Origin: Sphingobacteriaceae bacterium
GTDB lineage: Bacteria; Bacteroidota; Bacteroidia; UBA7662
Assembly (NCBI GenBank): GCA_030682795.1
Contig: JAUXNJ010000040.1
Span: 124,001-188,000, forward strand
Direction: 5' to 3'
DNA: 64,000 bases
In this document: positions 1 to 64,000 of the stretch, in pieces
Numbering within the stretch: the first letter of the stretch is position 1
Layout of the letters: each line of letters starts with the position of its first letter
Translations under genes and position numbers: made by a program
The notes under the pieces: generated by a model
The model's input: the letters and a program-made list of their open reading frames with translations, nothing else
Databases searched by the model: none
Told to the model about the DNA's origin: nothing

Positions 1-479
1 AAGCCGGTAGTATTCCTGCGCTGGAGCAAGCCATGCGTCGCGAAAATCCTTTCCTGGAGGCACGTTTGAACACCCTTGAGCCTGTATGGAACGAGCCCTT
101 AACCATTTCGCAGGTCAGTTTTAGTCCAAAAGCCACCTCCCACCAAGGTGTTTTTTTATTAGGTGATGCCGCTGGCAGCATTGCACCCCTTGCAGGCAAT
201 GGCATGAGCATGGCCCTGCATGCCGCCTATTTGCTGCACCTGCAGCTCGAAAAAGTGAGAAACGGTCAGCTCACCGAAAGTCAGTTGGTATCTGCCTACG
301 ACCAGGCCTGGAAAAAGCAATTCAAGCTGCGAACGGCGGTGAGTTACCGCATACAGGGACTTTTTGGTCGCAATGCGCTTACCACACCTTTGCTGTACAG
401 TGTAGGCGCTTTGCCCTTTTTAGGCAAGCAGCTCATGAAACTCACCCATGGACGCGATTTTATGCCGCTTCAAACATAA
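1..479 (+). CDS. FAD-dependent oxidoreductase, C-terminal part (5' end outside window)
   Basis: The reading frame is open from the first base, so the gene starts before the window and only about 158 C-terminal residues are visible. The segment VFLLGDAAGSIAPLAGNGMS is the third FAD-contact motif (GDAA) of the geranylgeranyl reductase/FixC/aromatic monooxygenase type of flavoproteins. It is followed by the usual helix with an AxxL pattern and a basic C-terminal tail. In that family the enzyme oxidises or reduces a hydrophobic substrate with NAD(P)H, but the substrate cannot be told from this fragment. The gene is convergent with the next one and their ends overlap by 10 bases. The family call is solid; the subfamily is open. 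Confidence 0.8.
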   Translation, partial: AGSIPALEQAMRRENPFLEARLNTLEPVWNEPLTISQVSFSPKATSHQGVFLLGDAAGSIAPLAGNGMSMALHAAYLLHLQLEKVRNGQLTESQLVSAYDQAWKKQFKLRTAVSYRIQGLFGRNALTTPLLYSVGALPFLGKQLMKLTHGRDFMPLQT

Positions 480-1657
480 CTCACCCACCATTTACCCCGG
501 TGCTTGCTTTTGAACTTGAGCCAGTAAATACACATCGGATACAACATCCATAATAGGCCCAGCCAAACCACATACACCATCCCGAGCGAAAAGCCATAAC
601 CTTTGAGTTGTGGCTCGTAGCTCACCCAGCCCTTGAGTAACATGCTTTGCCAGCCAAAACCGCTGAGCTCAGCAGCAACCAGGGCAAGCAAGTGAATTGC
701 GAACAGATGCACCACATAATAAAAGAGGGGCACCCGGCCAATGGTAATGAAGGCTTGGTGCCACTTTTTGGGAGCACTTAGCTGTTCCCAGCGGGCAAGC
801 AACAGCAGGGCAGGTCCCAGTGTCATCAATAAGTACAACAGCGATGGCGGGTACTTGGTGAGATTAAAGAAGGATAGCAGGGTATAAACAGGCTCTTGGT
901 ACTGTACCCACACAAATGGATCGCCGTAAAGCCCGGTGAAACGGAGCAACACAAATAACAAAACAGCGAAATAGCCCGTATTACTCAGCCAACGCTTGCG
1001 CAGGTCAGCCGGAAAACCCGGTGCAAACCAGCTGCCTATGGCATATCCTACCCACAATACCCCCGTCCAAGGGAGGATGGGGTAGGCGGCAAACAGACTC
1101 CCACCCTCGAAAACAAAATAATTAGTTTGATGCACAATGGCCCAAGCAATGCTAGTGAGGCCGTTGCCTCCAAGCTGGAAGGCATCTAGCAAGTTGTGAC
1201 CAAAAATCATCAGCAGTCCGAGCCCAGCAATGTAACGCAGCGGCAACCAAATCACTGCTGCCAGCAGCATCATCGATACTCCAATCACCCAAATTACAAT
1301 CAGTAATTGATGCTCGAAACTGGGATTGAAAAACCAGGCGAAGTTGATAACGGTGAGCTCGAGCACCACCAGCCACAAGCCGCGACTGAGCAGGTAACGG
1401 GCCAATTCGGGCTTGGTATGCTTTTTTCCGTAGAGATAGGCAGCTGCCCCGGCCAACAGTACAAATACAGGAGCGCAAAAATGGGTAATCCAGCGGGTAA
1501 AAAACAGCCAGGGCGATGCCTGGTCGAGGTCGTTGGGCTCAAATAAAAAGGCATCGGCGTGAAAATAGTCGCGTACATGGTCGAGGGCCATCACCACCAT
1601 CACCAAGCCGCGCAGCAGGTCAATGGCAGGCAGGCGTTTTTGGGAGGGTGTTTCCAT
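470..1657 (-). CDS. DUF1624/HGSNAT-type multi-pass membrane protein
   Basis: This 395-residue integral membrane protein opens with the family signature RLPAIDLLRGLVMVVMALDH, followed by about ten hydrophobic segments. The arginine-glycine and aspartate-histidine pattern in the first helix is typical of DUF1624 proteins, related to heparan-alpha-glucosaminide N-acetyltransferase and acyltransferase-3 enzymes. The family is thought to move an acyl group across the membrane, but no substrate can be named. I chose the ATG at 1657 (METPSQKR), which lies 5 bases after the stop codon of the upstream permease gene. A longer reading would add 18 polar residues and overlap that gene. The short gap suggests one transcript with the permease. 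Confidence 0.8.
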   Translation of the reverse strand: METPSQKRLPAIDLLRGLVMVVMALDHVRDYFHADAFLFEPNDLDQASPWLFFTRWITHFCAPVFVLLAGAAAYLYGKKHTKPELARYLLSRGLWLVVLELTVINFAWFFNPSFEHQLLIVIWVIGVSMMLLAAVIWLPLRYIAGLGLLMIFGHNLLDAFQLGGNGLTSIAWAIVHQTNYFVFEGGSLFAAYPILPWTGVLWVGYAIGSWFAPGFPADLRKRWLSNTGYFAVLLFVLLRFTGLYGDPFVWVQYQEPVYTLLSFFNLTKYPPSLLYLLMTLGPALLLLARWEQLSAPKKWHQAFITIGRVPLFYYVVHLFAIHLLALVAAELSGFGWQSMLLKGWVSYEPQLKGYGFSLGMVYVVWLGLLWMLYPMCIYWLKFKSKHRGKWWVSYV

Positions 1658-1662
1658 GCTTT

Positions 1663-2775
1663 TTATTTTGAAGTTGAATTCGTCATACTCGAAGTGAGCG
1701 CCTGCACCCATTTGGTATGGGTAAAAAAGGCCTTCACCACTACCCTAAAGAGGGTGTATACCGGGATGGCGGCCAACATGCCCACAATGCCAAACAAACT
1801 CCCGGCAACAAGTACCACTAGAAAAATTTCGAGCGGATGCGCCATCACACTTTTAGAGAAGATGAGCGGCTGTAGAATAAAGTTGTCGAGCATTTGGGTG
1901 ATTACAAATACGCCCATGATTTTTAGTCCGTACGGCAGCAGCGGCAAGTCACTGCCCACAGCCAATTCGGCAGTGAGGGCAATTACTACGCCGAGGGTGC
2001 CGCCTATATAAGGACCAATATATGGAATGAGGTTAAATACACTGGCAATGATGCCCAGGGTTACGGCATATTTCACGCCTAAAAGCGAAAGTCCTGTGGC
2101 CACTAAAATGCCCACTACCAGCACCTGAATTAAAAGACCTGTGAAATAGCGGCTCAGCATCACCCTGCTTTCGGTAATGGCTTCGTTCATTTGCGCGAGC
2201 TGGGTGTCGGGTGTAAAGGCGCGAAGTACCCGACCCGCCATGCCATCTTCTTTGAGCATGTAAAAGCTTATGAAAAGGATGGAAACTACTGCAATGAGTA
2301 TGTCGAGGGTGAAATTGATGGCGCCGCCAAAGTAAGCGCCCACATTTTCGGCCGAAAGCATGCCAAGGGCTTTTTCGTTGAGTTGCTGCCATTGCTCGGG
2401 ACTCGGCCACAGCCCTTTGTCCTCGAGGCTGCTGGCGAGTGCACTGAACTGTAGTTCTAGGTTGTGGTACACTTCAATGGGATTGATTCTGCTGAGTACG
2501 GCTACCTGGGTTGAAATCATGGGCACGATGAGTGCGAAAATGCCTATAAAGCCAGCTAAGAGCAATGCGAGTGTGAGCAGGGCGGCAATCGAGCGTTGTG
2601 GGGTAAAGCCTTTGATGCGCTGTCCGCTAAGCCAATTTACGATGGGATTGCCGATGAAACTCAAAATAATGGAGGCAATGAGGTACATCCAAATATGACT
2701 CAAGTAGATAAAGCTGAAGAGCAAGAGTCCGATTGTGGCTATCCAGCTGATCCATTGTCGTGTCGAAGAAGTCAT
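1663..2775 (-). CDS. AI-2E family transporter (UPF0118-type permease)
   Basis: The 370-residue protein has the layout of the AI-2E/PerM family: two helices at the N-terminus, a large amphipathic middle part (residues about 90-150), then a cluster of helices. The family signature NLIPYIGPYIGG lies near residue 255. Family members export small molecules such as autoinducer-2 or act as Na+/H+ antiporters; the substrate here is unknown. The start ATG at 2775 is well placed. On the minus strand a TACATTCG box, one base away from TAnnTTTG, lies just upstream. It is the first gene of a likely two-gene transcript with the DUF1624 protein. Confidence 0.85.
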   Translation of the reverse strand: MTSSTRQWISWIATIGLLLFSFIYLSHIWMYLIASIILSFIGNPIVNWLSGQRIKGFTPQRSIAALLTLALLLAGFIGIFALIVPMISTQVAVLSRINPIEVYHNLELQFSALASSLEDKGLWPSPEQWQQLNEKALGMLSAENVGAYFGGAINFTLDILIAVVSILFISFYMLKEDGMAGRVLRAFTPDTQLAQMNEAITESRVMLSRYFTGLLIQVLVVGILVATGLSLLGVKYAVTLGIIASVFNLIPYIGPYIGGTLGVVIALTAELAVGSDLPLLPYGLKIMGVFVITQMLDNFILQPLIFSKSVMAHPLEIFLVVLVAGSLFGIVGMLAAIPVYTLFRVVVKAFFTHTKWVQALTSSMTNSTSK

Positions 2776-3017
2776 ATGCGAATGTAGTTAATTCTTTGTC
2801 TTTCCCCTGCAAAAACTCTTTCGGCCTTAAAAAGCGTCATAAGGAAGTGCATTAGAGGTTTTAGCATTGTTTTCTCATAAATGGATGCCTTTGTATTTCT
2901 TTAGCCGATTTAAATCTTTTATTTAAAATGTTAATGAATGTTAAAAGTTTAAAAACCATAAGCCAATATTATTAGCTTAAAGAGGTATTTTTTTCCTATT
3001 TTAGATGATAGTAAAAG

Positions 3018-3034
3018 ATAGTATAAAATACTAT
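3018..3034. promoter_or_regulatory. Perfect palindrome, possible operator
   Basis: ATAGTAT-aaa-ATACTAT is a perfect 7-bp inverted repeat with a 3-base centre. It is followed by a further half-site-like AAAATAG and preceded by GATAGTA. It lies about 45 bases upstream of the TACTTTTG box of the small membrane protein gene. The position and symmetry suit a regulator site, but no regulator can be assigned. Confidence 0.4.
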
Positions 3035-3080
3035 AAAATAGTTATGGTTTTTGGCATGATTTTATTTTACGTCTTTGTTC

Positions 3081-3088
3081 TACTTTTG
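3081..3088 (+). promoter_or_regulatory. Bacteroidota -7 promoter box TACTTTTG
   Basis: The sequence TACTTTTG matches the TAnnTTTG consensus exactly and lies 20 bases before the ATG at 3109. A TTTG that could serve as the -33 element is at 3050-3053, slightly farther away than usual. Confidence 0.55.
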
Positions 3089-3108
3089 GAATACAAAGCA
3101 ACGCAGTC

Positions 3109-3504
3109 ATGAAAAATCAAATCGCCCTCCGCCTCCAACTCGTCTCTTTCAAAGGACAAGTAGTAGCCGCCGTAAAAATTGGCGCTTTAGCAATGGCCAT
3201 GTTAATGGTAGCTTCAGGTGCGGGTCATGGCAGCAACTTAAACGACGTACCCCAAGTACAGGACGTTATCGAGGAAGTGCAGCAACAAAACTTTGACGCT
3301 TATGCTTACGCCGCTTCTAAGGGTATGAAAATCGATCAGAATTTCGAACAAGATCTGAAGGTTGCTTTAAAAGCCAAGTTCCAAGTAAATGCTCCTGCAA
3401 AAGCGGTGGCCATCAAAATGAATTCATTCGATATGATTTATGCTTATTTCGGAATAATTGGCTTAGTTGCTTTATTTGGCATCAAAAAAGCATTCTTCCA
3501 TTAA
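3109..3504 (+). CDS. Small membrane-associated protein of unknown function
   Basis: I do not recognise this 131-residue protein. Residues about 20-42 form an alanine/methionine-rich hydrophobic stretch that could be a signal peptide or first helix. Residues 43-100 are polar with helical character, and residues about 108-127 form a clear C-terminal membrane helix (MIYAYFGIIGLVALFG) with a basic end. It has its own promoter box upstream and a strong terminator 23 bases downstream, so it is a single-gene unit with every sign of being expressed. It could be a small inner-membrane protein with a periplasmic loop. The function is open. Confidence 0.7.
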   Translation: MKNQIALRLQLVSFKGQVVAAVKIGALAMAMLMVASGAGHGSNLNDVPQVQDVIEEVQQQNFDAYAYAASKGMKIDQNFEQDLKVALKAKFQVNAPAKAVAIKMNSFDMIYAYFGIIGLVALFGIKKAFFH

Positions 3505-3526
3505 CATATATAAACCTCTATTGAAC

Positions 3527-3552
3527 AGGCTCCAATTCGGGGCCTTTTTTTT
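3527..3552 (+). terminator. Rho-independent terminator of the small membrane protein gene
   Basis: GGCTCC-aattc-GGGGCC forms a 6-bp stem with one G-T pair and is followed at once by eight T residues. Confidence 0.85.
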
Positions 3553-3577
3553 GCCATACATTTTGCAGTAGGGTCAA

Positions 3578-3612
3578 TAAAAAAGCCGTGATGCTACAGG
3601 CATCATCACGGC
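3578..3612 (-). terminator. Terminator of the T9SS propeller protein gene
   Basis: GCCGTGATG and CATCACGGC form a perfect 9-bp stem around a 10-base loop. On the minus strand it is followed by a run of T. It lies 37 bases after the stop of the minus-strand gene ending at 3649. Confidence 0.8.
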
Positions 3613-3648
3613 GTAGGTTTTTAATGAATAGATGTCAGTCCAAGTCTA

Positions 3649-6261
3649 TCAGTTCTTGATTAGCTTTTGCTGTTTCAATTGACCATTTTGCATAGCCCTG
3701 ATGAGGTAGATGCCCGCAGGCAAAGCGCTGATGTCGAGTTGGTGCTCGGCACCAGCTTCTAAAAGCTCGTTGCGAAGCAAGCAGCCTTGCATATCGTAAA
3801 GCTGGAGGGTGGCGGGTCCTTTTTCACCTACGGCAACATTTAAATGACTGCTTGCAGGATTGGGATAGAAGCGCACATCGGCCGAAAGTGCTGGGGCTTT
3901 GGGTACGCTCACCGTACTCAAATCGAGACAGCTTGGGAAATTGCCTGCGGCATACCACTGCTTTATCAAAGGGGCATCTTGCGTGAGCAGCTTATTAAGA
4001 GAACCATGGGCCGTGCCGGTATTGCCCCTACTGAAGATGAAGGCGAGCGTAAATTCAGCTTGTTGCTCAGGCGCAAAGGTGAAGCTGCCAATGCCTGCCA
4101 CACCTCTGCGGTCGGCAGGGGTGTTTATATTGCCCGTGCTGCTGGTGCTTAACTCCGACCAATTAAAAGGCGGTGGCACTGGGTTTTGGATGCTTCCACC
4201 GATGCCCCAACCATTGGGGTCGCTTGCGCCAGGAAACATAAAGCGCGAAGCCGTAGTAGTGCTTCCCATAGAGCCAGGATAGCCATTGCCGCCAAAAACC
4301 GTAGGCACACCATCTTTCCAGCGAGAACGGGAATAATTATAGAAATGTTGATCGGTGGTTGGATTGCCGTTGGGTTGGGCGTCGTTGTTAAAATAAATAA
4401 AGCTGCTCAGGGCAATGTCTTCACCCGCCTCGTCAATTACGCCATTGCGGTTGTTATCGATGCCATCGCCTGGCGTTGCAGCGGGACCTTTGAGCAAATA
4501 GATGCCTTGGGCTGGTGGATTTGAGCCGTAACCTAAAATTCCTTCGTCGTCGTCATCTCCATTATAAAAATAGAAGCCATTGCCAGCCACATCCATCCCC
4601 ACATAATCATCGAAAGCGTGACCCAAATCGCCATCTATCCACACAGCCACAATGGTCGAATCAAAGGTGATTGCGCTACGGTTGGTGATTTTGTAATCTA
4701 CGAAAGTGGTGTAATTGAGCACCGTATCAAGACCGTTGGCTTGGTCGCATACGAAAGCGTAGGCCATGCAGGCAATTTCCAAACCTAAGGCACTGCCCGT
4801 AGTCCGGTTAGGGGCACGGTCGTTAAAGATCCACCAAACCGCTTGGTCGCCTTTTATTAAAGGGTAATCACCATCCAAATAGTTGTACTGCCCGTCGTTG
4901 TTGAGGTCAACAAATGGAGCCAACAGTTGACTGGTATTGGGGCGTGTTCCAGGCCATTCTCGAATATCTTTTGGAGGCAAATAGCTGCCATTTTGCACCC
5001 TGCCTTGCTGCCAGGCCTGCTTGAAGGTTTCAATGTCAAAGCGATTGATCTTCCAAACCCGATCAAAAGCAGGAAGTAAGGAAATGGAATCGAGGTTGCC
5101 AGTGGCATCTAACGGACTGGAAATGTAGGCGTTACCACCCACAGAAGCTTGGCGGTAGGTTTGCGCACTTTGACGCAGCGTTCCAGTATTATCGAGCCCA
5201 CCTATCCACAAAGAGCCTGCATACATGCTTGTTTTTTTGGGGTCTTGAGCAGATGCCCTCTTAGGTACTTCGTAGCCACCATCTGAATTGCTGGTGTTGT
5301 AAAATAAATCGCCTTTACTAATTAAAAAGGCACGCACCTGGTTAATGTCGAGGTGATTGCTGTTTAAAGAGTTTGCTCCGTTGTCGTAGTAAGCTTCATT
5401 TCCATAGCTAAGGATAAATGTATTGGTGATGATGTGAAGCATTCCTGTAGAATCTTCTGTAATGAGGCCGCGATTAGCGGTGACATGCGGCAGGTTTCGA
5501 AACCAGATTTCGCTATTTTTGAACGTGAAAAGCTTATTGTCTCGCAAAGCCAACACCCTATCGCCAGCCTCGCGGCTCACCCAGTCCTCTACGCTTCGCA
5601 GCGGAATAGAGAAGCTGGTGCCACTCGTGCCAACAAAAAAGGCCGAATCTGGTCTGCTTAGCAATATGCCACCTTGGTAAGGCATGATGCGGGTAAAACT
5701 TGCGGTGGATTGTGGATGAATGGCTTGAAATTGGCCTCCTACATAGCGAAAAGCACGGCCATTGCTAATGATGCCTAAGGCATTACCTACCCCTTTCAGT
5801 TGGGTGATGCGGTTGCTAGGCAAGGGACTGTTGCTGGAGTTGAAATTTTGCCAGCTTTGGCCGTTGAAAATGGATAATCCGCCGTTAGTACCCACGGCCA
5901 TGCCTCCATCAAAAACAGTAAGGGCAAATACAGTATCGCCGGGGAGATTGTTGTTGGCTTGATTGAAGGGAACTACTGTGTTTCCTAAAGTGCGGAACAA
6001 ACCCGCTTCTGTGCCTACCCACAAAAAGCCACGCCAATATTGAAGGCTTCGAATCCGGTTGTTGGGTAAGGTAAAGGCCGTATTTTGAACGCTGCTACCA
6101 TTAAAAACCTTGACGCCATTGTTAGCAAAGCCAATATAAATAAGGCTGGGATGTACTGCGGCTATAGCTGTTTTGAGGTCTGGGGCAACAGGAATACTCC
6201 GTTGTGCGGTGGCCGGAAATATGAACAAAAAAGAGCTTAGATAAAGGAGATATCTTTTCAT
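3649..6261 (-). CDS. T9SS-secreted propeller-like protein (paralogue 1)
   Basis: This 870-residue protein has a signal peptide ending near AQR (residues 1-21). Residues about 30-260 carry repeated strands of the kind LWVGTEAGLFR and MAVGTNGGLSIFNG, typical of propeller blades of the two-component-regulator type. A large middle region contains two calcium-loop-like acidic segments (DLNNDGQYNYLDGD and DGIDNNRNGVIDEAGED). The last 75 residues, from FYPNPASSHLNVAV to KQQKLIKN, are a type A T9SS sorting domain. The protein should be exported, passed through the T9SS and anchored or released at the surface. It is a full-length homologue of the protein at 8409. No catalytic motif was seen and the function is unknown. 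Confidence 0.85.
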   Translation of the reverse strand: MKRYLLYLSSFLFIFPATAQRSIPVAPDLKTAIAAVHPSLIYIGFANNGVKVFNGSSVQNTAFTLPNNRIRSLQYWRGFLWVGTEAGLFRTLGNTVVPFNQANNNLPGDTVFALTVFDGGMAVGTNGGLSIFNGQSWQNFNSSNSPLPSNRITQLKGVGNALGIISNGRAFRYVGGQFQAIHPQSTASFTRIMPYQGGILLSRPDSAFFVGTSGTSFSIPLRSVEDWVSREAGDRVLALRDNKLFTFKNSEIWFRNLPHVTANRGLITEDSTGMLHIITNTFILSYGNEAYYDNGANSLNSNHLDINQVRAFLISKGDLFYNTSNSDGGYEVPKRASAQDPKKTSMYAGSLWIGGLDNTGTLRQSAQTYRQASVGGNAYISSPLDATGNLDSISLLPAFDRVWKINRFDIETFKQAWQQGRVQNGSYLPPKDIREWPGTRPNTSQLLAPFVDLNNDGQYNYLDGDYPLIKGDQAVWWIFNDRAPNRTTGSALGLEIACMAYAFVCDQANGLDTVLNYTTFVDYKITNRSAITFDSTIVAVWIDGDLGHAFDDYVGMDVAGNGFYFYNGDDDDEGILGYGSNPPAQGIYLLKGPAATPGDGIDNNRNGVIDEAGEDIALSSFIYFNNDAQPNGNPTTDQHFYNYSRSRWKDGVPTVFGGNGYPGSMGSTTTASRFMFPGASDPNGWGIGGSIQNPVPPPFNWSELSTSSTGNINTPADRRGVAGIGSFTFAPEQQAEFTLAFIFSRGNTGTAHGSLNKLLTQDAPLIKQWYAAGNFPSCLDLSTVSVPKAPALSADVRFYPNPASSHLNVAVGEKGPATLQLYDMQGCLLRNELLEAGAEHQLDISALPAGIYLIRAMQNGQLKQQKLIKN

Positions 6262-6399
6262 GGCAACTGATTTTCTGGCTAAAATAATTCCTGACTAAAA
6301 TAATAACATCACAAAATTGTCAAATCTAGTTAGCTGCCTATAAAGGTTAGTGTTTTGACCGAGAAAGTTTAATGCAGGCGCTTGCGACTCTGGCTTCAG

Positions 6400-7515
6400 C
6401 TATTTCACCTCGGCCTCAAAGTTGCCATCGGCCACAAAGGTGCGGATAGTTTTTCCCGTCTGAACCTGTTTTACGCTTTGCACGCGCTCGCCATCAATGC
6501 TGGTGATGCTGAAGCCTCGTTGGAGCACCGAGCGGTAGTCGAGTGCCGACAAGCGCTCAGCCAAAGCCCCCAATTCTTGTTTGCGCAACCTGATTTGCTG
6601 CCGCAAGCCCATGCCGAGTTGCTGCTGCAATTCCGCCACATAGTTTTGGTAGTCGAGCAATTGTCCACGCAAGCCGCTCGCCAACACATCCGCCGTTTCA
6701 TCGAGCATTTGCAGGAGTTCGAGCTGGTCGGGACTCGCCATTTCGGCTGCCGCGGTAGGCGTAGGGGCGCGCTTATCGGCCACAAAATCGGCCAGGGTAA
6801 TGTCGGTTTCGTGCCCCACGGCCGAAATCACTGGTTTTTTGAGTTTGGCGATGCAGCGCACCAGGGCCTCATTGTTAAAGCACCACAAATCTTCGATGCT
6901 GCCCCCACCGCGCGCCAGTAAAATCAGCTCCACCCCAGGCTGTTTGTCGAGCGCTTCCAGTGCTGCCATGAGCTGGGGCACGGCATCTTCTCCCTGCACC
7001 TTGCTGGGCGCTAAAAGCACCTTGCTGGCTGGAAAGCGCCGTTCGAGGGTGTTGATGATGTCGCGGATCACTGCGCCCGTAGGCGAGGTAACCACCCCAA
7101 TCACCTTAGGATAACGCGGAATGGCTTTTTTGCGGCTGGCGTCAAACAAACCCTCGCGCTCCAGCTTCAGTTTGAGCTCCAAATACCGCTGGTACAGACT
7201 GCCCATGCCTTCTTTTTCGAGCTTGTGCACTTGCAACTGGTAATTGCCCCGCGGCACATACACACTGATGTCGGCCGTGGCCGTTACCTGATCGCCGGCC
7301 ATGGGTTCAAATAATAAACTGGTGGCGGCCTGCCGAAACATCACGCAGCTGAGCTGACTGCCTTCATCCTTTAGCGAAAAATAATAGTGCCCCGAGCTGT
7401 GCCGGGTAAGGTTGCTGATTTCGCCCTTTACCTCAATCTGCCGCAAAAAAGGCGCACTTTCGAGCAGGGCTTTCACCACTTGGTTGAGCTGACTAACAGT
7501 ATAAGTTTGTGGCAT
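6400..7515 (-). CDS. xseA: Exodeoxyribonuclease VII large subunit
   Basis: The 371-residue protein matches XseA. An N-terminal OB-fold (about 1-100, with the family segment VKGEISN and GHYYFSLKD) is followed by the catalytic domain with GVVTSPTGAVIRDI, LLARGGGSIEDLW and ISAVGHETDITLADFVADKR (residues about 135-260). The C-terminal coiled region is short: the E. coli protein is about 85 residues longer. With the small subunit XseB it degrades single-stranded DNA in both directions. No xseB was found next to it. The ATG at 7515 starts exactly where the family does (MPQTYTVSQLN). It stands alone between divergent exported-protein genes. Confidence 0.96.
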   Translation of the reverse strand: MPQTYTVSQLNQVVKALLESAPFLRQIEVKGEISNLTRHSSGHYYFSLKDEGSQLSCVMFRQAATSLLFEPMAGDQVTATADISVYVPRGNYQLQVHKLEKEGMGSLYQRYLELKLKLEREGLFDASRKKAIPRYPKVIGVVTSPTGAVIRDIINTLERRFPASKVLLAPSKVQGEDAVPQLMAALEALDKQPGVELILLARGGGSIEDLWCFNNEALVRCIAKLKKPVISAVGHETDITLADFVADKRAPTPTAAAEMASPDQLELLQMLDETADVLASGLRGQLLDYQNYVAELQQQLGMGLRQQIRLRKQELGALAERLSALDYRSVLQRGFSITSIDGERVQSVKQVQTGKTIRTFVADGNFEAEVK

Positions 7516-7632
7516 GTGCTAAAGATACTTATCGCCGCGCAAAGCTGGGAAGCTTGTGGAGAAATGTTGCCTTGCCAGCTGCAGCGTTGAATTTTGCACC
7601 GGAATGGTTACTTTGGCAGTTCAATACATGGC

Positions 7633-8313
7633 ATGCGCTTGTTTTTAGGTCTTTTGCTCGGATGGCTTTTGTGGGGAAGCGGCAGCAGTGCCCAAACGCC
7701 CATAGATTCAAGTCGCTGCGTGCGGGTGGTGCCCTTTTGGGGAATTCCGCTTTGTTTGCCTCCCATAGAGGGCAAGGTAGAATGCTATCAGCATCCCGCT
7801 GTGAAGGATTTGGCCGATTTATACGAGTTTGCAGGCAATTCAGTGCAGGCTTTTTATCTCAATGAAGCCACGCATGTGCGGGCCGATAGCATTGCCTGGC
7901 TGGTGTTCGACGATTATTTCAAGCTCTACACCACCAACAGTTTAAGCAACCAGCGGTTCGGAAGCCAAGCCTTTGAGCAAGTGGCCCAGGAGCTCGAAGG
8001 CTTTTTTCAGCGGGGCGACTGGAAAGCGGTCAAAAAGCAGTTGGAGCTGGCCCCCGACTCTTTCCGGCTCGAAAAACCCCTCTTGCTCGATGCCTACAAA
8101 CCCATGGACGATGTGCGCTCGTTCAACATCTTGCTGCAAGAAATGCAAGGCGGGAAGCAGCAATTGGTGGTTTTTAACTTGAGTGTACTCCGCATTAAAG
8201 AGCGCCTTATTTGGCTGGCCTACTACCGCCATTATGCCAATGCCGAGACCCTGGCCGAAGCACGGGCTTACAGCGATTTGCTGGTGGCGAAGTTGGTAGC
8301 ACTCAATCGTTAG
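7633..8313 (+). CDS. Exported protein of unknown function
   Basis: I do not recognise this 226-residue protein. The ATG at 7633 gives a clean signal peptide (MRLFLGLLLGWLLWGSGSSAQ). An in-frame TTG farther upstream would put 13 polar residues before it. The mature part has a hydrophilic alpha-helical look, with a central acidic/aromatic segment and a helical C-terminus rich in leucine and alanine. It has two cysteines close to the start (CVRVVPFWGIPLC), which could form a disulfide in the periplasm. It lies between xseA (divergent) and the T9SS protein gene at 8409, and shows no terminator of its own. Confidence 0.65.
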   Translation: MRLFLGLLLGWLLWGSGSSAQTPIDSSRCVRVVPFWGIPLCLPPIEGKVECYQHPAVKDLADLYEFAGNSVQAFYLNEATHVRADSIAWLVFDDYFKLYTTNSLSNQRFGSQAFEQVAQELEGFFQRGDWKAVKKQLELAPDSFRLEKPLLLDAYKPMDDVRSFNILLQEMQGGKQQLVVFNLSVLRIKERLIWLAYYRHYANAETLAEARAYSDLLVAKLVALNR

Positions 8314-8384
8314 CGCAAGTTGCTGAGGAGGGTTGGATTTTTGAATTTTGACAATGCTGTGATATATTGAATAACAAGCTTTTT

Positions 8385-8392
8385 TAAATTTG
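8385..8392 (+). promoter_or_regulatory. Promoter box TAAATTTG before T9SS paralogue 2
   Basis: TAAATTTG fits TAnnTTTG and lies 16 bases before the ATG at 8409. A possible -33 TTG is at 8367-8369, so the spacing is a little short. Confidence 0.5.
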
Positions 8393-8408
8393 CTAAAAAG
8401 GCTGTCAT

Positions 8409-11003
8409 ATGAAAAAGCATTACTTACTTATTTTTTTAATTTGGACAACGGGATTTGCACAAGCCCAAATCATTCGCAGCATTCAAACTTCTGGAGCTCA
8501 ATTGAATGCAACTTGTTATGTGAACGACAGTTTGATGTATTTTGCTTATCAAAGTATTGGGGTTCGAATGTTTGACGGCTCAACTGTAAGTGCAGCACCT
8601 TTTATGCCGTTGCATACTACAGTGATGCGGTCGTTGGCCTATTACGACAACAAACTTTGGGTAGGAACCAATGAAGGTTTGTGCGAAACCAGCGGAGGGC
8701 TTGCTACGGTGATTCGTGCAGCAGGAGGACAAATTCCAGGGGATACCATTTTATCGCTTGCTGTACTTGGCAACCAGCTTTTTGTAGGTACCGAAGCAGG
8801 TTTAGCCATTTACAATGGCAGTACTTGGCAAACTTTTACCGCGGCCAACAGTCTTTTACCGGCCAATCGCATCAACAACCTTAAAGTGAATCAGAACACC
8901 TTGGGAATTGCTGCTGCCAATTTTGCTGTTCGCTATCGAAATGCACAATTTGAAGTTTTGGGCGGGCCTTATTCCGAGCCAGTGAGTTTGGTGATGCCGT
9001 ATGTTGCGAACTCAGCCCTAATTGGTTTTACAAATCGCAACAGTTTATTTAGGTCCACCAACGGTACGGTTTATACCCTTTCAGGATACGATTTCGTAGT
9101 GGATGCAGCAGCCAATAGTACGGGTGAAGTCCTTTATTTTCTTTCAAGAGGAAGGGTAGTTACCATGACTGATGGCGATATGTGGTGGTCAGCTTTTCCT
9201 GCCGCCAGGGTTTTTTTGGACCAGCAGGATAGGGTTTATTTGCATCAGGCACAATTAAATCTATATGCTTCTTTCAATATAAATACAGGGCAACAGACTT
9301 CCCGAAATACAGCTTTTTTAGATATCAATCAGGTAGAAGCGAAGTACATGGCGCAGGGCGATATGTTTTGGGACCGTCAAAGCACTAATAACCCCCATTA
9401 CAAAGTGCCTAAACGCGCTGATACTACCAGCAGTTTGTTCGCCCATGCTTTGTGGATTGGCGGCTTAAATGACGGTATCAGGTATCAATCTTCCCAGACT
9501 TACCGGCAAGGCGCTGTAAACCTAAATAATTTTAATAGTGGATTGCTATTAACAAATGGTGCACTTGATACTGCCAATGCTTGGGCTTTCGACCGCATGT
9601 GGAAGGTGAATCGCTTTGATGTGGAAGCGGCCAAACAAGCATGGGGCAATGGAACCATCCAAAATGGTAGTTATCTGCCTAGCCGAGATATTCGTGACTG
9701 GCCCGGTAATCGCCCAGGAAGCACTGAGGTTTTGGCTCCTTTTTTTGATAGAAACAACGATGGCGTGTACAACTGGCAACAAGGTGATTACCCACTTATT
9801 AAGGGCGATCAGGCGTTGTGGTGGGTGTACCACGACCGAGATGCTAGCAGGCATCACACCGATCCTGCCATGGGGGTGGAAATACGTTGCATGGCCTATG
9901 CGTACACCTGCGATCAAGCTTCTGGCATCGATACCGTGCTTAATTATACTACCTTTTTAGATTACACTGTTAAGAATTACAGTCCGCGTACGTATGACAG
10001 TGCTTTTTTAGGTTTGTTCGTGGACGGAGAGATTGGTCATGCCAACGACGATTTTATGGGCAGCGATGTACAAGGCAACGGTGTTTATTTCTATAATGCT
10101 CAAGCCATCGACCCCGGACCGAGAGGCTATGGAGCCAATCCACCCGCCCAAGGAATGTACGTACTCAAAGGGCCACTGGCACCAGCCAACGATGGCATCG
10201 ATAATAACCGCAATGGCCTTATCGACGAGCCGGGTGAGGACTTGGCTATTCATACTATAGCGGATGTTGCAGCCGCGATTGGCTCCTCAACTAGGATGCC
10301 CACAGTTGGTGATGATCATTACCACCGGGCAAGAGGCCGCTGGACTGATGGCTTGCCAATTATTTTTGGCGGCAATGGCGTGCCAGGTTCAATGGGTTCT
10401 ATGCCTAATTTACCAAGTCGCTTTATTTACCAAGGCAATACCGACACCATAGGTTGGTCGATTGGTGGGAATACCCAAAATCAATTGAGTTTGCCTTTTA
10501 GCTGGACGGAGACCAATAATGGTGGCAATCCCAATCTTGGCAACGATAGAAGGGCGGCTGCTTACTTAGGCACCTTTAGCTTCGCACCACAAGCCACAGT
10601 TACAACCACCGTTGCCTTTGTGTACAGTCGCGGCACTAGTGGCCCGCTCAGCTCCGTCACCAAACTCCTCACCCAAGATGCTCCTCGCATCCGCCAATGG
10701 TATGCAGCGGGTAATTTTCCCAGCTGCTTAGATTTATCAACTGTGGGTGCGCGGCAGCTTGAGCAAGCCGCCGATGTACAGATTTACCCGAATCCTGCCC
10801 GCGAACAAGTTACTTTGGCAGTAGGCGAAGGTGCCCCAGCTCATTTGGTATTGATGGATGCACAAGGCCGGGTATTGTTGCGCGAGACTTTCGAAGCTGG
10901 ACAAAAGCATGCACTCAATATTGCACAGTTTGCCCCAGGCGTATATCTACTCCACATTACCCAAGCTGAGCGCGTGAAACAGCACAAATTAGTAAAGCAG
11001 TAA
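8409..11003 (+). CDS. T9SS-secreted propeller-like protein (paralogue 2)
   Basis: This 864-residue protein is a paralogue of the one ending at 3649, with the same order of parts. A signal peptide (MKKHYLLIFLIWTTGFAQAQ) is followed by propeller-like strands (LWVGTNEGLC, LFVGTEAGLAIYNG). Next come the DRNNDGVYNWQQGDYPLIKG and DNNRNGLIDEPGED acidic loops and shared segments such as AYTCDQASGIDTVLNYTTF. It ends in a T9SS type A domain (IYPNPAREQVTLAV to VKQHKLVKQ). Similarity is strongest in the middle and C-terminal thirds. The propeller region varies more, which suggests that this part binds a different partner in each copy. It has its own promoter box and a strong terminator, so it is probably a single-gene unit. 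Confidence 0.85.
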   Translation: MKKHYLLIFLIWTTGFAQAQIIRSIQTSGAQLNATCYVNDSLMYFAYQSIGVRMFDGSTVSAAPFMPLHTTVMRSLAYYDNKLWVGTNEGLCETSGGLATVIRAAGGQIPGDTILSLAVLGNQLFVGTEAGLAIYNGSTWQTFTAANSLLPANRINNLKVNQNTLGIAAANFAVRYRNAQFEVLGGPYSEPVSLVMPYVANSALIGFTNRNSLFRSTNGTVYTLSGYDFVVDAAANSTGEVLYFLSRGRVVTMTDGDMWWSAFPAARVFLDQQDRVYLHQAQLNLYASFNINTGQQTSRNTAFLDINQVEAKYMAQGDMFWDRQSTNNPHYKVPKRADTTSSLFAHALWIGGLNDGIRYQSSQTYRQGAVNLNNFNSGLLLTNGALDTANAWAFDRMWKVNRFDVEAAKQAWGNGTIQNGSYLPSRDIRDWPGNRPGSTEVLAPFFDRNNDGVYNWQQGDYPLIKGDQALWWVYHDRDASRHHTDPAMGVEIRCMAYAYTCDQASGIDTVLNYTTFLDYTVKNYSPRTYDSAFLGLFVDGEIGHANDDFMGSDVQGNGVYFYNAQAIDPGPRGYGANPPAQGMYVLKGPLAPANDGIDNNRNGLIDEPGEDLAIHTIADVAAAIGSSTRMPTVGDDHYHRARGRWTDGLPIIFGGNGVPGSMGSMPNLPSRFIYQGNTDTIGWSIGGNTQNQLSLPFSWTETNNGGNPNLGNDRRAAAYLGTFSFAPQATVTTTVAFVYSRGTSGPLSSVTKLLTQDAPRIRQWYAAGNFPSCLDLSTVGARQLEQAADVQIYPNPAREQVTLAVGEGAPAHLVLMDAQGRVLLRETFEAGQKHALNIAQFAPGVYLLHITQAERVKQHKLVKQ

Positions 11004-11049
11004 AATTACAGCTACTAGTGCTACTAAGGCTGGCACTCAACACCTTTAC

Positions 11050-11080
11050 AAACCCTGTTCGTGAAAACGAGCAGGGTTTT
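11050..11080 (+). terminator. Terminator of T9SS paralogue 2
   Basis: AAACCCTG and CAGGGTTT form the base of a 13-bp stem (inner TTCGT/ACGAG with one G-T pair) around a GAAA loop, followed by T-rich sequence. It also argues that the pirin gene starts downstream at 11117. Confidence 0.85.
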
Positions 11081-11116
11081 ACTTTTGCGTATGCATCCAA
11101 AGTTGTATTTTTAAGG

Positions 11117-12013
11117 ATGTCGAACATCCAACTCATCATTGAAGAGCGCGCGCGTAATATTGGCAACTTTCTAGTTGGCCGCCTGTTGCCTTTCAGCCAA
11201 AAGCGTATGATTGGTCCTTTTATTTACATCGACCACATGGGGCCGGTTGCCCTCGAGGCCGATGCTTCGTTTGATGTGCCGCCGCATCCTCACATTGGAT
11301 TGTCAACCCTCACTTATTTGCTCGAAGGCAGCGTGATGCACCGCGACAGCATTGGCACCGAGCAGCTCATTGAGGCGGGAGCCGTGAATTGGATGACGGC
11401 AGGCAGTGGGGTAGTCCACTCAGAGCGTACTCCAGAGGCTTTGCGAGGAAAGCCGCAACGTATGCACGGACTTCAAATTTGGGTGGCATTGCCCGCCAAG
11501 GATGAAGAGGTAGTGCCTTATTTTACGCACATACCCGCCAGCGGCTTGCCAGCTTGGGAAGAAGCGGGTGTTCATTTTCGATTGATTGCTGGTGAATTCG
11601 GAAAGTACAAAGCTGGAGTGCCGGTGCACAGCCCGCTGTATCTATTAGAATTAACAGTCGAGAACGATTGCCTTGTAAATCCGGCCGATCGGCTTTTTGG
11701 AGAAACGGGTTTGTATGTTTTAGAGGGAGAAGTGGCCGTTGAAAATCAAACCTTTGGGGCACGGCAACTTTTGGTGGCCATGGAACCAAAACTTTGTCAG
11801 TTTAAGATGAAAGCCGGTAGCAAGGTGTATTTATTAGGAGGAGAAGCCTTTCCTGAACAACGCTATATCGACTGGAACTTTGTATCGTCGCGGCCCGAAC
11901 GCATTGATGAAGCGCGTTTGGCCTGGTCGATGCAGCAGTTTCCTAAAATCGCTAACGAGTCGGGCAAAGGCATACCGATGCCGGAGCGGCCTAAAGGATT
12001 TAAGTGGACCTAG
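11117..12013 (+). CDS. Pirin family protein
   Basis: This 298-residue bicupin protein carries the pirin metal-site residues: PPHPHIGLSTLTYLLEG with two histidines, a third histidine in VMHRDS, and the GSGVVHSE segment. It ends with the family's PMPERPKGFKW-like tail. Pirins bind iron and act as quercetin dioxygenases or redox-sensitive regulators; which role applies here is unknown. The ATG at 11117 follows an AAGG and lies after the terminator of the upstream gene. A longer frame would run through that hairpin and is unlikely. A TTTG (11084-11087) and a TATTTTTA (from 11106) resemble a promoter. Confidence 0.92.
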   Translation: MSNIQLIIEERARNIGNFLVGRLLPFSQKRMIGPFIYIDHMGPVALEADASFDVPPHPHIGLSTLTYLLEGSVMHRDSIGTEQLIEAGAVNWMTAGSGVVHSERTPEALRGKPQRMHGLQIWVALPAKDEEVVPYFTHIPASGLPAWEEAGVHFRLIAGEFGKYKAGVPVHSPLYLLELTVENDCLVNPADRLFGETGLYVLEGEVAVENQTFGARQLLVAMEPKLCQFKMKAGSKVYLLGGEAFPEQRYIDWNFVSSRPERIDEARLAWSMQQFPKIANESGKGIPMPERPKGFKWT

Positions 12014-12067
12014 CATCATGGCCAGCTAAGCGTTGGCCAGTTACATACCAACCAATATTCAGAGCTC

Positions 12068-12882
12068 TTAGGGCGCCAGCGACATTTCCTTTTGGTTGGC
12101 TTGGAAACTCCATCCAAATACAATTTGATGAATACCAGGCAGGACGTGCGTTACCACATAATCACGTCCGCTGTTGAAATGAATGTATCGGTAGTTAATG
12201 TTCAAAGATGTTTGTAAGGCCTTGGGCTTGGATAGCAAGGTATTTAATCCCGCTTCGAAGCCAACAAACCTACGCCCAAAGAGGAATGGTCCCGGAAAAC
12301 TTGGCAATTGTATCCAGAAGTCGTCTTCCACTCTAAAATCTTTTTCCCAACCATTTATTTGATATCCAGAATAAGCAACTAAAATTAAACTGCGTTTTCT
12401 TGATAGTGCTTGGTTGAACTGTGCTCCAAATAAAATTCTAGAAGTGTAGTTGTAATGTTTTTCATTGTTCAATTCTGAAATAGGATAAAAAGCTCCTCGC
12501 CAGGCCTTGTAACGGTAATCTTTCCAAAACACCTCGTATTGCATGATGCCTGCGCCTAAGCCATATAACAGCGACCATTTGGGCAGTATTTCTACGCTAT
12601 GTTTATAATGAACATCGAACAAAAAGTGGGTACGCATTTTAAATCGCGACGCGTACTGTAGGTGCCGTTTGGCGCACCGGTTGGGACTTCCAATAGCGTA
12701 TAAACAGGCCTTTGATTTTGATTCATAAGGCCTGTGCCAACAGCAAATTCCCACGAACTATTTTTGTCTTGTGCCCAGGCAACGAGCCGTTTTGGTAATT
12801 TATAACTCAGCTGTGCTTGTGCAATGTTGACGGTCATTAATAGCAAAAATAGAATCAAAACACCGACACTTATGCTTTTCAT
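12068..12882 (-). pseudogene. Frameshifted outer-membrane-type protein (paralogue of the next gene)
   Basis: Two minus-strand frames together give one protein of about 271 residues. The N-terminal part (from 12882) has a signal peptide (MKSISVGVLILFLLLMTVNI...AQA) and the segment SSWEFAVGTGLMNQNQRPVY. The rest continues in another frame with MRTHFLFDVHYKHSVE and runs to 12068. Joined, it aligns along its whole length with the intact 263-residue neighbour (SQWEFSTGIGLLGWQERTVF, then MTPDYLVDFDFKNSIR). The shift falls in a run of four T on the plus strand (12637-12640), where five would restore the frame. It is either a real one-base deletion or a homopolymer sequencing error. The C-terminus (GIHQIVFGWSF) looks like a barrel strand. 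Confidence 0.8.
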
Positions 12883-12976
12883 AGCATTTTCAATGATGGA
12901 GTTAATTGTTTTGCGAAAATGCTAGACCTTAGCCTTTAGTGTATGGTTGCCGTAACTATCCCTAAAAACACGCAAT

Positions 12977-13768
12977 CTATAAATTGTAAGCCGATTTATC
13001 AGCCTTTGGATTTTGCCGCAAGCCCCATCCAAAAACCAGCTGGTGAATTCCGCGCAACGAATGGGTTGCTAAATGGGATTCTCCGCCAAAAAAGTGCATG
13101 TATCTATAGTGAATCGAACTATGTGACAGTAATAAACGTGTTTTATTGCTGTCTTTAATAAGTCCGATATCTGTTCCGCCGAATGATCTCAAATAGATGT
13201 CTGGGAAATTGAAGGAAAAAAGTCCTTGATTTTGAATGCGATAATCGTTTTCGAGACCGTTAGGTTGCACACCACCATAAATTTTTATTGCCAAACGATG
13301 TTTTTCACTCAGAGGGTAGTTGTATTGCATCCCTATGAGCGCTCTAACGCTAAAGTTTAGATTATTTTCAACCAGTGTGGTTTGGTAGTATTCATGAGCA
13401 TTGGTGTTCCAATTGTAAGCAAAATCTTCCATTTTAACATCGTATTGCATGATGCCTGTGCCAAATCCAATGACAGCCGCCCATTGATCATTTAATCTGA
13501 TACTGTTCTTAAAATCGAAGTCGACCAAATAGTCTGGTGTCATTGACAAACGCCTCCGATCGCTGATTGGGGAAGTGGTTTGGCCTAAGGTGGTTTGGTT
13601 TTCGGTAAATACTGTACGTTCCTGCCAACCGAGTAAACCTATGCCAGTACTAAACTCCCACTGACTTCTGGGATTTATGAATATATCCAATAAATTTTGA
13701 GCCTGTACCACAGGCGCCGCAAGCAGCATGAATATCAATGCGCACGCAGCAAACATTTTCCTTTTCAT
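12977..13768 (-). CDS. Outer-membrane beta-barrel-like protein
   Basis: This 263-residue protein has a signal peptide (ending VVQAQ near residue 24), then alternating amphipathic strands rich in aromatic residues with Gly-containing turns. It ends in a strand-like segment GIHQLVFGWGLRQN. It fits an outer membrane beta-barrel of the OmpW/porin size class but matches no family I can name. It is the intact member of a tandem pair with the frameshifted gene at 12068-12882; both share IMQYDV/IMQYEV and the IHYRYMHF/INYRYIHF segment. The 94-base gap between them holds no terminator that I can see. Confidence 0.7.
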   Translation of the reverse strand: MKRKMFAACALIFMLLAAPVVQAQNLLDIFINPRSQWEFSTGIGLLGWQERTVFTENQTTLGQTTSPISDRRRLSMTPDYLVDFDFKNSIRLNDQWAAVIGFGTGIMQYDVKMEDFAYNWNTNAHEYYQTTLVENNLNFSVRALIGMQYNYPLSEKHRLAIKIYGGVQPNGLENDYRIQNQGLFSFNFPDIYLRSFGGTDIGLIKDSNKTRLLLSHSSIHYRYMHFFGGESHLATHSLRGIHQLVFGWGLRQNPKADKSAYNL

Positions 13769-13886
13769 AAGTTGCTATTTATCAATAAATACGAAATTAT
13801 AAAAAAGCATCATTCATGTCAATAACATAGCATCGGTATTTTTCCACGCCAAAACACAAGAATTATCACAAGCTTTCTATTTGGGT

Positions 13887-13926
13887 TAAAAGCAAACGCC
13901 CGATGCGCTGGTGAACACATCGGGCG
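13887..13926 (-). terminator. Terminator of the M1 peptidase gene
   Basis: CGCCCGATG and CATCGGGCG form a perfect 9-bp stem with a 12-base loop. It lies 17 bases beyond the stop of the minus-strand peptidase gene and is followed by T-rich sequence on that strand. Confidence 0.75.
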
Positions 13927-13943
13927 ATTCAAAAAAACATAGC

Positions 13944-16352
13944 TTATTTGCCTTGCCGTATTTGCATGGGGTTGGGCGTGCCCTGACTCGCATTTCGGCC
14001 TCCTTGCCGCATCTGAAACAGCTGCAAAGGCGTTGGTTGCCCATTGGCACCTTCCCGCGGCCACACATGATTGCTCTCGTCTATATCGGCGGTTTCGCGC
14101 CAAGGGTCAAGCACAATGCGCTGCACGGGCTTGTTTTTCATGAAGGTCTTCACCACCCTGTTTTCGTCCTTGCGCCAGATGTAGGCACTGATGCGCTCTT
14201 CTTCTGTGCTGCCGTCGGCATACTCCCAACGTAAAATGATGGGCATTACCAAGCCGCCTTTGTTGCTAAAGTGCAACTCGTAGAGGTATTTGGAGTCGAA
14301 TCCGCCCTCCTTAAACTCATTGGCACTTAAACTGTCGAGTCCCCCCATGGCTGCCACGGGAGCCGCACTCGCTGCCAACTCGGCATCTTCCTGCCGCTGC
14401 TCTTTGGTGTAGTAGAAGTAGAAGTCGCGCAGGGTAGTGTCCACATCTACCAAAAACGTAAGACCGGCTTGCAGGTTGCGGTAGCGACTGATGTGGATGA
14501 ACTCGTCTTCGGGGGCGGCGGCACGGTTGCGACGCGGGCGCGCTTGGTTGGTGTCGGAAACCAAGCGGCCGAGCTCGGGACGGCGCACAATAACGCTATC
14601 CAGACTGATCTCCACTGGCTCGATGTCGTAAAACCAGCCGCGCCAAAACCAGTCGAGGTCTACCCCCGACGCATCTTCCATGGTGCGGAAAAAGTCGGCC
14701 GGACTCGGGTGCCGGAACGCCCAGCGGGTGCTGTAGGTTTTGAAGGCATGGTCGAACAACTCGCGGCCCATGATGGTTTCGCGCAGGATGTTGAGCGCGG
14801 TGGCGGGCTTGCTGTAGGCGTTCGGACCAAATTGCACAATGTTTTCGCTGTTGGTCATGATGGGCTCGAGCTGGTCGACCGGCAGCTTCATATAGTCCAC
14901 AATTTTGTGGGCTGGTCCCCGCCGCGATGGGTAGTTGTTGTCGAACTCCTGCTCTGCCAAAAACTGCACAAAAGTGTTCAGCCCTTCATCCATCCAGCTC
15001 CAATTGCGCTCGTCGCTGTTCACAATCATGGGAAAAAAGTTGTGCCCCACTTCATGGATAATCACCCCAATCATGCCGTATTTGGTTTGTTCGGTATAGG
15101 TGCCGTCGTCGTTGGTGCGTCCGTAATTGAAGCAAATCATAGGGTACTCCATGCCGTTGCTGGCCTCCACGCTAATGGCTACAGGATAGGGGTAGGGGAT
15201 GGTGAATTTGCTGTAAACCTTCAAGGTATGTGCCACCACCTTGGTGCTGTACTTGCGATACAAACCGTAGGCTTCTTTGGGATAAGCACTCATAGCCATC
15301 ACCTTTTTGCCCTCGATTTGCACTGGCATCACATCCCAAACGAATTTGCGCGAGCTGCCCCAGGCAAAATCGCGGACGTTTTTGGCGCTGTATTCCCATA
15401 CTTTGCGGCCTTTGGCAGGGGCTTTTTCGCGTTGCTTGGCTTCCTCCAGGGTTACAATCTCCACCGGCTCGGTAGCGGTTTGGGCCGACTTCCAGCGTTG
15501 AAGCTGGGCCGTCGTAAGCACTTTGCTGTAATTGCTGCATTCGCCCGTGGCCACGATGAGGTGGTCCTCGGGTACGTCCATCCGCACTTTATAGTTGCCG
15601 AAGGGAAGGGAGAACTCGCCCCGACCCGTAAACTGCTTGTTGTTCCAGCCCTGGTAATCGCTGTACACGCACAGCCGCGGAAACCACTGGGTGATGGTGA
15701 AAACGGCATTGCCATCTTCAAAAAGCTCGTAACCACCCCGGCCACCAATGCGGTTGCGCTCGGGAATGCGGTAGCTCCATGCAATGCGGAAGCTGATTTT
15801 TTTGCCCGGTGCCAAAGCCTTGGGCAAATCGATGCGCATCATGGTTTGGTTGATGGTGTAGGGGAGGGCGCGACCTTTGTCGTCGGTGACCGATTTAATT
15901 TTTACGCCATGCCCCGCCAATTCGGCTTGCACATCTAGCCGCTCTAAATCGCGGGGAGAAATGCGCTTGCCCAGCTGATTTTCGTTGAAGAAGTTGGCCT
16001 CGTTGTTCGGGTCGTGCTGGTTTTCGTCGAGCTGCAGCCACAAATAGGCCAAAGCATCGGGCGAATGGTTGGTGTAGGTTACCCGCTCCTTGCCATTGAG
16101 CACCAAATTTACCTCGTCGAGCTGCGCATCGATCTCGTAATCGGCTTGCTGCTGCCAATATTGGTGCCCCGGCGCCCCAGATGCTGTACGGTAGGTATTG
16201 GCATCGGGCAAAATAGTGCCGAGCTGCTCAAATTTATTGCCGTGGTTAGAAGTGGGATTGTTGCGCAGATTTTGGGCCTGCACGGCCGTTTGTAGCGAAA
16301 AAAGAAAGCCTGCGAGCAAAAGTCCGCGCTGTAAGAGGTAGTTTTTTATCAT
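13944..16352 (-). CDS. M1 family zinc metallopeptidase, exported
   Basis: This 802-residue protein has a signal peptide (MIKNYLLQRGLLLAGFLFSL...VQAQ), an N-terminal beta domain and a thermolysin-like catalytic domain. The zinc site is complete: H433-E434-x-x-H437 (HEVGH) and E456 in WMDEG, 18 residues after the second histidine. The exopeptidase-type motif is GMEYP instead of GAMEN, as in many Bacteroidota members. It should cleave N-terminal residues or small peptides in the periplasm or at the surface. A proline/arginine/glutamine-rich tail (residues about 600-630 and the C-terminus) looks disordered. Its ATG overlaps the TGA of the upstream HupE-like gene by the ATGA arrangement, so the two are translationally coupled. 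Confidence 0.93.
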   Translation of the reverse strand: MIKNYLLQRGLLLAGFLFSLQTAVQAQNLRNNPTSNHGNKFEQLGTILPDANTYRTASGAPGHQYWQQQADYEIDAQLDEVNLVLNGKERVTYTNHSPDALAYLWLQLDENQHDPNNEANFFNENQLGKRISPRDLERLDVQAELAGHGVKIKSVTDDKGRALPYTINQTMMRIDLPKALAPGKKISFRIAWSYRIPERNRIGGRGGYELFEDGNAVFTITQWFPRLCVYSDYQGWNNKQFTGRGEFSLPFGNYKVRMDVPEDHLIVATGECSNYSKVLTTAQLQRWKSAQTATEPVEIVTLEEAKQREKAPAKGRKVWEYSAKNVRDFAWGSSRKFVWDVMPVQIEGKKVMAMSAYPKEAYGLYRKYSTKVVAHTLKVYSKFTIPYPYPVAISVEASNGMEYPMICFNYGRTNDDGTYTEQTKYGMIGVIIHEVGHNFFPMIVNSDERNWSWMDEGLNTFVQFLAEQEFDNNYPSRRGPAHKIVDYMKLPVDQLEPIMTNSENIVQFGPNAYSKPATALNILRETIMGRELFDHAFKTYSTRWAFRHPSPADFFRTMEDASGVDLDWFWRGWFYDIEPVEISLDSVIVRRPELGRLVSDTNQARPRRNRAAAPEDEFIHISRYRNLQAGLTFLVDVDTTLRDFYFYYTKEQRQEDAELAASAAPVAAMGGLDSLSANEFKEGGFDSKYLYELHFSNKGGLVMPIILRWEYADGSTEEERISAYIWRKDENRVVKTFMKNKPVQRIVLDPWRETADIDESNHVWPREGANGQPTPLQLFQMRQGGRNASQGTPNPMQIRQGK

Positions 16353-16924
16353 AAAGGATATCTTTCAATAGTCATGAGCAAGGAAATGCCGAAAACGGCA
16401 GCAGAAAGGAAAAATCGCCAGTCGCGCTCTTTTATTTTGAGGAGCGTAGCCAGACTTCCCAACATCAAAATACCCAATAAAATAAGTATTTGGCCCGCTT
16501 CGAGTCCCACATTAAAGGCAAACAAAGGGAGCAGCAAATCGGTTTGGCGACCGAGCATCGATTTTAGCAAGTAGCTGAAGCCCAAGCCATGCACCAAACC
16601 AAACAGCAAGGCCATCAGATAGCGTATTTTGTCGCCCTGCACCTTGCGGTTGAGCTTGCTGAGGTTGTAAACGCTCGTAATCACAATGCTCAAGGGGATG
16701 GCGAATTCGATGTAGGCGGATTTGATTTTCACAACTTCGAGCACACTCAGGGCGAGGGTGAGGCTGTGCCCCAGCGTAAAGGCCGTTATGAGCACCAAAA
16801 GCGCTTTCCAGTCGCGCCACTGGTACATACAGCACAAGGCCAGCAGAAACAAAATGTGGTCGTAGCCCTGCCAATCGGCAATGTGCCACAGGCCAGTTTC
16901 GAACCAAAGCGAAAAATCGGTCAA
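16349..16924 (-). CDS. HupE/UreJ-type membrane protein
   Basis: The 191-residue protein has the HupE/UreJ_2 signature ETGLWHIADWQGYDHILFL and ITAFTLGHSLTLALS, with histidines inside the helices. It has about six membrane segments. Family members are thought to carry nickel or other metal ions. The start is uncertain: the family normally begins just before the WFETGLWHI segment, which points to the TTG at 16924. Upstream in-frame ATGs (for example 17071) would overlap the divergent gene at 17070 and add non-homologous sequence. The ATGA overlap with the M1 peptidase gene suggests that the two proteins are made together, possibly for metal supply, though that is inference. Confidence 0.75.
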   Translation of the reverse strand: MTDFSLWFETGLWHIADWQGYDHILFLLALCCMYQWRDWKALLVLITAFTLGHSLTLALSVLEVVKIKSAYIEFAIPLSIVITSVYNLSKLNRKVQGDKIRYLMALLFGLVHGLGFSYLLKSMLGRQTDLLLPLFAFNVGLEAGQILILLGILMLGSLATLLKIKERDWRFFLSAAVFGISLLMTIERYPL

Positions 16925-17069
16925 TTTGTAGGTTTTAGCAAACCGCCAAAATAGGGGTTTTTGGAGAATTTTAGCATTGAAATTTCGTAAGCCCAACTCG
17001 CTCGCTTTTTTTATTAGAAGGGTTTTGTGATAAAGAATCAAGCCTATCTTGCCTCCCAAAATCCACCCC

Positions 17070-17660
17070 ATGTCCACCCCCTTTTTTACCCCCAACCACT
17101 ACTTTATCGACGAAAAAGTAGGCTTCTTCAAATTCGAAAACCGCTATTTGTTGTATGATGGCGAAGGCCAGCGCGTCGGGGGCATTTATCAGAAGCTCAC
17201 AGCCGGGCAAAAACTGCTGCGACTGCTGTTCAGCAAAGGCATGCTGCCTTTTATGCTCGAAATTCAGGATGAGGCGGGTGTGGTACAGGCCACGGTGAAG
17301 CGGGGTTGGACTTTCTTGATGTCGAGCATCGACATACTTGATCACCAAGGCCAGGCCATTGGCAAAATCAAGCAACAATTTCGGCTGCTGAAGTCACGCT
17401 TCCGCATTTACGATACCCAGGAGCAATTGGTGGCCGAGATCAATGGCGACTGGACCGCCTGGGATTTTGTGATCAGCGACGCCCAAGGGCAGGCCATTGG
17501 TGCCATCTCCAAAAAATGGGCTGGACTGGCCAAGGAAATGTTTACCACCGCCGATAAATACAATGTGGGCATCAATCCCGCCCTCACCAATCCCCAGCAA
17601 AAAGTAATTATTCTAGCGGCAGCCATCACCATCGACATGGTGCTGAAAGAAAGTAAATAG
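17070..17660 (+). CDS. LURP-one/scramblase-like (Tubby C-terminal type) protein
   Basis: This 196-residue soluble protein begins MSTPFFTPNHYFIDEKVGFF and continues in short beta strands with D/Q-G-Q turns (YDGEGQRVGGI, LDHQGQAIGKI, YDTQEQLVAEI, SDAQGQAIGAI). This is the repeated-strand pattern of LURP-one-related and phospholipid-scramblase-like barrel proteins. The last 20 residues form a hydrophobic helix (VIILAAAITIDMVL), which in the Tubby-like fold fills the barrel. Its role in bacteria is not established. I took the ATG at 17070; an upstream in-frame codon would add seven residues. Confidence 0.75.
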   Translation: MSTPFFTPNHYFIDEKVGFFKFENRYLLYDGEGQRVGGIYQKLTAGQKLLRLLFSKGMLPFMLEIQDEAGVVQATVKRGWTFLMSSIDILDHQGQAIGKIKQQFRLLKSRFRIYDTQEQLVAEINGDWTAWDFVISDAQGQAIGAISKKWAGLAKEMFTTADKYNVGINPALTNPQQKVIILAAAITIDMVLKESK

Positions 17661-17743
17661 GGGAATTTCCGCTGACGAGCGCAATTAAAAAGCATGGCGC
17701 GGCTGTAGGGCCAAATGGCACCTGCAACCCGCCATTCTGTTCC

Positions 17744-18964
17744 TTATTCTGCTTCCTTTTCTTCTGAAGAGAGCTTAAAGCGGAAGGGTAAAACGTATTG
17801 CGCATTCACTGCCTTTCCGTTCAATTGACCGGGCGTCCATTTAGGCATGGCCCGCACAGCCCGCAGGGCTTCGAGGTCGATATCGGGGTGGATGCCACGC
17901 AAAATTTGGGCTCCTGCCACATCGCCCAAGCGGGTTACCACAAACTGTACGATCACGATGCCTTCTATGCTGTCTTTTTTAGCCGAAGCAGGGTATTTAA
18001 CGGCCGTGCCCATATAATTAAGTAAGCCTTCCATTCCGCCTGGGTATTCGGGCATGATTTCAATGGCTTCGTGAACGGTTTCGGTTTTGAGGTCTACCGA
18101 GGTAGCGCTCAGTCCGTCGCCCTGCACCATGCTGTGTGCGCAACCAAGCAGTAAACTCATGGCTAAAATGCCCACCGCCAAGCGGCTGTTGTGAAGTGTT
18201 TTGTTGTTGATCATGGCAATTCTCGTTAAAAGTTGATGTTTAGATTTGAAAAGGGGATTGAATAAGAGTTGTGCCGGCACACCCAAGGCATAAGCGCTGA
18301 GTTCGGTGGCGTAGGTATGCGGATGAAGCTCTTTTACCGCATAGGCGTCGGCTTGCAATTCATGCAGCAGCTCGAGCTCACGCCGGAGCCAGTACACCCA
18401 GGGCACAAACCAAAAAACAGTGGCAACGAGCTGCAACAGCAGCTTATCGGCGCTGTGAACGAGCTTCACATGCCCTTCTTCATGCAATAAGAAGGCAGGC
18501 GAAAGGGTAGTACCGGCGGGTACAAACACCCAACGGGCAAAGGAACAGAGTCCGTGTGGCCGCCCCTGCGTATGCACCAAAGTAAACTGTGGCCGTTTTT
18601 CGAAGCGCCCACCAGCCAGCCAGCGGAGCAGTTGAAGCACACTGCCTAGGGCGGGCAAAAGCGACAGCAGTACACCAGCCAGGTATAACTTGCTCAGCCA
18701 GTCTATGCGGGAGGCTGTGCTGGTACTGCTTAGGTCGGCCGGTCCTGCAGTTACATCGAGCACAGGCAAACTGATGCGGACCGCGTTGGTTGGTTGCAGC
18801 TGCGGCAACTGTTGCCATACAAAAGGCAGTAAACTCAAGGCAAGACCAGCGAGCAGGTGCAGGCGTTGCAGAGCAAAAGTGCTTTTTCGGCGCAACAGCA
18901 GGTAGCCGAGACTAAAAACCAGCAGTATCATACTGCCTTGGAGCAGGGCGAGGGGGTAACTCAT
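17744..18964 (-). CDS. M56 (BlaR1-type) membrane metallopeptidase with TonB C-terminal domain
   Basis: This 406-residue protein joins two modules. Residues 1-280 are an M56 peptidase: four or five membrane helices, the zinc motif H161-E162-E-G-H165 and E202 in ELQAD. After the last helix (about 262-276), residues 305-398 are a TonB C-terminal domain (YPASAKKDSIEGIVIVQFVV, MPKWTPGQLNGKAVNAQYVLPF). In Bacteroidota such M56-TonB proteins are common partners of BlaI repressors. They replace the beta-lactam sensor domain of BlaR1 with a TonB-like module of unknown sensing role. It overlaps the upstream repressor gene by ATGA and is clearly co-transcribed. It probably cleaves or signals inactivation of the repressor (inference). 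Confidence 0.9.
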   Translation of the reverse strand: MSYPLALLQGSMILLVFSLGYLLLRRKSTFALQRLHLLAGLALSLLPFVWQQLPQLQPTNAVRISLPVLDVTAGPADLSSTSTASRIDWLSKLYLAGVLLSLLPALGSVLQLLRWLAGGRFEKRPQFTLVHTQGRPHGLCSFARWVFVPAGTTLSPAFLLHEEGHVKLVHSADKLLLQLVATVFWFVPWVYWLRRELELLHELQADAYAVKELHPHTYATELSAYALGVPAQLLFNPLFKSKHQLLTRIAMINNKTLHNSRLAVGILAMSLLLGCAHSMVQGDGLSATSVDLKTETVHEAIEIMPEYPGGMEGLLNYMGTAVKYPASAKKDSIEGIVIVQFVVTRLGDVAGAQILRGIHPDIDLEALRAVRAMPKWTPGQLNGKAVNAQYVLPFRFKLSSEEKEAE

Positions 18965-19332
18965 GGCGTTTGCTTTTTAAGTTGTTCGAGTTGCTGCAGC
19001 AGGGCGTCGAGCTCCTGCGTGCTGAAGGTTTGTTTTTGGGCGAGGTGCGATACCAGTTGCGGCAACGAGCCTTCGAAATACTTGCCCACGAGGTCGTTGG
19101 CGGCAAAAGAGCGGTATTTTTCTTTGCTCACGAGGGGGTAGTAGCGGTGCGACTTCCCAAAAGCTTCGTGCCCCACAAATCCCTTTTGCTCCAAAATCCG
19201 CACCATGGTCGATACTGTATTGTAGGCCGGTCGCGGCTCCGGAAAAGCCTCCAAAAGCTCGCGCACATAAGCTTTTTCTAGCTGCCAGAGGTATTGCATC
19301 ACTTCTTCTTCGGCTTGGGTGAGATGTTTCAT
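18961..19332 (-). CDS. BlaI/MecI/CopY family repressor
   Basis: This 123-residue winged-helix protein has the family start LTQAEEEVMQYLWQLEKAYV and the recognition helix PAYNTVSTMVRILEQKGFV. The C-terminal dimerisation part ends in a short coiled coil (ELDALLQQLEQLKKQ). BlaI-type dimers bind palindromes and are removed when the partner M56 protease is activated. The gene is the first of a two-gene operon with that protease. Two palindromes lie directly upstream (19344-19379), as expected for self-repression. What signal opens the switch is unknown. No beta-lactamase gene is nearby, so the regulon probably lies elsewhere. Confidence 0.93.
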   Translation of the reverse strand: MKHLTQAEEEVMQYLWQLEKAYVRELLEAFPEPRPAYNTVSTMVRILEQKGFVGHEAFGKSHRYYPLVSKEKYRSFAANDLVGKYFEGSLPQLVSHLAQKQTFSTQELDALLQQLEQLKKQTP

Positions 19333-19343
19333 AAAACGAATAT

Positions 19344-19379
19344 AACTAAAAATTTAGTTAATCAACTAAAGATTTAGTT
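19344..19379. promoter_or_regulatory. Tandem 16-bp palindromic operators of the BlaI-M56 operon
   Basis: AACTAAA-aa-TTTAGTT (19344-19359) and AACTAAA-ga-TTTAGTT (19364-19379) are two perfect palindromes, 20 bases centre to centre, starting 12 bases upstream of the repressor ATG at 19332. The core ACTA...TAGT resembles the ACA/TACTA-type sites of BlaI and MecI. The 20-base spacing places the sites about two helical turns apart. Confidence 0.85.
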
Positions 19380-19490
19380 TTCTCGCAAAAATGTGACAAA
19401 AGGTTAAAAGACAGGGAAGTGCATAGGCGCCGACAACCTTGGGTGCCAGCTCTTCGTCTACCTAGCAATCCTTCACCTAAAATCCTGCGT

Positions 19491-19994
19491 ATGAAAATCA
19501 AATGGAAAAGACTCCTATTAACACTTTTGGTGTTTTTGGTTATGGCGCTCAGCAGTTGCGACAAAACCAATGCAGCCATGCTCTTTGAAGCTACTTTCGA
19601 CGATGCCGCTGCGCTCGCAGTTTGGTCGGCCAGCGCCGGCGGAAGGGCAGAGGTGGTGCAAGGCCATTTGAAGCTGCAGTCCATCAGCGATTGTTTTGTG
19701 TTTGAAAGCTTGGAATCGTTTGAGGTGAAAGCCAACCGGGTGTATTATTTGTCTTACTTGGGCAAAATCGTCCCCTTTCAAATTGGCGACCCTACCTTTT
19801 GCACCTCCTTTTTAATACTGAAGGTGGTTCAAAACGGCCGAACCCTGGTGTCAGAAAGTTTTGGTGGGGCGCCTGATTGGGCAGCGAAGGGCTTCAGTTT
19901 TCAAGTCACGGATAGCGCCCCCATTCAAATTCGCTTCGAAGTTGGCAGCTACCGCGGTGTTTGGATCGACGATGTGCAATTGGTGCAGCAATAA
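19491..19994 (+). CDS. Lipoprotein of unknown function
   Basis: This 167-residue protein starts at the ATG at 19491 and has a lipoprotein signal (LLLTLLVFLVMALSSC), with the cysteine at residue 23. The mature domain is a beta-rich unit (ATFDDAAALAVWSASAGGRAEV, then HLKLQS and later GVWIDDVQLVQQ). The opening and closing strands resemble the carbohydrate-binding or jelly-roll modules often found in surface proteins, where a closing DDVQL strand is typical. It is divergent from the BlaI gene and could in principle share the operator region, but about 110 bases separate it from the palindromes. No specific function can be given. Confidence 0.7.
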   Translation: MKIKWKRLLLTLLVFLVMALSSCDKTNAAMLFEATFDDAAALAVWSASAGGRAEVVQGHLKLQSISDCFVFESLESFEVKANRVYYLSYLGKIVPFQIGDPTFCTSFLILKVVQNGRTLVSESFGGAPDWAAKGFSFQVTDSAPIQIRFEVGSYRGVWIDDVQLVQQ

Positions 19995-20482
19995 AAGAGC
20001 GAAAAGCAGCTGCTTGACATGGATGATTTTTGCGTTTTAGTTAGCCACATGTCCATGACTGGCAAATGCTGTCAAATTACTGATTGCGCTAAGCTGCGAG
20101 CTCCGGTCAAGCTACAAAGTAGCGCCGACCAAACGCCTCCGCTGCCTCGAAATTTGCGTGCCGCTTTTTTCTGCACCAAAAACAGTCAATCCGAGCTACC
20201 AAGGCATGTATACGCACGAATTTTTTCAAACCATTTAAAAGCCTCAGCGCCGATGCGGTAAAAGAAACGCTTTTGACCCATCCTTACGGGAAACTCTTGA
20301 CGCAACTACAGGGATTGATGATGGACATTAAAGATATGTTAAAATCGAAATTTTATATCCGCTAAACTGCTTTGTATACAGTTGTTTAAATAATCAAATA
20401 TATTTTATGCTTTTATATTTGCAATAAAGTTGCAAACAAGTATTGGGTGATGCTGTTGTAAGTGCATCTAAATCCCAATAAT
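19995..20482. other. Long intergenic region with possible gene remnant
   Basis: This 488-base gap has no convincing intact gene. One plus-strand frame stays open from about 20123 to the stop at 20363-20365. Its last 40 codons look protein-like (ADAVKETLLTHPYGKLLT, then a methionine-rich helix) but have no good start codon, so this may be the decayed 3' end of a gene. The promoter box of the next gene is at 20414-20421. Confidence 0.4.
20414..20421 (+). promoter_or_regulatory. Promoter box TATATTTG
   Basis: An exact TAnnTTTG match lies 62 bases before the ATG at 20483, in an AT-rich stretch. A clear -33 element at the usual spacing is not seen. Confidence 0.45.
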
Positions 20483-22180
20483 ATGACTAAATTTTTAAAA
20501 TCACTCGCATTGATGATCGCCATGGGCATCGTCACCGCCACGGCCCAGACGGCGCGTGTGCAAGTAATACACAATTCCGCCGATGCGGCAGCCGACACCG
20601 TAGATGTATGGGTAAATGGCGCTAGAGCCTTGCCAAATGTGGCCTTCCGCACAGCCACGCCCTTTTTGTCGTTGCCAGCAGGCGTGCAGCTCAATATCCA
20701 CGTAACGGCACCCGGCGCAGCCGACACCAACGCAGCGGTATTTGTAAAGCGTGTTACCTTGGCAGCTGACTCTACCTATATTGTAGTGGCGAATGGAATC
20801 GTTTCTGCAACAGGTTACACCCCAGCCACGCCATTCGATTTGTACGTGGCCAGTGGTAGAGAAACCGCTGCTACGGCAGGACAAGTAAGTGCCTTGGTTT
20901 TCCACGGCGCTACCGATGCGCCAGCGGTGGATGTAAATGAAATTTCAGTGCCTGTGCCAGGTTTGGTGCCGAATTTGAGCTACGGCAACTTTGCCGGTTA
21001 TGTGAGCTTGGCTCCGGCCGACTACACTTTGGGCATTGCTCCCACAGGTGGTGCGAACATTGCAGCTTTTGCTGCGCCTTTGCAGACGTTGAACCTCGCT
21101 GACTCAGCTTTGGTAGTATTGGCTTCTGGATTTTTGGATCCTACTAATAACAGCAACGGACCAGCATTCGGCTTATTTGTAGCCTTACCACAGGGCGGCG
21201 CATTGATTCCTTTGCCAGCGGCTCCGTTGACCACGACTGCACGTGTGCAAGTAATCCACAACTCGGCTGATGCTGCCGCTGCCAACGTAGATGTTTGGGT
21301 AAATGGCGACCGTGCCATCCCTAATTTCGCCTTCCGCACGGCAACTCCTTTTGTGAATTTACCAGCAGGCGTGGAACTCGCCCTCCACATCACTGCCCCT
21401 GGTGCAGCCGATACCAATGCCGCTGTATTTGTGAAACGCGTTACCCTCGCTGCCGATTCAACTTACATTGTAGTAGCTAACGGCATTGTGTCGACAAGCG
21501 GTTACACCCCAGCCACGCCCTTCGATTTGTACGTGGCCAGCGGTCGCGAGGCAGCTGCTACCGCCGGTGAGGTAGACGTGCTCGTATTCCATGGTGCCAC
21601 CGATGCTCCTGCGGTAGATGTAAACGAAACCACCGTGCCTGTACCTGGCTTGGTGCCCAACCTCAGCTATGGCAATTTTGCAGGCTATTTGGGCTTGGCG
21701 CCGCTCGACTATGGCATCGGCATTGCACCAGCAGGAGGTGCGAATATTGCCACTTTCTCGGCTCCTTTGCAGACACTAAATTTGGCTAATGCTGCCTTGG
21801 TGGTTCTTGCCTCAGGCTTTCTCGACCCAACCAATAACAGCAATGGTCCCGCCTTTGGTTTATTCGTAGCTACCCCTGCTGGTGGTCCGCTTTTACCGCT
21901 GCCTGCCCTGCCAAGTAGTGTTTCTGAAATCAAAGCCAATGAGTTCCGCGCTTTCCCTAATCCAGTGCGCGACTTTTTGAACCTCACTTATGAAGAGCGT
22001 TTAGCCGGTGCTCAGCTCGAAGTAATCGATGCCATCGGCCGGGTGGTATATCGCCAGCAATTACCGTTGTTCGACAACAGCATCCGCATCAATACCAGCG
22101 ATTGGAACCAAGGCTTCTACTTTGGTCGCATCAGCACAGCCAACCGTGCTGCAGCTTTTAAAGTGGTTGTAAATAAGTAA
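20483..22180 (+). CDS. DUF4397 protein with two repeated domains and T9SS tail
   Basis: This 565-residue secreted protein has a signal peptide (MTKFLKSLALMIAMGIVTATAQ), then two long copies of a DUF4397 module. Each begins ARVQVIHNSADAAA with VDVWVNG and contains VFVKRVTLAADSTYIVVANG, LVFHGATDAPAVDVNE and LASGFLDPTNNSNGPAFGLF. The protein ends in a type A T9SS domain (FRAFPNPVRDFLNL to VVVNK). DUF4397 proteins are surface or cell-wall proteins of unknown function, often with Ig-like strands. The start is the ATG at 20483; a GTG seven codons upstream is less likely. It is a single-gene unit with its own promoter box and terminator. Confidence 0.88.
   Translation: MTKFLKSLALMIAMGIVTATAQTARVQVIHNSADAAADTVDVWVNGARALPNVAFRTATPFLSLPAGVQLNIHVTAPGAADTNAAVFVKRVTLAADSTYIVVANGIVSATGYTPATPFDLYVASGRETAATAGQVSALVFHGATDAPAVDVNEISVPVPGLVPNLSYGNFAGYVSLAPADYTLGIAPTGGANIAAFAAPLQTLNLADSALVVLASGFLDPTNNSNGPAFGLFVALPQGGALIPLPAAPLTTTARVQVIHNSADAAAANVDVWVNGDRAIPNFAFRTATPFVNLPAGVELALHITAPGAADTNAAVFVKRVTLAADSTYIVVANGIVSTSGYTPATPFDLYVASGREAAATAGEVDVLVFHGATDAPAVDVNETTVPVPGLVPNLSYGNFAGYLGLAPLDYGIGIAPAGGANIATFSAPLQTLNLANAALVVLASGFLDPTNNSNGPAFGLFVATPAGGPLLPLPALPSSVSEIKANEFRAFPNPVRDFLNLTYEERLAGAQLEVIDAIGRVVYRQQLPLFDNSIRINTSDWNQGFYFGRISTANRAAAFKVVVNK
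20552..21925 (+). repeat. Internal tandem duplication of a 687-bp coding unit
   Basis: The segment starting at 20552 (codons for ARVQVIHNSAD) is repeated from 21239, a distance of 687 bp or 229 codons. The two copies are close to identical in protein over most of their length but differ at many third codon positions. The duplication is therefore not very recent, or gene conversion is limited. Confidence 0.8.
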
Positions 22181-22208
22181 TTCTTTTTTCATGTAGGGTT
22201 TATTGGGA

Positions 22209-22234
22209 GGGTCGGCCGAATGGTCGGCCCTTTT
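22209..22234 (+). terminator. Terminator of the DUF4397 gene
   Basis: GGGTCGGCC-gaat-GGTCGGCCC forms a 9-bp stem with two G-T pairs, followed by TTTT. Nearly the same hairpin follows the T9SS adhesin gene at 56494-56522. Confidence 0.8.
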
Positions 22235-22296
22235 GCGTTTTATGGCAGCTTGCCCAATTTAACCTTTCTTAGTACCCAGCTTTGCCCTTCCTTTAG

Positions 22297-22304
22297 TAGC
22301 TTTG
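22297..22304 (+). promoter_or_regulatory. Promoter box TAGCTTTG
   Basis: An exact TAnnTTTG match lies 23 bases before the prolyl oligopeptidase ATG and after the preceding terminator. Confidence 0.5.
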
Positions 22305-22327
22305 AAGTTGCATCTAAAAACAAGCAG

Positions 22328-24451
22328 ATGAAAAAACTACTACCTAGCATTGCGGCCGGCGCCTTTTTATTCGCCGCCTGCGATCAAAAACCAAAAGAAG
22401 AAGCACTCGTGTACCCAGAAACCAAAAAGATGGACCAGGTCGATGAATATTTCGGCACCTTGGTCAATGACCCTTATCGTTGGCTCGAAGACGATATGTC
22501 GGAAGAAACCAAAGCCTGGGTAGTGGCCCAAAATGAGGTGAGTTTTGGCTACCTCGACAAAATCCCCTTCCGCGATGCCATCAAAACCCGCCTCGAAGGC
22601 CTCTGGAACTACGAAAAATACAGCGCTCCTTTTGTAGAAGGTGCTTACACCTACTTCTATAAAAACGACGGCCTGCAAAACCAATACGTTATTTATCGCC
22701 AAAAAGAAGGCGGTGAACCCGAGGTTTTCCTCGATCCCAACAGCTTTTCGGCCGATGGCACTACCTCACTGGCGGGCATCAACTTCACCAAAGACGGCAG
22801 TCTGTGCGCCTACCAAATCAGCGAAGGCGGTAGCGACTGGCGCAAGGTAATTGTGTTGAATGCCGAAACCAAGGCGGTGATCGAAGACACGCTCATCGAC
22901 GTCAAATTCAGTGGCATCAGCTGGAAAGGAAACGAAGGTTTTTACTACAGCAGCTACGAAAAGCCCAAAGAAGGCTCGCAGCTTTCGGGCAAAACCCAAT
23001 ATCACAAGCTCTTTTTCCACAAACTCGGCACCAAACAAAGCGAAGATGTGCTGGTGTTTGGGGGAGAAGCACAGCCACGCCGCTACATTGGCGGTGGGGT
23101 GACAGAAGACGGCCTCTTTTTGGTGATCTCTGCCGCCAATGCAACCTATGGCAACGAGCTGTATTTGCAAGACCTTAGCAAGCCAGGCAGCAAAATCCAA
23201 ACCTTGGTAAGCGGTTTCGAAAACGAGCATGACGTAATTCACAGCGAAAACGGCCAGCTTTTTATCCAAACCAATTTAGATGCACCGAACCGCAGGGTAG
23301 TGGTGGCCCCAGCAACCAAGGCCACGCCTGATAATTGGACCACCCTCATTGCCGAAACCGAAAATCCTTTGAATGTTGGCAGCGCCGGCGGCAATCTCTT
23401 TTGCAACTACCTCAAAGATGCGGTGAGCATGGTGCAGCAGTACGACCTCGCTGGAAAGCTCATCCGAGAAATTGAGCTGCCTGGCATTGGCACGGCGGCT
23501 GGTTTTGGTGGCAAACGCAACGAAACGGAGCTGTATTATACCTTTACGTCTTATGTATATCCTCCTACCATCTTTAAATTTAACATGGTAGATGGCAGCA
23601 GCAGCGTGTACAAGCAAAGCGGCGTGCAATTCGACCCCACGCAGTACGAAAGCAAGCAGGTGTTTTATACTTCGAAAGATGGCACCCGCGTGCCAATGAT
23701 CATCACCCACAAAAAAGGCATCGAGCTCAACGGAAAAAATCCGACCATGCTATACGGTTACGGTGGGTTTAATGTAAGCCTCACCCCAAGTTTCAGCACA
23801 TCCAACATTGTGTTGATGGAGAATGGCGGAATTTATGCCGTGGCTAACCTCCGCGGCGGTGGTGAATACGGCGATGCCTGGCACGATGCGGGCACGCAAA
23901 TGAAAAAGCAGAACGTATTCGACGATTTTATTGCCGCAGCCGAGTTTTTGATTGCCGAAAAATACACCAGCACCGATTATTTGGCCATCGCGGGGGGCTC
24001 GAACGGTGGTTTGCTCGTAGGCGCCTGCATGACCCAACGCCCGGAGCTCTTTAAAGTATGTTTTCCGGCAGTGGGCGTGCTCGACATGCTCCGCTACCAC
24101 AAATTTACTGCTGGTGCCGGCTGGGCCTACGATTATGGCACCGCCGACGATAGTAAGGAGATGTTCGAATACCTCTACGGCTACTCACCCGTGCACAATG
24201 TGAAGGCAGGTACGGCTTATCCAGCTACGATGGTCACCACCGGCGACCACGATGACCGCGTGGTACCCGCGCACAGCTTTAAGTTTGCTGCGGCTTTGCA
24301 GGCAGGACACGCAGGTACCGCACCCGTCATCATTCGCATCGAAACCAAGGCGGGCCACGGCGCCGGCAAGCCTACCTCGATGATCATTGCTGAGCAGGCC
24401 GATAAATGGGCTTTCATGTTCCAAAACATGGGCTTGAGCATCAAGTATTGA
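22328..24451 (+). CDS. Prolyl oligopeptidase (S9A), lipoprotein
   Basis: The 707-residue protein is a classic S9A prolyl oligopeptidase. An N-terminal cap (NDPYRWLEDD) and a seven-bladed propeller are followed by an alpha/beta-hydrolase domain. The catalytic triad is complete: S558 in GGSNGGLL, D643 in GDHDDRVVP and H677 in KAGHGAGKP, with spacing like the mammalian enzyme. It cuts after proline in short peptides. The ATG at 22328 gives a lipoprotein signal (KLLPSIAAGAFLFAAC, cysteine at residue 17), so it should be anchored to a membrane facing the periplasm. A TAGCTTTG box is at 22297-22304. Confidence 0.96.
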   Translation: MKKLLPSIAAGAFLFAACDQKPKEEALVYPETKKMDQVDEYFGTLVNDPYRWLEDDMSEETKAWVVAQNEVSFGYLDKIPFRDAIKTRLEGLWNYEKYSAPFVEGAYTYFYKNDGLQNQYVIYRQKEGGEPEVFLDPNSFSADGTTSLAGINFTKDGSLCAYQISEGGSDWRKVIVLNAETKAVIEDTLIDVKFSGISWKGNEGFYYSSYEKPKEGSQLSGKTQYHKLFFHKLGTKQSEDVLVFGGEAQPRRYIGGGVTEDGLFLVISAANATYGNELYLQDLSKPGSKIQTLVSGFENEHDVIHSENGQLFIQTNLDAPNRRVVVAPATKATPDNWTTLIAETENPLNVGSAGGNLFCNYLKDAVSMVQQYDLAGKLIREIELPGIGTAAGFGGKRNETELYYTFTSYVYPPTIFKFNMVDGSSSVYKQSGVQFDPTQYESKQVFYTSKDGTRVPMIITHKKGIELNGKNPTMLYGYGGFNVSLTPSFSTSNIVLMENGGIYAVANLRGGGEYGDAWHDAGTQMKKQNVFDDFIAAAEFLIAEKYTSTDYLAIAGGSNGGLLVGACMTQRPELFKVCFPAVGVLDMLRYHKFTAGAGWAYDYGTADDSKEMFEYLYGYSPVHNVKAGTAYPATMVTTGDHDDRVVPAHSFKFAAALQAGHAGTAPVIIRIETKAGHGAGKPTSMIIAEQADKWAFMFQNMGLSIKY

Positions 24452-24474
24452 TTAGTCTAAAAGCGTTAGAAGCA

Positions 24475-24502
24475 AAAAACCGGCAAGCGATTGTCGGTTT
24501 TT
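24475..24502 (+). terminator. Terminator of the prolyl oligopeptidase gene
   Basis: AAAAACCGGCAA-gcga-TTGTCGGTTTTT is a 12-bp stem with one G-T pair and flanking A and T runs, so it may work in both directions. Confidence 0.8.
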
Positions 24503-24556
24503 TGTTTTTAAGGAAGATTGGCTCCCTACTCAGAATCAAAACAGCGCGCTAACAGC

Positions 24557-25057
24557 CTAGGAAGTGGTTGAAAAAGCGTTTTCGATTTGCCGCATGCTCA
24601 TAAACATGCGCGAGCTGTCTACCAGCGGTATGAAGCCAAATTGCCGGTAAAAGGCCTTGGCAGCACCATCGATGGGGTCTACCACCACCGCAATGGCGCC
24701 GATGTGTTGCCGACTTACGTCCAAACTTTTTTTCAAAGCATCAGCCAGCAAGGTTTTACCCCAGCCTTCACCGTGCAAGGATCGGTCCACAGCCAGCCTG
24801 CCCAATAAAATCACTGGCAATTGCTCGTAGGAGGTTTTGGGTCGGTAAAAATCGGGTACCGACGATTGGGGTATTCCTTGGGTAGATAGGGTATAATAGG
24901 CCTTGATTTCAGCAGCCTGATCAATCAGTACAAAGCAGGTGCAGGCACCGATGGCCAGTTCTTTTTTTAGTGTGAGAAGCAAATAATTGTTGAGGGCAGG
25001 GTGTCCGCAATCAAAGTTAGTTTTGAGGTAACTTCGGTTAAAAGGTACAAGTTGCAT
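24557..25057 (-). CDS. TacT-type GNAT toxin
   Basis: This 166-residue protein matches the GNAT toxins paired with DUF1778 antitoxins. It opens with FDCGHPALNNYL, then YYTLSTQGIP, the acetyl-CoA loop LLGRLAVDRSLHGEGWGKTL (residues about 87-106) and the C-terminal YRQFGFIPL segment. TacT/AtaT-type toxins acetylate the amino group of charged tRNAs and block translation. The tyrosine in YRQFGF is the usual catalytic residue. It lies 3 bases after the antitoxin gene and must be co-transcribed with it. Confidence 0.9.
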   Translation of the reverse strand: MQLVPFNRSYLKTNFDCGHPALNNYLLLTLKKELAIGACTCFVLIDQAAEIKAYYTLSTQGIPQSSVPDFYRPKTSYEQLPVILLGRLAVDRSLHGEGWGKTLLADALKKSLDVSRQHIGAIAVVVDPIDGAAKAFYRQFGFIPLVDSSRMFMSMRQIENAFSTTS

Positions 25058-25060
25058 GGT

Positions 25061-25354
25061 TTACTTCCCCAGTCGTTCGCGATGCAAGGCCACCGCTTCT
25101 TGCAGTTTAGCCTCGATGGGGGCAGGTTCTTGCATCAAAGTTTCGAAAAATACACGCTGATCCCGCTCCGAAAGCTCCATTGTTTGGTTGGTGGTGATGA
25201 TGGCTTGAGCTTCTCGTTGCAAGGTGTAACGCGCAAATTCTGAAAACGACTTAAAACCCATCAAAGCGCAGGCTTTGTCGTACAGGTCTTTTTCGGCCTG
25301 ACTCACCCTAAATTCAATTCTTTTTTCTTCGGATGGGATATTGGGAGTTGACAT
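25061..25354 (-). CDS. TacA-type DUF1778 antitoxin
   Basis: This 97-residue protein has an N-terminal ribbon-helix-helix (KRIEFRVSQAEKDLYDKACA, residues about 11-50). A C-terminal tail (ELSERDQRVFFETLMQEPAP) carries the FFE/L.QP-like toxin-binding element of DUF1778. It should bind its own operator as a dimer and neutralise the GNAT toxin encoded 3 bases downstream. Two palindromes directly upstream (25366-25382 and 25406-25422) are likely binding sites. The ATG at 25354 fits the family length. Confidence 0.9.
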   Translation of the reverse strand: MSTPNIPSEEKRIEFRVSQAEKDLYDKACALMGFKSFSEFARYTLQREAQAIITTNQTMELSERDQRVFFETLMQEPAPIEAKLQEAVALHRERLGK

Positions 25355-25365
25355 GGGACGCTTTT

Positions 25366-25422
25366 TACGTAAAAATAACGTATAAAATTTAGATATTGAT
25401 ATTTGTACGTAAAATTTACGTA
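25366..25422. promoter_or_regulatory. Paired palindromic operators of the toxin-antitoxin operon
   Basis: TACGTAAA-a-TTTACGTA (25406-25422) is a perfect 17-base palindrome. A second copy with two mismatches, TACGTAAAAATAACGTA, is at 25366-25382. They are 40 bases apart, nearly four helical turns, and the nearer one lies 11 bases upstream of the antitoxin start. This suits cooperative ribbon-helix-helix binding. Confidence 0.8.
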
Positions 25423-25494
25423 ATCCCTAAAACATCTAAAATTTGTGCTTAGTTTTTTTGACGGGCTTACAAAAGGCTGGTGTTGAAGCCTTCA

Positions 25495-27837
25495 TCAAAA
25501 CACCCAACTCGCCACCGCCTGTATGTTGCGACCCGGCTCGGGCAGGTTGAGCAGGCGGTAGCGACTCATGTGGTTGAGGTAACGCACATTGAGTAGGTTT
25601 TGGGCCATCAGCCGTACTTCGAGCTGCTGTTTGCCGGCTTTGAAGTTGCCGCCGACTTGCACATTGAGCAGTTGGTAGGCGGGTGTGGGCTCTTCGTTGC
25701 GATCTACCCGCGTTTGGGCCGCTACCCAGCGCCAGTCGAGGCCGATAAAGGGCTGCTGCACCCACTTAGGACTTCTTTCTAAGCTGTATTCCACTTCCCA
25801 AGTCACACTTCCGGGCGAAGTCCAGGGCAAGGGCACCCCCGTATCCAGGTTCTTCATCCACACATACTCGCCCAACAAAGCCAGGTGGAGGTTGTGCAGC
25901 AAGTGGTATTCGAGTTGGAGCTCGGTGCCGGTATGCACCACGCTGCCCTGACTGTACAAAAATATCTGTCCGCCTTCGGGCAAAAAGGTAAACTGCCCAG
26001 TGGGGCGGAGGTAGATGTAGTTGCTGAAGTAGTTGAAATACGGACTCAGCTTAAACTCCCAGCGCGATTTGCGGTAGTTGAGGGCTAAATCGAGTTGCCA
26101 GCCGCGCTCAGCATCGAGGGTGCTGTCGCCCACCTCGTGCCTAAAGCTGCCGTGGTGCACGCCATTGCTGGTGAGCTCGGGTACGGTAGGCAGCCTAAAG
26201 CTGCTCCCCAGGTTGACTTTGAGGTTGAAGTCGGGTTTCGGCATCCAGCTCAAGCCCACAGCCCCCGATCCGTTATGGAAGAAACGGTCGATTTGTGGGG
26301 CCCGCTGCCGGTCAATCCACTCGCCAGCCACAATCAAACTTTCCCAGTAACGCTCGCTTTGCAACCGACCAATGTCGTAACGCGCGCCGGCACTGGCAAA
26401 CAAGCGCGGCCGCAGTTGCCATTGTAACAAGGCAAAAACACCCGATTGCAAGGCACTGTAATTGGGCACCAAAAACTCAAATCCCGAAATACGATTCTGC
26501 TGGTATTGTCCGCTCGCCCCCAAAATGAGGTTGCGCGCCGTGTCTATTTTGATGTGATAGCGGGCGTTGTAACTCCAGGTGCCGAGGTCCATGCCGTGCG
26601 CTACATTGTTGCTGCTGTCTAAAAAAGGCCGGCCGTGGGCGTGGGGCAGCGACAACTCCCGCCGCTCGTTGAGCTGGTAGCCGAGGTCGAGCTCTAGCCA
26701 ATTGCTGCCCAAAATTACACTGCTGTTGCTCGATACTTTGTAGTGGCGAATCGACTGACTAGGCAAGGCGATGTTACGCCGGTTGCCATCGTTCACCACC
26801 CGGTAGCCCAGCGGACGCCCCATGGCGCCCGGGAAAAAGCCGATTTGTTGGTCGAACCTGCTGAAGTTCACATGGCTGTAGCCCCATTTTTTGTTCACGC
26901 CCACCGAGCCGCTGAGGTGCAACTCTTCGCCGGCGGTGTTTTCGAGGCGACCGTCGGGAATCGGGATCTTGAAGCGGTTGTAAGTAAAAGTATCGGCCGG
27001 CAAGGTGTAGTCGCCATAACTGTGCGCCGTGGCCCGCAGCCGGTACACCAAGCCGCTGCGGTTGTGGCCTTGCACCGCCGCCGAGCTGCCGATGTGCTGG
27101 TTCACGCTGCGCCCAAGCAGGGTCACGGTGCCTTCTACTTTGTCTTCGGCGGGAAAAAGTCGCGGTTTGATTTGCAACACCCCCGCCATGGCATCGGAGC
27201 CGTAGAGGAGGGAAGCGGGACCCTTCAAAATCTCTACCCTGCCCACGTTAAATTGGTCTATTTCGAGGCCGTGGTCAATGCCCCACTGCTGTCCTTCTTG
27301 TTTGATGCCGTTTTCGGTGACTGCCACGCGGTTGAAACTCAGTCCCCGAATCACGGGTTTCGACACTCCAATGCCGGTATTGATGGTTTGGATGCCCGGC
27401 AGCCGCTCTAAACTCTGCATCAGGGTTTGTCCCGCGTACTTGCGCAACTGCTCCTCGCTCACCACCACGGTGCTTTGTGTTTGCTGTTGCTCATTGGTTT
27501 TGGTGAGGTCGTTTTCTATCAAAACCTCCCGCAGCTCCAAGCTCGAGGCCTTTAAAACCACCCGCAGCACTTCGTTTTGGTGCAACCGCACGTTCACGCT
27601 CTGCGCTTCATAGCCTAAAAACTGGATGTGGAGGTGGTAATCGCCCTTTTTGAGTCCTTCAAAGCTAAATTTGCCTTGGGCATCGGTAATCCTGCCGCGC
27701 TGTATCTCATGCACCAATACACTGGCACCTACCACGGGCTGCTGCTGGGCGTCGAGCACTTGGCCGCGTAGACTAAACTGCGCCCAGGCCCCGAAAGGAC
27801 TAAACACCAGTAGAAAGTAAAAAAGCAGGACGCGCAT
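25495..27837 (-). CDS. TonB-dependent outer membrane receptor
   Basis: This 780-residue receptor has a signal peptide (MRVLLFYFLLVFSPFGAWAQ) and a carboxypeptidase-regulatory-like domain (residues about 22-100: GQVLDAQQQPVVGASVLVHE). Next come a plug domain (VVVSEEQLRKYAGQTLMQSL to VEILKGPASLLYGSDAMAGV) and a 22-strand barrel ending in an aromatic residue (VASWVF). The barrel contains SNGVHHGSFRHEVGD, which resembles the histidine-bearing segment of ZnuD-type zinc receptors. A metal or metal-chelate substrate is therefore plausible but unproven. The ATG at 27837 is preferred to an in-frame GTG three codons earlier. No SusD gene is adjacent. Confidence 0.92.
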   Translation of the reverse strand: MRVLLFYFLLVFSPFGAWAQFSLRGQVLDAQQQPVVGASVLVHEIQRGRITDAQGKFSFEGLKKGDYHLHIQFLGYEAQSVNVRLHQNEVLRVVLKASSLELREVLIENDLTKTNEQQQTQSTVVVSEEQLRKYAGQTLMQSLERLPGIQTINTGIGVSKPVIRGLSFNRVAVTENGIKQEGQQWGIDHGLEIDQFNVGRVEILKGPASLLYGSDAMAGVLQIKPRLFPAEDKVEGTVTLLGRSVNQHIGSSAAVQGHNRSGLVYRLRATAHSYGDYTLPADTFTYNRFKIPIPDGRLENTAGEELHLSGSVGVNKKWGYSHVNFSRFDQQIGFFPGAMGRPLGYRVVNDGNRRNIALPSQSIRHYKVSSNSSVILGSNWLELDLGYQLNERRELSLPHAHGRPFLDSSNNVAHGMDLGTWSYNARYHIKIDTARNLILGASGQYQQNRISGFEFLVPNYSALQSGVFALLQWQLRPRLFASAGARYDIGRLQSERYWESLIVAGEWIDRQRAPQIDRFFHNGSGAVGLSWMPKPDFNLKVNLGSSFRLPTVPELTSNGVHHGSFRHEVGDSTLDAERGWQLDLALNYRKSRWEFKLSPYFNYFSNYIYLRPTGQFTFLPEGGQIFLYSQGSVVHTGTELQLEYHLLHNLHLALLGEYVWMKNLDTGVPLPWTSPGSVTWEVEYSLERSPKWVQQPFIGLDWRWVAAQTRVDRNEEPTPAYQLLNVQVGGNFKAGKQQLEVRLMAQNLLNVRYLNHMSRYRLLNLPEPGRNIQAVASWVF

Positions 27838-27963
27838 TTGCAACACAATTGCAAAACTACATTTTTTTCGTCGCGCTGGTTCCCTTTTTTAGCGCGTTAA
27901 CCCGCTTTGTCCCGACCATTTGCTAAATATTTGTTAAAAACGGATGGTTTTTTGAATAGTACC

Positions 27964-27993
27964 TTGCATTGCATAATACCTTTTATACCTTTG
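27964..27993 (+). promoter_or_regulatory. Promoter of the PadR-PspC operon
   Basis: TTG at 27964-27966 or 27969-27971 and TACCTTTG at 27986-27993 fit the Bacteroidota TTTG/TAnnTTTG promoter with 14-19 bases between the boxes. The ATG of the PadR gene is at 28020. Confidence 0.6.
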
Positions 27994-28019
27994 TAGCTGT
28001 AATAACCAAGTACCATGTT

Positions 28020-28370
28020 ATGAATGCAGAAAATACATCCGTCCAAATGCGCAAAGGCATCCTCGAATACGGGATCCTGCTCGTAATAGCGAGGGGAGAG
28101 GTGTACACCTCCGACCTCATCGAGGAACTCAAAGCCGCACGCATCATCGTGGTGGAAGGCACCCTCTACCCGCTGCTCAACCGCTTGCAGAAGGTGGGAC
28201 TGCTCGCCTACACCTGGAAAGAGTCGCCCTCCGGCCCACCGCGCAAATATTACCGCCTTACCGACGAAGGCAGCGCCTTCCTCCAAAGTTTACACGCCAC
28301 CTGGCAAGAGCTCACTGGCTCCATCAACAGCATCTTAAACAAAACCAATCAAACCAACAGTCATGAATAA
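28020..28370 (+). CDS. PadR family transcriptional regulator
   Basis: This 116-residue protein has the PadR winged helix (MRKGILEYGILLVIARGEVY, then VEGTLYPLLNRLQKVGLLAY and PRKYYRLTDEG). It has a short C-terminal dimerisation helix. The ATG at 28020 matches the family length; an upstream in-frame codon would overlap the promoter. The gene overlaps the PspC gene by 8 bases. PadR-PspC pairs are a recurring Bacteroidota arrangement in which the regulator probably controls its own operon in response to envelope stress or small molecules (inference). Confidence 0.93.
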   Translation: MNAENTSVQMRKGILEYGILLVIARGEVYTSDLIEELKAARIIVVEGTLYPLLNRLQKVGLLAYTWKESPSGPPRKYYRLTDEGSAFLQSLHATWQELTGSINSILNKTNQTNSHE

Positions 28371-30120
28371 AACGGTCACCTTTAACCTGAACGGTCTCGT
28401 TTTCACCATTGAAGAAGACGGATACGAAGCCTTGCGCATTTACCTCGAGGCCGTGCAACATTACCTCGATAAGCTCGAAGAAGGGCGTGAAATTTTGGTA
28501 GAAGTAGAAGCCCGCATCGCCGAAAAATTCAAAAACGCCCTGGGAAGCGAACGCTATGTGCTGCTACTCAGCGATGTGGAGCAGGTGAAGGCCGAAATGG
28601 GTAGTCCCGAGCAGTTTCAAGAGCTCGAAAGCGAGGAGGAAGCCGCCGAAGCCACCTTTGAGCAAGCCCCGCAACCCGAACCCCTCCAGCGCAACCTCTA
28701 CCGCAGCAAGCAAAACAAAATGCTCGGTGGCGTGGCCTCCGGTTTGGCCGCCCATTTACAAGTAGATGTGGTGGTGGTGCGCCTGCTGTTCATCCTCTCG
28801 GTGTTTTTGTTCGCCGGTTACGGACTCATCATCTACCTCATTTTGTGGGTCACCGTGCCCATGAACGAGCAATTATTGCTCAGCCAAAAGGCTGGTGAAG
28901 CCGCACCCGAGAAATCGAAACGCCTGTACCGCAACCGCGACAATAAAGTGCTAGCGGGCGTGAGCTCCGGACTCGCCGCCTACCTGCGCATCGACCCCGT
29001 AATTGTGCGGGTGCTCTTCATCATCGCCTTGTTCTGGGGCGGCTTTGGACTGCTGGCTTATGTTGTGCTGTGGATAGCCACCCCCGAGGCCAAAACCCTG
29101 GCTCAGAAGGTAGAAATGGAAGGCGAAAAGCCCAACCTCGCCAACCTGAGCAAGGCTGGTCAGCGCAAAAACGACGACCCAAACGAGCAAGGCCTCCTCA
29201 ACCGCCTCTTGCGCTTTCCCTTTGAAGTACTAAGAGTGCTGTTTGAAGCCCTCAAAAGCGTGTTCAAAGCCTTTTTTGGGGTAGCCCGCATTTTCATCGG
29301 CGCTTTTATCCTCTTTGTAGCGGCTGTGTTTTTATTCGGCTACGGCATCAGCATGGGCTCGGCCTTTGGCGTGTACTTTGGTGCCATCCCCGCCAAATTG
29401 CCCTTTCCCATCGACGCCCTCAGCGGCAGCGTGGGCAGTGACGTGGCCATCCTGTTTTTAGCCGCTGGCTTTTTGCTGATTCCCATTTTATTTGCCCTTT
29501 TTGCTGGCGTCCGCATCCTGTTTAACCGCAGTATTTTCAGTCGCCAGCTGCTCTTCATCGGCGCTGGTACTTGGCTCGTGCTGGCCCTGGCCCTCTTACT
29601 CATGGGCATCCGCACCGCTACTTTTTTCCAAGAAGAAGGCAACTTTATACATACCCACGAGCTGGTATTGGCCGAGAAGGGATTGTTACTGGTAGATAGG
29701 CAATCAGATGAAAACAATATGTTTCAGCCTGCCACCTTGCGCATCCTAGCGCATAAAGAAAAGGGTGTTCGGCTGCAGGAGTTCATCGAGTCGCGGGGCA
29801 AAGATGCCGAAGAAGCCAACGTATGGGCCAGCATGGCGCAGTATGGCTACAGTCAGCCCACCGACACCAGTTTGCTGCTCAACCGCAAGCTCAAGCTGTA
29901 TCCAGGCGCGCGTTTCCGTGCCCAAGAAGGGCGCTTTGAGCTCTATGTACAAGAAGGCCGCCTCATTCGCCTGAGCCGGGAGGCCGCCCATATGCTCGAT
30001 TATTACAAGCACTCACATGAAATGCTGCGCAGCAAGCAAGACTTCTTCACCGTAAAAGTCACGCAAGACGGACTCGAGTGTGTGGATTGTGTGTATGAAG
30101 AAGAAGGGAGTGATTTGTGA
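28363..30120 (+). CDS. PspC-domain membrane protein with two PspC repeats
   Basis: This 585-residue membrane protein starts with a helical cytosolic region (residues 1-100, EEDGYEALRIYLEAVQHYLD). Two PspC domains follow (about 108-168 and 187-245), each with the family line K.LGGVASGLA/KVLAGVSSGLAAYL and a hydrophobic pair ending in LWVTVP or LWIATP. Four more membrane helices (about 300-420) follow, and a C-terminal soluble domain. PspC proteins take part in envelope-stress signalling. The last three codons and the stop (S-D-L-stop) lie in sequence that already resembles the AATCGC-type repeat beginning here, so the natural 3' end may have been replaced. Confidence 0.88.
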   Translation: MNKTVTFNLNGLVFTIEEDGYEALRIYLEAVQHYLDKLEEGREILVEVEARIAEKFKNALGSERYVLLLSDVEQVKAEMGSPEQFQELESEEEAAEATFEQAPQPEPLQRNLYRSKQNKMLGGVASGLAAHLQVDVVVVRLLFILSVFLFAGYGLIIYLILWVTVPMNEQLLLSQKAGEAAPEKSKRLYRNRDNKVLAGVSSGLAAYLRIDPVIVRVLFIIALFWGGFGLLAYVVLWIATPEAKTLAQKVEMEGEKPNLANLSKAGQRKNDDPNEQGLLNRLLRFPFEVLRVLFEALKSVFKAFFGVARIFIGAFILFVAAVFLFGYGISMGSAFGVYFGAIPAKLPFPIDALSGSVGSDVAILFLAAGFLLIPILFALFAGVRILFNRSIFSRQLLFIGAGTWLVLALALLLMGIRTATFFQEEGNFIHTHELVLAEKGLLLVDRQSDENNMFQPATLRILAHKEKGVRLQEFIESRGKDAEEANVWASMAQYGYSQPTDTSLLLNRKLKLYPGARFRAQEGRFELYVQEGRLIRLSREAAHMLDYYKHSHEMLRSKQDFFTVKVTQDGLECVDCVYEEEGSDL

Positions 30121-30287
30121 TTGGCGATTGGCGAGGGCGATTGGCGATTTGGGATTAATTCCCAAATGCCCCGGTCCTTGAGCGCTGCGATACTTTACTT
30201 CCTTCGGTCCCTGAGCGCTGCGACAGCATCAGTCGAAGGGTGGTCCCTGAGGTTCTCGAAGCTGGTCCCTGAGGTTCGCGAAGGGAA
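30108..30287. repeat. Intergenic repeats: AATCGC-type array (part A) and CCCTGAG-type units
   Basis: From the last codons of the PspC gene, words such as GTGATTTG, TGATTGGCGATTGGCGA and GATTTGGGATT form the A-type array (to about 30156). After it, four units of the type GGTCCCTGAG...TCGAAGGG (or GAGCGCTGCGA) follow at 30170-30287. Related arrays occur at 33408-34027, 36877-37112, 38497-38641 and 45443-45925. The rest of the gap to 30447 holds nothing that I recognise. Confidence 0.75.
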
Positions 30288-30447
30288 GATGTGCGAATTG
30301 TCTTTGCCACGAATAGAACATTGCCGCCACGTTTTACAGTTACGTCGGCTGTTGCATAAGTTTCAATTGGTTCAAGGGTTGTTTTCTTGGCTTAACGGCT
30401 ATTTACTGTGTAAGAATTGTATTCGATTCTAAAACTTTCTAGCCCTT

Positions 30448-30822
30448 TTAGTTGCCAAGTAGCCAGTTAAATACATTTAAATGTTTTACTCCACCTCTAT
30501 TTTGAGTAAAGGAGTCGGTAGTCAGGAGAAATTTGGGATAATTATCAAGGATGTTTTCTAAAGCACTAAATTCGCGTTCCACGGTGCTTTCGCTGTTTAA
30601 CTGCCAGGCAACTTGATAGTACTCCAATTCACCTCGATTGGTTTTGCAAATAAAGTCTATTTCAAAATTACGAGCGCATCCCGTCCATACTTTGTACCCT
30701 CTGCGAAGCAATTCGAGAAAAACTATATTTTCAAGTAAATGACCTCGGTCTGCTGTACGGTCTTTGTCCTTATAAGCCAGGAGCTTACTGAGATATCCCT
30801 CGCGTTGAATAAATGGACTCAT
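30448..30822 (-). pseudogene. C-terminal remnant of a DUF4143 AAA ATPase gene
   Basis: The 124 codons encode the C-terminal DUF4143 part of an AAA ATPase: DRGHLLENIVFLELLRRGYKVW, then EIDFICKTNRGELEYYQVAW and the end LKHLNVFNWLLG-like. The family normally has about 380-430 residues with a P-loop domain first. Here about 270 residues are missing and nothing upstream encodes them. The remnant begins directly next to a long perfect inverted repeat (30838-30884). The nuclease-like pattern E-x-D, E-x-x-x-V is intact, but without the ATPase part the protein is unlikely to work. Confidence 0.8.
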
Positions 30823-30837
30823 AATGCTAAGTTCATT

Positions 30838-30884
30838 GTTAAATCATTAAAACTTGCAGTTTTTACAAGTTTTAATGATTTAAC
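30838..30884. repeat. Perfect 19-bp inverted repeat
   Basis: GTTAAATCATTAAAACTTG (30838-30856) is followed by a 9-base loop and its exact reverse complement (30866-30884). The stem has no mismatch, is AT-rich and does not end in a typical T run. It sits 16 bases from the start of the DUF4143 remnant. It could be an operator, a transcript hairpin or the end of an inserted element. Confidence 0.85.
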
Positions 30885-30950
30885 ATTAGTCGTTTTTAGT
30901 TTTAGGGAAATTGTCCATCTTTCGAGCGAGTAAAATCGCTCACATCGCAA

Positions 30951-32075
30951 CTACCACCGCCTAAACCAACCCTTCTTCCAAAACAGCCCTAATTGAAACA
31001 GTGCAATGAGCACCATCACTGTCACTACCGATACGTAACCGATAGGAGAGTAGAGCTCGGGCATGTTGAGCGGCATGGCTTCTCCATTATCGCTTTCGCG
31101 TACAAAATTCATCCCGTAAACGCCAGCAATAAAACTCAACGGGATAAAAATGGCCGATACCATGGTAAGCACTTTCATGATTTCGTTCATGTAATTGTTT
31201 ACAGCCGTATTGTACAAATCGAGCAGGTTGGCGCTGATTTCGCGGTAGTTTTCGGCATGGTCCATGAGGCTCACCACGTGGTCGTAGAGGTCGCGGAGGT
31301 AGATTTTGATATCGTCCTGACTGTTGAGGTGGTCGTTGCGCAGCAAATTATTGGCCAGCTCGCGGGTAGGCCACACAATGCGGCGGATGGCGAGCAGGTC
31401 GTGCTTGAGGTGCATGATTTGGTCGCGGTGCTCGCGCCTCGGCTTGGTGAGCAGCAGGTTTTCGAGCTTTTCCATGCGCTCGCCCAGGTCGTTGAGCACC
31501 AAAAAATAGTGATCCACCACGGCATCGAGCAGGGCATAGGCCAGATACTCCGATTTGCGTTTGCGAATGGGCATCATTTCGTTGCGCAGGCGGTTGCGCA
31601 CCGGTTCGAGCACGTCTTCATAGGTTTCCTGGATGGTGATGAGGGTGTTGCCGAGTACAAAAAACGACAGTTGGTCGTTTACCACCTGCTGCTGGCTATC
31701 CAAATACAACATCCGCGACACCATAAACAAATGCCCAAACTGCTCCTCCACCTTAGGTTGCTGGCGAGAGGCAATGTCTTCGAGCTCCAAGGGGTGGATG
31801 CCGAAATCGCGGTCGAGCCAGTCGAACAGCTCCGGGTTTTGTAGTCCCCGCACATCTATCCAACGGGTAAAAGCAGCCGCTGGTGCTGGTCTGCTGCGGG
31901 CTTCGGCTACGTCCACCGGCCCCAATTCCTCCAAAGCATCGGCATTAAAGTGATATTCGTAAACTTGAGTAGGTAAGGCATCTTGGGGAATAAAAATGCT
32001 GCCCGGTTTGGCCCCGAGTTTGGCTTTATTGTAGCGGAAATACTTGAGTTTGTTTTGAACGGCCGTTGCTTTCAT
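30951..32075 (-). CDS. corA: CorA family magnesium/cobalt channel
   Basis: This 374-residue protein has the CorA layout: an N-terminal alpha/beta funnel domain, a long coiled stalk helix (about 230-305) and two membrane helices at the C-terminus. The hallmark YGMNF lies after the first helix (MVSAIFIPLSFIAGVYGMNF), and the protein ends with the basic WKKGWFRRW. It forms pentamers that conduct Mg2+, Co2+ or Ni2+. The ATG at 32075 is chosen; an earlier codon adds five residues. It is a single gene divergent from the next one. Confidence 0.96.
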   Translation of the reverse strand: MKATAVQNKLKYFRYNKAKLGAKPGSIFIPQDALPTQVYEYHFNADALEELGPVDVAEARSRPAPAAAFTRWIDVRGLQNPELFDWLDRDFGIHPLELEDIASRQQPKVEEQFGHLFMVSRMLYLDSQQQVVNDQLSFFVLGNTLITIQETYEDVLEPVRNRLRNEMMPIRKRKSEYLAYALLDAVVDHYFLVLNDLGERMEKLENLLLTKPRREHRDQIMHLKHDLLAIRRIVWPTRELANNLLRNDHLNSQDDIKIYLRDLYDHVVSLMDHAENYREISANLLDLYNTAVNNYMNEIMKVLTMVSAIFIPLSFIAGVYGMNFVRESDNGEAMPLNMPELYSPIGYVSVVTVMVLIALFQLGLFWKKGWFRRW

Positions 32076-32137
32076 GCACCAAAGTAACAAAAATGTTGTT
32101 ATTAACGTTGTGACTTCTCAATCGTGTGCTCATCCCT

Positions 32138-32145
32138 TATCTTTG
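32138..32145 (+). promoter_or_regulatory. Promoter box TATCTTTG directly before the start codon
   Basis: An exact TAnnTTTG match ends 5 bases before the ATG at 32151, so the transcript would be leaderless or nearly so. Confidence 0.6.
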
Positions 32146-32150
32146 GAAAG

Positions 32151-33407
32151 ATGAAAAAACTTTTGCTACTCGGTTTTTGCTTTTGGTCGCTGCAATTGCA
32201 GGCGGCGCGGATCCTCATTCCGATGGACAAAGCGCAGCGCGACCACCTCAAGTCGTACGGCATGGCCTATTTTGCCCTGCAACAAGGCATAGAAGTAAGT
32301 TGGTTACTCAATTACCGTGGCGGGAGCTTCAGCATGCCGCAATTGCCCACCCTCGAAAACGAATGCCGCATTCGTGGCGTGAGTTACGAGGTGCTGCCCG
32401 ACATTCGCTATGAGCAAATTTTATTGGAGATTGCCGATCCGGAGGTGAACATGGATGTGGTGAAGCTGGAGGTAGCGCCGAAAATAGCGGTGTATACCCC
32501 GCCTACCAAGCAGCCTTGGGACGATGCCGTAACGATGGCGCTGGTTTATGCCGAAATTCCCTACGAAAAAGTGTACGACGATGAGGTGCTGCAAGGGAAA
32601 CTGCCGCTATACGATTGGCTGCACTTGCACCACGAGGATTTTACAGGGCAGTTTGGGCGCTTTTATGCCGCTTACCGCGATGCCCCTTGGTACCAAGCCG
32701 AGGTGCGCGAAGCCAATGCCACCGCCGCCCGCCATGGCTTTAGCAAGGTGTCGCAGCTGAAACTGGCCGTGGTACATAAGATCCGAGATTTTGTAAGTGG
32801 TGGCGGCTTTTTGTTTGCCATGTGCTCGGCTACCGATACCTACGACATCGCCTTGGCCGCCGAGGGCATCGACATCTGCGAAAGCATGTACGACGGTGAT
32901 CCTGCCGATCCCAATGCGCAGCAGAAGCTTGATTTCGACAAGACCTTCGCCTTCAAAAACTTTGTGCTCAAGCGCAATCCCCTCGAGTACGAGTTTTCCG
33001 ACATCGACGCCACTAATACCCGCGGGTTTATAGGCGAGCAAAACGACTTTTTTACCCTTTTTGAGTTTTCGGCCAAATGGGATGTAATTCCCACCATGCT
33101 CAACCAAAACCACGAGCAGGTAATCAAGGGATTTATGGGACAAACCACCGCCTTTCGCAAAGAAACCATCAAAAGTGATGTGTTGATTTTGGGGGAAACG
33201 CGCAGTTTGAACGAAACCCGCTACATCCACGGCAGCTATGGCAAGGGCACCTGGACGTTTTACGGGGGGCACGACCCAGCCGACTACCAGCACATGGTAG
33301 GGGAGCCGCCCACCGACCTCAATCTTCACCCCAATTCGCCTGGCTATCGCCTCATTTTGAACAATATTTTGTTCCCGGCGGCGCGTAAGAAGAAGCAAAA
33401 AACTTAA
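32151..33407 (+). CDS. Conserved exported Bacteroidota protein, often labelled asparagine synthetase B
   Basis: This 418-residue protein has a signal peptide (MKKLLLLGFCFWSLQLQA) followed by RILIPMDKAQRDHLKSYGMAYFALQQGIEVSWLLNYRGGSF. This start is shared by a conserved Bacteroidota family that databases often call asparagine synthetase B. It has no glutamine-amidotransferase class II start (Cys-2) and no PP-loop, so that name is misleading. The layout is closer to a class I amidotransferase-like fold (VSGGGFLFAMCSATDTYDIA with a cysteine, and later YGGHDPADY). The real function is unknown. Its stop codon is directly followed by the composite repeat (33408 onward). Confidence 0.8.
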   Translation: MKKLLLLGFCFWSLQLQAARILIPMDKAQRDHLKSYGMAYFALQQGIEVSWLLNYRGGSFSMPQLPTLENECRIRGVSYEVLPDIRYEQILLEIADPEVNMDVVKLEVAPKIAVYTPPTKQPWDDAVTMALVYAEIPYEKVYDDEVLQGKLPLYDWLHLHHEDFTGQFGRFYAAYRDAPWYQAEVREANATAARHGFSKVSQLKLAVVHKIRDFVSGGGFLFAMCSATDTYDIALAAEGIDICESMYDGDPADPNAQQKLDFDKTFAFKNFVLKRNPLEYEFSDIDATNTRGFIGEQNDFFTLFEFSAKWDVIPTMLNQNHEQVIKGFMGQTTAFRKETIKSDVLILGETRSLNETRYIHGSYGKGTWTFYGGHDPADYQHMVGEPPTDLNLHPNSPGYRLILNNILFPAARKKKQKT

Positions 33408-33815
33408 CAGATCGTTCGCCTGCGGCTCACTTTTCAGACCGCTCGCCTTCGGCTCGCTTTACAGACCGCTCACCTTTGGTTCGCTGACAGACCGCTCGCC
33501 GGTTGCTCGCTAACAGACCGCTCCCTATGGTCGCTGAGAGACAAAGCAGGCGCTGGCGTATAACAGCACGTTTTCAGCATGTGCATTTTCGTAGGCTTTT
33601 TAAGCGATTTTACCCACCAAATCGGAAATCGCCAATCAAAATCAGAAATCGCTAATCGAAATCGCCAATCGAAATCCCCGCCATTCGATTGCTGCTGTCG
33701 CAGCGCTCAGAGACCGGTGTTTTAAATCGAAAATCGCTAATCGAAATCGAAAATCGCTAATCGAAATCGGAAATCGCCAATCGAAATCAGAAATCGCCCA
33801 TCATAAATCCTAAAT
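33408..33815 (-). repeat. Composite intergenic repeat, copy 1 (B units, linker, A array)
   Basis: Directly after the TAA of the upstream gene come five tandem units of 25-27 bases beginning CAGAccGcTCgCC and ending in CGCT plus two or three bases (33408-33535). A linker contains AGGCGCTGGCGTATAA (33551-33566) and later ACCAAATCGGAAATCG. The A array runs to about 33815 with words AATCGCCAATCGAAATC. Inside the A array lies a reversed CCCTGAG-type unit (about 33687-33718). Read on the minus strand, the order is A, linker, B, as in the copies at 36884 and 45443. Confidence 0.8.
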
Positions 33816-33851
33816 CAAAAAAGCCGCCTCCCCTCAAGAAAACGGCTTTTT
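33816..33851. terminator. Terminator between convergent genes
   Basis: AAAAAGCCG and CGGCTTTTT form a 9-bp stem with A and T runs on both sides, around a 17-base loop. It can serve both directions. It lies about 170 bases beyond the stop of the E2 gene, with repeat units in between. Confidence 0.75.
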
Positions 33852-33894
33852 ATATCAAAACTAAATCTAATCAATCGTTGATTAGCCCCACACT

Positions 33895-34027
33895 GCCCAT
33901 CCGCCAGCGCCGAATCTCTCTGATAGCGAGCCGAAGGCGAGCGGTCTGTTAGGGAGTGAAACGACCGGTCTGTTAGCGAGCCCGCCGGCGAGCGGTCTGT
34001 AAAGCGAGTCGAAGACGAGCGTTCTAT
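33895..34027 (+). repeat. Composite intergenic repeat, copy 2 (linker and B units)
   Basis: CCGCCAGCGCC is followed by four B-type units (GATAGCGAGCCGAAGGCGAGCGGTCTG and relatives). The last unit reaches into the TAG stop codon of the minus-strand E2 gene (34024-34026). Read in the direction of that gene, the stop is followed by units of the same form and orientation as those after the gene at 33407. Confidence 0.8.
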
Positions 34028-35289
34028 GCGAGCATGCGCACCGGCTCCTCCAGCAACTGCTTAAACGTCTGCAGGAACTCCGCTCCCGACGCCCCATCCA
34101 CCACCCGGTGGTCGCAGCTAAGGGTTACTTTCATGCGGTTGCCCGGCACCACTTGACCGTTTTTCACCACGGGCTCCTGACGAATCGCGCCCACCGCCAT
34201 GATGCACGCATCAGGTGGATTGATGATAGCCGTGAACTCCTCGATGCCAAACATGCCCAGGTTGCTGATGGTAAAGGTGTTGCCTTCCCAATCGCTTGGC
34301 TGCAATTTCTTTTCTTTGGCTTTGCCAGCAAATACTTTCACCTCTGTGGCAATCTGTGACAAAGGCTTGCCATCGGCAAAACGCACCACAGGCACCAATA
34401 AACCTTCTTCCACTGCCATGGCCACGCCAATGTTTACATGCTCGTTGAAACGAATTTTGTCGCCCAACCAGCTGCTGTTGATTTTTGGATGTTTGCGCAG
34501 GGCCAAAGCCGAGGCCTTGATCACCATGTCGTTAAACGATACCTTGGCGCTGGCCACCTCGTTGATTTGGGTGCGGGCCGCCATGGCTTTATCCATGTCG
34601 ATGTCGATGGTTAAGTAGAAATGCGGCGCGCTGAACTTGCTCTCGGCCAAACGGCGGGCAATGGTTTTGCGCATCTGCGATACCGCCACTTCGGTGTATT
34701 TTTCTTGTCCCATCACCGGCGCAAAGCTTGGCGCACTGGCCGCTGCTGGGGTGTAGTTGTCGAGGTCGCGCTTTACAATGCGGCCGCCATCACCGCTGCC
34801 GCTGAGGGCACGCAGGTCGATGCCTTTGTCTTCGGCGATTTTGCGGGCAAGGGGACTGGCCTTCAAGCGGTCGTCGTCGCTGCTCGCTCCTACTGGCGCT
34901 GGAGCTGCTGCAGGTGCCGCTACCGGCGCTGCTTCAGCTTTGGCTGCGGGTGCTGGCGCTGCTTCCTTGGCTGGTGCTGCCTCGGCCTTGGCTTCGGTCT
35001 TGGCTTCATCTGGCGCACTTTCGCTGGCAATCAATGCCTTGATGTCTTCACCTTCTTTTCCTATGATGGCGATGATGGCATTCACCGGAACGGCTTCGCC
35101 TTTTTTAACGCCTATGTATAATAAAGTGCCAGACTCAAAATTTTCGAGCTCCATGGTGGCCTTGTCGGTCTCCACATCGGCCAAAATATCGCCTGGTTTA
35201 ACTTTATCGCCTTCTTTTTTGTGCCACTCTGCAATCACCCCTTCGGTCATGGTGTCGCTCATCTTGGGCATTCTGATTACTTCTGCCAT
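34024..35289 (-). CDS. pdhC: Pyruvate dehydrogenase E2 component (dihydrolipoyl acetyltransferase)
   Basis: This 421-residue protein has one lipoyl domain (residues 1-80, with the lipoylated K43 in ETDKATMEL) and a long Ala/Pro/Glu linker (about 85-135). A peripheral subunit-binding domain follows (about 138-175: SPLARKIAEDKGIDLRALSG), then the acyltransferase core with H394 and D398 in DHRVVDG. The segment MRKTIARRLAESKFSAPHFY is typical of pyruvate-type E2. It transfers the acetyl group to coenzyme A in the cytosolic complex. No E1 or E3 gene is adjacent in this window. The final codon and TAG stop lie at the edge of a B-type repeat unit. Confidence 0.93.
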   Translation of the reverse strand: MAEVIRMPKMSDTMTEGVIAEWHKKEGDKVKPGDILADVETDKATMELENFESGTLLYIGVKKGEAVPVNAIIAIIGKEGEDIKALIASESAPDEAKTEAKAEAAPAKEAAPAPAAKAEAAPVAAPAAAPAPVGASSDDDRLKASPLARKIAEDKGIDLRALSGSGDGGRIVKRDLDNYTPAAASAPSFAPVMGQEKYTEVAVSQMRKTIARRLAESKFSAPHFYLTIDIDMDKAMAARTQINEVASAKVSFNDMVIKASALALRKHPKINSSWLGDKIRFNEHVNIGVAMAVEEGLLVPVVRFADGKPLSQIATEVKVFAGKAKEKKLQPSDWEGNTFTISNLGMFGIEEFTAIINPPDACIMAVGAIRQEPVVKNGQVVPGNRMKVTLSCDHRVVDGASGAEFLQTFKQLLEEPVRMLA

Positions 35290-35491
35290 AAATTTTATGC
35301 TTATTTCGTATTCAAAAACGGCTGCTAAATTAGCCTAAAAAGCGGGATAAACCATTGATTTTGTCGCAAAAATGAAGGCTCCTTTTTAGATTTTCCTTAA
35401 AAAACCGCTGAATGCAGGAGGGAGGCTGGTTTGGCGAACAGTTTTTTGGGGAGATGGGCCAGCAGCCGTGCAAAAATCCGATATTCGTAGC

Positions 35492-36883
35492 ATGAACGCC
35501 CTTGCTGCCGAACTGCTTACCGCCTTGCGCCAATTGCTGGGGGAAGCCTATGTACTTACCCACGATCTCGAGGCTTTTGGTCGCGATGAAACCGAAGACC
35601 TGCTGTACTTGCCCCAGCTGGTGGTGCAGCCAGGAACGGCGGAGGAGGTGGCGGCGGTGTTGGCCATCTGCAACCAATTTGAGGTGCCCGTGACCACCCG
35701 GGGCGCAGGCACAGGCTTGAGTGGCGGGGCACTGCCGGTACAAGGAGGCGTGGTGCTCACCACTGCGCGCCTTAACCGCATTTTGGACATCGATACGCAA
35801 AACCTGCAGGCCACCCTCGAGCCTGGGGTGGTGACGCAGGTGTTTCAGGAGGCAGTGCAGGCGCACGGACTCTTCTACCCACCCGATCCCTCAAGTCGCG
35901 GCAGCTGTTTCATCGGCGGCAATTTGGCGGAGTCGGCCGGAGGACCGCGAGCCGTGAAGTACGGCACCACCAAAGATTATGTGCTCAACCTGCAAATTGC
36001 TTTGCCGAGCGGCGAGCTGCTGTGGACCGGCGCCAATGTGCTGAAAAATGCCACTGGTTACAACCTCACCCAATTGCTGGTGGGCAGCGAAGGCACGCTG
36101 GGGGTCATTACCAAGGTGGTGTTCCGCCTGCTGCCATATCCCCAACAAAATGTGCTCATGCTGGTGCCTTTTCACTCGCTGGAAGGCGCTTGTGCGGCGG
36201 TTTCGGCGGTTTTTCGGGCTGGCATCACGCCATCGGCCATGGAATTTATGGAGCGAGAGGCCATTGTTTGGGCGGCCGAATATTTAAAAATCCCCCTCGA
36301 TCTGCCCGCTGAGGTGCAGGCCCATTTGCTCATTGAGCTCGATGGACAGCAACTCGAACCGCTGTATGCCGAGGCCGAAAAGCTGTACGAGGTGCTGTCG
36401 ACTTTTGATTTTGGGGAGATTTTGCTGGCCGATACCACGGAGCAAAAGGAACAACTGTGGAAACTGCGGCGCAATGTGGCCTATGCGGTGAAAGCCAATT
36501 CTGTTTATAAAGAAGAAGACACCGTGGTGCCGCGTGCTTACCTGCCGCAAATCATCGGCAAGGTTAAGGAGGTGGGGGTAAAATATGGCTTTCAGTCGGT
36601 GTGCTACGGCCACGCCGGCGACGGGAATGTGCATGTGAACATCATCCGCGGGGAGTTGTCGCTCGAAGCTTGGGAGCAAACGGTGCAGCTCGGCATCCGC
36701 GAAATATTCGAAGAAGTGCAGCGGCTTGGCGGCACCATCAGCGGCGAGCATGGCATTGGCTTGGTGCAGCAGCCGTATATGGACATTGTGATGCAGCCCG
36801 TTCATTTTGAGCTCATGCGGGGCATTAAGCGGGTGTTTGATCCGAAGGGGATTTTGAATCCGGGAAAGATTATTGATTTTTGA
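35492..36883 (+). CDS. FAD-linked oxidase of the GlcD/lactate dehydrogenase type
   Basis: This 463-residue protein has an FAD-binding PCMH domain (TTRGAGTGLSGGALPVQGGV, residues about 68-87, and SSRGSCFIGGNLAESAGGPR). A FAD-oxidase C-terminal domain ends in GDGNVHVNI and GEHGIGLVQ, then the family tail FDPKGILNPGKI. It should oxidise a 2-hydroxy acid such as glycolate or D-lactate and pass electrons on. A Cys-rich partner protein is not adjacent, but one lies at 59716. A GTG eight codons earlier is a possible alternative start. The last codons (I-D-F-stop) fall in TTGATTTTTGATTTCGATT, which already resembles the A repeat that follows. Confidence 0.9.
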   Translation: MNALAAELLTALRQLLGEAYVLTHDLEAFGRDETEDLLYLPQLVVQPGTAEEVAAVLAICNQFEVPVTTRGAGTGLSGGALPVQGGVVLTTARLNRILDIDTQNLQATLEPGVVTQVFQEAVQAHGLFYPPDPSSRGSCFIGGNLAESAGGPRAVKYGTTKDYVLNLQIALPSGELLWTGANVLKNATGYNLTQLLVGSEGTLGVITKVVFRLLPYPQQNVLMLVPFHSLEGACAAVSAVFRAGITPSAMEFMEREAIVWAAEYLKIPLDLPAEVQAHLLIELDGQQLEPLYAEAEKLYEVLSTFDFGEILLADTTEQKEQLWKLRRNVAYAVKANSVYKEEDTVVPRAYLPQIIGKVKEVGVKYGFQSVCYGHAGDGNVHVNIIRGELSLEAWEQTVQLGIREIFEEVQRLGGTISGEHGIGLVQQPYMDIVMQPVHFELMRGIKRVFDPKGILNPGKIIDF

Positions 36884-37112
36884 TTTCGATTGGCGATTAG
36901 TGATTTGCGATTTCGATTAGCGATTTCCGATTTGGTGATAAAACACATAATAAGCCTAAAAAATGCATATTCTGGAACATTTTATTATACGCCAGAGCCT
37001 GTGCTGTCTGAAAAGTGAGCGCAGCGAACGCTCTGATGTCTGAAAAGCGAGCGCAGCGAGCGGTCTGAAAAGCGAAGCGGTCTATTCCGGTCACTGAGGT
37101 GCTCGAAGGGCC
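36877..37112 (+). repeat. Composite intergenic repeat, copy 3 (A array, linker, B units)
   Basis: Starting at the stop codon of the oxidase gene, an A array (TTTCGATTGGCGATTAG...) runs to about 36937. A linker shares GATTTCCGATTTGGTG with copy 1 and holds ATACGCCAGAGCCTG (36989-37003). Three B units follow (GAAAAGcGAGCGCAGCGAGC; 37010-37081), and a CCGGTCACTGAGG...TCGAAGGG unit closes the element (37087-37110). Confidence 0.8.
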
Positions 37113-37118
37113 CCAATT

Positions 37119-37210
37119 CTAAAATGTGCACAATGAAAATCCTTAAATTTGCACAACAAAAAGCCTTAAATCTGCACAATGAAAAGTCTAAAATTTGCAC
37201 AATGATATTT
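37119..37210 (+). repeat. Four tandem 23-bp iterated repeats before the DUF4143 ATPase gene
   Basis: Units start at 37119, 37142, 37165 and 37188, an exact 23-base period. The consensus is CTWAAATTTGCACAATGAAA plus about three bases. Differences between units are single substitutions. The last unit ends 36 bases before the ATG at 37246. The array is AT-rich and unlike the surrounding GC-rich repeats. It looks like an iterated protein-binding site (iteron-like operator). Confidence 0.85.
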
Positions 37211-37245
37211 ATTGTGTAGTTTTACAATCAGGTAATCAAGGTTTT

Positions 37246-38499
37246 ATGTCGTATGTTTCTCGAATCTTAGAAGGTGATTTAGCGGATAAATTAGCTGCTT
37301 CAGGGGCTGTACTCATCAAAGGGCCAAAATCATGTGGGAAAACTGCCACCGCCAAACAATTTGCTAAAAGTGTTTTGGAGATGGACAGGAACCCTCAAGT
37401 GCCGATGATCATGGCTACCAATCCGCAGTTATTATTAGCAGGCGAAACACCCCGATTGATTGATGAATGGCAAGTGGAGCCTGGCATTTGGAACAATGTG
37501 CGTCATGAAGTAGATGACCGAAAGTTGAAAGGGCAGTTTATTTTGACTGGTTCTGCAAATCCGAATGATGATGTTAAAATGCATAGTGGGTCGGGCCGAT
37601 TTACCGTGATTCACATGGATACCATGACTTGGCAGGAGCTTGGTTATGCTACGGGCTTGGTTAGGCTTTCCGACTTGCTCCATGGCCAAGTTGCCGATTT
37701 TTTTCAGGATGGAATCTCCCTGGATATTGTTATCGAGCGCATGATCATAGGCGGGTGGCCCACGCTTTTGGGAGAAAATGCCAAAAACGCCCTGAAATTA
37801 AATAGCGGGTATGTTGACCTATTATGTGAGGTAGACATGGGGAGGGTCTCGGGTGTGAAACGCGACCCTGTAAAAGTGAGAAGCTTGCTGAGGTCTTTGG
37901 CGAGAAATACAGCTACGCTGGTCGAGAATAAAACTTTGGAGCAGGATGTGAAAACTTTCGAGCGAAATGAATTATCCCGAAATACCATCACAGAATACCT
38001 CGATGCCTTATCTCGCTTAATGATTTTATACGAACAACCAGCCTTCAATCCGCACATACGGGCTGCGGCTTCTTTGCGGAAGGCACCCAAAAGGCATTTT
38101 TGCGATCCATCTCTGGCTGTGGCTGCTTTAGGTTTGGATCACGAAGCCTTACTTCAAGATTTACAATACACGGGATTTTTATTCGAGACTTTGGCTGTGC
38201 ATGAATTAAGAGTTTATGCCAAAGCCAACGATGCAGACATTTTTTATTACCAAGACTCGTATGGCTTAGAAGTGGATGCCATTGTTCAAAAGCGGAATGG
38301 AGATTACGCTGCTTTTGAAATAAAGCTGGGCGTGGGTCACATCGAAGAAGCTGCCAAGCAGCTAAAAAAATTCGAAGACAACATTGATACGGCCAAAATG
38401 AAACCGCCTAAATCGCTTAACATCATTACTGGCACTGGAATGAGTTACCGCCGCAGCGATGGTATTAACGTCATCTCTTTGGCTGCGCTGGGCCATTGA
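37246..38499 (+). CDS. AAA ATPase with DUF4143 domain
   Basis: This 417-residue protein has a P-loop (GPKSCGKTATAK, residues about 26-37), a Walker B-like segment (TPRLIDEWQ) and sensor-like ILTGSANP. A winged-helix-like middle (ELSRNTITEYLDALSRLMIL) leads to the C-terminal DUF4143 domain (FLFETLAVHELRVYAKAND, GLEVDAIVQKRNGDYAAFEI). The E-x-D and E-I-K pattern in that domain resembles a PD-(D/E)xK nuclease core. The family is widespread, highly mobile between genomes and of unknown role. The gene is bracketed by A-type repeats on both sides and preceded by the 23-bp repeats. The ATG at 37246 follows them; an in-frame TTG inside the last repeat is possible but less likely. Confidence 0.88.
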   Translation: MSYVSRILEGDLADKLAASGAVLIKGPKSCGKTATAKQFAKSVLEMDRNPQVPMIMATNPQLLLAGETPRLIDEWQVEPGIWNNVRHEVDDRKLKGQFILTGSANPNDDVKMHSGSGRFTVIHMDTMTWQELGYATGLVRLSDLLHGQVADFFQDGISLDIVIERMIIGGWPTLLGENAKNALKLNSGYVDLLCEVDMGRVSGVKRDPVKVRSLLRSLARNTATLVENKTLEQDVKTFERNELSRNTITEYLDALSRLMILYEQPAFNPHIRAAASLRKAPKRHFCDPSLAVAALGLDHEALLQDLQYTGFLFETLAVHELRVYAKANDADIFYYQDSYGLEVDAIVQKRNGDYAAFEIKLGVGHIEEAAKQLKKFEDNIDTAKMKPPKSLNIITGTGMSYRRSDGINVISLAALGH

Positions 38500-38641
38500 G
38501 GGATGAGCGATTTCGATTAGCGATTTGCGATTTCGATTAGCGATTTGCGATTTCGATTTGCGATTTCTGATTTTTTACTCCGGTCCCTGAGCGCTGCGAC
38601 AGCAGCAGTCGAAGGGCGGTCCCTGAGGTAGTCGAAGGGAA
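38497..38641 (+). repeat. A array and CCCTGAG-type units after the ATPase gene
   Basis: From the TGA stop codon, GATTTCGATTAGCGATTTGC words run to about 38570. Two CCCTGAG-type units follow (38580-38641: CGGTCCCTGAGCGCTGCGAC and GGTCCCTGAGG...TCGAAGGG). No linker or B unit is present in this copy. Confidence 0.75.
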
Positions 38642-38741
38642 ATAGAGAAAGAAAGACACTCATGCAAGCAGAAAAAATGGCATTTTAATACCGATTGAAA
38701 ATCATAATTTAAATAGCAGTCAATAAGGTTCTGATTTTTTA

Positions 38742-38788
38742 TTGATTTTTAGCAGATAATTCCGTATTTTTGCATGAATTTATCATGC
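38742..38788 (+). promoter_or_regulatory. Promoter and inverted repeat of the truncated symporter copy
   Basis: TTG (38742-38744), a 20-base spacer and TATTTTTG (38765-38772) form a good Bacteroidota promoter. GCATGA-attta-TCATGC (38772-38788) is a perfect 6-bp inverted repeat that contains the start codon at 38785. The same arrangement stands before the intact copy (41053-41100). Confidence 0.7.
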
Positions 38789-39909
38789 ATTTTATTGATT
38801 TCGTAATATTTGTTGTTTATATGTTGTTGATGCTGGGCGTGGGACTGTACTTCCACCGCAAGCACCAGGGAAACGACGATTATTACGTAGGTGGCCGTAA
38901 CATGAACAGTCTGCACATCGGGCTTTCGGTAGTGGCCACCGATGTAGGGGGTGGCTTTAGCATAGGGCTCGGCGGACTCGGCTTTGTGATGGGCCTCTCG
39001 GGCAGCTGGATGTTGTTTACAGGTCTCATTGGCGCTTGGTTGTCGGCCGTGCTGCTCATTCCCCGCATCTGCCAACACCCTAAATTCCGCGAATGGCTCA
39101 CCCTGCCGCAGTGGTTTGGTGCACGGTTTGGTCCCAAAGCCGCCCTCGTAGCCGGCCTCATTTCCGCCATCGGCTATACCGGTTTTACCAGCTCGCAACT
39201 GCTGGCCGGGGCCAAGTTGGCCAGCGCCGGTTTCCCCGACTTCAGCATCCAACAAGCGCTTTGGCTCATGGGCGGCATTGCCGTGGTGTATACGGTGATG
39301 GGCGGACTCAAAGCTGTGATATACACCGACACCATCCAATGGATCATCCTCTTGCTCGGCCTCGGCGGCATCGGCTTGCCCATCGCCTGGCAGGCAGTGG
39401 GCGGCTGGGCGGTCATTGAGCAAAGTCTGCCTGCCGACATGCTCAGCCTGCAAAACATCACTGCGGTGCAAATTTTCAACTGGGCCATCACCATCATTCC
39501 CATTTGGTTTGTGGGGATGACCTTGTTTCAGCGCATTTTGGCTTGCAAAGACGAGCGCACGGCACGCAGGGCGTGGTATTTGGCCGGACTGTTTGAATGG
39601 CCGATCATGGCCTTTATGGGCGTAGGCCTCGGTTTATTGGCGCGGGTAGCGGCCGAAAACGGGATGTTTGAAGCCCTGCATACGGGTGTAGACCCTGAAC
39701 AAGGCCTGCCGCTTTTGCTGGTGAATTTGCTGCCGGCGGGCTTATTGGGTTTGTTGTTGTCGGCCTACTTCAGCGCCATTTTAAGCACAGCCGACTCTTG
39801 TCTCATGGCCGCTTCGGGCAACGTCATCACCGATTTGATCCAGCCTTTTCGTCCCCAATGGGCCAGCAAAGTGCGCAGTTCGTAAATCGTAACCCTGCTC
39901 ATTGGCGTG
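38785..39909 (+). pseudogene. Truncated sodium:solute symporter copy
   Basis: This copy matches the intact symporter gene at 41097 with only four amino-acid differences in its 366 codons. It then meets a TAA (39883-39885), where the intact copy has CAA. Homology continues for about 24 more bases and ends near 39909, so the last 108 residues (three membrane helices) are missing. The remaining part keeps about ten helices and the start region, but a symporter of this family without its end is unlikely to work. It is the remnant of a 1151-bp duplication (38759-39909 and 41071-42221). Confidence 0.9.
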
Positions 39910-40044
39910 CAATGGTAGGTTGTTTGAAGGATATATTTATTTGTTTAATGATTTGTTTATATCGAAGATGATTTTTATATTTGGTTTGTTGTACATAGAT
40001 GGGCCAATGACATTTTGTACGATTCACATTTAAATCTTAGTACA

Positions 40045-40674
40045 ATGGGAAACAAAACGATTTTAATAATTGCACTTTTTGTTGCTTTTATTTCCTGCAG
40101 CAAAGAAGACCGCAAAACGAGCGTTGAAGGCCGGGTAATTACTTTTGGTACCGAAACCAAAGCCACCAATGAACCTCTTCGCATGGGATTGTACCAAACT
40201 ATTGTAGGCACAGGTTTAGGTACCGGAGAAAAACTGGTAGACGAAACGGTTACCGATACCAACGGATTTTATGAGTTTAGTTTTAAACCAGAGGGCAATT
40301 CATCTTATTACCTGAGGTTGATTACGCAGCCAATAGCCAAACACTTTAGTATAAGTTATTCTAATCAGGTACAGCTCGAAAGAGGCATCAAGCAAAAAAA
40401 GGACTATGTTTTACATCCCCATGCTTGGGTCAAACTTCGTTTAATTAATAATGGCCCGCATTTTCCGGGAGATATGATCAGATACACCATTGGCGTAGGT
40501 GGTATCAAACAGTTAAACGGGCCTGTTAATAATGAAAGCGACTATCTTGTTTATGGAAACAGACAAGTAACCATTTCTTACACTGTTTTTCGTGGGGATG
40601 AAAAGTTTGATGGGCAAAGCGTTGTTCCATTTGTGGCGGCTTTTGACACGGTTAACTATTCAATCGAGTATTAA
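40045..40674 (+). CDS. Lipoprotein of unknown function (HPHAW family)
   Basis: This 209-residue protein starts at the ATG at 40045 with a lipoprotein signal (KTILIIALFVAFISC, cysteine at residue 17). The mature part begins with a carboxypeptidase-regulatory-like beta sandwich (SVEGRVITFGTETKATNEPL, then VTDTNGFYEFSF). It ends with a domain opening LHPHAWVKLRLIN. The lipoprotein at 56774 has the same order and LYPHAWLKLYF, so both belong to one small family that I cannot name. It lies between the two symporter copies and would be lost by recombination between them. Confidence 0.75.
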   Translation: MGNKTILIIALFVAFISCSKEDRKTSVEGRVITFGTETKATNEPLRMGLYQTIVGTGLGTGEKLVDETVTDTNGFYEFSFKPEGNSSYYLRLITQPIAKHFSISYSNQVQLERGIKQKKDYVLHPHAWVKLRLINNGPHFPGDMIRYTIGVGGIKQLNGPVNNESDYLVYGNRQVTISYTVFRGDEKFDGQSVVPFVAAFDTVNYSIEY

Positions 40675-40712
40675 GTCACTCGAATTTCTACAAACTTCCA
40701 ATCTACTTTCTT

Positions 40713-40952
40713 ATGAAAAATACAACTTTCAACTGCTTGGTGGCAATTATTATTTTTTGTTTAGTTTTAACAGGAAGCTCCAAGGCACAATTAAGCCTTT
40801 CAAGCTACACAGCGCGTTACGACAGTTTGAAACCTTTTTTAAATACAGGAATACTATTAGATAGAAGCCCACTTAAGTTTGGGCCGCCAATGCTGATTTT
40901 AATCCTCGTTATTTCCAACCAAACTTGGATTCAGTTTGTGATGCCCTTATGA
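40713..40952 (+). pseudogene. Broken fragment of an exported protein gene
   Basis: The frame begins with a good signal peptide (MKNTTFNCLVAIIIFCLVLT...AQ) and the segment LSLSSYTARYDSLKPFLNTG. After LLDRSPLKF the protein-like reading moves to another frame (AANADFNPRYFQPNLDSVCD) and stops soon after. The fragment looks like the first 90 residues of a larger secreted protein, shifted once and then cut off. It lies between the symporter copies, in a region that has clearly been rearranged. Confidence 0.6.
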
Positions 40953-41052
40953 ATTGATAGTTATACCGCTTGCAAAAGCAGACCAGATGAATGAGTTAAA
41001 ACCACTTAAATAATTGAAGTTTTAATCTTAACTAATTGCTTGAGTATTTATT

Positions 41053-41100
41053 TTTGATTTTTTAAAATTTATTCCGTATTTTTGCATGAATTTATCATGC
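41053..41100 (+). promoter_or_regulatory. Promoter and inverted repeat of the symporter operon
   Basis: TTTG (41053-41056), a 20-base spacer and TATTTTTG (41077-41084) fit the consensus. GCATGA-attta-TCATGC (41084-41100) overlaps the start codon ATG at 41097. The inverted repeat sits where transcription should begin, so a bound regulator or a hairpin at the 5' end of the transcript could block expression. Confidence 0.7.
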
Positions 41101-42521
41101 ATTTTATTGATTTCGTAATATTTGTTGTTTATATGTTGTTGATGCTGGGCGTGGGGCTGTACTTCCACCGCAGGCACCAGGGAAACGACGATTATTATGT
41201 AGGTGGCCGTAATATGAACAGTCTGCACATCGGACTTTCGGTAGTGGCCACCGATGTGGGGGGTGGCTTTAGCATCGGGCTGGGCGGACTTGGTTTTGTA
41301 ATGGGCCTCTCGGGCAGCTGGATGCTGTTTACGGGTCTCATTGGCGCTTGGTTGTCGGCCGTGCTGCTCATTCCCCGCATCTGCCGGCACCCCAAATTCC
41401 GCGAATGGCTCACCCTGCCACAGTGGTTTGGCGCACGCTTTGGTCCCAAAGCCGCCCTCGTAGCCGGCCTCATCTCCGCCATCGGCTATACCGGCTTCAC
41501 CAGTTCGCAATTGCTGGCGGGGGCCAAGTTGGCCAGCGCCGGTTTCCCCGACTTCAGCATCCAACAAGCCCTTTGGCTCATGGGCGGCATTGCCGTGGTG
41601 TATACGGTGATGGGCGGACTCAAAGCCGTCATTTACACCGACACCATCCAATGGATCATCCTCTTGCTCGGCCTCGGCGGCATCGGCTTGCCCATCGCCT
41701 GGCAGGCAGTGGGCGGCTGGGAGGTCATTGAGCAAAGTCTGCCTGCCAACATGCTCAGCCTGCAAAACATCACAGCGGTGCAAATTTTCAACTGGGCCAT
41801 CACCATCATTCCCATTTGGTTTGTGGGGATGACCTTGTTTCAGCGCATTTTGGCTTGCAAAGACGAGCGTACGGCACGCCGGGCGTGGTATTTGGCCGGA
41901 CTGTTTGAATGGCCGATCATGGCCTTTATGGGCGTAGGCCTCGGTTTATTGGCGCGGGTAGCAGCCGAAAACGGAATGTTCGAAGCCCTGCATACGGGCG
42001 TGGATCCTGAACAAGGCCTGCCGCTTTTGCTGGTGAATTTGCTGCCGGCGGGTTTATTGGGTTTGTTGCTGTCGGCCTACTTCAGTGCCATTTTAAGCAC
42101 AGCCGACTCTTGCCTTATGGCCGCTTCGGGCAACGTCATCACCGACCTCATTCAGCCTTTTCGTCCCCAATGGGCCAACAAAGTACGCAGCTCGCAAATG
42201 GTTACCCTGCTCATTGGTGTATTGGCCATTGGCTTGGCCTGGAAAAGCACCCAAGTGCTCGAGCTCATGCTGAGTGCCTATGCCTTTTTGGTGTCGGGCT
42301 TGCTGGTGCCCATGCTTTTTGGTTTGTTTAGCAAACGAGGGGGACAAGCCGCAGCCATTGGCGCCATGCTCAGCGGCGGCAGCACCACTTTATTGCTCCA
42401 AACCCTTAACATCCCCTTACCCGGAGGCATCGACCCCAATATGGCGGGCATCAGCATCGCCTTTTTCACTTATCTATTCATTGCTGGCATTGGCCGGCCT
42501 AAAAACATAACGCATGCTTGA
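41097..42521 (+). CDS. Sodium:solute symporter (SSS family)
   Basis: This 474-residue protein has about 13 membrane helices and the SSS family layout: VVYMLLMLGVGLYFHRR, then NDDYYVGGRNMN, ATDVGGGFSIG and SAYFSAILSTADSCLMAASG (residues about 330-350), the last holding the conserved sodium-site region. It should import an organic solute with Na+. The gene overlaps the GNAT gene by 8 bases and is followed by an amino-acid-racemase-like gene, so the substrate may be an amino acid or peptide (inference). The start ATG at 41097 lies inside an inverted repeat. A truncated duplicate is at 38785. Confidence 0.93.
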   Translation: MHFIDFVIFVVYMLLMLGVGLYFHRRHQGNDDYYVGGRNMNSLHIGLSVVATDVGGGFSIGLGGLGFVMGLSGSWMLFTGLIGAWLSAVLLIPRICRHPKFREWLTLPQWFGARFGPKAALVAGLISAIGYTGFTSSQLLAGAKLASAGFPDFSIQQALWLMGGIAVVYTVMGGLKAVIYTDTIQWIILLLGLGGIGLPIAWQAVGGWEVIEQSLPANMLSLQNITAVQIFNWAITIIPIWFVGMTLFQRILACKDERTARRAWYLAGLFEWPIMAFMGVGLGLLARVAAENGMFEALHTGVDPEQGLPLLLVNLLPAGLLGLLLSAYFSAILSTADSCLMAASGNVITDLIQPFRPQWANKVRSSQMVTLLIGVLAIGLAWKSTQVLELMLSAYAFLVSGLLVPMLFGLFSKRGGQAAAIGAMLSGGSTTLLLQTLNIPLPGGIDPNMAGISIAFFTYLFIAGIGRPKNITHA

Positions 42522-42957
42522 CATCGCTACTTTTCATCCAGCACAATTGCCCGATTCGGCCCAACAAGCCGCCATTGCCCATTTTTTACATGCGGCTTTG
42601 GAGCAATATGGCGATCCACTTGACCAAATTACGGCTTGTTTAGACTACGCCCTCAGCAAGGCAGCAGGCAGAGGTGGGGCCGTGATTACCGCTACCGACA
42701 ACTTTGGCAAATTAGTAGGCGCCACCATCATCAACCACACCAATATGGGCGGCTACATTCCCGAGCACATTTTGGTCTACATCGCCGTCGACCCCGCCAC
42801 GCGTGGACAAGGCGTGGGTAAGCAGCTCATGCAAACGGCCATCGACTTTTTGCCTGGCGGCATTGCTTTGCACGTGGAGCCCGACAATCCCGCCCGCAAG
42901 CTTTACGAAGCCCTCGGCTTTACCAATAAGTATCTTGAAATGCGTTTAGCGAGGTAG
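42514..42957 (+). CDS. GNAT family N-acetyltransferase
   Basis: This 147-residue protein has the GNAT core: strand ILVYIAVDPATRGQGVGKQL (residues about 88-107) with the acetyl-CoA loop RGQGVG, then LHVEPDNPARKLYEALGF. It resembles small acetyltransferases acting on amino groups of amino acids or peptides. The gene overlaps the symporter gene by 8 bases and stops 2 bases before the racemase gene, so the three form one operon. Acetylation of the imported solute is possible but only inferred. Confidence 0.9.
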   Translation: MLDIATFHPAQLPDSAQQAAIAHFLHAALEQYGDPLDQITACLDYALSKAAGRGGAVITATDNFGKLVGATIINHTNMGGYIPEHILVYIAVDPATRGQGVGKQLMQTAIDFLPGGIALHVEPDNPARKLYEALGFTNKYLEMRLAR

Positions 42958-42959
42958 AT

Positions 42960-44033
42960 ATGGCTATTTTAACGATGAGACGTAGTAAACTGCGGCTCAA
43001 TTATGCTTTTTTAGAGCAGTTATTTGAAAATTCCGAGGCGGATTGGGGGGTGGTGACCAAGCTGCTTTGCGGCAACGAGCTTTTTATCAAAGAAGTGCTG
43101 GCCTTGGGCATCAAAGAAGTGCACGATTCGCGCGTGAGCAACCTGCGTATGATTAAAAAGCTGGCGCCTAAGGTCCAAACCTGCTACATCAAACCGGCAC
43201 CCAAACGCAGCATTCCTGCCATTGTGCAGTATGCCGATGTGAGTCTGCAAACCGACCTCGAAACCATGAAAGCCCTATCTGCCGAGGCCAAGCGGCAGGG
43301 CAAAACCCATAAGGTAATCATCATGGTAGAGATGGGCGACCTGCGCGAAGGCGTGATGGGCGAGCAGCTGGTCGATTTTTACGAGTCGGTTTTTGAGCTG
43401 CAGCACATCGACATCATCGGTTTGGGCACCAACCTCAATTGTCTGCACGGGGTGATGCCTTCGCAAGACAAGCTCATCCAATTGAGTCTATACAAACAAA
43501 TCATCGAGCTCAAATTCAACCGCAAAATTCCCTGGATCAGCGGCGGCACCTCGGTAACCGTGCCTTTGTTGCTGCAAAAGCGCATTCCTCCGGGCGTAAA
43601 CCACTTCCGCATCGGCGAAACGCTGTATTTTGGGGCCGATTTGTTCGCCGACAAAGTCATCGACGGCATGCAGGAGGATGTGTTTTCGTTCCAAGCCGAA
43701 ATCATTGAGTTGTCGGAGAAGCCGCTGCTACCTACCGGCGACCTGGGCTACAATCCCCAAGGCGAAATGCTTGAAATGAATGAAAATTTATACGGCCAAA
43801 CCTCTTTCAGGGCCATTATAGATGTGGGCGTGCTCGACATTGACCCGAAATACCTGCTCATGCAGTTGCCCGGCATCAGCATCATTGGCTCGAGCAGCGA
43901 TATGATTGTGCTCGATTTGGGTGAGAATCCCCATGGCCTCAAAGTAGGCGATACCATCCCCTTTGGACTCAAATACATGGGCGCTTTGAGTTTGATGAAC
44001 TCTAATTATGTAGAGAAGGTGGTGGCAGGTTGA
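42960..44033 (+). CDS. Alanine/ornithine racemase family PLP enzyme
   Basis: This 357-residue protein belongs to the fold-III PLP enzymes of the alanine/ornithine racemase type. The cofactor lysine is K34 in VVTKLLCGN, followed by HDSRVSNLRMIKKL and later IIGLGTNLNCLHGVMPS. The phosphate-binding and active-site segments ISGGTSVTVPLL and NHFRIGETLYFG come next. It should racemise an amino acid; ornithine or another basic residue is suggested by the family but not by a specific motif. It is the last gene of the symporter-GNAT-racemase operon and may act on the imported substrate. Confidence 0.9.
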   Translation: MAILTMRRSKLRLNYAFLEQLFENSEADWGVVTKLLCGNELFIKEVLALGIKEVHDSRVSNLRMIKKLAPKVQTCYIKPAPKRSIPAIVQYADVSLQTDLETMKALSAEAKRQGKTHKVIIMVEMGDLREGVMGEQLVDFYESVFELQHIDIIGLGTNLNCLHGVMPSQDKLIQLSLYKQIIELKFNRKIPWISGGTSVTVPLLLQKRIPPGVNHFRIGETLYFGADLFADKVIDGMQEDVFSFQAEIIELSEKPLLPTGDLGYNPQGEMLEMNENLYGQTSFRAIIDVGVLDIDPKYLLMQLPGISIIGSSSDMIVLDLGENPHGLKVGDTIPFGLKYMGALSLMNSNYVEKVVAG

Positions 44034-44051
44034 TGCCTAGCGAGCAACCGG

Positions 44052-44477
44052 TTACTCCGACTCTTCCATTTCCCCAACCACCTCAGCAGCTTCTTCGGCT
44101 TTGGGTTTTGATACGAAGCTCATGAGCACCTTGCGGCCTTTCATCAACTGCAATTGTCCTTTTTTAATACGCCAGCGGTCGTGTTGATCCACTGCCTCCC
44201 AAAAAGCCTTGTCTGCCCCATGCGCACACGCCATTTTAGTGCTGGCAACTTGTTGAAAAGCCACACGGCCATCTACCTTGGCTTGGGCTTTAAATTGATT
44301 GCAACCGTCGCTGCCCTGCACTCGCATATTGGGCGAGATGCTGAAGCTGGGAACCTTGGTGGTACCGCTGATTTTAGTGGCTTCCCACTGGTGGTGGAGG
44401 ATTTCGGCAACTTCGGGCAGGCGCTGACTTTGGCAGCTGAACACAAACAGAGAGAGGAGCAAGAGCAGGATTCGCAT
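44052..44477 (-). CDS. META-domain lipoprotein (HslJ-like)
   Basis: This 141-residue protein has a lipoprotein signal (MRILLLLLSLFVFSC, cysteine at residue 15) and one META domain. The domain includes LHHQWEATKISGT, MRVQGSDGCNQFKAQA with the typical G-x-x-G-C-N, and STKMAC. It ends in an acidic tail (EEAAEVVGEMEESE). META proteins such as HslJ are linked to heat and antibiotic tolerance in E. coli, but their biochemical role is unknown. It is convergent with the racemase gene. Confidence 0.85.
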   Translation of the reverse strand: MRILLLLLSLFVFSCQSQRLPEVAEILHHQWEATKISGTTKVPSFSISPNMRVQGSDGCNQFKAQAKVDGRVAFQQVASTKMACAHGADKAFWEAVDQHDRWRIKKGQLQLMKGRKVLMSFVSKPKAEEAAEVVGEMEESE

Positions 44478-44551
44478 CTTACAAAGTTAGCTTTTCGCGG
44501 GAACAAGCTATATTCGTGCAGCGAAAATTTATGCACCCTTCTTTTCTAAAC

Positions 44552-45442
44552 ATGAAAAAGCTCCTTTGGATGTGGTTGCTGCTTTTGGGCAGTGCGGCCC
44601 AAGCGCAAAGCGATTATACTTTCTGGGCCAACAATGTGGGTTGGGATGGGGTAACACCTTGGGAGGAGTACATCATTCGTTCGCCGCTGCGGATGGGGCC
44701 GAATGCCTTGCCGCTGCCCATTCAGCGAGAGCCGCGGCTCGACAGCAATTGGCATTTTGAGCTGATAGGCGAGTTTCACAGCGCGCCGGGCGACCGCACG
44801 CAGAATCCTTTTGTATTTATACGTGTGCCCTTGGCGCCGGGCCGGGTGGCGCTCGACCTTACCTGGCGGCCGCTCGAGTGGTTTCAAACCAGCGAGCAAG
44901 TGCGTGATTTCCGCCGAGCGCGGGGCGAAAGCGGGGAGGGGAGCAGTCCGGGCGATGTATGGATCACCACCGTAGCCCAAATTGCCAAGCAAGAAAACAA
45001 CAAAGCGGGGCTCAACCTTACGCTCAATGTGGCCGTAAAGACCACCGCCGGCAAAAACCTCGAAAACGCGCGACACACCAATACGCCGGGTTATATTTTT
45101 GATTTGCACGCAGGCCGCGCCTGGGAGCGCGAAGGCCGCTGGCTCAACCGCTGGTCGTTGTTCGGCAATGCCGGTCTTTGGGTGTGGCAAGAAGGCCTCG
45201 CCCAGCAAAACGACGCCTTTATATATGGAGTGCGCAGCGAGCTCGACCACGGTCCCTGGCGGCTCGGCTTAGGTGCCACCGGCTACATCGGCTGGATCAA
45301 CAACGGCGACCGGCCCTACGCCGCCCGCGCCGACCTGCGCTACCAACGCGGGCAATGGCAAGGCCTGCTCGGCTACCAGCACGCGTTTCAAGACCTTACT
45401 ACACATTTGTTGCGCGTGGGCGTTGGGCTGCAGCTCCGTTAG
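44552..45442 (+). CDS. Exported protein, probable outer membrane barrel
   Basis: This 296-residue protein has a signal peptide (MKKLLWMWLLLLGSAAQAQ, start ATG at 44552). It has many short amphipathic strands with aromatic borders (RVALDLTWRPLEWF, LNLTLNVAVKT, RWSLFGNAGLWVW, WRLGLGATGYIGW, LRVGVGLQLR). The even spacing and the strand-like C-terminus suggest a 12- to 14-strand outer membrane barrel. I do not recognise the family. The TAG stop (45440-45442) directly continues into B-type repeat units. Confidence 0.7.
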   Translation: MKKLLWMWLLLLGSAAQAQSDYTFWANNVGWDGVTPWEEYIIRSPLRMGPNALPLPIQREPRLDSNWHFELIGEFHSAPGDRTQNPFVFIRVPLAPGRVALDLTWRPLEWFQTSEQVRDFRRARGESGEGSSPGDVWITTVAQIAKQENNKAGLNLTLNVAVKTTAGKNLENARHTNTPGYIFDLHAGRAWEREGRWLNRWSLFGNAGLWVWQEGLAQQNDAFIYGVRSELDHGPWRLGLGATGYIGWINNGDRPYAARADLRYQRGQWQGLLGYQHAFQDLTTHLLRVGVGLQLR

Positions 45443-45925
45443 ATCGCTCGCTGCGCTCGCTTTACAGACCGCTTGCCTTCGGCGCGCTTTTCAGACATCA
45501 GACCGCTCGCCTACGGCTCGCTATCAGACAGACTTGGCCCTAGCGTTGGTGATTGGATGGCTAAAGTTATTTTCAGGTTCCAGCCAAATCGGAAATCCGT
45601 CGTCATAAATCGCCAATCGAAATCGAAAATCGCGAATCACCAGTCGCTAGGGCCTGCTCTATCTGAAAAGGGAGCATCGCGACCGGTCTGATGTCTGAAA
45701 AGTGAGCGCAGCGAACGGTCTGTAAAGCGAGCGCAGCGAGCGGTCTAATTCGCAAATCGCCAATCGAAATCGCCAATCCTCCATCGCCAGGGCCTGCTCT
45801 ATCTGAAAAGGGAGCATCGCGACCGGTCTGATGTCTGAAAAGTGAGCGCAGCGAACGGTCTGTAAAGCGAGCGCAGCGAGCGGTCTAATTCGCAAATCGC
45901 CAATCGAAATCGCAAATCACCAATC
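45443..45925. repeat. Composite intergenic repeat, copies 4-6, with a 140-bp tandem duplication
   Basis: Directly after the TAG stop come B units (about 45443-45527), a linker containing CCTAGCG and CCAAATCGGAAATCC (45538-45597) and an A array (to about 45640), all reversed. Then CGCTAGGGCCTGCTCTATCTG opens a forward copy with three B units and a reversed A array. A segment of 125 bases (45649-45773) is repeated without change at 45789-45913, 140 bases farther on. The region to 46010 also has a CTCCGTG repeat (45929-45960) and no gene. Confidence 0.85.
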
Positions 45926-45987
45926 CAGCTTCTCCGTGTCCTCCGTGACCTTCGTGTTTCAAATTCACAAATCAATTCGCTTTTCAA

Positions 45988-46018
45988 TTTGATAATTCAA
46001 TCTAAAGAATTAGCTTTG
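45988..46018 (+). promoter_or_regulatory. Promoter of atpD-atpC
   Basis: TTTG (45988-45991), a 19-base spacer and TAGCTTTG (46011-46018) match the Bacteroidota consensus exactly. The ATG of atpD is 37 bases downstream of the second box. Confidence 0.8.
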
Positions 46019-46042
46019 CGCTCTCGTTGAAAGACGCAATAA

Positions 46043-47560
<1,518 letters not shown>

Positions 47561-47574
47561 TAGGAGGGCGATAG

Positions 47575-47817
47575 ATGTACCTCGAAATTTTAACACCCGA
47601 CCGCAAGCTTTTCGAAGGCGATGTGACCTCGGTAAAAGTACCGGGCAGCAAAGGCCAATTTGAAGTGTTGAAGAACCACGCGCCCCTCATTTCTTCTTTG
47701 GAAGCCATGGGCCAGGTACGTGTAATCACCGCCGAAAACAAAACGGTGTATTTTGACATCAAAGGTGGGGTGATTGAAGTGTTGAAAGACAAAGTCATCA
47801 TCCTCACAGAAGCATAA
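47575..47817 (+). CDS. atpC: ATP synthase F1 subunit epsilon (short form)
   Basis: This 80-residue protein is the beta-sandwich domain of epsilon (EILTPDRKLFEGDVTSVKVP, GQFEVLKNHAPLISSLE). It lacks the C-terminal helical hairpin (about 50 residues) that inhibits the enzyme in E. coli and Bacillus. Short epsilon subunits are usual in Bacteroidota. It connects the rotor to the beta subunits. It follows atpD by 14 bases and is closed by a strong terminator. Confidence 0.96.
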   Translation: MYLEILTPDRKLFEGDVTSVKVPGSKGQFEVLKNHAPLISSLEAMGQVRVITAENKTVYFDIKGGVIEVLKDKVIILTEA

Positions 47818-47841
47818 TTATCCTGTAAGTATTTAATTGAG

Positions 47842-47873
47842 AAGCCATTCGCGCAAGCGGGTGGCTTTTTTTT
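47842..47873 (+). terminator. Terminator of atpD-atpC
   Basis: AAGCCATTCGC-gcaa-GCGGGTGGCTT is an 11-bp stem with two G-T pairs and a GCAA loop, followed by eight T. The group II intron begins 3 bases after it. Confidence 0.9.
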
Positions 47874-47875
47874 AT

Positions 47876-49776
47876 GTGTGCCGTGCATGGCAATCAACTA
47901 GGTGGTGCAAGTCCACTGTGGGGGTATGTAATCGCCAACCACTAGCTTAAGGCAAGGGTGTCCATCGTGAGATGGAATCTGAAGGAAGCCGGCGGCAAAA
48001 TACTGCTCCGAGAAACACGAACCTTATCAGGCATATCCAACGGGATGAGACTGCATAACAAGTCGAAGTCCAAAGATTACACGGACATTGGAGTGTAAAT
48101 AAGGCGGAGATATGGTATGAAAGTAGATTGTCTTACCACGGGAGGCCTCATGGACGTGTGGAGATGTATTTAGAAACAAGGAGTAAAGCTTGCCATGAGG
48201 AGTCAGCCGAGGCCATAGTACCCCAAAAAAAAACGACCAAAAGGGGAAGGGCTGAACTTTAAGGAGTGAAAAGTACATGAAAACCACCAATTAAGAGGAA
48301 GAATGCAGAAAATCTCGAACAACGAGACCTGGCCACAGAAGAATAGGACGGCATCTGAAGGTAATGTGGGAGGGCAGACTTTTATGTGGATGGTTGAAAG
48401 CAACTTCACGGATTTTAACCGATTAGCGTATGGAGTGCTAGAGTTTATACTCTCACCTAGCAACCTGAACGCTGCCTACCTTCAGGTAAGGCGGAACAAA
48501 GGAGCAGGTGGTGTAGACAAGATGGAGGTCGAGTCCTTGAAGGACTATCTTGTCAAGAACAAGGCTGAACTCTTAGCATCCATATTGCGGGGTTGTTACC
48601 GCCCCAATCCTGTTCGCAGGGTAGAGATACCCAAAGACAACGGGCAGAAGCGTCAGTTGGGCATCCCCACGGTAGTGGATAGGGTTATACAACAAGCGAT
48701 TGCCCGAGTACTCAGTGGGCTTTATGAACCTCAATTTAGCGACCACAGCTATGGGTTCAGACCGAAGCGCAACGCCCATCAAGCCCTAGAGAAATGTAGG
48801 AAGTACATCACAGAAGGCTATGTATACGCAGTTGACTTGGACTTGGAAAAGTTCTTCGACAAGGTAAACCATAGCAAACTCATAGAGGTGCTCTCCCGCA
48901 CGATCAAAGACGGCAGGGTAGTATCGTTGATACACAAATACCTGAATGCTGGGGTGCAAATTGGTGGCCAACTCGAAGCGAGCGAAGCAGGTGTTCCGCA
49001 GGGAGGGCCACTAAGTCCTTTGCTAAGCAACATCATGCTGAATGAGCTGGATAAAGAGTTGGAGCGCAGAGGCCACAAGTTTGTTCGTTATGCAGATGAC
49101 TTGGTCATTTGGTGCAAGAGCAAACGAGGAGCAGAGCGGGTAATGGTTTCCATCATCCGCTTTATTGAGCAAAAGTTGTTCTTAAAAGTGAACAAGGAGA
49201 AGAGCCAAGTAGCCCGCCACAACAATGTAAAGTTCCTTGGCTACTCGTTTTACAAAACGAAGGGCGAGGGTCGGCTACGCATACACCCCAAAAGTGCAGC
49301 AAAGATGAAAGCGCGCATCAAAGTGCTTACATCGCGTAGCAATGGCTGGGGTAACGAACGCAGGAAGGAAGCGCTCCGCCAATACATTATTGGCTGGGTT
49401 AACTACTTCAAGTTGGCGGACATGGAGAAGCTGCTAAAGATGGTAGACGAGTGGTACAGACGAAGGCTCAGAATGGTCATTTGGAAACAATGGAAACGAA
49501 TTAAGACCAGACTGACGAATCTAACCAAGCTTGGAGTAAAGAAGTCCAAAGCTTGGGAATGGGCGAACTCAAGGAAGGGCTACTGGCACTTGGCCAATAG
49601 CTTTATACTTGCTACGTCCATTACCACGGAGAAACTACATCAAGCAGGATATATATTCTTCTCCGACCAATACCAAAAGGTTAGAATCAAAACTTAAAGA
49701 ACCGCCGTATACCGAACGGTACGTACGGTGGTGTGAGAGGACAGGTAGGGAATTAATCCCTACCTTCCTACTCGAT
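47876..49776 (+). mobile_element. Group II intron with encoded reverse transcriptase
   Basis: The element starts GTGTGCC, the usual 5' end of group II introns, followed by about 420 bases of structured RNA (domains I-IV). The reverse transcriptase gene follows. After its stop comes domain V (49699-49732: ACCGCCGTATACC-gaac-GGTACGTACGGTGGT). Domain VI (49741-49776) has a perfect AGGTAGGGA/TCCCTACCT stem, and the end CTCGAT matches the 3' AY rule. It is about 1.9 kb and inserted 3 bases behind the atpC terminator, the site preference known for bacterial class C introns. The class is not certain from sequence alone. Confidence 0.9.
48303..49697 (+). CDS. ltrA: Group II intron reverse transcriptase/maturase
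   Basis: The 464-residue protein has the fingers-palm reverse transcriptase domains (RRNKGAGGVDKMEVESLKDY, RRVEIPKDNGQKRQLGIPTV, SYGFRPKRNAHQAL), with the catalytic YADD at residues 263-266. The maturase X domain follows (INYFKLADMEKLLKMVDEW-like helices, then RRLRMVIWKQWKRIKTRL). It lacks a clear HNH endonuclease at the C-terminus, as in class C-type introns that use other ways to prime. It splices and retro-homes its intron RNA. The ATG at 48303 follows an AGAGGAAGA purine run. All reverse transcriptase motifs look intact. Confidence 0.95.
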   Translation: MQKISNNETWPQKNRTASEGNVGGQTFMWMVESNFTDFNRLAYGVLEFILSPSNLNAAYLQVRRNKGAGGVDKMEVESLKDYLVKNKAELLASILRGCYRPNPVRRVEIPKDNGQKRQLGIPTVVDRVIQQAIARVLSGLYEPQFSDHSYGFRPKRNAHQALEKCRKYITEGYVYAVDLDLEKFFDKVNHSKLIEVLSRTIKDGRVVSLIHKYLNAGVQIGGQLEASEAGVPQGGPLSPLLSNIMLNELDKELERRGHKFVRYADDLVIWCKSKRGAERVMVSIIRFIEQKLFLKVNKEKSQVARHNNVKFLGYSFYKTKGEGRLRIHPKSAAKMKARIKVLTSRSNGWGNERRKEALRQYIIGWVNYFKLADMEKLLKMVDEWYRRRLRMVIWKQWKRIKTRLTNLTKLGVKKSKAWEWANSRKGYWHLANSFILATSITTEKLHQAGYIFFSDQYQKVRIKT

Positions 49777-49837
49777 TCAGTGGTTAATCAGGATTTATAA
49801 TGTCGGTATTTGTACAATGCCCGCATCCTTATTTGTC

Positions 49838-49845
49838 TACTTTTG
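49838..49845 (+). promoter_or_regulatory. Promoter box TACTTTTG before the adhesin gene
   Basis: An exact TAnnTTTG match lies 107 bases before the ATG at 49953, just beyond the intron's 3' end. A TTTG at 49809-49812 could be the -33 box, though the 25-base spacing is long. The leader would be about 100 bases. Confidence 0.4.
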
Positions 49846-49952
49846 TGGCTGTTAATATTTTTTATGAGAGTATACACTTGTTTCGAACCGCAGTGCCAGT
49901 ATTTGTCGCGCTGTATGATGGTTATGGATGGTTTAATTTTAAATGATAAGTC

Positions 49953-52900
49953 ATGAAAAAGAGCATTGGAATTTTATTGCTGATGTTGGTTACTAGTAGT
50001 TTAAAACCCATTTCAGCACAAACCCAGAGCATCATTGGCGCAGGGTCTAATTCAGGGACTTCCTCTAATGGCGCTACTGGTGATGGCGGGCCTATGTACA
50101 ATACTGGAGGCACAAGCACCTTTTTTTATTCCAGGCATCATATGCTGTATACGCAGTCAGAATTGAATGCAGCAGGTGTAATTCCAGGTCAGCTCATTCA
50201 GAAAATTTCTTGGCGCAAAGCAAATAATGCTGCAATTATTACGCCTGCAACCATTTTGTTTAATATACATTTGAAAAACTCCGGACTCACCAGCGTCCCC
50301 GCAGCTCCACAGGATTATGCGACCCTGATACAAGGTGCTACTTTGGTGTATAGCTCCACGAATCAAAATTTTTCAGCAGACACTGGCTGGGTTGAATTCA
50401 CATTATCCAGTCCATTTGTTTACACTGGTGGTTCTTTAGAGTTGACCACCATGTGGGATATGTCTTTAGCAGGAACAGGTGTTTCTACTGCAAATTTCGC
50501 TTGGTATAAAGATCCTGGATCAATCATTTCCCATGTCAATTCAACGCAAAGCACTATACTGAATAATAACAGGACGGTAAGGGCTTAAATTCGCTTTACA
50601 CACATCCCGAATGCTCCTTGTGTCGATCCGCCGACGCCAGGTAATGCAGTAACAAATACGCCTAACGTATGTGCTGGCCAGGTAGTTTCAGTGAGTTTGC
50701 AAGGCACTTCAACGGGTGCTGGATTGGCCTATCAATGGCAAAGCTCCACCGATAGCATCAACTGGCAGAATATGGTAGGCGAAACAAACGCCAATTTAAA
50801 TACCACGCAGGCAGTGCCGTTGAGCTATTATCGCTGTCAAGTAACCTGCGGCGCAACCACTTTGCCAAGCGGAGGTGTTCGAGTAGATGCCCTGGTAAAC
50901 GCATTGATTGGTGCTTATTCCGTCAATCCAAGCTTGCCAACAGGGGGGGCGAATTTTCAATCTCTCAACAATGCTTTGCAAGTAATTAATTGCGCAGGTA
51001 TAAGCGGTGCAGTCATCCTGAATGTTGCTCCTGGCACCTATTCTGGAAACTTCACCATAGGTAATTTTGCAGGTGCGATAGCTGGACTTACCATTACCTC
51101 AGCCACTGGAAATCCTGCCGATGTGGTTTTTAGCAATGGTGGCGCTGGAAATACATTTGCCATTGATGGTGCAACTTCAGTTACCTTAACGGGAATTAGC
51201 ATTATTAATAGCTTAGCCCCTACCGTTGCATCTGCTGGCGTGTTCATAAATAGCAGTTCAAATATTGCTGTTACCAATTGCATTATTAGCGGAAATAACG
51301 GCAGTACTGTAGTAAACAACAGGGCCATTTATGCCACCAATTCACAAAGTCTTTTGATAATTGGCAACGTTATAAGTAATGCTTATTACGGCATTTACCA
51401 TGTAGGTGCTGCCAGCCCGAACTATTCCGTGGCCAATCAATACATTGCAAATACCATCACCAATTGCTTTTACTATGGCATTTATTTAACCAATCATGCA
51501 CTTTCTCAGGTGGAAGCTAATAAGATCAGTGATTTTCAGCCAAATGTCTCCTCTCACGGGATTTATTTAGGCCGTTCACAGGATATGACCATTGGTAATA
51601 ATGAAATTTATGGCAGCATTGGCATTTATGGTATTTACATGACCAATGTCAATGTATCAGCAACGGCAGGGGGTAAAAATCTGGTCTACAATAATGTGAT
51701 TTCAGGAGATTTTTCTTCCACTACTCCCCGAGCTATCTATTTCTTGGCAAGTAGCACCGATGGACGAGACCAGGCCACTTTTGTGCACAACAGCATCGAA
51801 CTCCGTACCGCAAGTACCTCAACAGCAGCGAATGGTGCAGTTTTCTTCACGGGAGGGTCTGCAACAGCGCCACTTTTTAGCAATTTAGAATTGTTGAATA
51901 ACGCAATTAAAATTATTCGACCCGGTGCAGGTACCAACATGGCCAGTGTGTATATGCCTGGAGATTACATCAAAGATTCATTGGTAAGTAACAATAACCT
52001 GTTCTTTTTTGATGGCACTAATCCTGCTGGAGAATTTAGAATTGGAGCAATAAATTATGCGTTGGCTGCTTGGAGAACTTTCACTTCACAAGATGTAAAT
52101 TCTGTGGTGGGTGATCCTTTATACATATCTGCAACCAATTTGGCGCCTTTAAGTGTGTCTCCTTTAAAGGATGCAGCGTCTGTACTGCCGTATGTTTTTG
52201 TTGATATTGTTGGGAATTCACGTGGTACCACCCCTGATATTGGAGCATATGAAATTCAAACCACCAACAATGATATTTTGATGGTTGATTTTATTTCGCC
52301 TGCTAGTACTAGTCCGGGCGCCACCCCGCTAACAGTAGCTGCACGCTTCAAGAACGTAGGTACAACGCCGCTAACTGGAGCTGTCTTTTCTTACCAATTT
52401 GCTAATGACCCAGTGGTAACGCAAGTCTTTACAGGGAATATTGTGCCCCAGGATACGGGAATTGTTACTTTTACGACTACACTTTCCATCCCACTTGGTA
52501 TTTCTGGCGAGTTACGGGTTTGGTCAAGCGCGCCAAATGGGCAGCCAGATCCAACACCTTCAAATGACACGATCAGACAAGTGATGTGTCAGCCGCTTGG
52601 GGCAGGTACCTATACTGTAGGCAACCCAACAGCAGATTTTCCTGATTTTACTTTGCTTTCTGACGTTCTGAATTGTGGAGGCGTATCGGGGCCTGTTACC
52701 TTTCTGTTGGATGGACTTAATAACTTGATATCAGGTCAGCTGCAGTTGGGATTGGTGCCTGGCGCCAGTGCTATCAATACCATTACTTTTAACGGACAGG
52801 GAGATACGCTCAGTTCTTCGGGATCTGTTACTGCTCCTCATGTAGTTGTTCTCTCTGGTGCAAAACACATCCGCCTCCAGAATATGTTTATTCGCGCAGA

Positions 52901-55900
52901 AGGAACTACCTCTGGTGTATTGTTACAAGATGTTGAGGATATTCGCTTGGTCAACAATACCATTTTTATCAATTTATCGGTAACGGGTGCAACTACCGCG
53001 GGTATATTGGCATCTGGTTCATTAACATCTGCAACAATAGCAACTACTGCTAAGGATGTTGTTATTGATTCAAACAACATTATAGGTGGTTATTATGGCA
53101 TCCGCTTTAACGGTGCTGCTGCAAGTAAGATTGAAAATGTTCAGATAACCAATTCACAAATCACAGATTTTTACTTCTATGGCATTTATACCTTGCAAGC
53201 AGAGCATTTTTTAATTGACAACAATGATATAAGTCGGCCAACACGACCAACCGTATCGACCTTTTACGGCATTTACAATGCAGCAGGTGCAAGGCGTGTT
53301 AATTTAAGCCGGAACCGTATTCATACCACGCACGGACCTGGTGCATCGAGTACTTCTTATGCAGCCTACGGTATTTATTACGTAGGAGCAACTGGCGATT
53401 CATTGGCTCCCAACGTGGTGTCAAATAATATGCTATATAATTTCAACAGTCTTACTGGTGCTATTTATGGCATCTATGTCACTGGCGGTGCATTTGTACA
53501 TGTTTATCACAATACCTTGGTTTTTGATGATGCGGCATCAACCGCGGGATTAGTATACGCTAATTATTTCCTTGGTACAGGCACCAATCATGCCTTCAAG
53601 AATAACATTACTGTGGTAAGTCGGGCTGGTACAGGCGCTAAATATTGCCTTTACATCACCGGTACGAATAATATTCCCGTTTCAAATCGAAACGTTTTGG
53701 CGATGTTGAGTACGGGTGGCACCACTAACAGTGTAGGTTATTTTACCACCGGTTTTACCACATTGGCGAACTGGCAGACAGCCAATGGTGGCGCTTTCGA
53801 TCAAAATTCAGTAAGTGTTGACCCACTGTTTGTAAATCAAGCGACTTTCAATTTTACGCCTTCGGCTTTTCAGGTTAACAATCTTGGAGAAAATTTAACG
53901 GCTGTAGTTGCTACTGATATTTTTGGTGTTTTTAGAACCACAACGCCAGACCCAGGCGCCATTGAATTCAATGCTGCTGGACAAGATGCTGGCATTGGTA
54001 ACATTTCGATTTTGTTAAACGGTGTGCCTACGCCAATTCCGAATGGTTGTTTGGCTAGTTTAAGCAATCCGCTGAGTATTCAAGTAGCCAATGCTGGGGC
54101 TGATACCTTGCCAAACATCGCTGTTTCTTACCGATTGAATAATCAAGCAGTCGTTACTGAAACGGTAGTTGGTCCAATCGCACCGGGCACTATTGTTAAT
54201 CATGTGTTTAGCGCGCCGCTCGTATTATCGAATGGTATCGACACAATCACTGCCTGGGTTTACATTGCTAATGATGGCAATAGGGCCAATGATACTGCCC
54301 AAGTAATTGCGAATAATTACCTTACTACCATTGCTCAAGTGCCTTTTTATGAAGATTACAACAGTGGAAGTTTGCCTATGAGCGCTTGTGTTGCACAGGG
54401 AGTGACTTCTAAAGTGGAAGTATTAGGCACAGTGGGCGCTAATAATTTAGCTATTAACGGCAGCCACAGTTTGGTGATGAGTGGATCAGCAGCAGGTGCT
54501 GGCTGGTTAACGGCTACGGCGACTAACTGGACTACGGTGAATCCTGGCTTTAATTCGAGCTTGACGTATTATGTAGATGCTTCAACGCTTTCACGTTTAG
54601 CTGTGAGCTTTAAATTGCGCCAGCTCTTCAGAGGTACTGCCTTGAGTGCTGGATTTCAGTTGTTGGTAAATGACCAGGCTGTGGCACCTATTGGATTTAC
54701 ATCCCCAGTTTTGAGAGCTGCTAATGCCGCCGCCAGCAACGATACCCTCAACTTGCGCTACGATTTAGATGCTTTTGTAGGCGATACTGTGAAAATTACA
54801 CTTTTTTCTAGTGTGCGCTACGATTACACCGGCACCCCCATTCATGGCAACATTATCGATGAATTGAACATTTTCCAACCTACAGAGGTGGCTTTTGATT
54901 CGGTGACGGTAATCGGAAATACTTGTACGGCGGGCCCCAAGCCAGTAGCTGCTTTCATGCGCTCTGCCTCGCCAATAACCAGTGCAAGCCTCAAATATGG
55001 CTTTAATGCAGGGACCACCCAAACGGCAACCATGACTTTTAATGCTACCAATAATAGCTGGAATGCCACTTTGCCGGCAGCAGCGGCTGGTGACAGCGTG
55101 ACCTATTGGATAGAGGCCACCAATGCTACTGGTGTAAGTGTTTCAAGTCTCAGTCGATTTAAAGAAGTGTTTCTTGCTTTTTCTTTAGGTAACGACACCA
55201 CCATCCTCCCTGGAAGTAGTCTGACCTTATTTGCAAATGTTGGATCGGGTACTGCACCCGATAGCTTGTTCGGTGGCGTAGCCAATAATGGTTCTGGAGC
55301 AGTTATGTTTGAAGTGATGGCGAATAAAAATGTGCTTATTGATGCCATGGACTTTTACTTTTCAGGCACCAGTACTATCTCTATTTATGTGAAAACAGGC
55401 ACTTTTGTAGGTTCAGAATCCAATGCTGCTGCTTGGACCTTATTAAATACCATCTCTGTGACGGGTGCAGGAACTACTATTCCAGTGCGGGCTAATTTAC
55501 CTGTCCCCATTAATGTGCCAGCTAACCAAATGACTGGTATTTATATCTTCGGTTCTGGAGTTCGTTACATTGGTACATCGGCGCTACCAGCAACCGTTGG
55601 CCAGATTTGGCAAACCAATGGTACGCTCACTTTATACGGTGGTATTGGTGGTGGCACCCTGTTTTCGGGTGGTGCTAATTCGGGGCGCACATTCGCTGGA
55701 CATTTATACTATTTGGGAGCCGATAGTTTGGCCTGGACCGATGGCGCCAATTTCCTCGGGAATGTCGATACTTTACTAGTTACACCAACAACAACCACTA
55801 CCTATTATTGTACCCGTTTTGCTAATGGTTGTTCGTTCACCGATACCATTACCGTATTTGTAAATCCTTTGGTTACAGATGATATTGGCATTAGCGCTAT

Positions 55901-56468
55901 CCTTTCACCAGTTTGTATCCCAAGTCTTGGTACACCCGTAACAGTTAAGGCCGTTATTCAAAACTTTGGCCAAACTCCTGTGACTGGTTTTGATGTGGCT
56001 TTCAGTGTGAATGGAGTTGAGCTAAACGCGAATGCCATCTCAAGAACGGTACTACCGGGTGATACCATTCACCATACCTTTTCGCAAAGCTGGACTCCTG
56101 CTGCTGGTCCACAGCCTTCGCTCTGTATTTACACCAAAGGCCTCAGTACCGATATCAATTCTTCGAATGATACCAGTTGTATGTTGGTGCCTACCTGTTT
56201 GAGCATAGAAAACCTCAGTACGCTCTTAAGCAAGGTTTACCCCAATCCTGCCAACGATGAAGTGTACTTTGAGCTGCAAAGCCCTGCCGACAACAACACC
56301 CGCCTGGTGCTGCTCGATCCTGTGGGCAAAGTGGTGCAGCGCATCAAGCTCGATGCCGATCAAAAGTTGGTACGCATAGCCCTCAACAGCTTGGCTCCGG
56401 GCATGTACAGCTACCGTCTAGAGCGCCAATCGGAAGTAGGCCATGGCAAGCTGATGATTGTGAAGTAG
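49953..56468 (+). pseudogene. Giant T9SS-secreted beta-helix adhesin interrupted by one in-frame TAA
   Basis: The same reading frame is open from 49953 to 56468 (2172 codons including the final stop) except for one TAA at 50586-50588 (codon 212). Residues 1-23 are a signal peptide. After the stop the frame continues at once with IRFTHIPNAPCVDPPTPGNA, so both halves belong to one protein. The long part has two right-handed beta-helix regions (repeats such as ITNCFYYGIYLTN and FYFYGIYTLQ), CARDB-like domains (LTVAARFKNVGTTPLTGAVF and VTVKAVIQNFGQTPVTGFDV) and a T9SS type A end (VYPNPANDEVYFEL to KLMIVK). It should be a surface adhesin or glycan-binding protein. The TAA may be a real nonsense mutation, a sequencing error or read through. 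Confidence 0.85.
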
Positions 56469-56493
56469 GTAGCTTTTCATTACGTTTTTGAAA

Positions 56494-56522
56494 GGGTCGG
56501 CCAGGTGGTCGGCCCTTTTTTT
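56494..56522 (+). terminator. Terminator of the adhesin gene
   Basis: GGGTCGGCC-aggt-GGTCGGCCC is followed by a run of T. It is almost the same hairpin as that after the DUF4397 T9SS gene (22209-22234). Confidence 0.8.
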
Positions 56523-56773
56523 GCATTTTTTTAATTTAGCAAAAGAGTAAAGGGCCTTAGTAGTTGTCAAAGTCACCAAAAGTGGGGTTGACCAAGAAGT
56601 TGTTCATCTAAGGTAGCATGGTGGTAGTTGCTACGTTTTTAAGTCTTGCTTATTTGTTGATGTTGTAAGAAGTACTTAACTTGTAATTTCATTTTGCTGA
56701 AAAGGTGATTTTTAAACTTCTGTTTCATGACAAGAAGTCACCAATTGTAGGTAGGTGCATATATCCAAAGACC

Positions 56774-57457
56774 ATGAAAAGTAGAGGCATACAATTTTTA
56801 TTGCTAGTTGTTATCAGTCTTATTGTGGCTTGTTCTGGTCTTGAACCCGCCGAATACGAAACCATTGACCAGAAATTATTCGTAAAAGAATTTGGCAGTG
56901 GCGTTCCTATTGAAAATGCAACCATCACCCTGTATCAAAACAGGACTACCAAATACGACGGTTATCCCGATGGAAAACTAGTAAGCTTTGCCTCTCATCG
57001 TACCGATTCTACGGGTTTGGTTCATTTGCAGGGACGAATGCAAAAGATTTCGCTTATGGCTGTGAATGTGCCCACGCCTAAGCGATATTTTGATGTGGTG
57101 GTGTTTGGAGAGGGTTGGGGTCGTACCGATCATAACGCAGTAGCCACTTTGTCAGACGCCTTCATCGCCAATCCAGTTTTCGAATTATACCCCCATGCTT
57201 GGCTAAAGCTGTATTTTGGGCAATTCGAAGGAGTGTACGATGAGGTGCGCTTTGCTTCCAATCAAAGATTGAATGGTAAAATCCTAAAGTCTGGCACCAC
57301 TGGGGCTTGGTTAACCAAAGGCAATACCTGGCATGTACTTAGCTTTGATGGCTTTAAAGGAGGCCGGAGGATCAAGTCTTGGGAGCAAGAGGTCTACATT
57401 CCCGGCCACGATACAACTACCCACCAAGTGGATGCTTACTTGATTCCAAATAGATGA
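56774..57457 (+). CDS. Lipoprotein of unknown function (HPHAW family, second member)
   Basis: This 227-residue protein has a lipoprotein signal (GIQFLLLVVISLIVAC, cysteine at residue 20). The domain order matches the lipoprotein at 40045: an N-terminal beta sandwich (SGVPIENATITLYQN, then RTDSTGLVHLQG) and a second part opening LYPHAWLKLYFGQFEG. The start ATG at 56774 places the signal correctly; an upstream in-frame ATG would add 23 residues without a signal. I cannot name the family. It stands alone behind the adhesin terminator. Confidence 0.75.
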   Translation: MKSRGIQFLLLVVISLIVACSGLEPAEYETIDQKLFVKEFGSGVPIENATITLYQNRTTKYDGYPDGKLVSFASHRTDSTGLVHLQGRMQKISLMAVNVPTPKRYFDVVVFGEGWGRTDHNAVATLSDAFIANPVFELYPHAWLKLYFGQFEGVYDEVRFASNQRLNGKILKSGTTGAWLTKGNTWHVLSFDGFKGGRRIKSWEQEVYIPGHDTTTHQVDAYLIPNR

Positions 57458-57569
57458 TACTAAAGTGCTTGGCCTTTTTTAAGCGTCGAGAAGTAGTTTG
57501 ACTGCTTGGGCCCTTTTTCCTAAAACTTCTGTGAATTTTGCTGGTTAATAAAATGCAGCATTATTTTTC

Positions 57570-58148
57570 ATGATACAAACCGAACATTTCGAGCAAGTTG
57601 AAGTCGCCTCTTCTGAGGAGTTACGCGCCTGGTTAGCAGCAAACCACCAGCAGCAAGCCAGTGTGTGGCTGGTGACTTACAAAAAAGCAGTCCTTGCCAA
57701 ATACGTTTCCACAGGGGAGGTGCTCGACGAGCTGCTTTGTTTTGGCTGGATAGATGGCATCCGACGGAAGTTAGACGAAGAACGCACCATGCAACTCATT
57801 GCCCCGCGCCGGGTGGAGCATTGGGCCAAAAGCTACAAAGAGCGTGCGGCCAAGCTCATCGAACAAGGAAAAATGGAGGCGGCAGGCTATCAGTCTATTG
57901 AAGCCGCCAAAGCCAGCGGTCTGTGGGATTTTATGGACGATGTTGACCAGCTGTTGGTGCCCGCCGACCTCCAAGCCGAATTGCAGAAGTACCCAGGGGC
58001 TGCCGACTTCTTTTACGCCATCAACGATTCGAGCAAGCGATTTGTATTGCGTTGGTTGAAGCTCGCCAAGACCGACAAAACCAGACAAGCGCGCCTCCAA
58101 GAGCTGGCGCAGCTATCGGCACGTGGCGAAAAATTAAAGGGAAGCTGA
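57570..58148 (+). CDS. YdeI/OmpD-associated family protein
   Basis: This 192-residue protein matches the YdeI family: SSEELRAWLAANHQQQASVW, then LDELLCFGWIDGIRRKLDEE and the Arg-rich RRVEHWAKSYKERAAKLIEQ. The C-terminal half contains the BON-like FFYAINDSSKRFVLRWL segment seen in bacteriocin-protection proteins. The family is cytosolic and small, linked to polymyxin or peptide resistance in some bacteria, with no known reaction. It is a single gene with no clear partner. Confidence 0.88.
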   Translation: MIQTEHFEQVEVASSEELRAWLAANHQQQASVWLVTYKKAVLAKYVSTGEVLDELLCFGWIDGIRRKLDEERTMQLIAPRRVEHWAKSYKERAAKLIEQGKMEAAGYQSIEAAKASGLWDFMDDVDQLLVPADLQAELQKYPGAADFFYAINDSSKRFVLRWLKLAKTDKTRQARLQELAQLSARGEKLKGS

Positions 58149-58277
58149 GCATTGAGCTTTCATGCGTATTTTGATGTGGCGAATAGGCAAGCGAATTATA
58201 TTTTACAGGTCAAAACCTGCTACCGCTTATCCCAAGTACCCATTGTAAGGCTGTCCGCAACCAATCCTCCAATGTAG

Positions 58278-58308
58278 TTGCAAGGTTCGCTGCTATGGTT
58301 TAGATTTG
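58278..58308 (+). promoter_or_regulatory. Promoter of the MFS/Fe-S/Ldh2 operon
   Basis: TTG (58278-58280), a 20-base spacer and TAGATTTG (58301-58308) fit the consensus. The ATG at 58315 is 6 bases beyond the second box, so the transcript would be leaderless. Confidence 0.7.
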
Positions 58309-58314
58309 AACCCA

Positions 58315-59709
58315 ATGTCTGAACTCAACAACCCCAAAACCATCAAAGCGTGGTGCATGTACGATTGGGCCAATTCGGCTTACAATTTGTGCATTACGTC
58401 GGCCATCTTTCCCATTTATTACAATGCGGTAAGTAAAAGTGCAGCATTGGCCAGAGGCGCAGACCCTGCGGGTGAAAATTTCCGGATTTCACTCTTTGGC
58501 TGGGAGGTGTCGAGCAGTGCCGCCTATTCTTACTCTTTATCGCTGGCCTATTTGCTGGTGGCCTTCAGCTCGCCTATTTTAAGCGGTATGGCCGATTTTG
58601 GAGGTTTGAAAAAGCGCATGCTGGCCTTTTTTGCCATTCTGGGATCGATGAGTTGCGCCATGCTTTTTTTCTTTACTTCTGCCAACATTGTTTACGGACT
58701 TGCTTTTTTCATGCTTGCTGCCATTGGTTGGGCCGGCAGTGTGATATTTTACAATTCGTTTTTGCCCGAAATTGCGTCTGAAGACCGCTTCGATGAGATC
58801 AGTGCCCGTGGCTTTTCGTATGGCTATGCAGGAAGTGTGTCCCTTTTGGTGATTAACCTCATCATCATCATGTTTCCCGGCTTGTTGTGGGATGTTCAGG
58901 GGATGTCGCAAGGGTTAATAGCGGCAGGTACGGAGGCAACAGCGGCCATGGAGCAGGCTACTGCTCATTACAAGGGTTTAAGTACACGCTTGTCGTTCAT
59001 AACAGTTGGACTTTGGTGGTTCGGGTTTTCGCAGCTTACCCTCCGACGCTTGCCCAAAGAAAAGCCCATGGGTAAAATCAATGGCGATTTATTCAAAAAG
59101 GGCTACCGCGAGTTAACCAAGGTTTACCACGAAATTAAACTGTTGGCAGGCATACGGCGCTACCTCATTGCCTTTTTCTTCATCAGTGCGGGACTGCAAA
59201 CCACCATGTACTTGGCCACCATTTTCGGGGCCGATGAACTGCAATTAAGCACCGACAAACTCATCATCACCATCCTCCTCATCCAGCTCATTGCCATCGC
59301 GGGGGCCTACACTTTTTCGAAACTCTCGGCCCGATATGGCAATATTTATACCTTGATGGGGGGTACGGTGATTTGGATAGGCATTTGTGTAGCGGCCTAT
59401 ACGGTAACCACCGAAAATCAATTTTTTGTGCTTGCGGGCGTCGTAGGTACGGTGATGGGCGGCATGCAGGCCCTCATGCGCAGCACCTATGCCAAATTAA
59501 TTCCCGACGCCACCCTCAACCACGCTTCTTACTTCTCCTTTTACGACGTAACTGAAAAACTTGCCATCGTATTTGGTACTTTTGCATTCGGATACATCAT
59601 CGTACTCACTGGCAGCATGCGCAACTCGGCTTTGGCCTTGGGCGTGTTTTTTATCGTGGGTTTACTGGTGCTGAGAGGAATCCGGAACTTTAAAATACAC
59701 GTGGGGTAA
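58315..59709 (+). CDS. UMF1-type MFS transporter
   Basis: This 464-residue protein has 12 membrane helices and begins with the UMF1 signature KTIKAWCMYDWANSAYNLCI. It has the MFS loop features GFSQLTLRRLPKEKP and GGMQALMRSTYAKLIPD. UMF1 (vacuole-efflux type) transporters of bacteria have no firmly known substrate; related eukaryotic members export amino acids. It is the first gene of a likely three-gene operon with a Fe-S protein and an Ldh2 dehydrogenase, which suggests a carboxylate substrate (inference). The ATG at 58315 is preferred to a TTG three codons earlier. Confidence 0.92.
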   Translation: MSELNNPKTIKAWCMYDWANSAYNLCITSAIFPIYYNAVSKSAALARGADPAGENFRISLFGWEVSSSAAYSYSLSLAYLLVAFSSPILSGMADFGGLKKRMLAFFAILGSMSCAMLFFFTSANIVYGLAFFMLAAIGWAGSVIFYNSFLPEIASEDRFDEISARGFSYGYAGSVSLLVINLIIIMFPGLLWDVQGMSQGLIAAGTEATAAMEQATAHYKGLSTRLSFITVGLWWFGFSQLTLRRLPKEKPMGKINGDLFKKGYRELTKVYHEIKLLAGIRRYLIAFFFISAGLQTTMYLATIFGADELQLSTDKLIITILLIQLIAIAGAYTFSKLSARYGNIYTLMGGTVIWIGICVAAYTVTTENQFFVLAGVVGTVMGGMQALMRSTYAKLIPDATLNHASYFSFYDVTEKLAIVFGTFAFGYIIVLTGSMRNSALALGVFFIVGLLVLRGIRNFKIHVG

Positions 59710-59715
59710 GCTCCA

Positions 59716-60435
59716 ATGCAGATAGATTTATTTGTGCCTTGTTTTGTGGATCAACTGTATCCCGAAACCGCCTTCAACGCCATCAAAGTGCTCGAGTTTT
59801 TGGGCTGCGAAGTGCATTACAATCCCGAACAAACTTGTTGTGGTCAACCGGCCTTCAACGCTGGTTATTGGGATGAAGCCAAGGAAGTGGGGGAGAAGTG
59901 CATCCGCGAACTCTCCAACAACCGGCCCGTGGTGGTGCTGTCGAGCTCCTGCACCGGCATGATGCGCAATTATTACGGCAAACTCTTCCACAATACCGCC
60001 TTGCACAATCAGTACAAGAGCTTGCAGAAGAACACCTTCGAATTTGCCGAATTTGTTTTCAAACATTTGCCCTACAGCAAGCTGCAAGCGCATTTTGAGC
60101 ACAGCATTACCTACCACGATGCCTGCAGCGCCTTGCGTGAATGTGGCATTCGCGAAGAGCCACGGGCTTTGCTGCGGCAGGTGCAAGGCATCACCTTTAT
60201 GCCGTTGCCCGAAAATGAAACTTGCTGCGGCTTTGGGGGCACCTTTGCGGCGAAATACGAAGGCATTAGCACCGGCATGGCCGATCAAAAGCTGCAAAAT
60301 GCCTTAAAAACGGGGGCGGAGTACGTGGTATCTTCCGATTTGAGCTGCTTGATGCATTTGCAGACCTATGCTGACAAACAAAAAATGGACATCAAAACCA
60401 TCCACCTGGCCGATTTATTGGCTGCGGGTTGGTAA
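59716..60435 (+). CDS. Fe-S-binding protein of the LutA/GlcF (CCG) type
   Basis: This 239-residue protein has two cysteine-rich CCG domains: FVPCFVDQLYPETAFNAIKV with EQTCCGQPAFNAGY, and HDACSALRECGI with ENETCCGFGGTFAAKY. LutA-type proteins hold a [4Fe-4S] cluster and hand electrons from an FAD oxidase to the respiratory chain during lactate use. The usual LutB and LutC are not present here. An FAD oxidase of the GlcD type is encoded at 35492, far away. It follows the MFS gene by 6 bases and precedes the Ldh2 gene by 14. Confidence 0.93.
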   Translation: MQIDLFVPCFVDQLYPETAFNAIKVLEFLGCEVHYNPEQTCCGQPAFNAGYWDEAKEVGEKCIRELSNNRPVVVLSSSCTGMMRNYYGKLFHNTALHNQYKSLQKNTFEFAEFVFKHLPYSKLQAHFEHSITYHDACSALRECGIREEPRALLRQVQGITFMPLPENETCCGFGGTFAAKYEGISTGMADQKLQNALKTGAEYVVSSDLSCLMHLQTYADKQKMDIKTIHLADLLAAGW

Positions 60436-60449
60436 GAAGCAATAAGCAC

Positions 60450-61538
60450 ATGGACAAAGCAACTAGCCGCATTTTTACCGAAAACCAACTTTGGAGCTTC
60501 ATGAGCGAGGTATTCATCCGCATGGGTGCCAGTCAGGAAGACGCCTACCTCGCCACCGATGTGCTTTTGGAAGCCGATTTGCGGGGCATCGACTCCCACG
60601 GCATCGCCCGGTTGTCGGGTTACGTGCGTTTGTGGGAGGCGGGTCGCATCAATATGAAGCCGCAAATCAAAATCGTGCGCGAAACCGCTGCCGCGGCTAC
60701 GGTAGATGGGGATGGGGGCCTCGGCCTGGTAGTGGCCGCCCACGCCATGAACATCGCCATCAAAAAAGCCTCGGCTACCGGCGTGGGCATGGTGAGCGTT
60801 TGCAATTCAAACCACTTTGGGGTGGCCTCGTACCACGCCATGAAAGCCATTCCCCACCACATGATTGGCATGAGCATGACCAATGCGAGTCCTTTGGTAA
60901 CCCCCACCCTCGGCAAAGAGCGCATGTTGGGTACCAATCCGCATTGCTGGGTGTTCCCTGCCCGGGAATACGATCCGGTGGTGATCGACATGGCCTCGGC
61001 CGCAGCTGCCAATGGCAAACTCGAAATCGCCGAACGCAAAGGCACCGAGCTACCCAACGGCTGGGCCCTCGATGCCGACGGCGCGCCGAGCAACGACCCC
61101 AGCATCCTCAAAAAAGGCGGCAGTTTATTGCCCCTCGGCAGCACCTACGAAATGGGTTCGCACAAAGGCTATGGCATGGCCGCGGTGGCCGACATCCTCT
61201 CGGGCGTGCTTTCGGGCGGGAACTTCGGTCCTTGGGTGCCGCCCTTCGTGGCCTTCCTCCAGCCACCTGCCGATCCGGTGGGCAAGGGCATCGGCCATTT
61301 CCTCACCGCCATGCGCATCGATGCGTTTCGCGACCTCGATGAGTACTACCAAGGCATCGATACCTGGATCCGGCGCTTCAAAGCAACCACGCCCATCGAT
61401 CCCGCCGAACCGGTACTCATCCACGGCGAGCTGGAGCAGCGCGAATACCGCGTGCGCAAGAAAAATGGCATTCCTATCAACGCTAAAGTAGTGGCCGATA
61501 TGGAAGCCTTGGCAGAGAAGTTCAAAATCACCCTCTAA
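60450..61538 (+). CDS. Ldh2/malate-lactate dehydrogenase family oxidoreductase
   Basis: This 362-residue protein belongs to the sulfolactate/malate/ureidoglycolate dehydrogenase family. It has RGIDSHGIARLSGYVRLW with the catalytic-type histidine, VCNSNHFGVASYHA, VVIDMASAAAANGKLEIAER and GSHKGYGMAAVADILSGVLS. It should oxidise a 2-hydroxy acid with NAD(P)+. Together with the UMF1 transporter and the LutA-type protein it suggests use of a small hydroxy acid. The ATG at 60450 is chosen over a GTG seven codons earlier that overlaps the previous gene. Confidence 0.94.
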   Translation: MDKATSRIFTENQLWSFMSEVFIRMGASQEDAYLATDVLLEADLRGIDSHGIARLSGYVRLWEAGRINMKPQIKIVRETAAAATVDGDGGLGLVVAAHAMNIAIKKASATGVGMVSVCNSNHFGVASYHAMKAIPHHMIGMSMTNASPLVTPTLGKERMLGTNPHCWVFPAREYDPVVIDMASAAAANGKLEIAERKGTELPNGWALDADGAPSNDPSILKKGGSLLPLGSTYEMGSHKGYGMAAVADILSGVLSGGNFGPWVPPFVAFLQPPADPVGKGIGHFLTAMRIDAFRDLDEYYQGIDTWIRRFKATTPIDPAEPVLIHGELEQREYRVRKKNGIPINAKVVADMEALAEKFKITL

Positions 61539-61667
61539 CCATAAGGAGTTCGGTACAGCGGTAGCTGGGTTTTGTAGGAAGATGAAAGTCTTGCCAAAAA
61601 AAGCTAAACCGCACCAAAGCCAACAATATTTAGGTATTTTCGACCATTCATAAAGCAAAAGATAATT

Positions 61668-62003
61668 ATGTTCGACTTATTCGGAATGATGGACAAAATC
61701 GGCAAACTCAAGGATGCCGTGGAAGATGTAAAAAACAAAACCGATCGCATGACCGTGAGCGCTTCTGGTCAGGAAGACGGGGTGCAAGTGGTAACAAGCG
61801 TGAGTAAAAAGTTACAAAGCATCAGCATCAGCGAAGATTTATTGAAGCCCGAAAACAAGGCCCTGCTTGAAGAGGCCATCCTCAATACGGTGAATAATGC
61901 CCTGCGCGAAGCACACCGTACGTATAAAGAAGAATTCAAAAAAGGTACCGACGGCCTTATTCCCAACATTCCGGGCGTAGACCTGTCGAAATTCATGGGA
62001 TAA
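61668..62003 (+). CDS. YbaB/EbfC nucleoid-associated protein
   Basis: This 111-residue protein has the YbaB fold: MFDLFGMMDKIGKLKDAVED, VVTSVSKKLQSISISEDLLK, then the second helix with ALLEEAILNTVNNALREAHR and a C-terminal PGVDLSKF tail. YbaB dimers bind DNA and help with DNA repair or expression control. The gene's stop codon directly touches the ATG of the next gene, so the two are coupled. Confidence 0.92.
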   Translation: MFDLFGMMDKIGKLKDAVEDVKNKTDRMTVSASGQEDGVQVVTSVSKKLQSISISEDLLKPENKALLEEAILNTVNNALREAHRTYKEEFKKGTDGLIPNIPGVDLSKFMG

Positions 62004-62477
62004 ATGTTGCACACGCTTCATCCTGCGGTTGTTCATTTTCCAGTAGCCCTGCTGCTGTGCGCCCTGCTGGCCGAAACGGTTTGGCTGTGGCGCAAGGCGG
62101 AGTTTTGGCGCGACATGGCCTTTTGGTTGCTGCTAGGTGGCACCCTCGGGGCTTTTGTAGCGGCACTTACGGGTGGCTGGGCCGAAGATAGTCTTACGAT
62201 GAGTGATACCCTTCACGAAGCAGTAGAACAACACGAAACCGTGGGCTACATCCTGGTTTGGCTTTATGCCTGCTTGCTGGTGTGGAAAATCCTCCGCCGC
62301 CAAGCCATGCAAACCGCCGAAAACCGCATGTTTTTAGGTGCCCTGCTGGTGGCCTCGGCCTTGCTGGTGTACAGCGGTTGGCTAGGCGGCGAGCTGGTAT
62401 ACGAATATGGTGCTGGCGTGAAAGGCGTCACCATCGACCTCCCTTTAAATCAACCCAATGCGCCACTGGCGCCCTAA
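62004..62477 (+). CDS. DUF2231 membrane protein
   Basis: This 157-residue protein starts LHTLHPAVVHFPVALLLCAL, the DUF2231 pattern with two histidines in the first helix. It has four membrane helices, and one more histidine pair (HEAVEQHETVGY) lies in the loop. Such histidines often bind heme or metal, but the family's role is unknown. It begins right at the stop of the YbaB gene and ends 9 bases before lepB, so the three genes form one operon. Confidence 0.88.
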   Translation: MLHTLHPAVVHFPVALLLCALLAETVWLWRKAEFWRDMAFWLLLGGTLGAFVAALTGGWAEDSLTMSDTLHEAVEQHETVGYILVWLYACLLVWKILRRQAMQTAENRMFLGALLVASALLVYSGWLGGELVYEYGAGVKGVTIDLPLNQPNAPLAP

Positions 62478-62486
62478 TTACCGATT

Positions 62487-63581
62487 ATGAACTGGAAATT
62501 TTGGCAAAAGAAAAAGGCTAGCAAAAAGCCGAAGTCGAAGACCCGCGAATGGACCGAAGCCATCGTTTTTGCGGTCATCGCAGCCACCCTCATCCGCACC
62601 TTCGCCATCGAAGCCTATACCATTCCTACTCCTTCGATGGAAAAAAGTCTCATGGTAGGCGACTTTTTGTTTGTGAGCAAGCTGAGCTACGGACCACGCC
62701 TGCCCATGACCCCCCTCAGCTTTCCCTTCGCCCACAACACCATGCCGGTGCTGGGCACCAAAAGCTACCTCGAATGGATTCAGTGGGGCTACAGCCGCCT
62801 GCCAGGCTTCGGTAAAATCAAAAACAACGATGTGGTGGTGTTTAACTACCCCATGGAAGATTACCGGCCGGTAGACAAGCAAGACAATTATATCAAACGT
62901 TGTGTGGGGATTGGCGGTGATACCCTGCAAATCATCGACCGCGTGGTGCACATCAATGGTAAAGCCATCGAGCAACCGCCACGGGCGCAGTACAAATACC
63001 ACGTTAAAACCGACGGCTCGGGATTTAATCCCATGACGCTGCTCAAAATGGACATCACCGAAGGCGGTCCTATTTCGGTAGAAGGCGATTTCCTCTACAA
63101 CCTCACCGTGGAAAATGCCGACAAAATGAAGCAGTTCAGCAATGTGCGCGGCATTGAGCCTTACAACGCACCTCCTGGTTATTACACCGAGGATGTATTT
63201 CCGTATACCGAAGCCTATCCTTGGAACCTCGACAACTATGGCCCCATCATCCTCCCCAAAAAGGGCATGGAAATGCCTTTGGATGCCAACAACATCAACA
63301 TCTACCGCCGTGCCATCAACATCTACGAAGGCAATACGCTGGAAGAACGAGATGGCAAAATTTTCATCAACGGCAATGAAGCCAGCAGCTATACCTTTAA
63401 GATGGATTATTACTGGATGATGGGCGACAACCGCCATAATTCATTGGATTCGCGCTACTGGGGCTTTGTGCCTGAGGATCACATTGTGGGCAAGGCCGTT
63501 TTTGTGTGGCTGAGCCTCGACTACAACGCCAACCTGCTCAACAAAATCCGCTGGAGTCGGGTGTTCCGCAGCATTAAATAG
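62487..63581 (+). CDS. lepB: Signal peptidase I
   Basis: This 364-residue protein has a lysine-rich cytosolic start and one membrane helix (residues about 23-40). The catalytic Ser is S50 in TIPTPSMEKSL, the general base is K137 in NYIKRCVGIGGD, and MMGDNRHNSLDSRYWGFVPE holds the last conserved boxes. A long insert between about 150 and 310 is typical of Bacteroidota enzymes. It cleaves signal peptides of exported proteins, of which this window encodes many. A strong terminator follows. Confidence 0.97.
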   Translation: MNWKFWQKKKASKKPKSKTREWTEAIVFAVIAATLIRTFAIEAYTIPTPSMEKSLMVGDFLFVSKLSYGPRLPMTPLSFPFAHNTMPVLGTKSYLEWIQWGYSRLPGFGKIKNNDVVVFNYPMEDYRPVDKQDNYIKRCVGIGGDTLQIIDRVVHINGKAIEQPPRAQYKYHVKTDGSGFNPMTLLKMDITEGGPISVEGDFLYNLTVENADKMKQFSNVRGIEPYNAPPGYYTEDVFPYTEAYPWNLDNYGPIILPKKGMEMPLDANNINIYRRAINIYEGNTLEERDGKIFINGNEASSYTFKMDYYWMMGDNRHNSLDSRYWGFVPEDHIVGKAVFVWLSLDYNANLLNKIRWSRVFRSIK

Positions 63582-63596
63582 GTTGATTCAGACAAG

Positions 63597-63630
63597 AAAA
63601 AATCCCATCGCAATTGATGGGATTTTTTTT
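63597..63630. terminator. Bidirectional terminator between lepB and the S9 peptidase gene
   Basis: AAAAATCCCATC-gcaatt-GATGGGATTTTTT is a 12-bp perfect stem with A and T runs on both sides, serving both convergent genes. Confidence 0.88.
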
Positions 63631-63680
63631 GGCCTCAAGCGCATGAATGCTTTATGAAGGCCTTCTATCACAAAGGTCGC

Positions 63681-64000
63681 TCAAGGTTTTACATATTTTT
63701 CTAACCAGCGGTCCATCTCCCAAAGCATGTGCAGTACACTTTCGGAAGCGCGGTAACCGTGGCTTTCGTGCGGCAGTACAACGTAGCGTACGGTGCCACC
63801 ATGGCCTTTCACCGCCTGGTACAGCCGTTCGCTCTGGATGGGGAAGGTGCCGGGATTGTTGTCAGCCTCACCATGAATCAGCAGCAAAGGTGTTTTGATG
63901 CGGTCGGCGAAGCTGAAGGGCGACATATCGAAATACACCTCGGGCGCCTGCCAATAGGTGCGCTCCTCAGCTTGGAAGCCAAAAGGCGTGAGGGTGCGGT
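63681..64000 (-). CDS. S9 family peptidase, C-terminal part (5' end outside window)
   Basis: The visible 106 residues (reading from the window edge: RTLTPFGFQAEERTYWQAPE) are the end of an alpha/beta-hydrolase of the S9 prolyl oligopeptidase type. It has the catalytic Asp in IHGEADNNPGTFP and the catalytic His in LPHESHGYRASESVLH, then a helix DRWLEKYV. The Bacteroidota members of this subtype are exported acylaminoacyl/prolyl peptidases. The catalytic Ser lies beyond the window. It is convergent with lepB. Confidence 0.92.
   Translation of the reverse strand, partial: RTLTPFGFQAEERTYWQAPEVYFDMSPFSFADRIKTPLLLIHGEADNNPGTFPIQSERLYQAVKGHGGTVRYVVLPHESHGYRASESVLHMLWEMDRWLEKYVKP

What the first reader, a model, noticed from the sequence alone, without database searches (positions are those of the whole stretch)
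30838..30884. Perfect 19-bp inverted repeat next to a DUF4143 gene remnant
GTTAAATCATTAAAACTTG and its exact complement flank a 9-base loop, with no mismatch in an AT-rich stretch where drift should be fast. It sits 16 bases from the point where the DUF4143 reading starts, and the ATPase half of that gene is gone. The palindrome may mark the break point of a deletion, be an end of an inserted element, or be the counterpart of the iterated repeat at the other DUF4143 gene.
Basis: partly seen in the sequence, partly recalled or inferred. Interest (0 to 1): 0.5.

Follow-up and report, generated by a model that had tools for sequence, protein, structure and literature searches.

The report
Self-operator palindrome of a defence-candidate gene
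The perfect palindrome is a conserved switch-like site in front of a very common but little-studied bacterial defence-candidate gene, apparently read by that gene's own protein; here the gene has lost its core and the site is left behind, and in some related genomes the same palindrome also marks the edges where such genes come and go.

Summary
The palindrome is real: 20-bp arms (30837-30856 / 30866-30885), 9-nt loop, single copy in the genome. It is not a deletion break point: the DUF4143 'remnant' keeps its own N-terminus, and an internal in-frame deletion of about 283 codons removed the ATPase and winged helix. The palindrome lies in the original upstream region: a model built here finds it before the gene in 78 of 80 relatives (PDC-S01, AAA_14-DUF4143; 33 of 35 not used for building), centre 36-40 nt before ATG in 74 of 81, with a TAnnTTTG promoter box in between in 59 of 81. 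Several base pairs change together in both arms; the protein columns that best predict them include residues 240, 255 and 256 of the winged helix, but few independent changes exist. Best reading: an operator bound by the gene's own product, orphaned in this window. In a wider survey a start-proximal palindrome or 32-bp iterated repeat occurs at 62 of 87 DUF4143 genes and 17 of 205 neighbour genes. Unexpectedly, 11 of 79 relatives have a second copy just after the stop codon, and two loci show a one-palindrome empty state beside a two-palindrome occupied state, so the palindrome can also bound gene gain or loss.

The parts
30837..30885 (.). Palindrome: arms 30837-30856 and 30866-30885, 9-nt loop; the 41-bp core modelled here is 30841-30881, centre 30861
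   Evidence: covariance model 62.8 bits, E 1.6e-10 in the window; the window row is one of the 46 that built the model
30448..30822 (-). Internally deleted PDC-S01 (AAA_14-DUF4143) gene, 124 aa, in frame
   Evidence: PADLOC PDC-S01 profile E 7.5e-35 over residues 20-123; Pfam DUF4143 24.0 bits, under the 28.1 cut-off
30760..30822 (-). Retained N-terminal 21 codons (MSPFIQREGYLSKLLAYKDKD), matching the start of full-length relatives
   Evidence: family consensus
30451..30765 (-). Retained C-terminal part, aligned to residues 305-409 of the 414-aa relative L015; about residues 22-304 (ATPase, winged helix) are missing
   Evidence: tblastn 67.6% identity; domain limits from the model
30827..30834 (-). 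Position of the family's -7-like box (TAnnTTTG in most relatives); here GAACTTAG
   Evidence: by distance from the palindrome centre
30857..30859 (-). Position of a possible -33 TTG in relatives (centre +2 to +4); here CTG
   Evidence: inferred
30951..32090 (-). corA, upstream neighbour; in G005 (same genus) a pspC-like gene follows corA without this insert
28363..30120 (+). PspC-domain gene, convergent neighbour

Best explanation
The palindrome is the self-operator of a subfamily of PDC-S01 genes (AAA_14 ATPase + winged helix + DUF4143, a PD-(D/E)XK-like domain). Shown here: it is conserved at a nearly fixed distance before the start codon, a promoter-like box lies between it and the start codon, and several of its base pairs change together in both arms. 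Suggested, not proved: these base pairs are read by the winged helix of the encoded protein. Inferred: a dimer or larger oligomer of the protein binds the two half sites over the promoter and represses its own, nearly leaderless, transcription, and a signal acting on the ATPase relieves this. In the window an internal in-frame deletion removed the ATPase and the winged helix but left the operator, the start codon and the C-terminal domain, so the operator has lost its reader; no second member of this subfamily was found in the genome.
For: The model hits 78 of 80 loci at E<=0.1, 45 of which built it; 33 of the 35 others hit; two further relatives found separately, L130 and L131, also hit. Centre-to-ATG distance 36-40 in 74 of 81. 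TAnnTTTG right of the palindrome in 59 of 81 (71 relaxed), on the mirrored left side in 1 of 81, so the palindrome should not be in the gene's own transcript. Arms covary: d13 81/81 paired (48.1 expected if independent), d12 78/81 (62.7), d16 77/81 (47.2); 10 of 16 pairs have double changes against 5.1 in shuffles and at most 2 when slid. The columns most informative on d12, d13, d16 are 240, 255 (tied with 80) and 256; on a null evolving the trait along a tree built without residues 219-295, these residues reach the observed value in 0 of 1500, 0 of 132 and 5 of 1500 simulations. The AlphaFold model (pLDDT 84.8) puts them at the starts of helices 239-248 and 255-267 of a winged helix. Family-wide: inverted repeat >=12 or 31-33-bp direct repeat >=9 in 62 of 87 DUF4143 genes against 17 of 205 neighbour genes; 19 of 25 strong direct repeats have offset 32-33, against 1 of 11 in controls.
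Against: No binding or expression data. The three residues were picked because they came out on top, so their per-residue P values are post hoc; the fair test, best column over all columns, is not convincing (P 0.07, 0.045, 0.18). Independent sister pairs are few: d12 1 on well-supported branches (4 on the best tree), d13 1 (2), d16 5 (7) with residue 256 unchanged in 4.2 of 5 on average. Copies exist with no PDC-S01 gene detected nearby (L229-L231, L233-L236, L277, L278; L236 is at a contig edge), and a copy follows the stop codon in 11 of 79; a pure operator explains neither. L046 and L091 are missed by the model, and more distant relatives in the order (L012, L014) do not carry it. In the wider survey 20 of 87 genes have neither feature at the loosest threshold, and only 7 of 13 sequence clusters have a member with it. 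Complementarity running into non-conserved distal arms (L036, L092, 26 bp) suggests cruciforms or template-switch repair besides dimer recognition.
Confidence: 0.72

Rival explanations
1. The palindrome is chiefly an exchange boundary: genes bounded by palindromes are inserted at, or lost from, a single palindrome, in a cassette-like way.
For: Second copy 3-40 nt after the stop codon in 11 of 79, 0 of 395 control pieces. Empty L229 has one palindrome; occupied L062 has two with the gene between (left 300 nt 85.6%, right 300 nt 97.3% identical). Second locus: L277 (one palindrome) against L233 (two, 989 nt between; left 88.3%, right 79.6%). Beside the same right palindrome and downstream gene, L032/L033 hold PDC-S01 and L234 holds PDC-S02.
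Against: 68 of 79 genes, and the window, have no right-hand copy. Passive recombination between 41-bp direct repeats could make the one-palindrome states. Over 300 nt the left flanks of L032/L033, L234 and L278 do not match those of L277/L233; L059's right and L063's left flank do not match L229. In L059, L062 and L063 about 20 nt left of each palindrome are also alike, so the left edge is not exactly the palindrome. Position before the promoter is not explained by this alone.
Confidence: 0.3
2. An RNA hairpin: a 5' leader structure or a terminator for corA.
For: Strong fold; in the window it lies 65 nt after the corA stop on the same strand; upstream neighbours are co-directional in 50 of 70 testable loci.
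Against: The promoter-like box lies between palindrome and ATG. Stem mismatches: G-T 55, A-C 37, about half of each at d4, so no clear wobble bias. No terminator-like site in 30100-31100; no Rfam family near its cut-off. Distance to ATG is nearly fixed, distance to the upstream gene runs from 20 to 1107 nt.
Confidence: 0.05
3. Deletion break point or repair scar.
For: It lies beside a gene with a large deletion.
Against: Same palindrome at the same place in relatives with the ATPase; junction is inside the ORF.
Confidence: 0.01
4. End of an insertion sequence or MITE.
For: Palindromic, near a broken gene.
Against: Single copy in the genome; the flanking genes identified are corA and a PspC-domain gene.
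Confidence: 0.03

Closest known systems
PDC-S01 candidate defence gene (PADLOC; AAA_14-DUF4143)
   Same: The full-length relative scores 483 bits against model PDLC04787 and the remnant E 7.5e-35. Described as the fourth most common defence across all prokaryotes, ATPase fused to a PD-(D/E)XK-superfamily domain, with validation pending for most PDCs (PMC12988326, passages).
   Different: No operator, palindrome or iterated repeat is described in the passages and listings that I saw. The window copy lacks the ATPase.
RptR, repressor of a restriction-modification defence island
   Same: Repression of its own defence promoter through repeated sites (PMC12255303, passages, one of them from the abstract).
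   Different: RptR is a dedicated repressor with three 9-bp repeats; here the putative effector itself would be the repressor and the site is a 41-bp palindrome.
STAND-type ATPase PABY2304 (2qen) and Cdc6/Orc1 initiators
   Same: Best folds for the model of L015: 2qen E 5.1e-8, Cdc6/Orc1 bound to origin DNA E 2.4e-7.
   Different: TM-scores by query length only 0.45 and 0.33, no sequence match in PDB. The label STAND for 2qen is recalled.
Integron gene cassettes (attC)
   Same: Single gene next to palindromic sites, a state with one site left (recalled comparison).
   Different: Near-perfect 41-bp palindrome found at one or a few loci per genome, not in long arrays; I made no search for an integrase.

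Membership tests
PDC-S01 | Match to a PADLOC PDC-S01 profile | tested here: met
   Relative 483.1 bits; window remnant E 7.5e-35, profile positions 305-408 of 412
PDC-S01 | AAA_14 ATPase domain present in the window copy | tested here: not met
   Only DUF4143 is found in the 124-aa protein, under the cut-off; about residues 22-304 absent. The relative L013 has both domains
PDC-S01 | Protects against phage | not testable with these tools
   -
Autoregulatory operator | Fixed position relative to promoter and start codon | tested here: met
   74 of 81 within 36-40 nt; promoter-like box in 59 of 81
Autoregulatory operator | Site sequence tracks the DNA-contact residues of the product | tested here: inconclusive
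   Per-residue null rejects (0/1500, 0/132, 5/1500) but post hoc; best-column null does not (0.07, 0.045, 0.18); few independent changes
Autoregulatory operator | Protein binds the site and represses | not testable with these tools
   -
Intrinsic terminator | G+C-containing stem followed by a T run | tested here: not met
   0 terminator-like sites in 30100-31100
Structured RNA (Rfam) | Match over a gathering score | tested here: not met
   Six sub-threshold matches, none near its cut-off
Insertion sequence or MITE | Repeated copies in the genome | tested here: not met
   Single copy
Mobile cassette | Occupied and empty states with palindromes at the edges | tested here: met
   L062/L229 and L233/L277, in relatives, not in the window; deletion could also make the empty state
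Mobile cassette | Recombinase or self-mobilisation | not tested
   Would need experiments

The most novel reading that the evidence does not exclude
A palindrome with two jobs: it is the self-operator of a PDC-S01 defence-candidate ATPase and also the attachment boundary of palindrome-bounded single-gene cassettes. The AAA+/winged-helix/PD-(D/E)XK-like protein reads the palindrome and, with host recombination, brings about the gain, loss or exchange of defence genes (PDC-S01, PDC-S02, or nothing) at solo palindromes. The window would be a decayed resident of such a site.
Probability: 0.25. Interest if true: 0.85.

Novelty: new variant of a known kind. Interest (0 to 1): 0.62.

Why it matters
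PDC-S01 is described as one of the most abundant candidate defence genes in prokaryotes, and validation is pending for most such candidates (PMC12988326). A start-proximal self-site that is frequent in the family, with predicted contact residues, gives a direct handle: it says which DNA the protein may bind, allows a mobility-shift and reporter test, and predicts specificity swaps. The occupied/empty loci suggest how such genes may be exchanged between genomes with one-gene precision.

Tried and rejected
Rejected: deletion break point (relatives with the ATPase carry the palindrome, junction inside the ORF). Terminator or known RNA. IS or MITE. RNA leader (promoter-like box downstream of the palindrome, no clear wobble bias). 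Integron array: a 3' motif near the stop codon of some relatives looked attC-like to me, but it has 0-2 matches per genome in 15 genomes, no more than the reversed control pattern.

Led nowhere: plasmid search with the palindrome region (no match); PDB sequence search (none); NCBIfam (none). Viral contigs gave 4 distant relatives; the model has no hit in the stretches held, but L164 holds only 94 nt before its match. A phylum-wide search for more close relatives gave 2 of 395 genomes at E<=1e-130. Alignment A2 was mis-registered for the window row and was not used. The script took all loci as plus-strand, so its output for L003, L006, L008 and L009 was not used.

Rows dropped and choices: one search found 140 relatives and kept 80. 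L035 was left out of the protein alignment because its frame ends after 74 codons, so 79 of 80. Model R1 used 46 of 81 palindromes; 28 of 30 loci had a usable start. The 60 further loci were picked by me by hand down the list, not at random; 87 of 90 loci entered the counts. Several thresholds were tried and none fixed beforehand; all are printed. The 87 genes are not independent (13 clusters at 40% identity). Start codons in the survey are the most upstream ATG, so some are wrong. The 12 'contact positions' were listed after the top residues had been seen. One search ran with stricter filters; could not search the genome of L083.

Full report
Observation. The inverted repeat is real and one pair longer than reported: 30837-30856 and 30866-30885, 20 bp without mismatch, 9-nt loop. 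Its arm occurs nowhere else in the genome at up to 2 mismatches and it folds far better than shuffles. The open reading frame 30448-30822 on the minus strand starts 14 nt away.

The gene. The 124-aa product matches DUF4143 weakly (24.0 bits, cut-off 28.1) and the C-terminal quarter of the PADLOC candidate PDC-S01 (E 7.5e-35). A full-length relative in the same order (L013, 414 aa; the same contig was returned as L015) starts MGTLIKRKNYLQKLLAYKDHD and, after about 283 further residues, continues RTADRGHLLENIVYLELL; the window protein is MSPFIQREGYLSKLLAYKDKD directly followed by RTADRGHLLENIVFLELL. Both ends of the gene are kept and the middle is lost in frame. By the model of L015 (mean pLDDT 84.8) and Pfam the lost part holds the AAA_14 ATPase and a winged helix (helices 219-231, 239-248, 255-267, strands 271-278, 283-293). 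The palindrome is therefore upstream of the original start codon, not at the junction. In G005 of the same genus a pspC-like gene (blastn 63.7% over 956 nt) follows corA after a short gap, so the gene was gained here or lost there; the short non-coding flanks are too diverged to place the edges.

The palindrome in relatives. The best 80 of 140 relatives were kept from the species genome collection. In a simple scan 74 of 81 rows (80 and the window) had an inverted repeat of score 9 or more within 150 nt of the start, at least two of them (L070, L083) a different one. A weight matrix put the element 36-40 nt (centre) before ATG in 74 of 81; its lowest scores were 23.2 (L015) and 24.1 (L091). 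A covariance model of 41 columns from 46 rows hits 78 of 80 loci at E<=0.1, 33 of 35 among those not used for building; L046 and L091 are missed. Consensus: AAATYATYRAAACTTGCA-N5-TGCAAGTTTYRATRATTT. L130 and L131, found separately, have it; the more distant L012 and L014 do not. Right of the palindrome TAnnTTTG stands at +25 to +28 in 59 of 81 (71 relaxed), on the mirrored left side in 1 of 81. That this is the Bacteroidota -7 box, and TTG near +2 to +4 a -33 box, is recalled knowledge. If so, transcription starts near the start codon and the palindrome is not in the message.

Covariation. At d12, d13, d14, d16 and d17 from the centre the two arms change together beyond independence (z 6-9); d19 gives 3.5, d5 2.1, the rest of d3-d11 nothing, d4 even avoids pairing (z -3.4), and beyond d19 the signal is weak. 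On the 46-row alignment 10 of 16 pairs have double changes (5.1 in shuffles, at most 2 when slid). Wobble mismatches show no clear strand bias (55 G-T, 37 A-C, about half of each at d4). This fits a double-stranded operator better than an RNA helix, but long complementary distal arms in a few loci (L036, L092, L044) leave room for cruciforms or template-switch repair.

Who reads it. Among 79 aligned proteins the columns most informative about the base pairs were 240 for d12, 255 (tied with 80) for d13 and 256 for d16. These lie at the first turns of helices 2 and 3 of the winged helix, where such domains commonly touch DNA (established knowledge). A trait evolved at random on a tree built without residues 219-295 reaches the observed information at these residues in 0 of 1500, 0 of 132 and 5 of 1500 simulations; the top column falls among 12 winged-helix positions, listed after the fact, in 4 of 1500, 1 of 132 and 1 of 1500. 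Against: the residues were chosen because they were on top; the best column over all columns gives P 0.07, 0.045 and 0.18; sister-pair tests have little power, and for d16 residue 256 mostly does not differ. I read this as suggestive evidence, strengthened by all three falling on the DNA side of one small domain.

Family rule. In 58 of 119 genomes of the class a DUF4143 gene passes E 1e-15. Of 90 loci examined (30, 60 picked by hand and fetched) 87 entered the counts. An inverted repeat >=12 or a 31-33-bp direct repeat >=9 near the start is present in 62 of 87, and in 17 of 205 neighbour genes; 20 of 87 have neither at the loosest threshold, and 7 of 13 clusters at 40% identity have a member with it. 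Of genes with a strong direct repeat 19 of 25 have an offset of 32 or 33 bp, against 1 of 11 controls; 32 bp is about three turns of DNA. In the window's own genome the full-length DUF4143 genes show 23-bp repeats (L004, the second DUF4143 gene of this window, and L005), a 33-bp repeat (L006), an inverted repeat (L007, a weaker one in L003) and none in L008. Repeats of 21-24 bp are however not enriched in the survey (2 of 87 against 4 of 205).

Unexpected: both ends, solo copies, empty sites. In 11 of 79 loci a second palindrome begins 3-40 nt after the stop codon; scores are either 37 and above or -16.4 and below, and 0 of 395 control pieces score above 0. Model searches in 47 and 33 genomes (one genome, G022, in both) hit 46 and 28 of them. 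I fetched 14 stretches; two were the contigs of L016 and L023 themselves (L226, L227). Of the other 12, L228 has a PDC-S01 gene of 49% identity beside the site, L279 the start of one running off the contig, L232 a C-terminal fragment, and nine stretches with 11 sites have none detected within the stretch (L229-L231, L233 and L234 with two sites each, L235, L236 at a contig edge, L277, L278). L229 is the locus of L062 and L059 (response regulator on one side, DUF4199 gene on the other) with one palindrome and no gene; L062 has the gene between two. Alignments run from each flank into the palindrome, left 85.6% and right 97.3% over 300 nt. The right non-coding flank of L059 (43.6%) and the left flank of L063 (46.5%) do not match L229. 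In L059, L062 and L063 about 20 nt left of each palindrome are also alike, so the repeated unit is longer than the palindrome there. L277 is likewise a one-palindrome state of L233 (left 88.3%, right 79.6%), where 989 nt lie between two palindromes. The same right palindrome and 231-aa gene follow PDC-S01 in L032 and L033 and PDC-S02 (YhcG, DUF1016) in L234; over 300 nt the left flanks of these do not match L277 or L233. L088 has a 16-codon truncated start of a second copy behind its downstream palindrome, L094 a second palindrome with a short gene fragment, L055 a second palindrome followed by a promoter-like stretch. Passive recombination between direct repeats would explain the losses; how two-palindrome states with different genes arise is open.

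Mechanism and status. Most likely: a self-operator, bound by the product's winged helix (suggested), repression (inferred), release by the ATPase state (inferred). Whether one of the six other DUF4143 proteins of this genome could still bind it was not tested. Closest precedent for self-repression of a defence locus through repeated sites is RptR (PMC12255303, passages). PDC-S01 is reported as very common, with validation pending for most PDCs, in PMC12988326 (passages), and as abundant in the rumen in PMC13356809 (passages). Searches for DUF4143 (1 paper), COG1373 (7), PDC-S01 (3), AAA_14 with inverted repeat (0), guilt-by-embedding or PDC-S01 (6), and two of PDC-S01/PDC-S02/palindrom/operator (1,002 papers, of which I saw a listing of 8) showed no description of such an element in what I saw; the library is open-access only, so absence is not proof.

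Noticed in passing
window 30112-30285, 36888-37110, 38515-38639: Both DUF4143 genes of the window have the same two repeat types close by: GGTCCCTGAG..TCGAAGGG units (4 matches in the window, all near these two genes) and GATTNGCGATT tandem repeats (18 matches, also at 33.6-33.8 and 45.6-45.9 kb).
   Followed up: partly
L016, L021, L022, L025, L028, L029, L039, L056, L057, L058, L060, L061, L086, L089, at or just after the stop codon: A conserved 3' motif near AACCACYRGCYAYAACARC: 14 of 80 relatives at 3 mismatches or fewer, 0 of 732 control pieces; none of the 14 has the downstream palindrome. The motif was derived from some of these same loci.
   Followed up: partly
L186, L195, L196, L205, L207, L217, L208 upstream of DUF4143 genes: Iterated direct repeats with a pitch of 32-33 bp, different in sequence.
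   Followed up: partly
L132, L134, L135, L140, L144, L151: Other DUF4143 genes have long palindromes that abut or even include the start codon, several built around GGAATT..AATTCC-like centres.
   Followed up: no
L033 763-1758 and L234 2126-3145: PDC-S02 (YhcG, DUF1016) genes: between two of these palindromes in L234, two genes upstream of the PDC-S01 gene in L033.
   Followed up: partly
L088 3751-3870, L094 1502-1620: Truncated PDC-S01 starts that keep their palindrome; the one in L088 ends after 16 codons, near where the window's deletion begins.
   Followed up: no
L126 (G006): In G006 corA is followed by what reads like the TonB-receptor gene of window 25495-27846, so the region between differs within the genus.
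   Followed up: no
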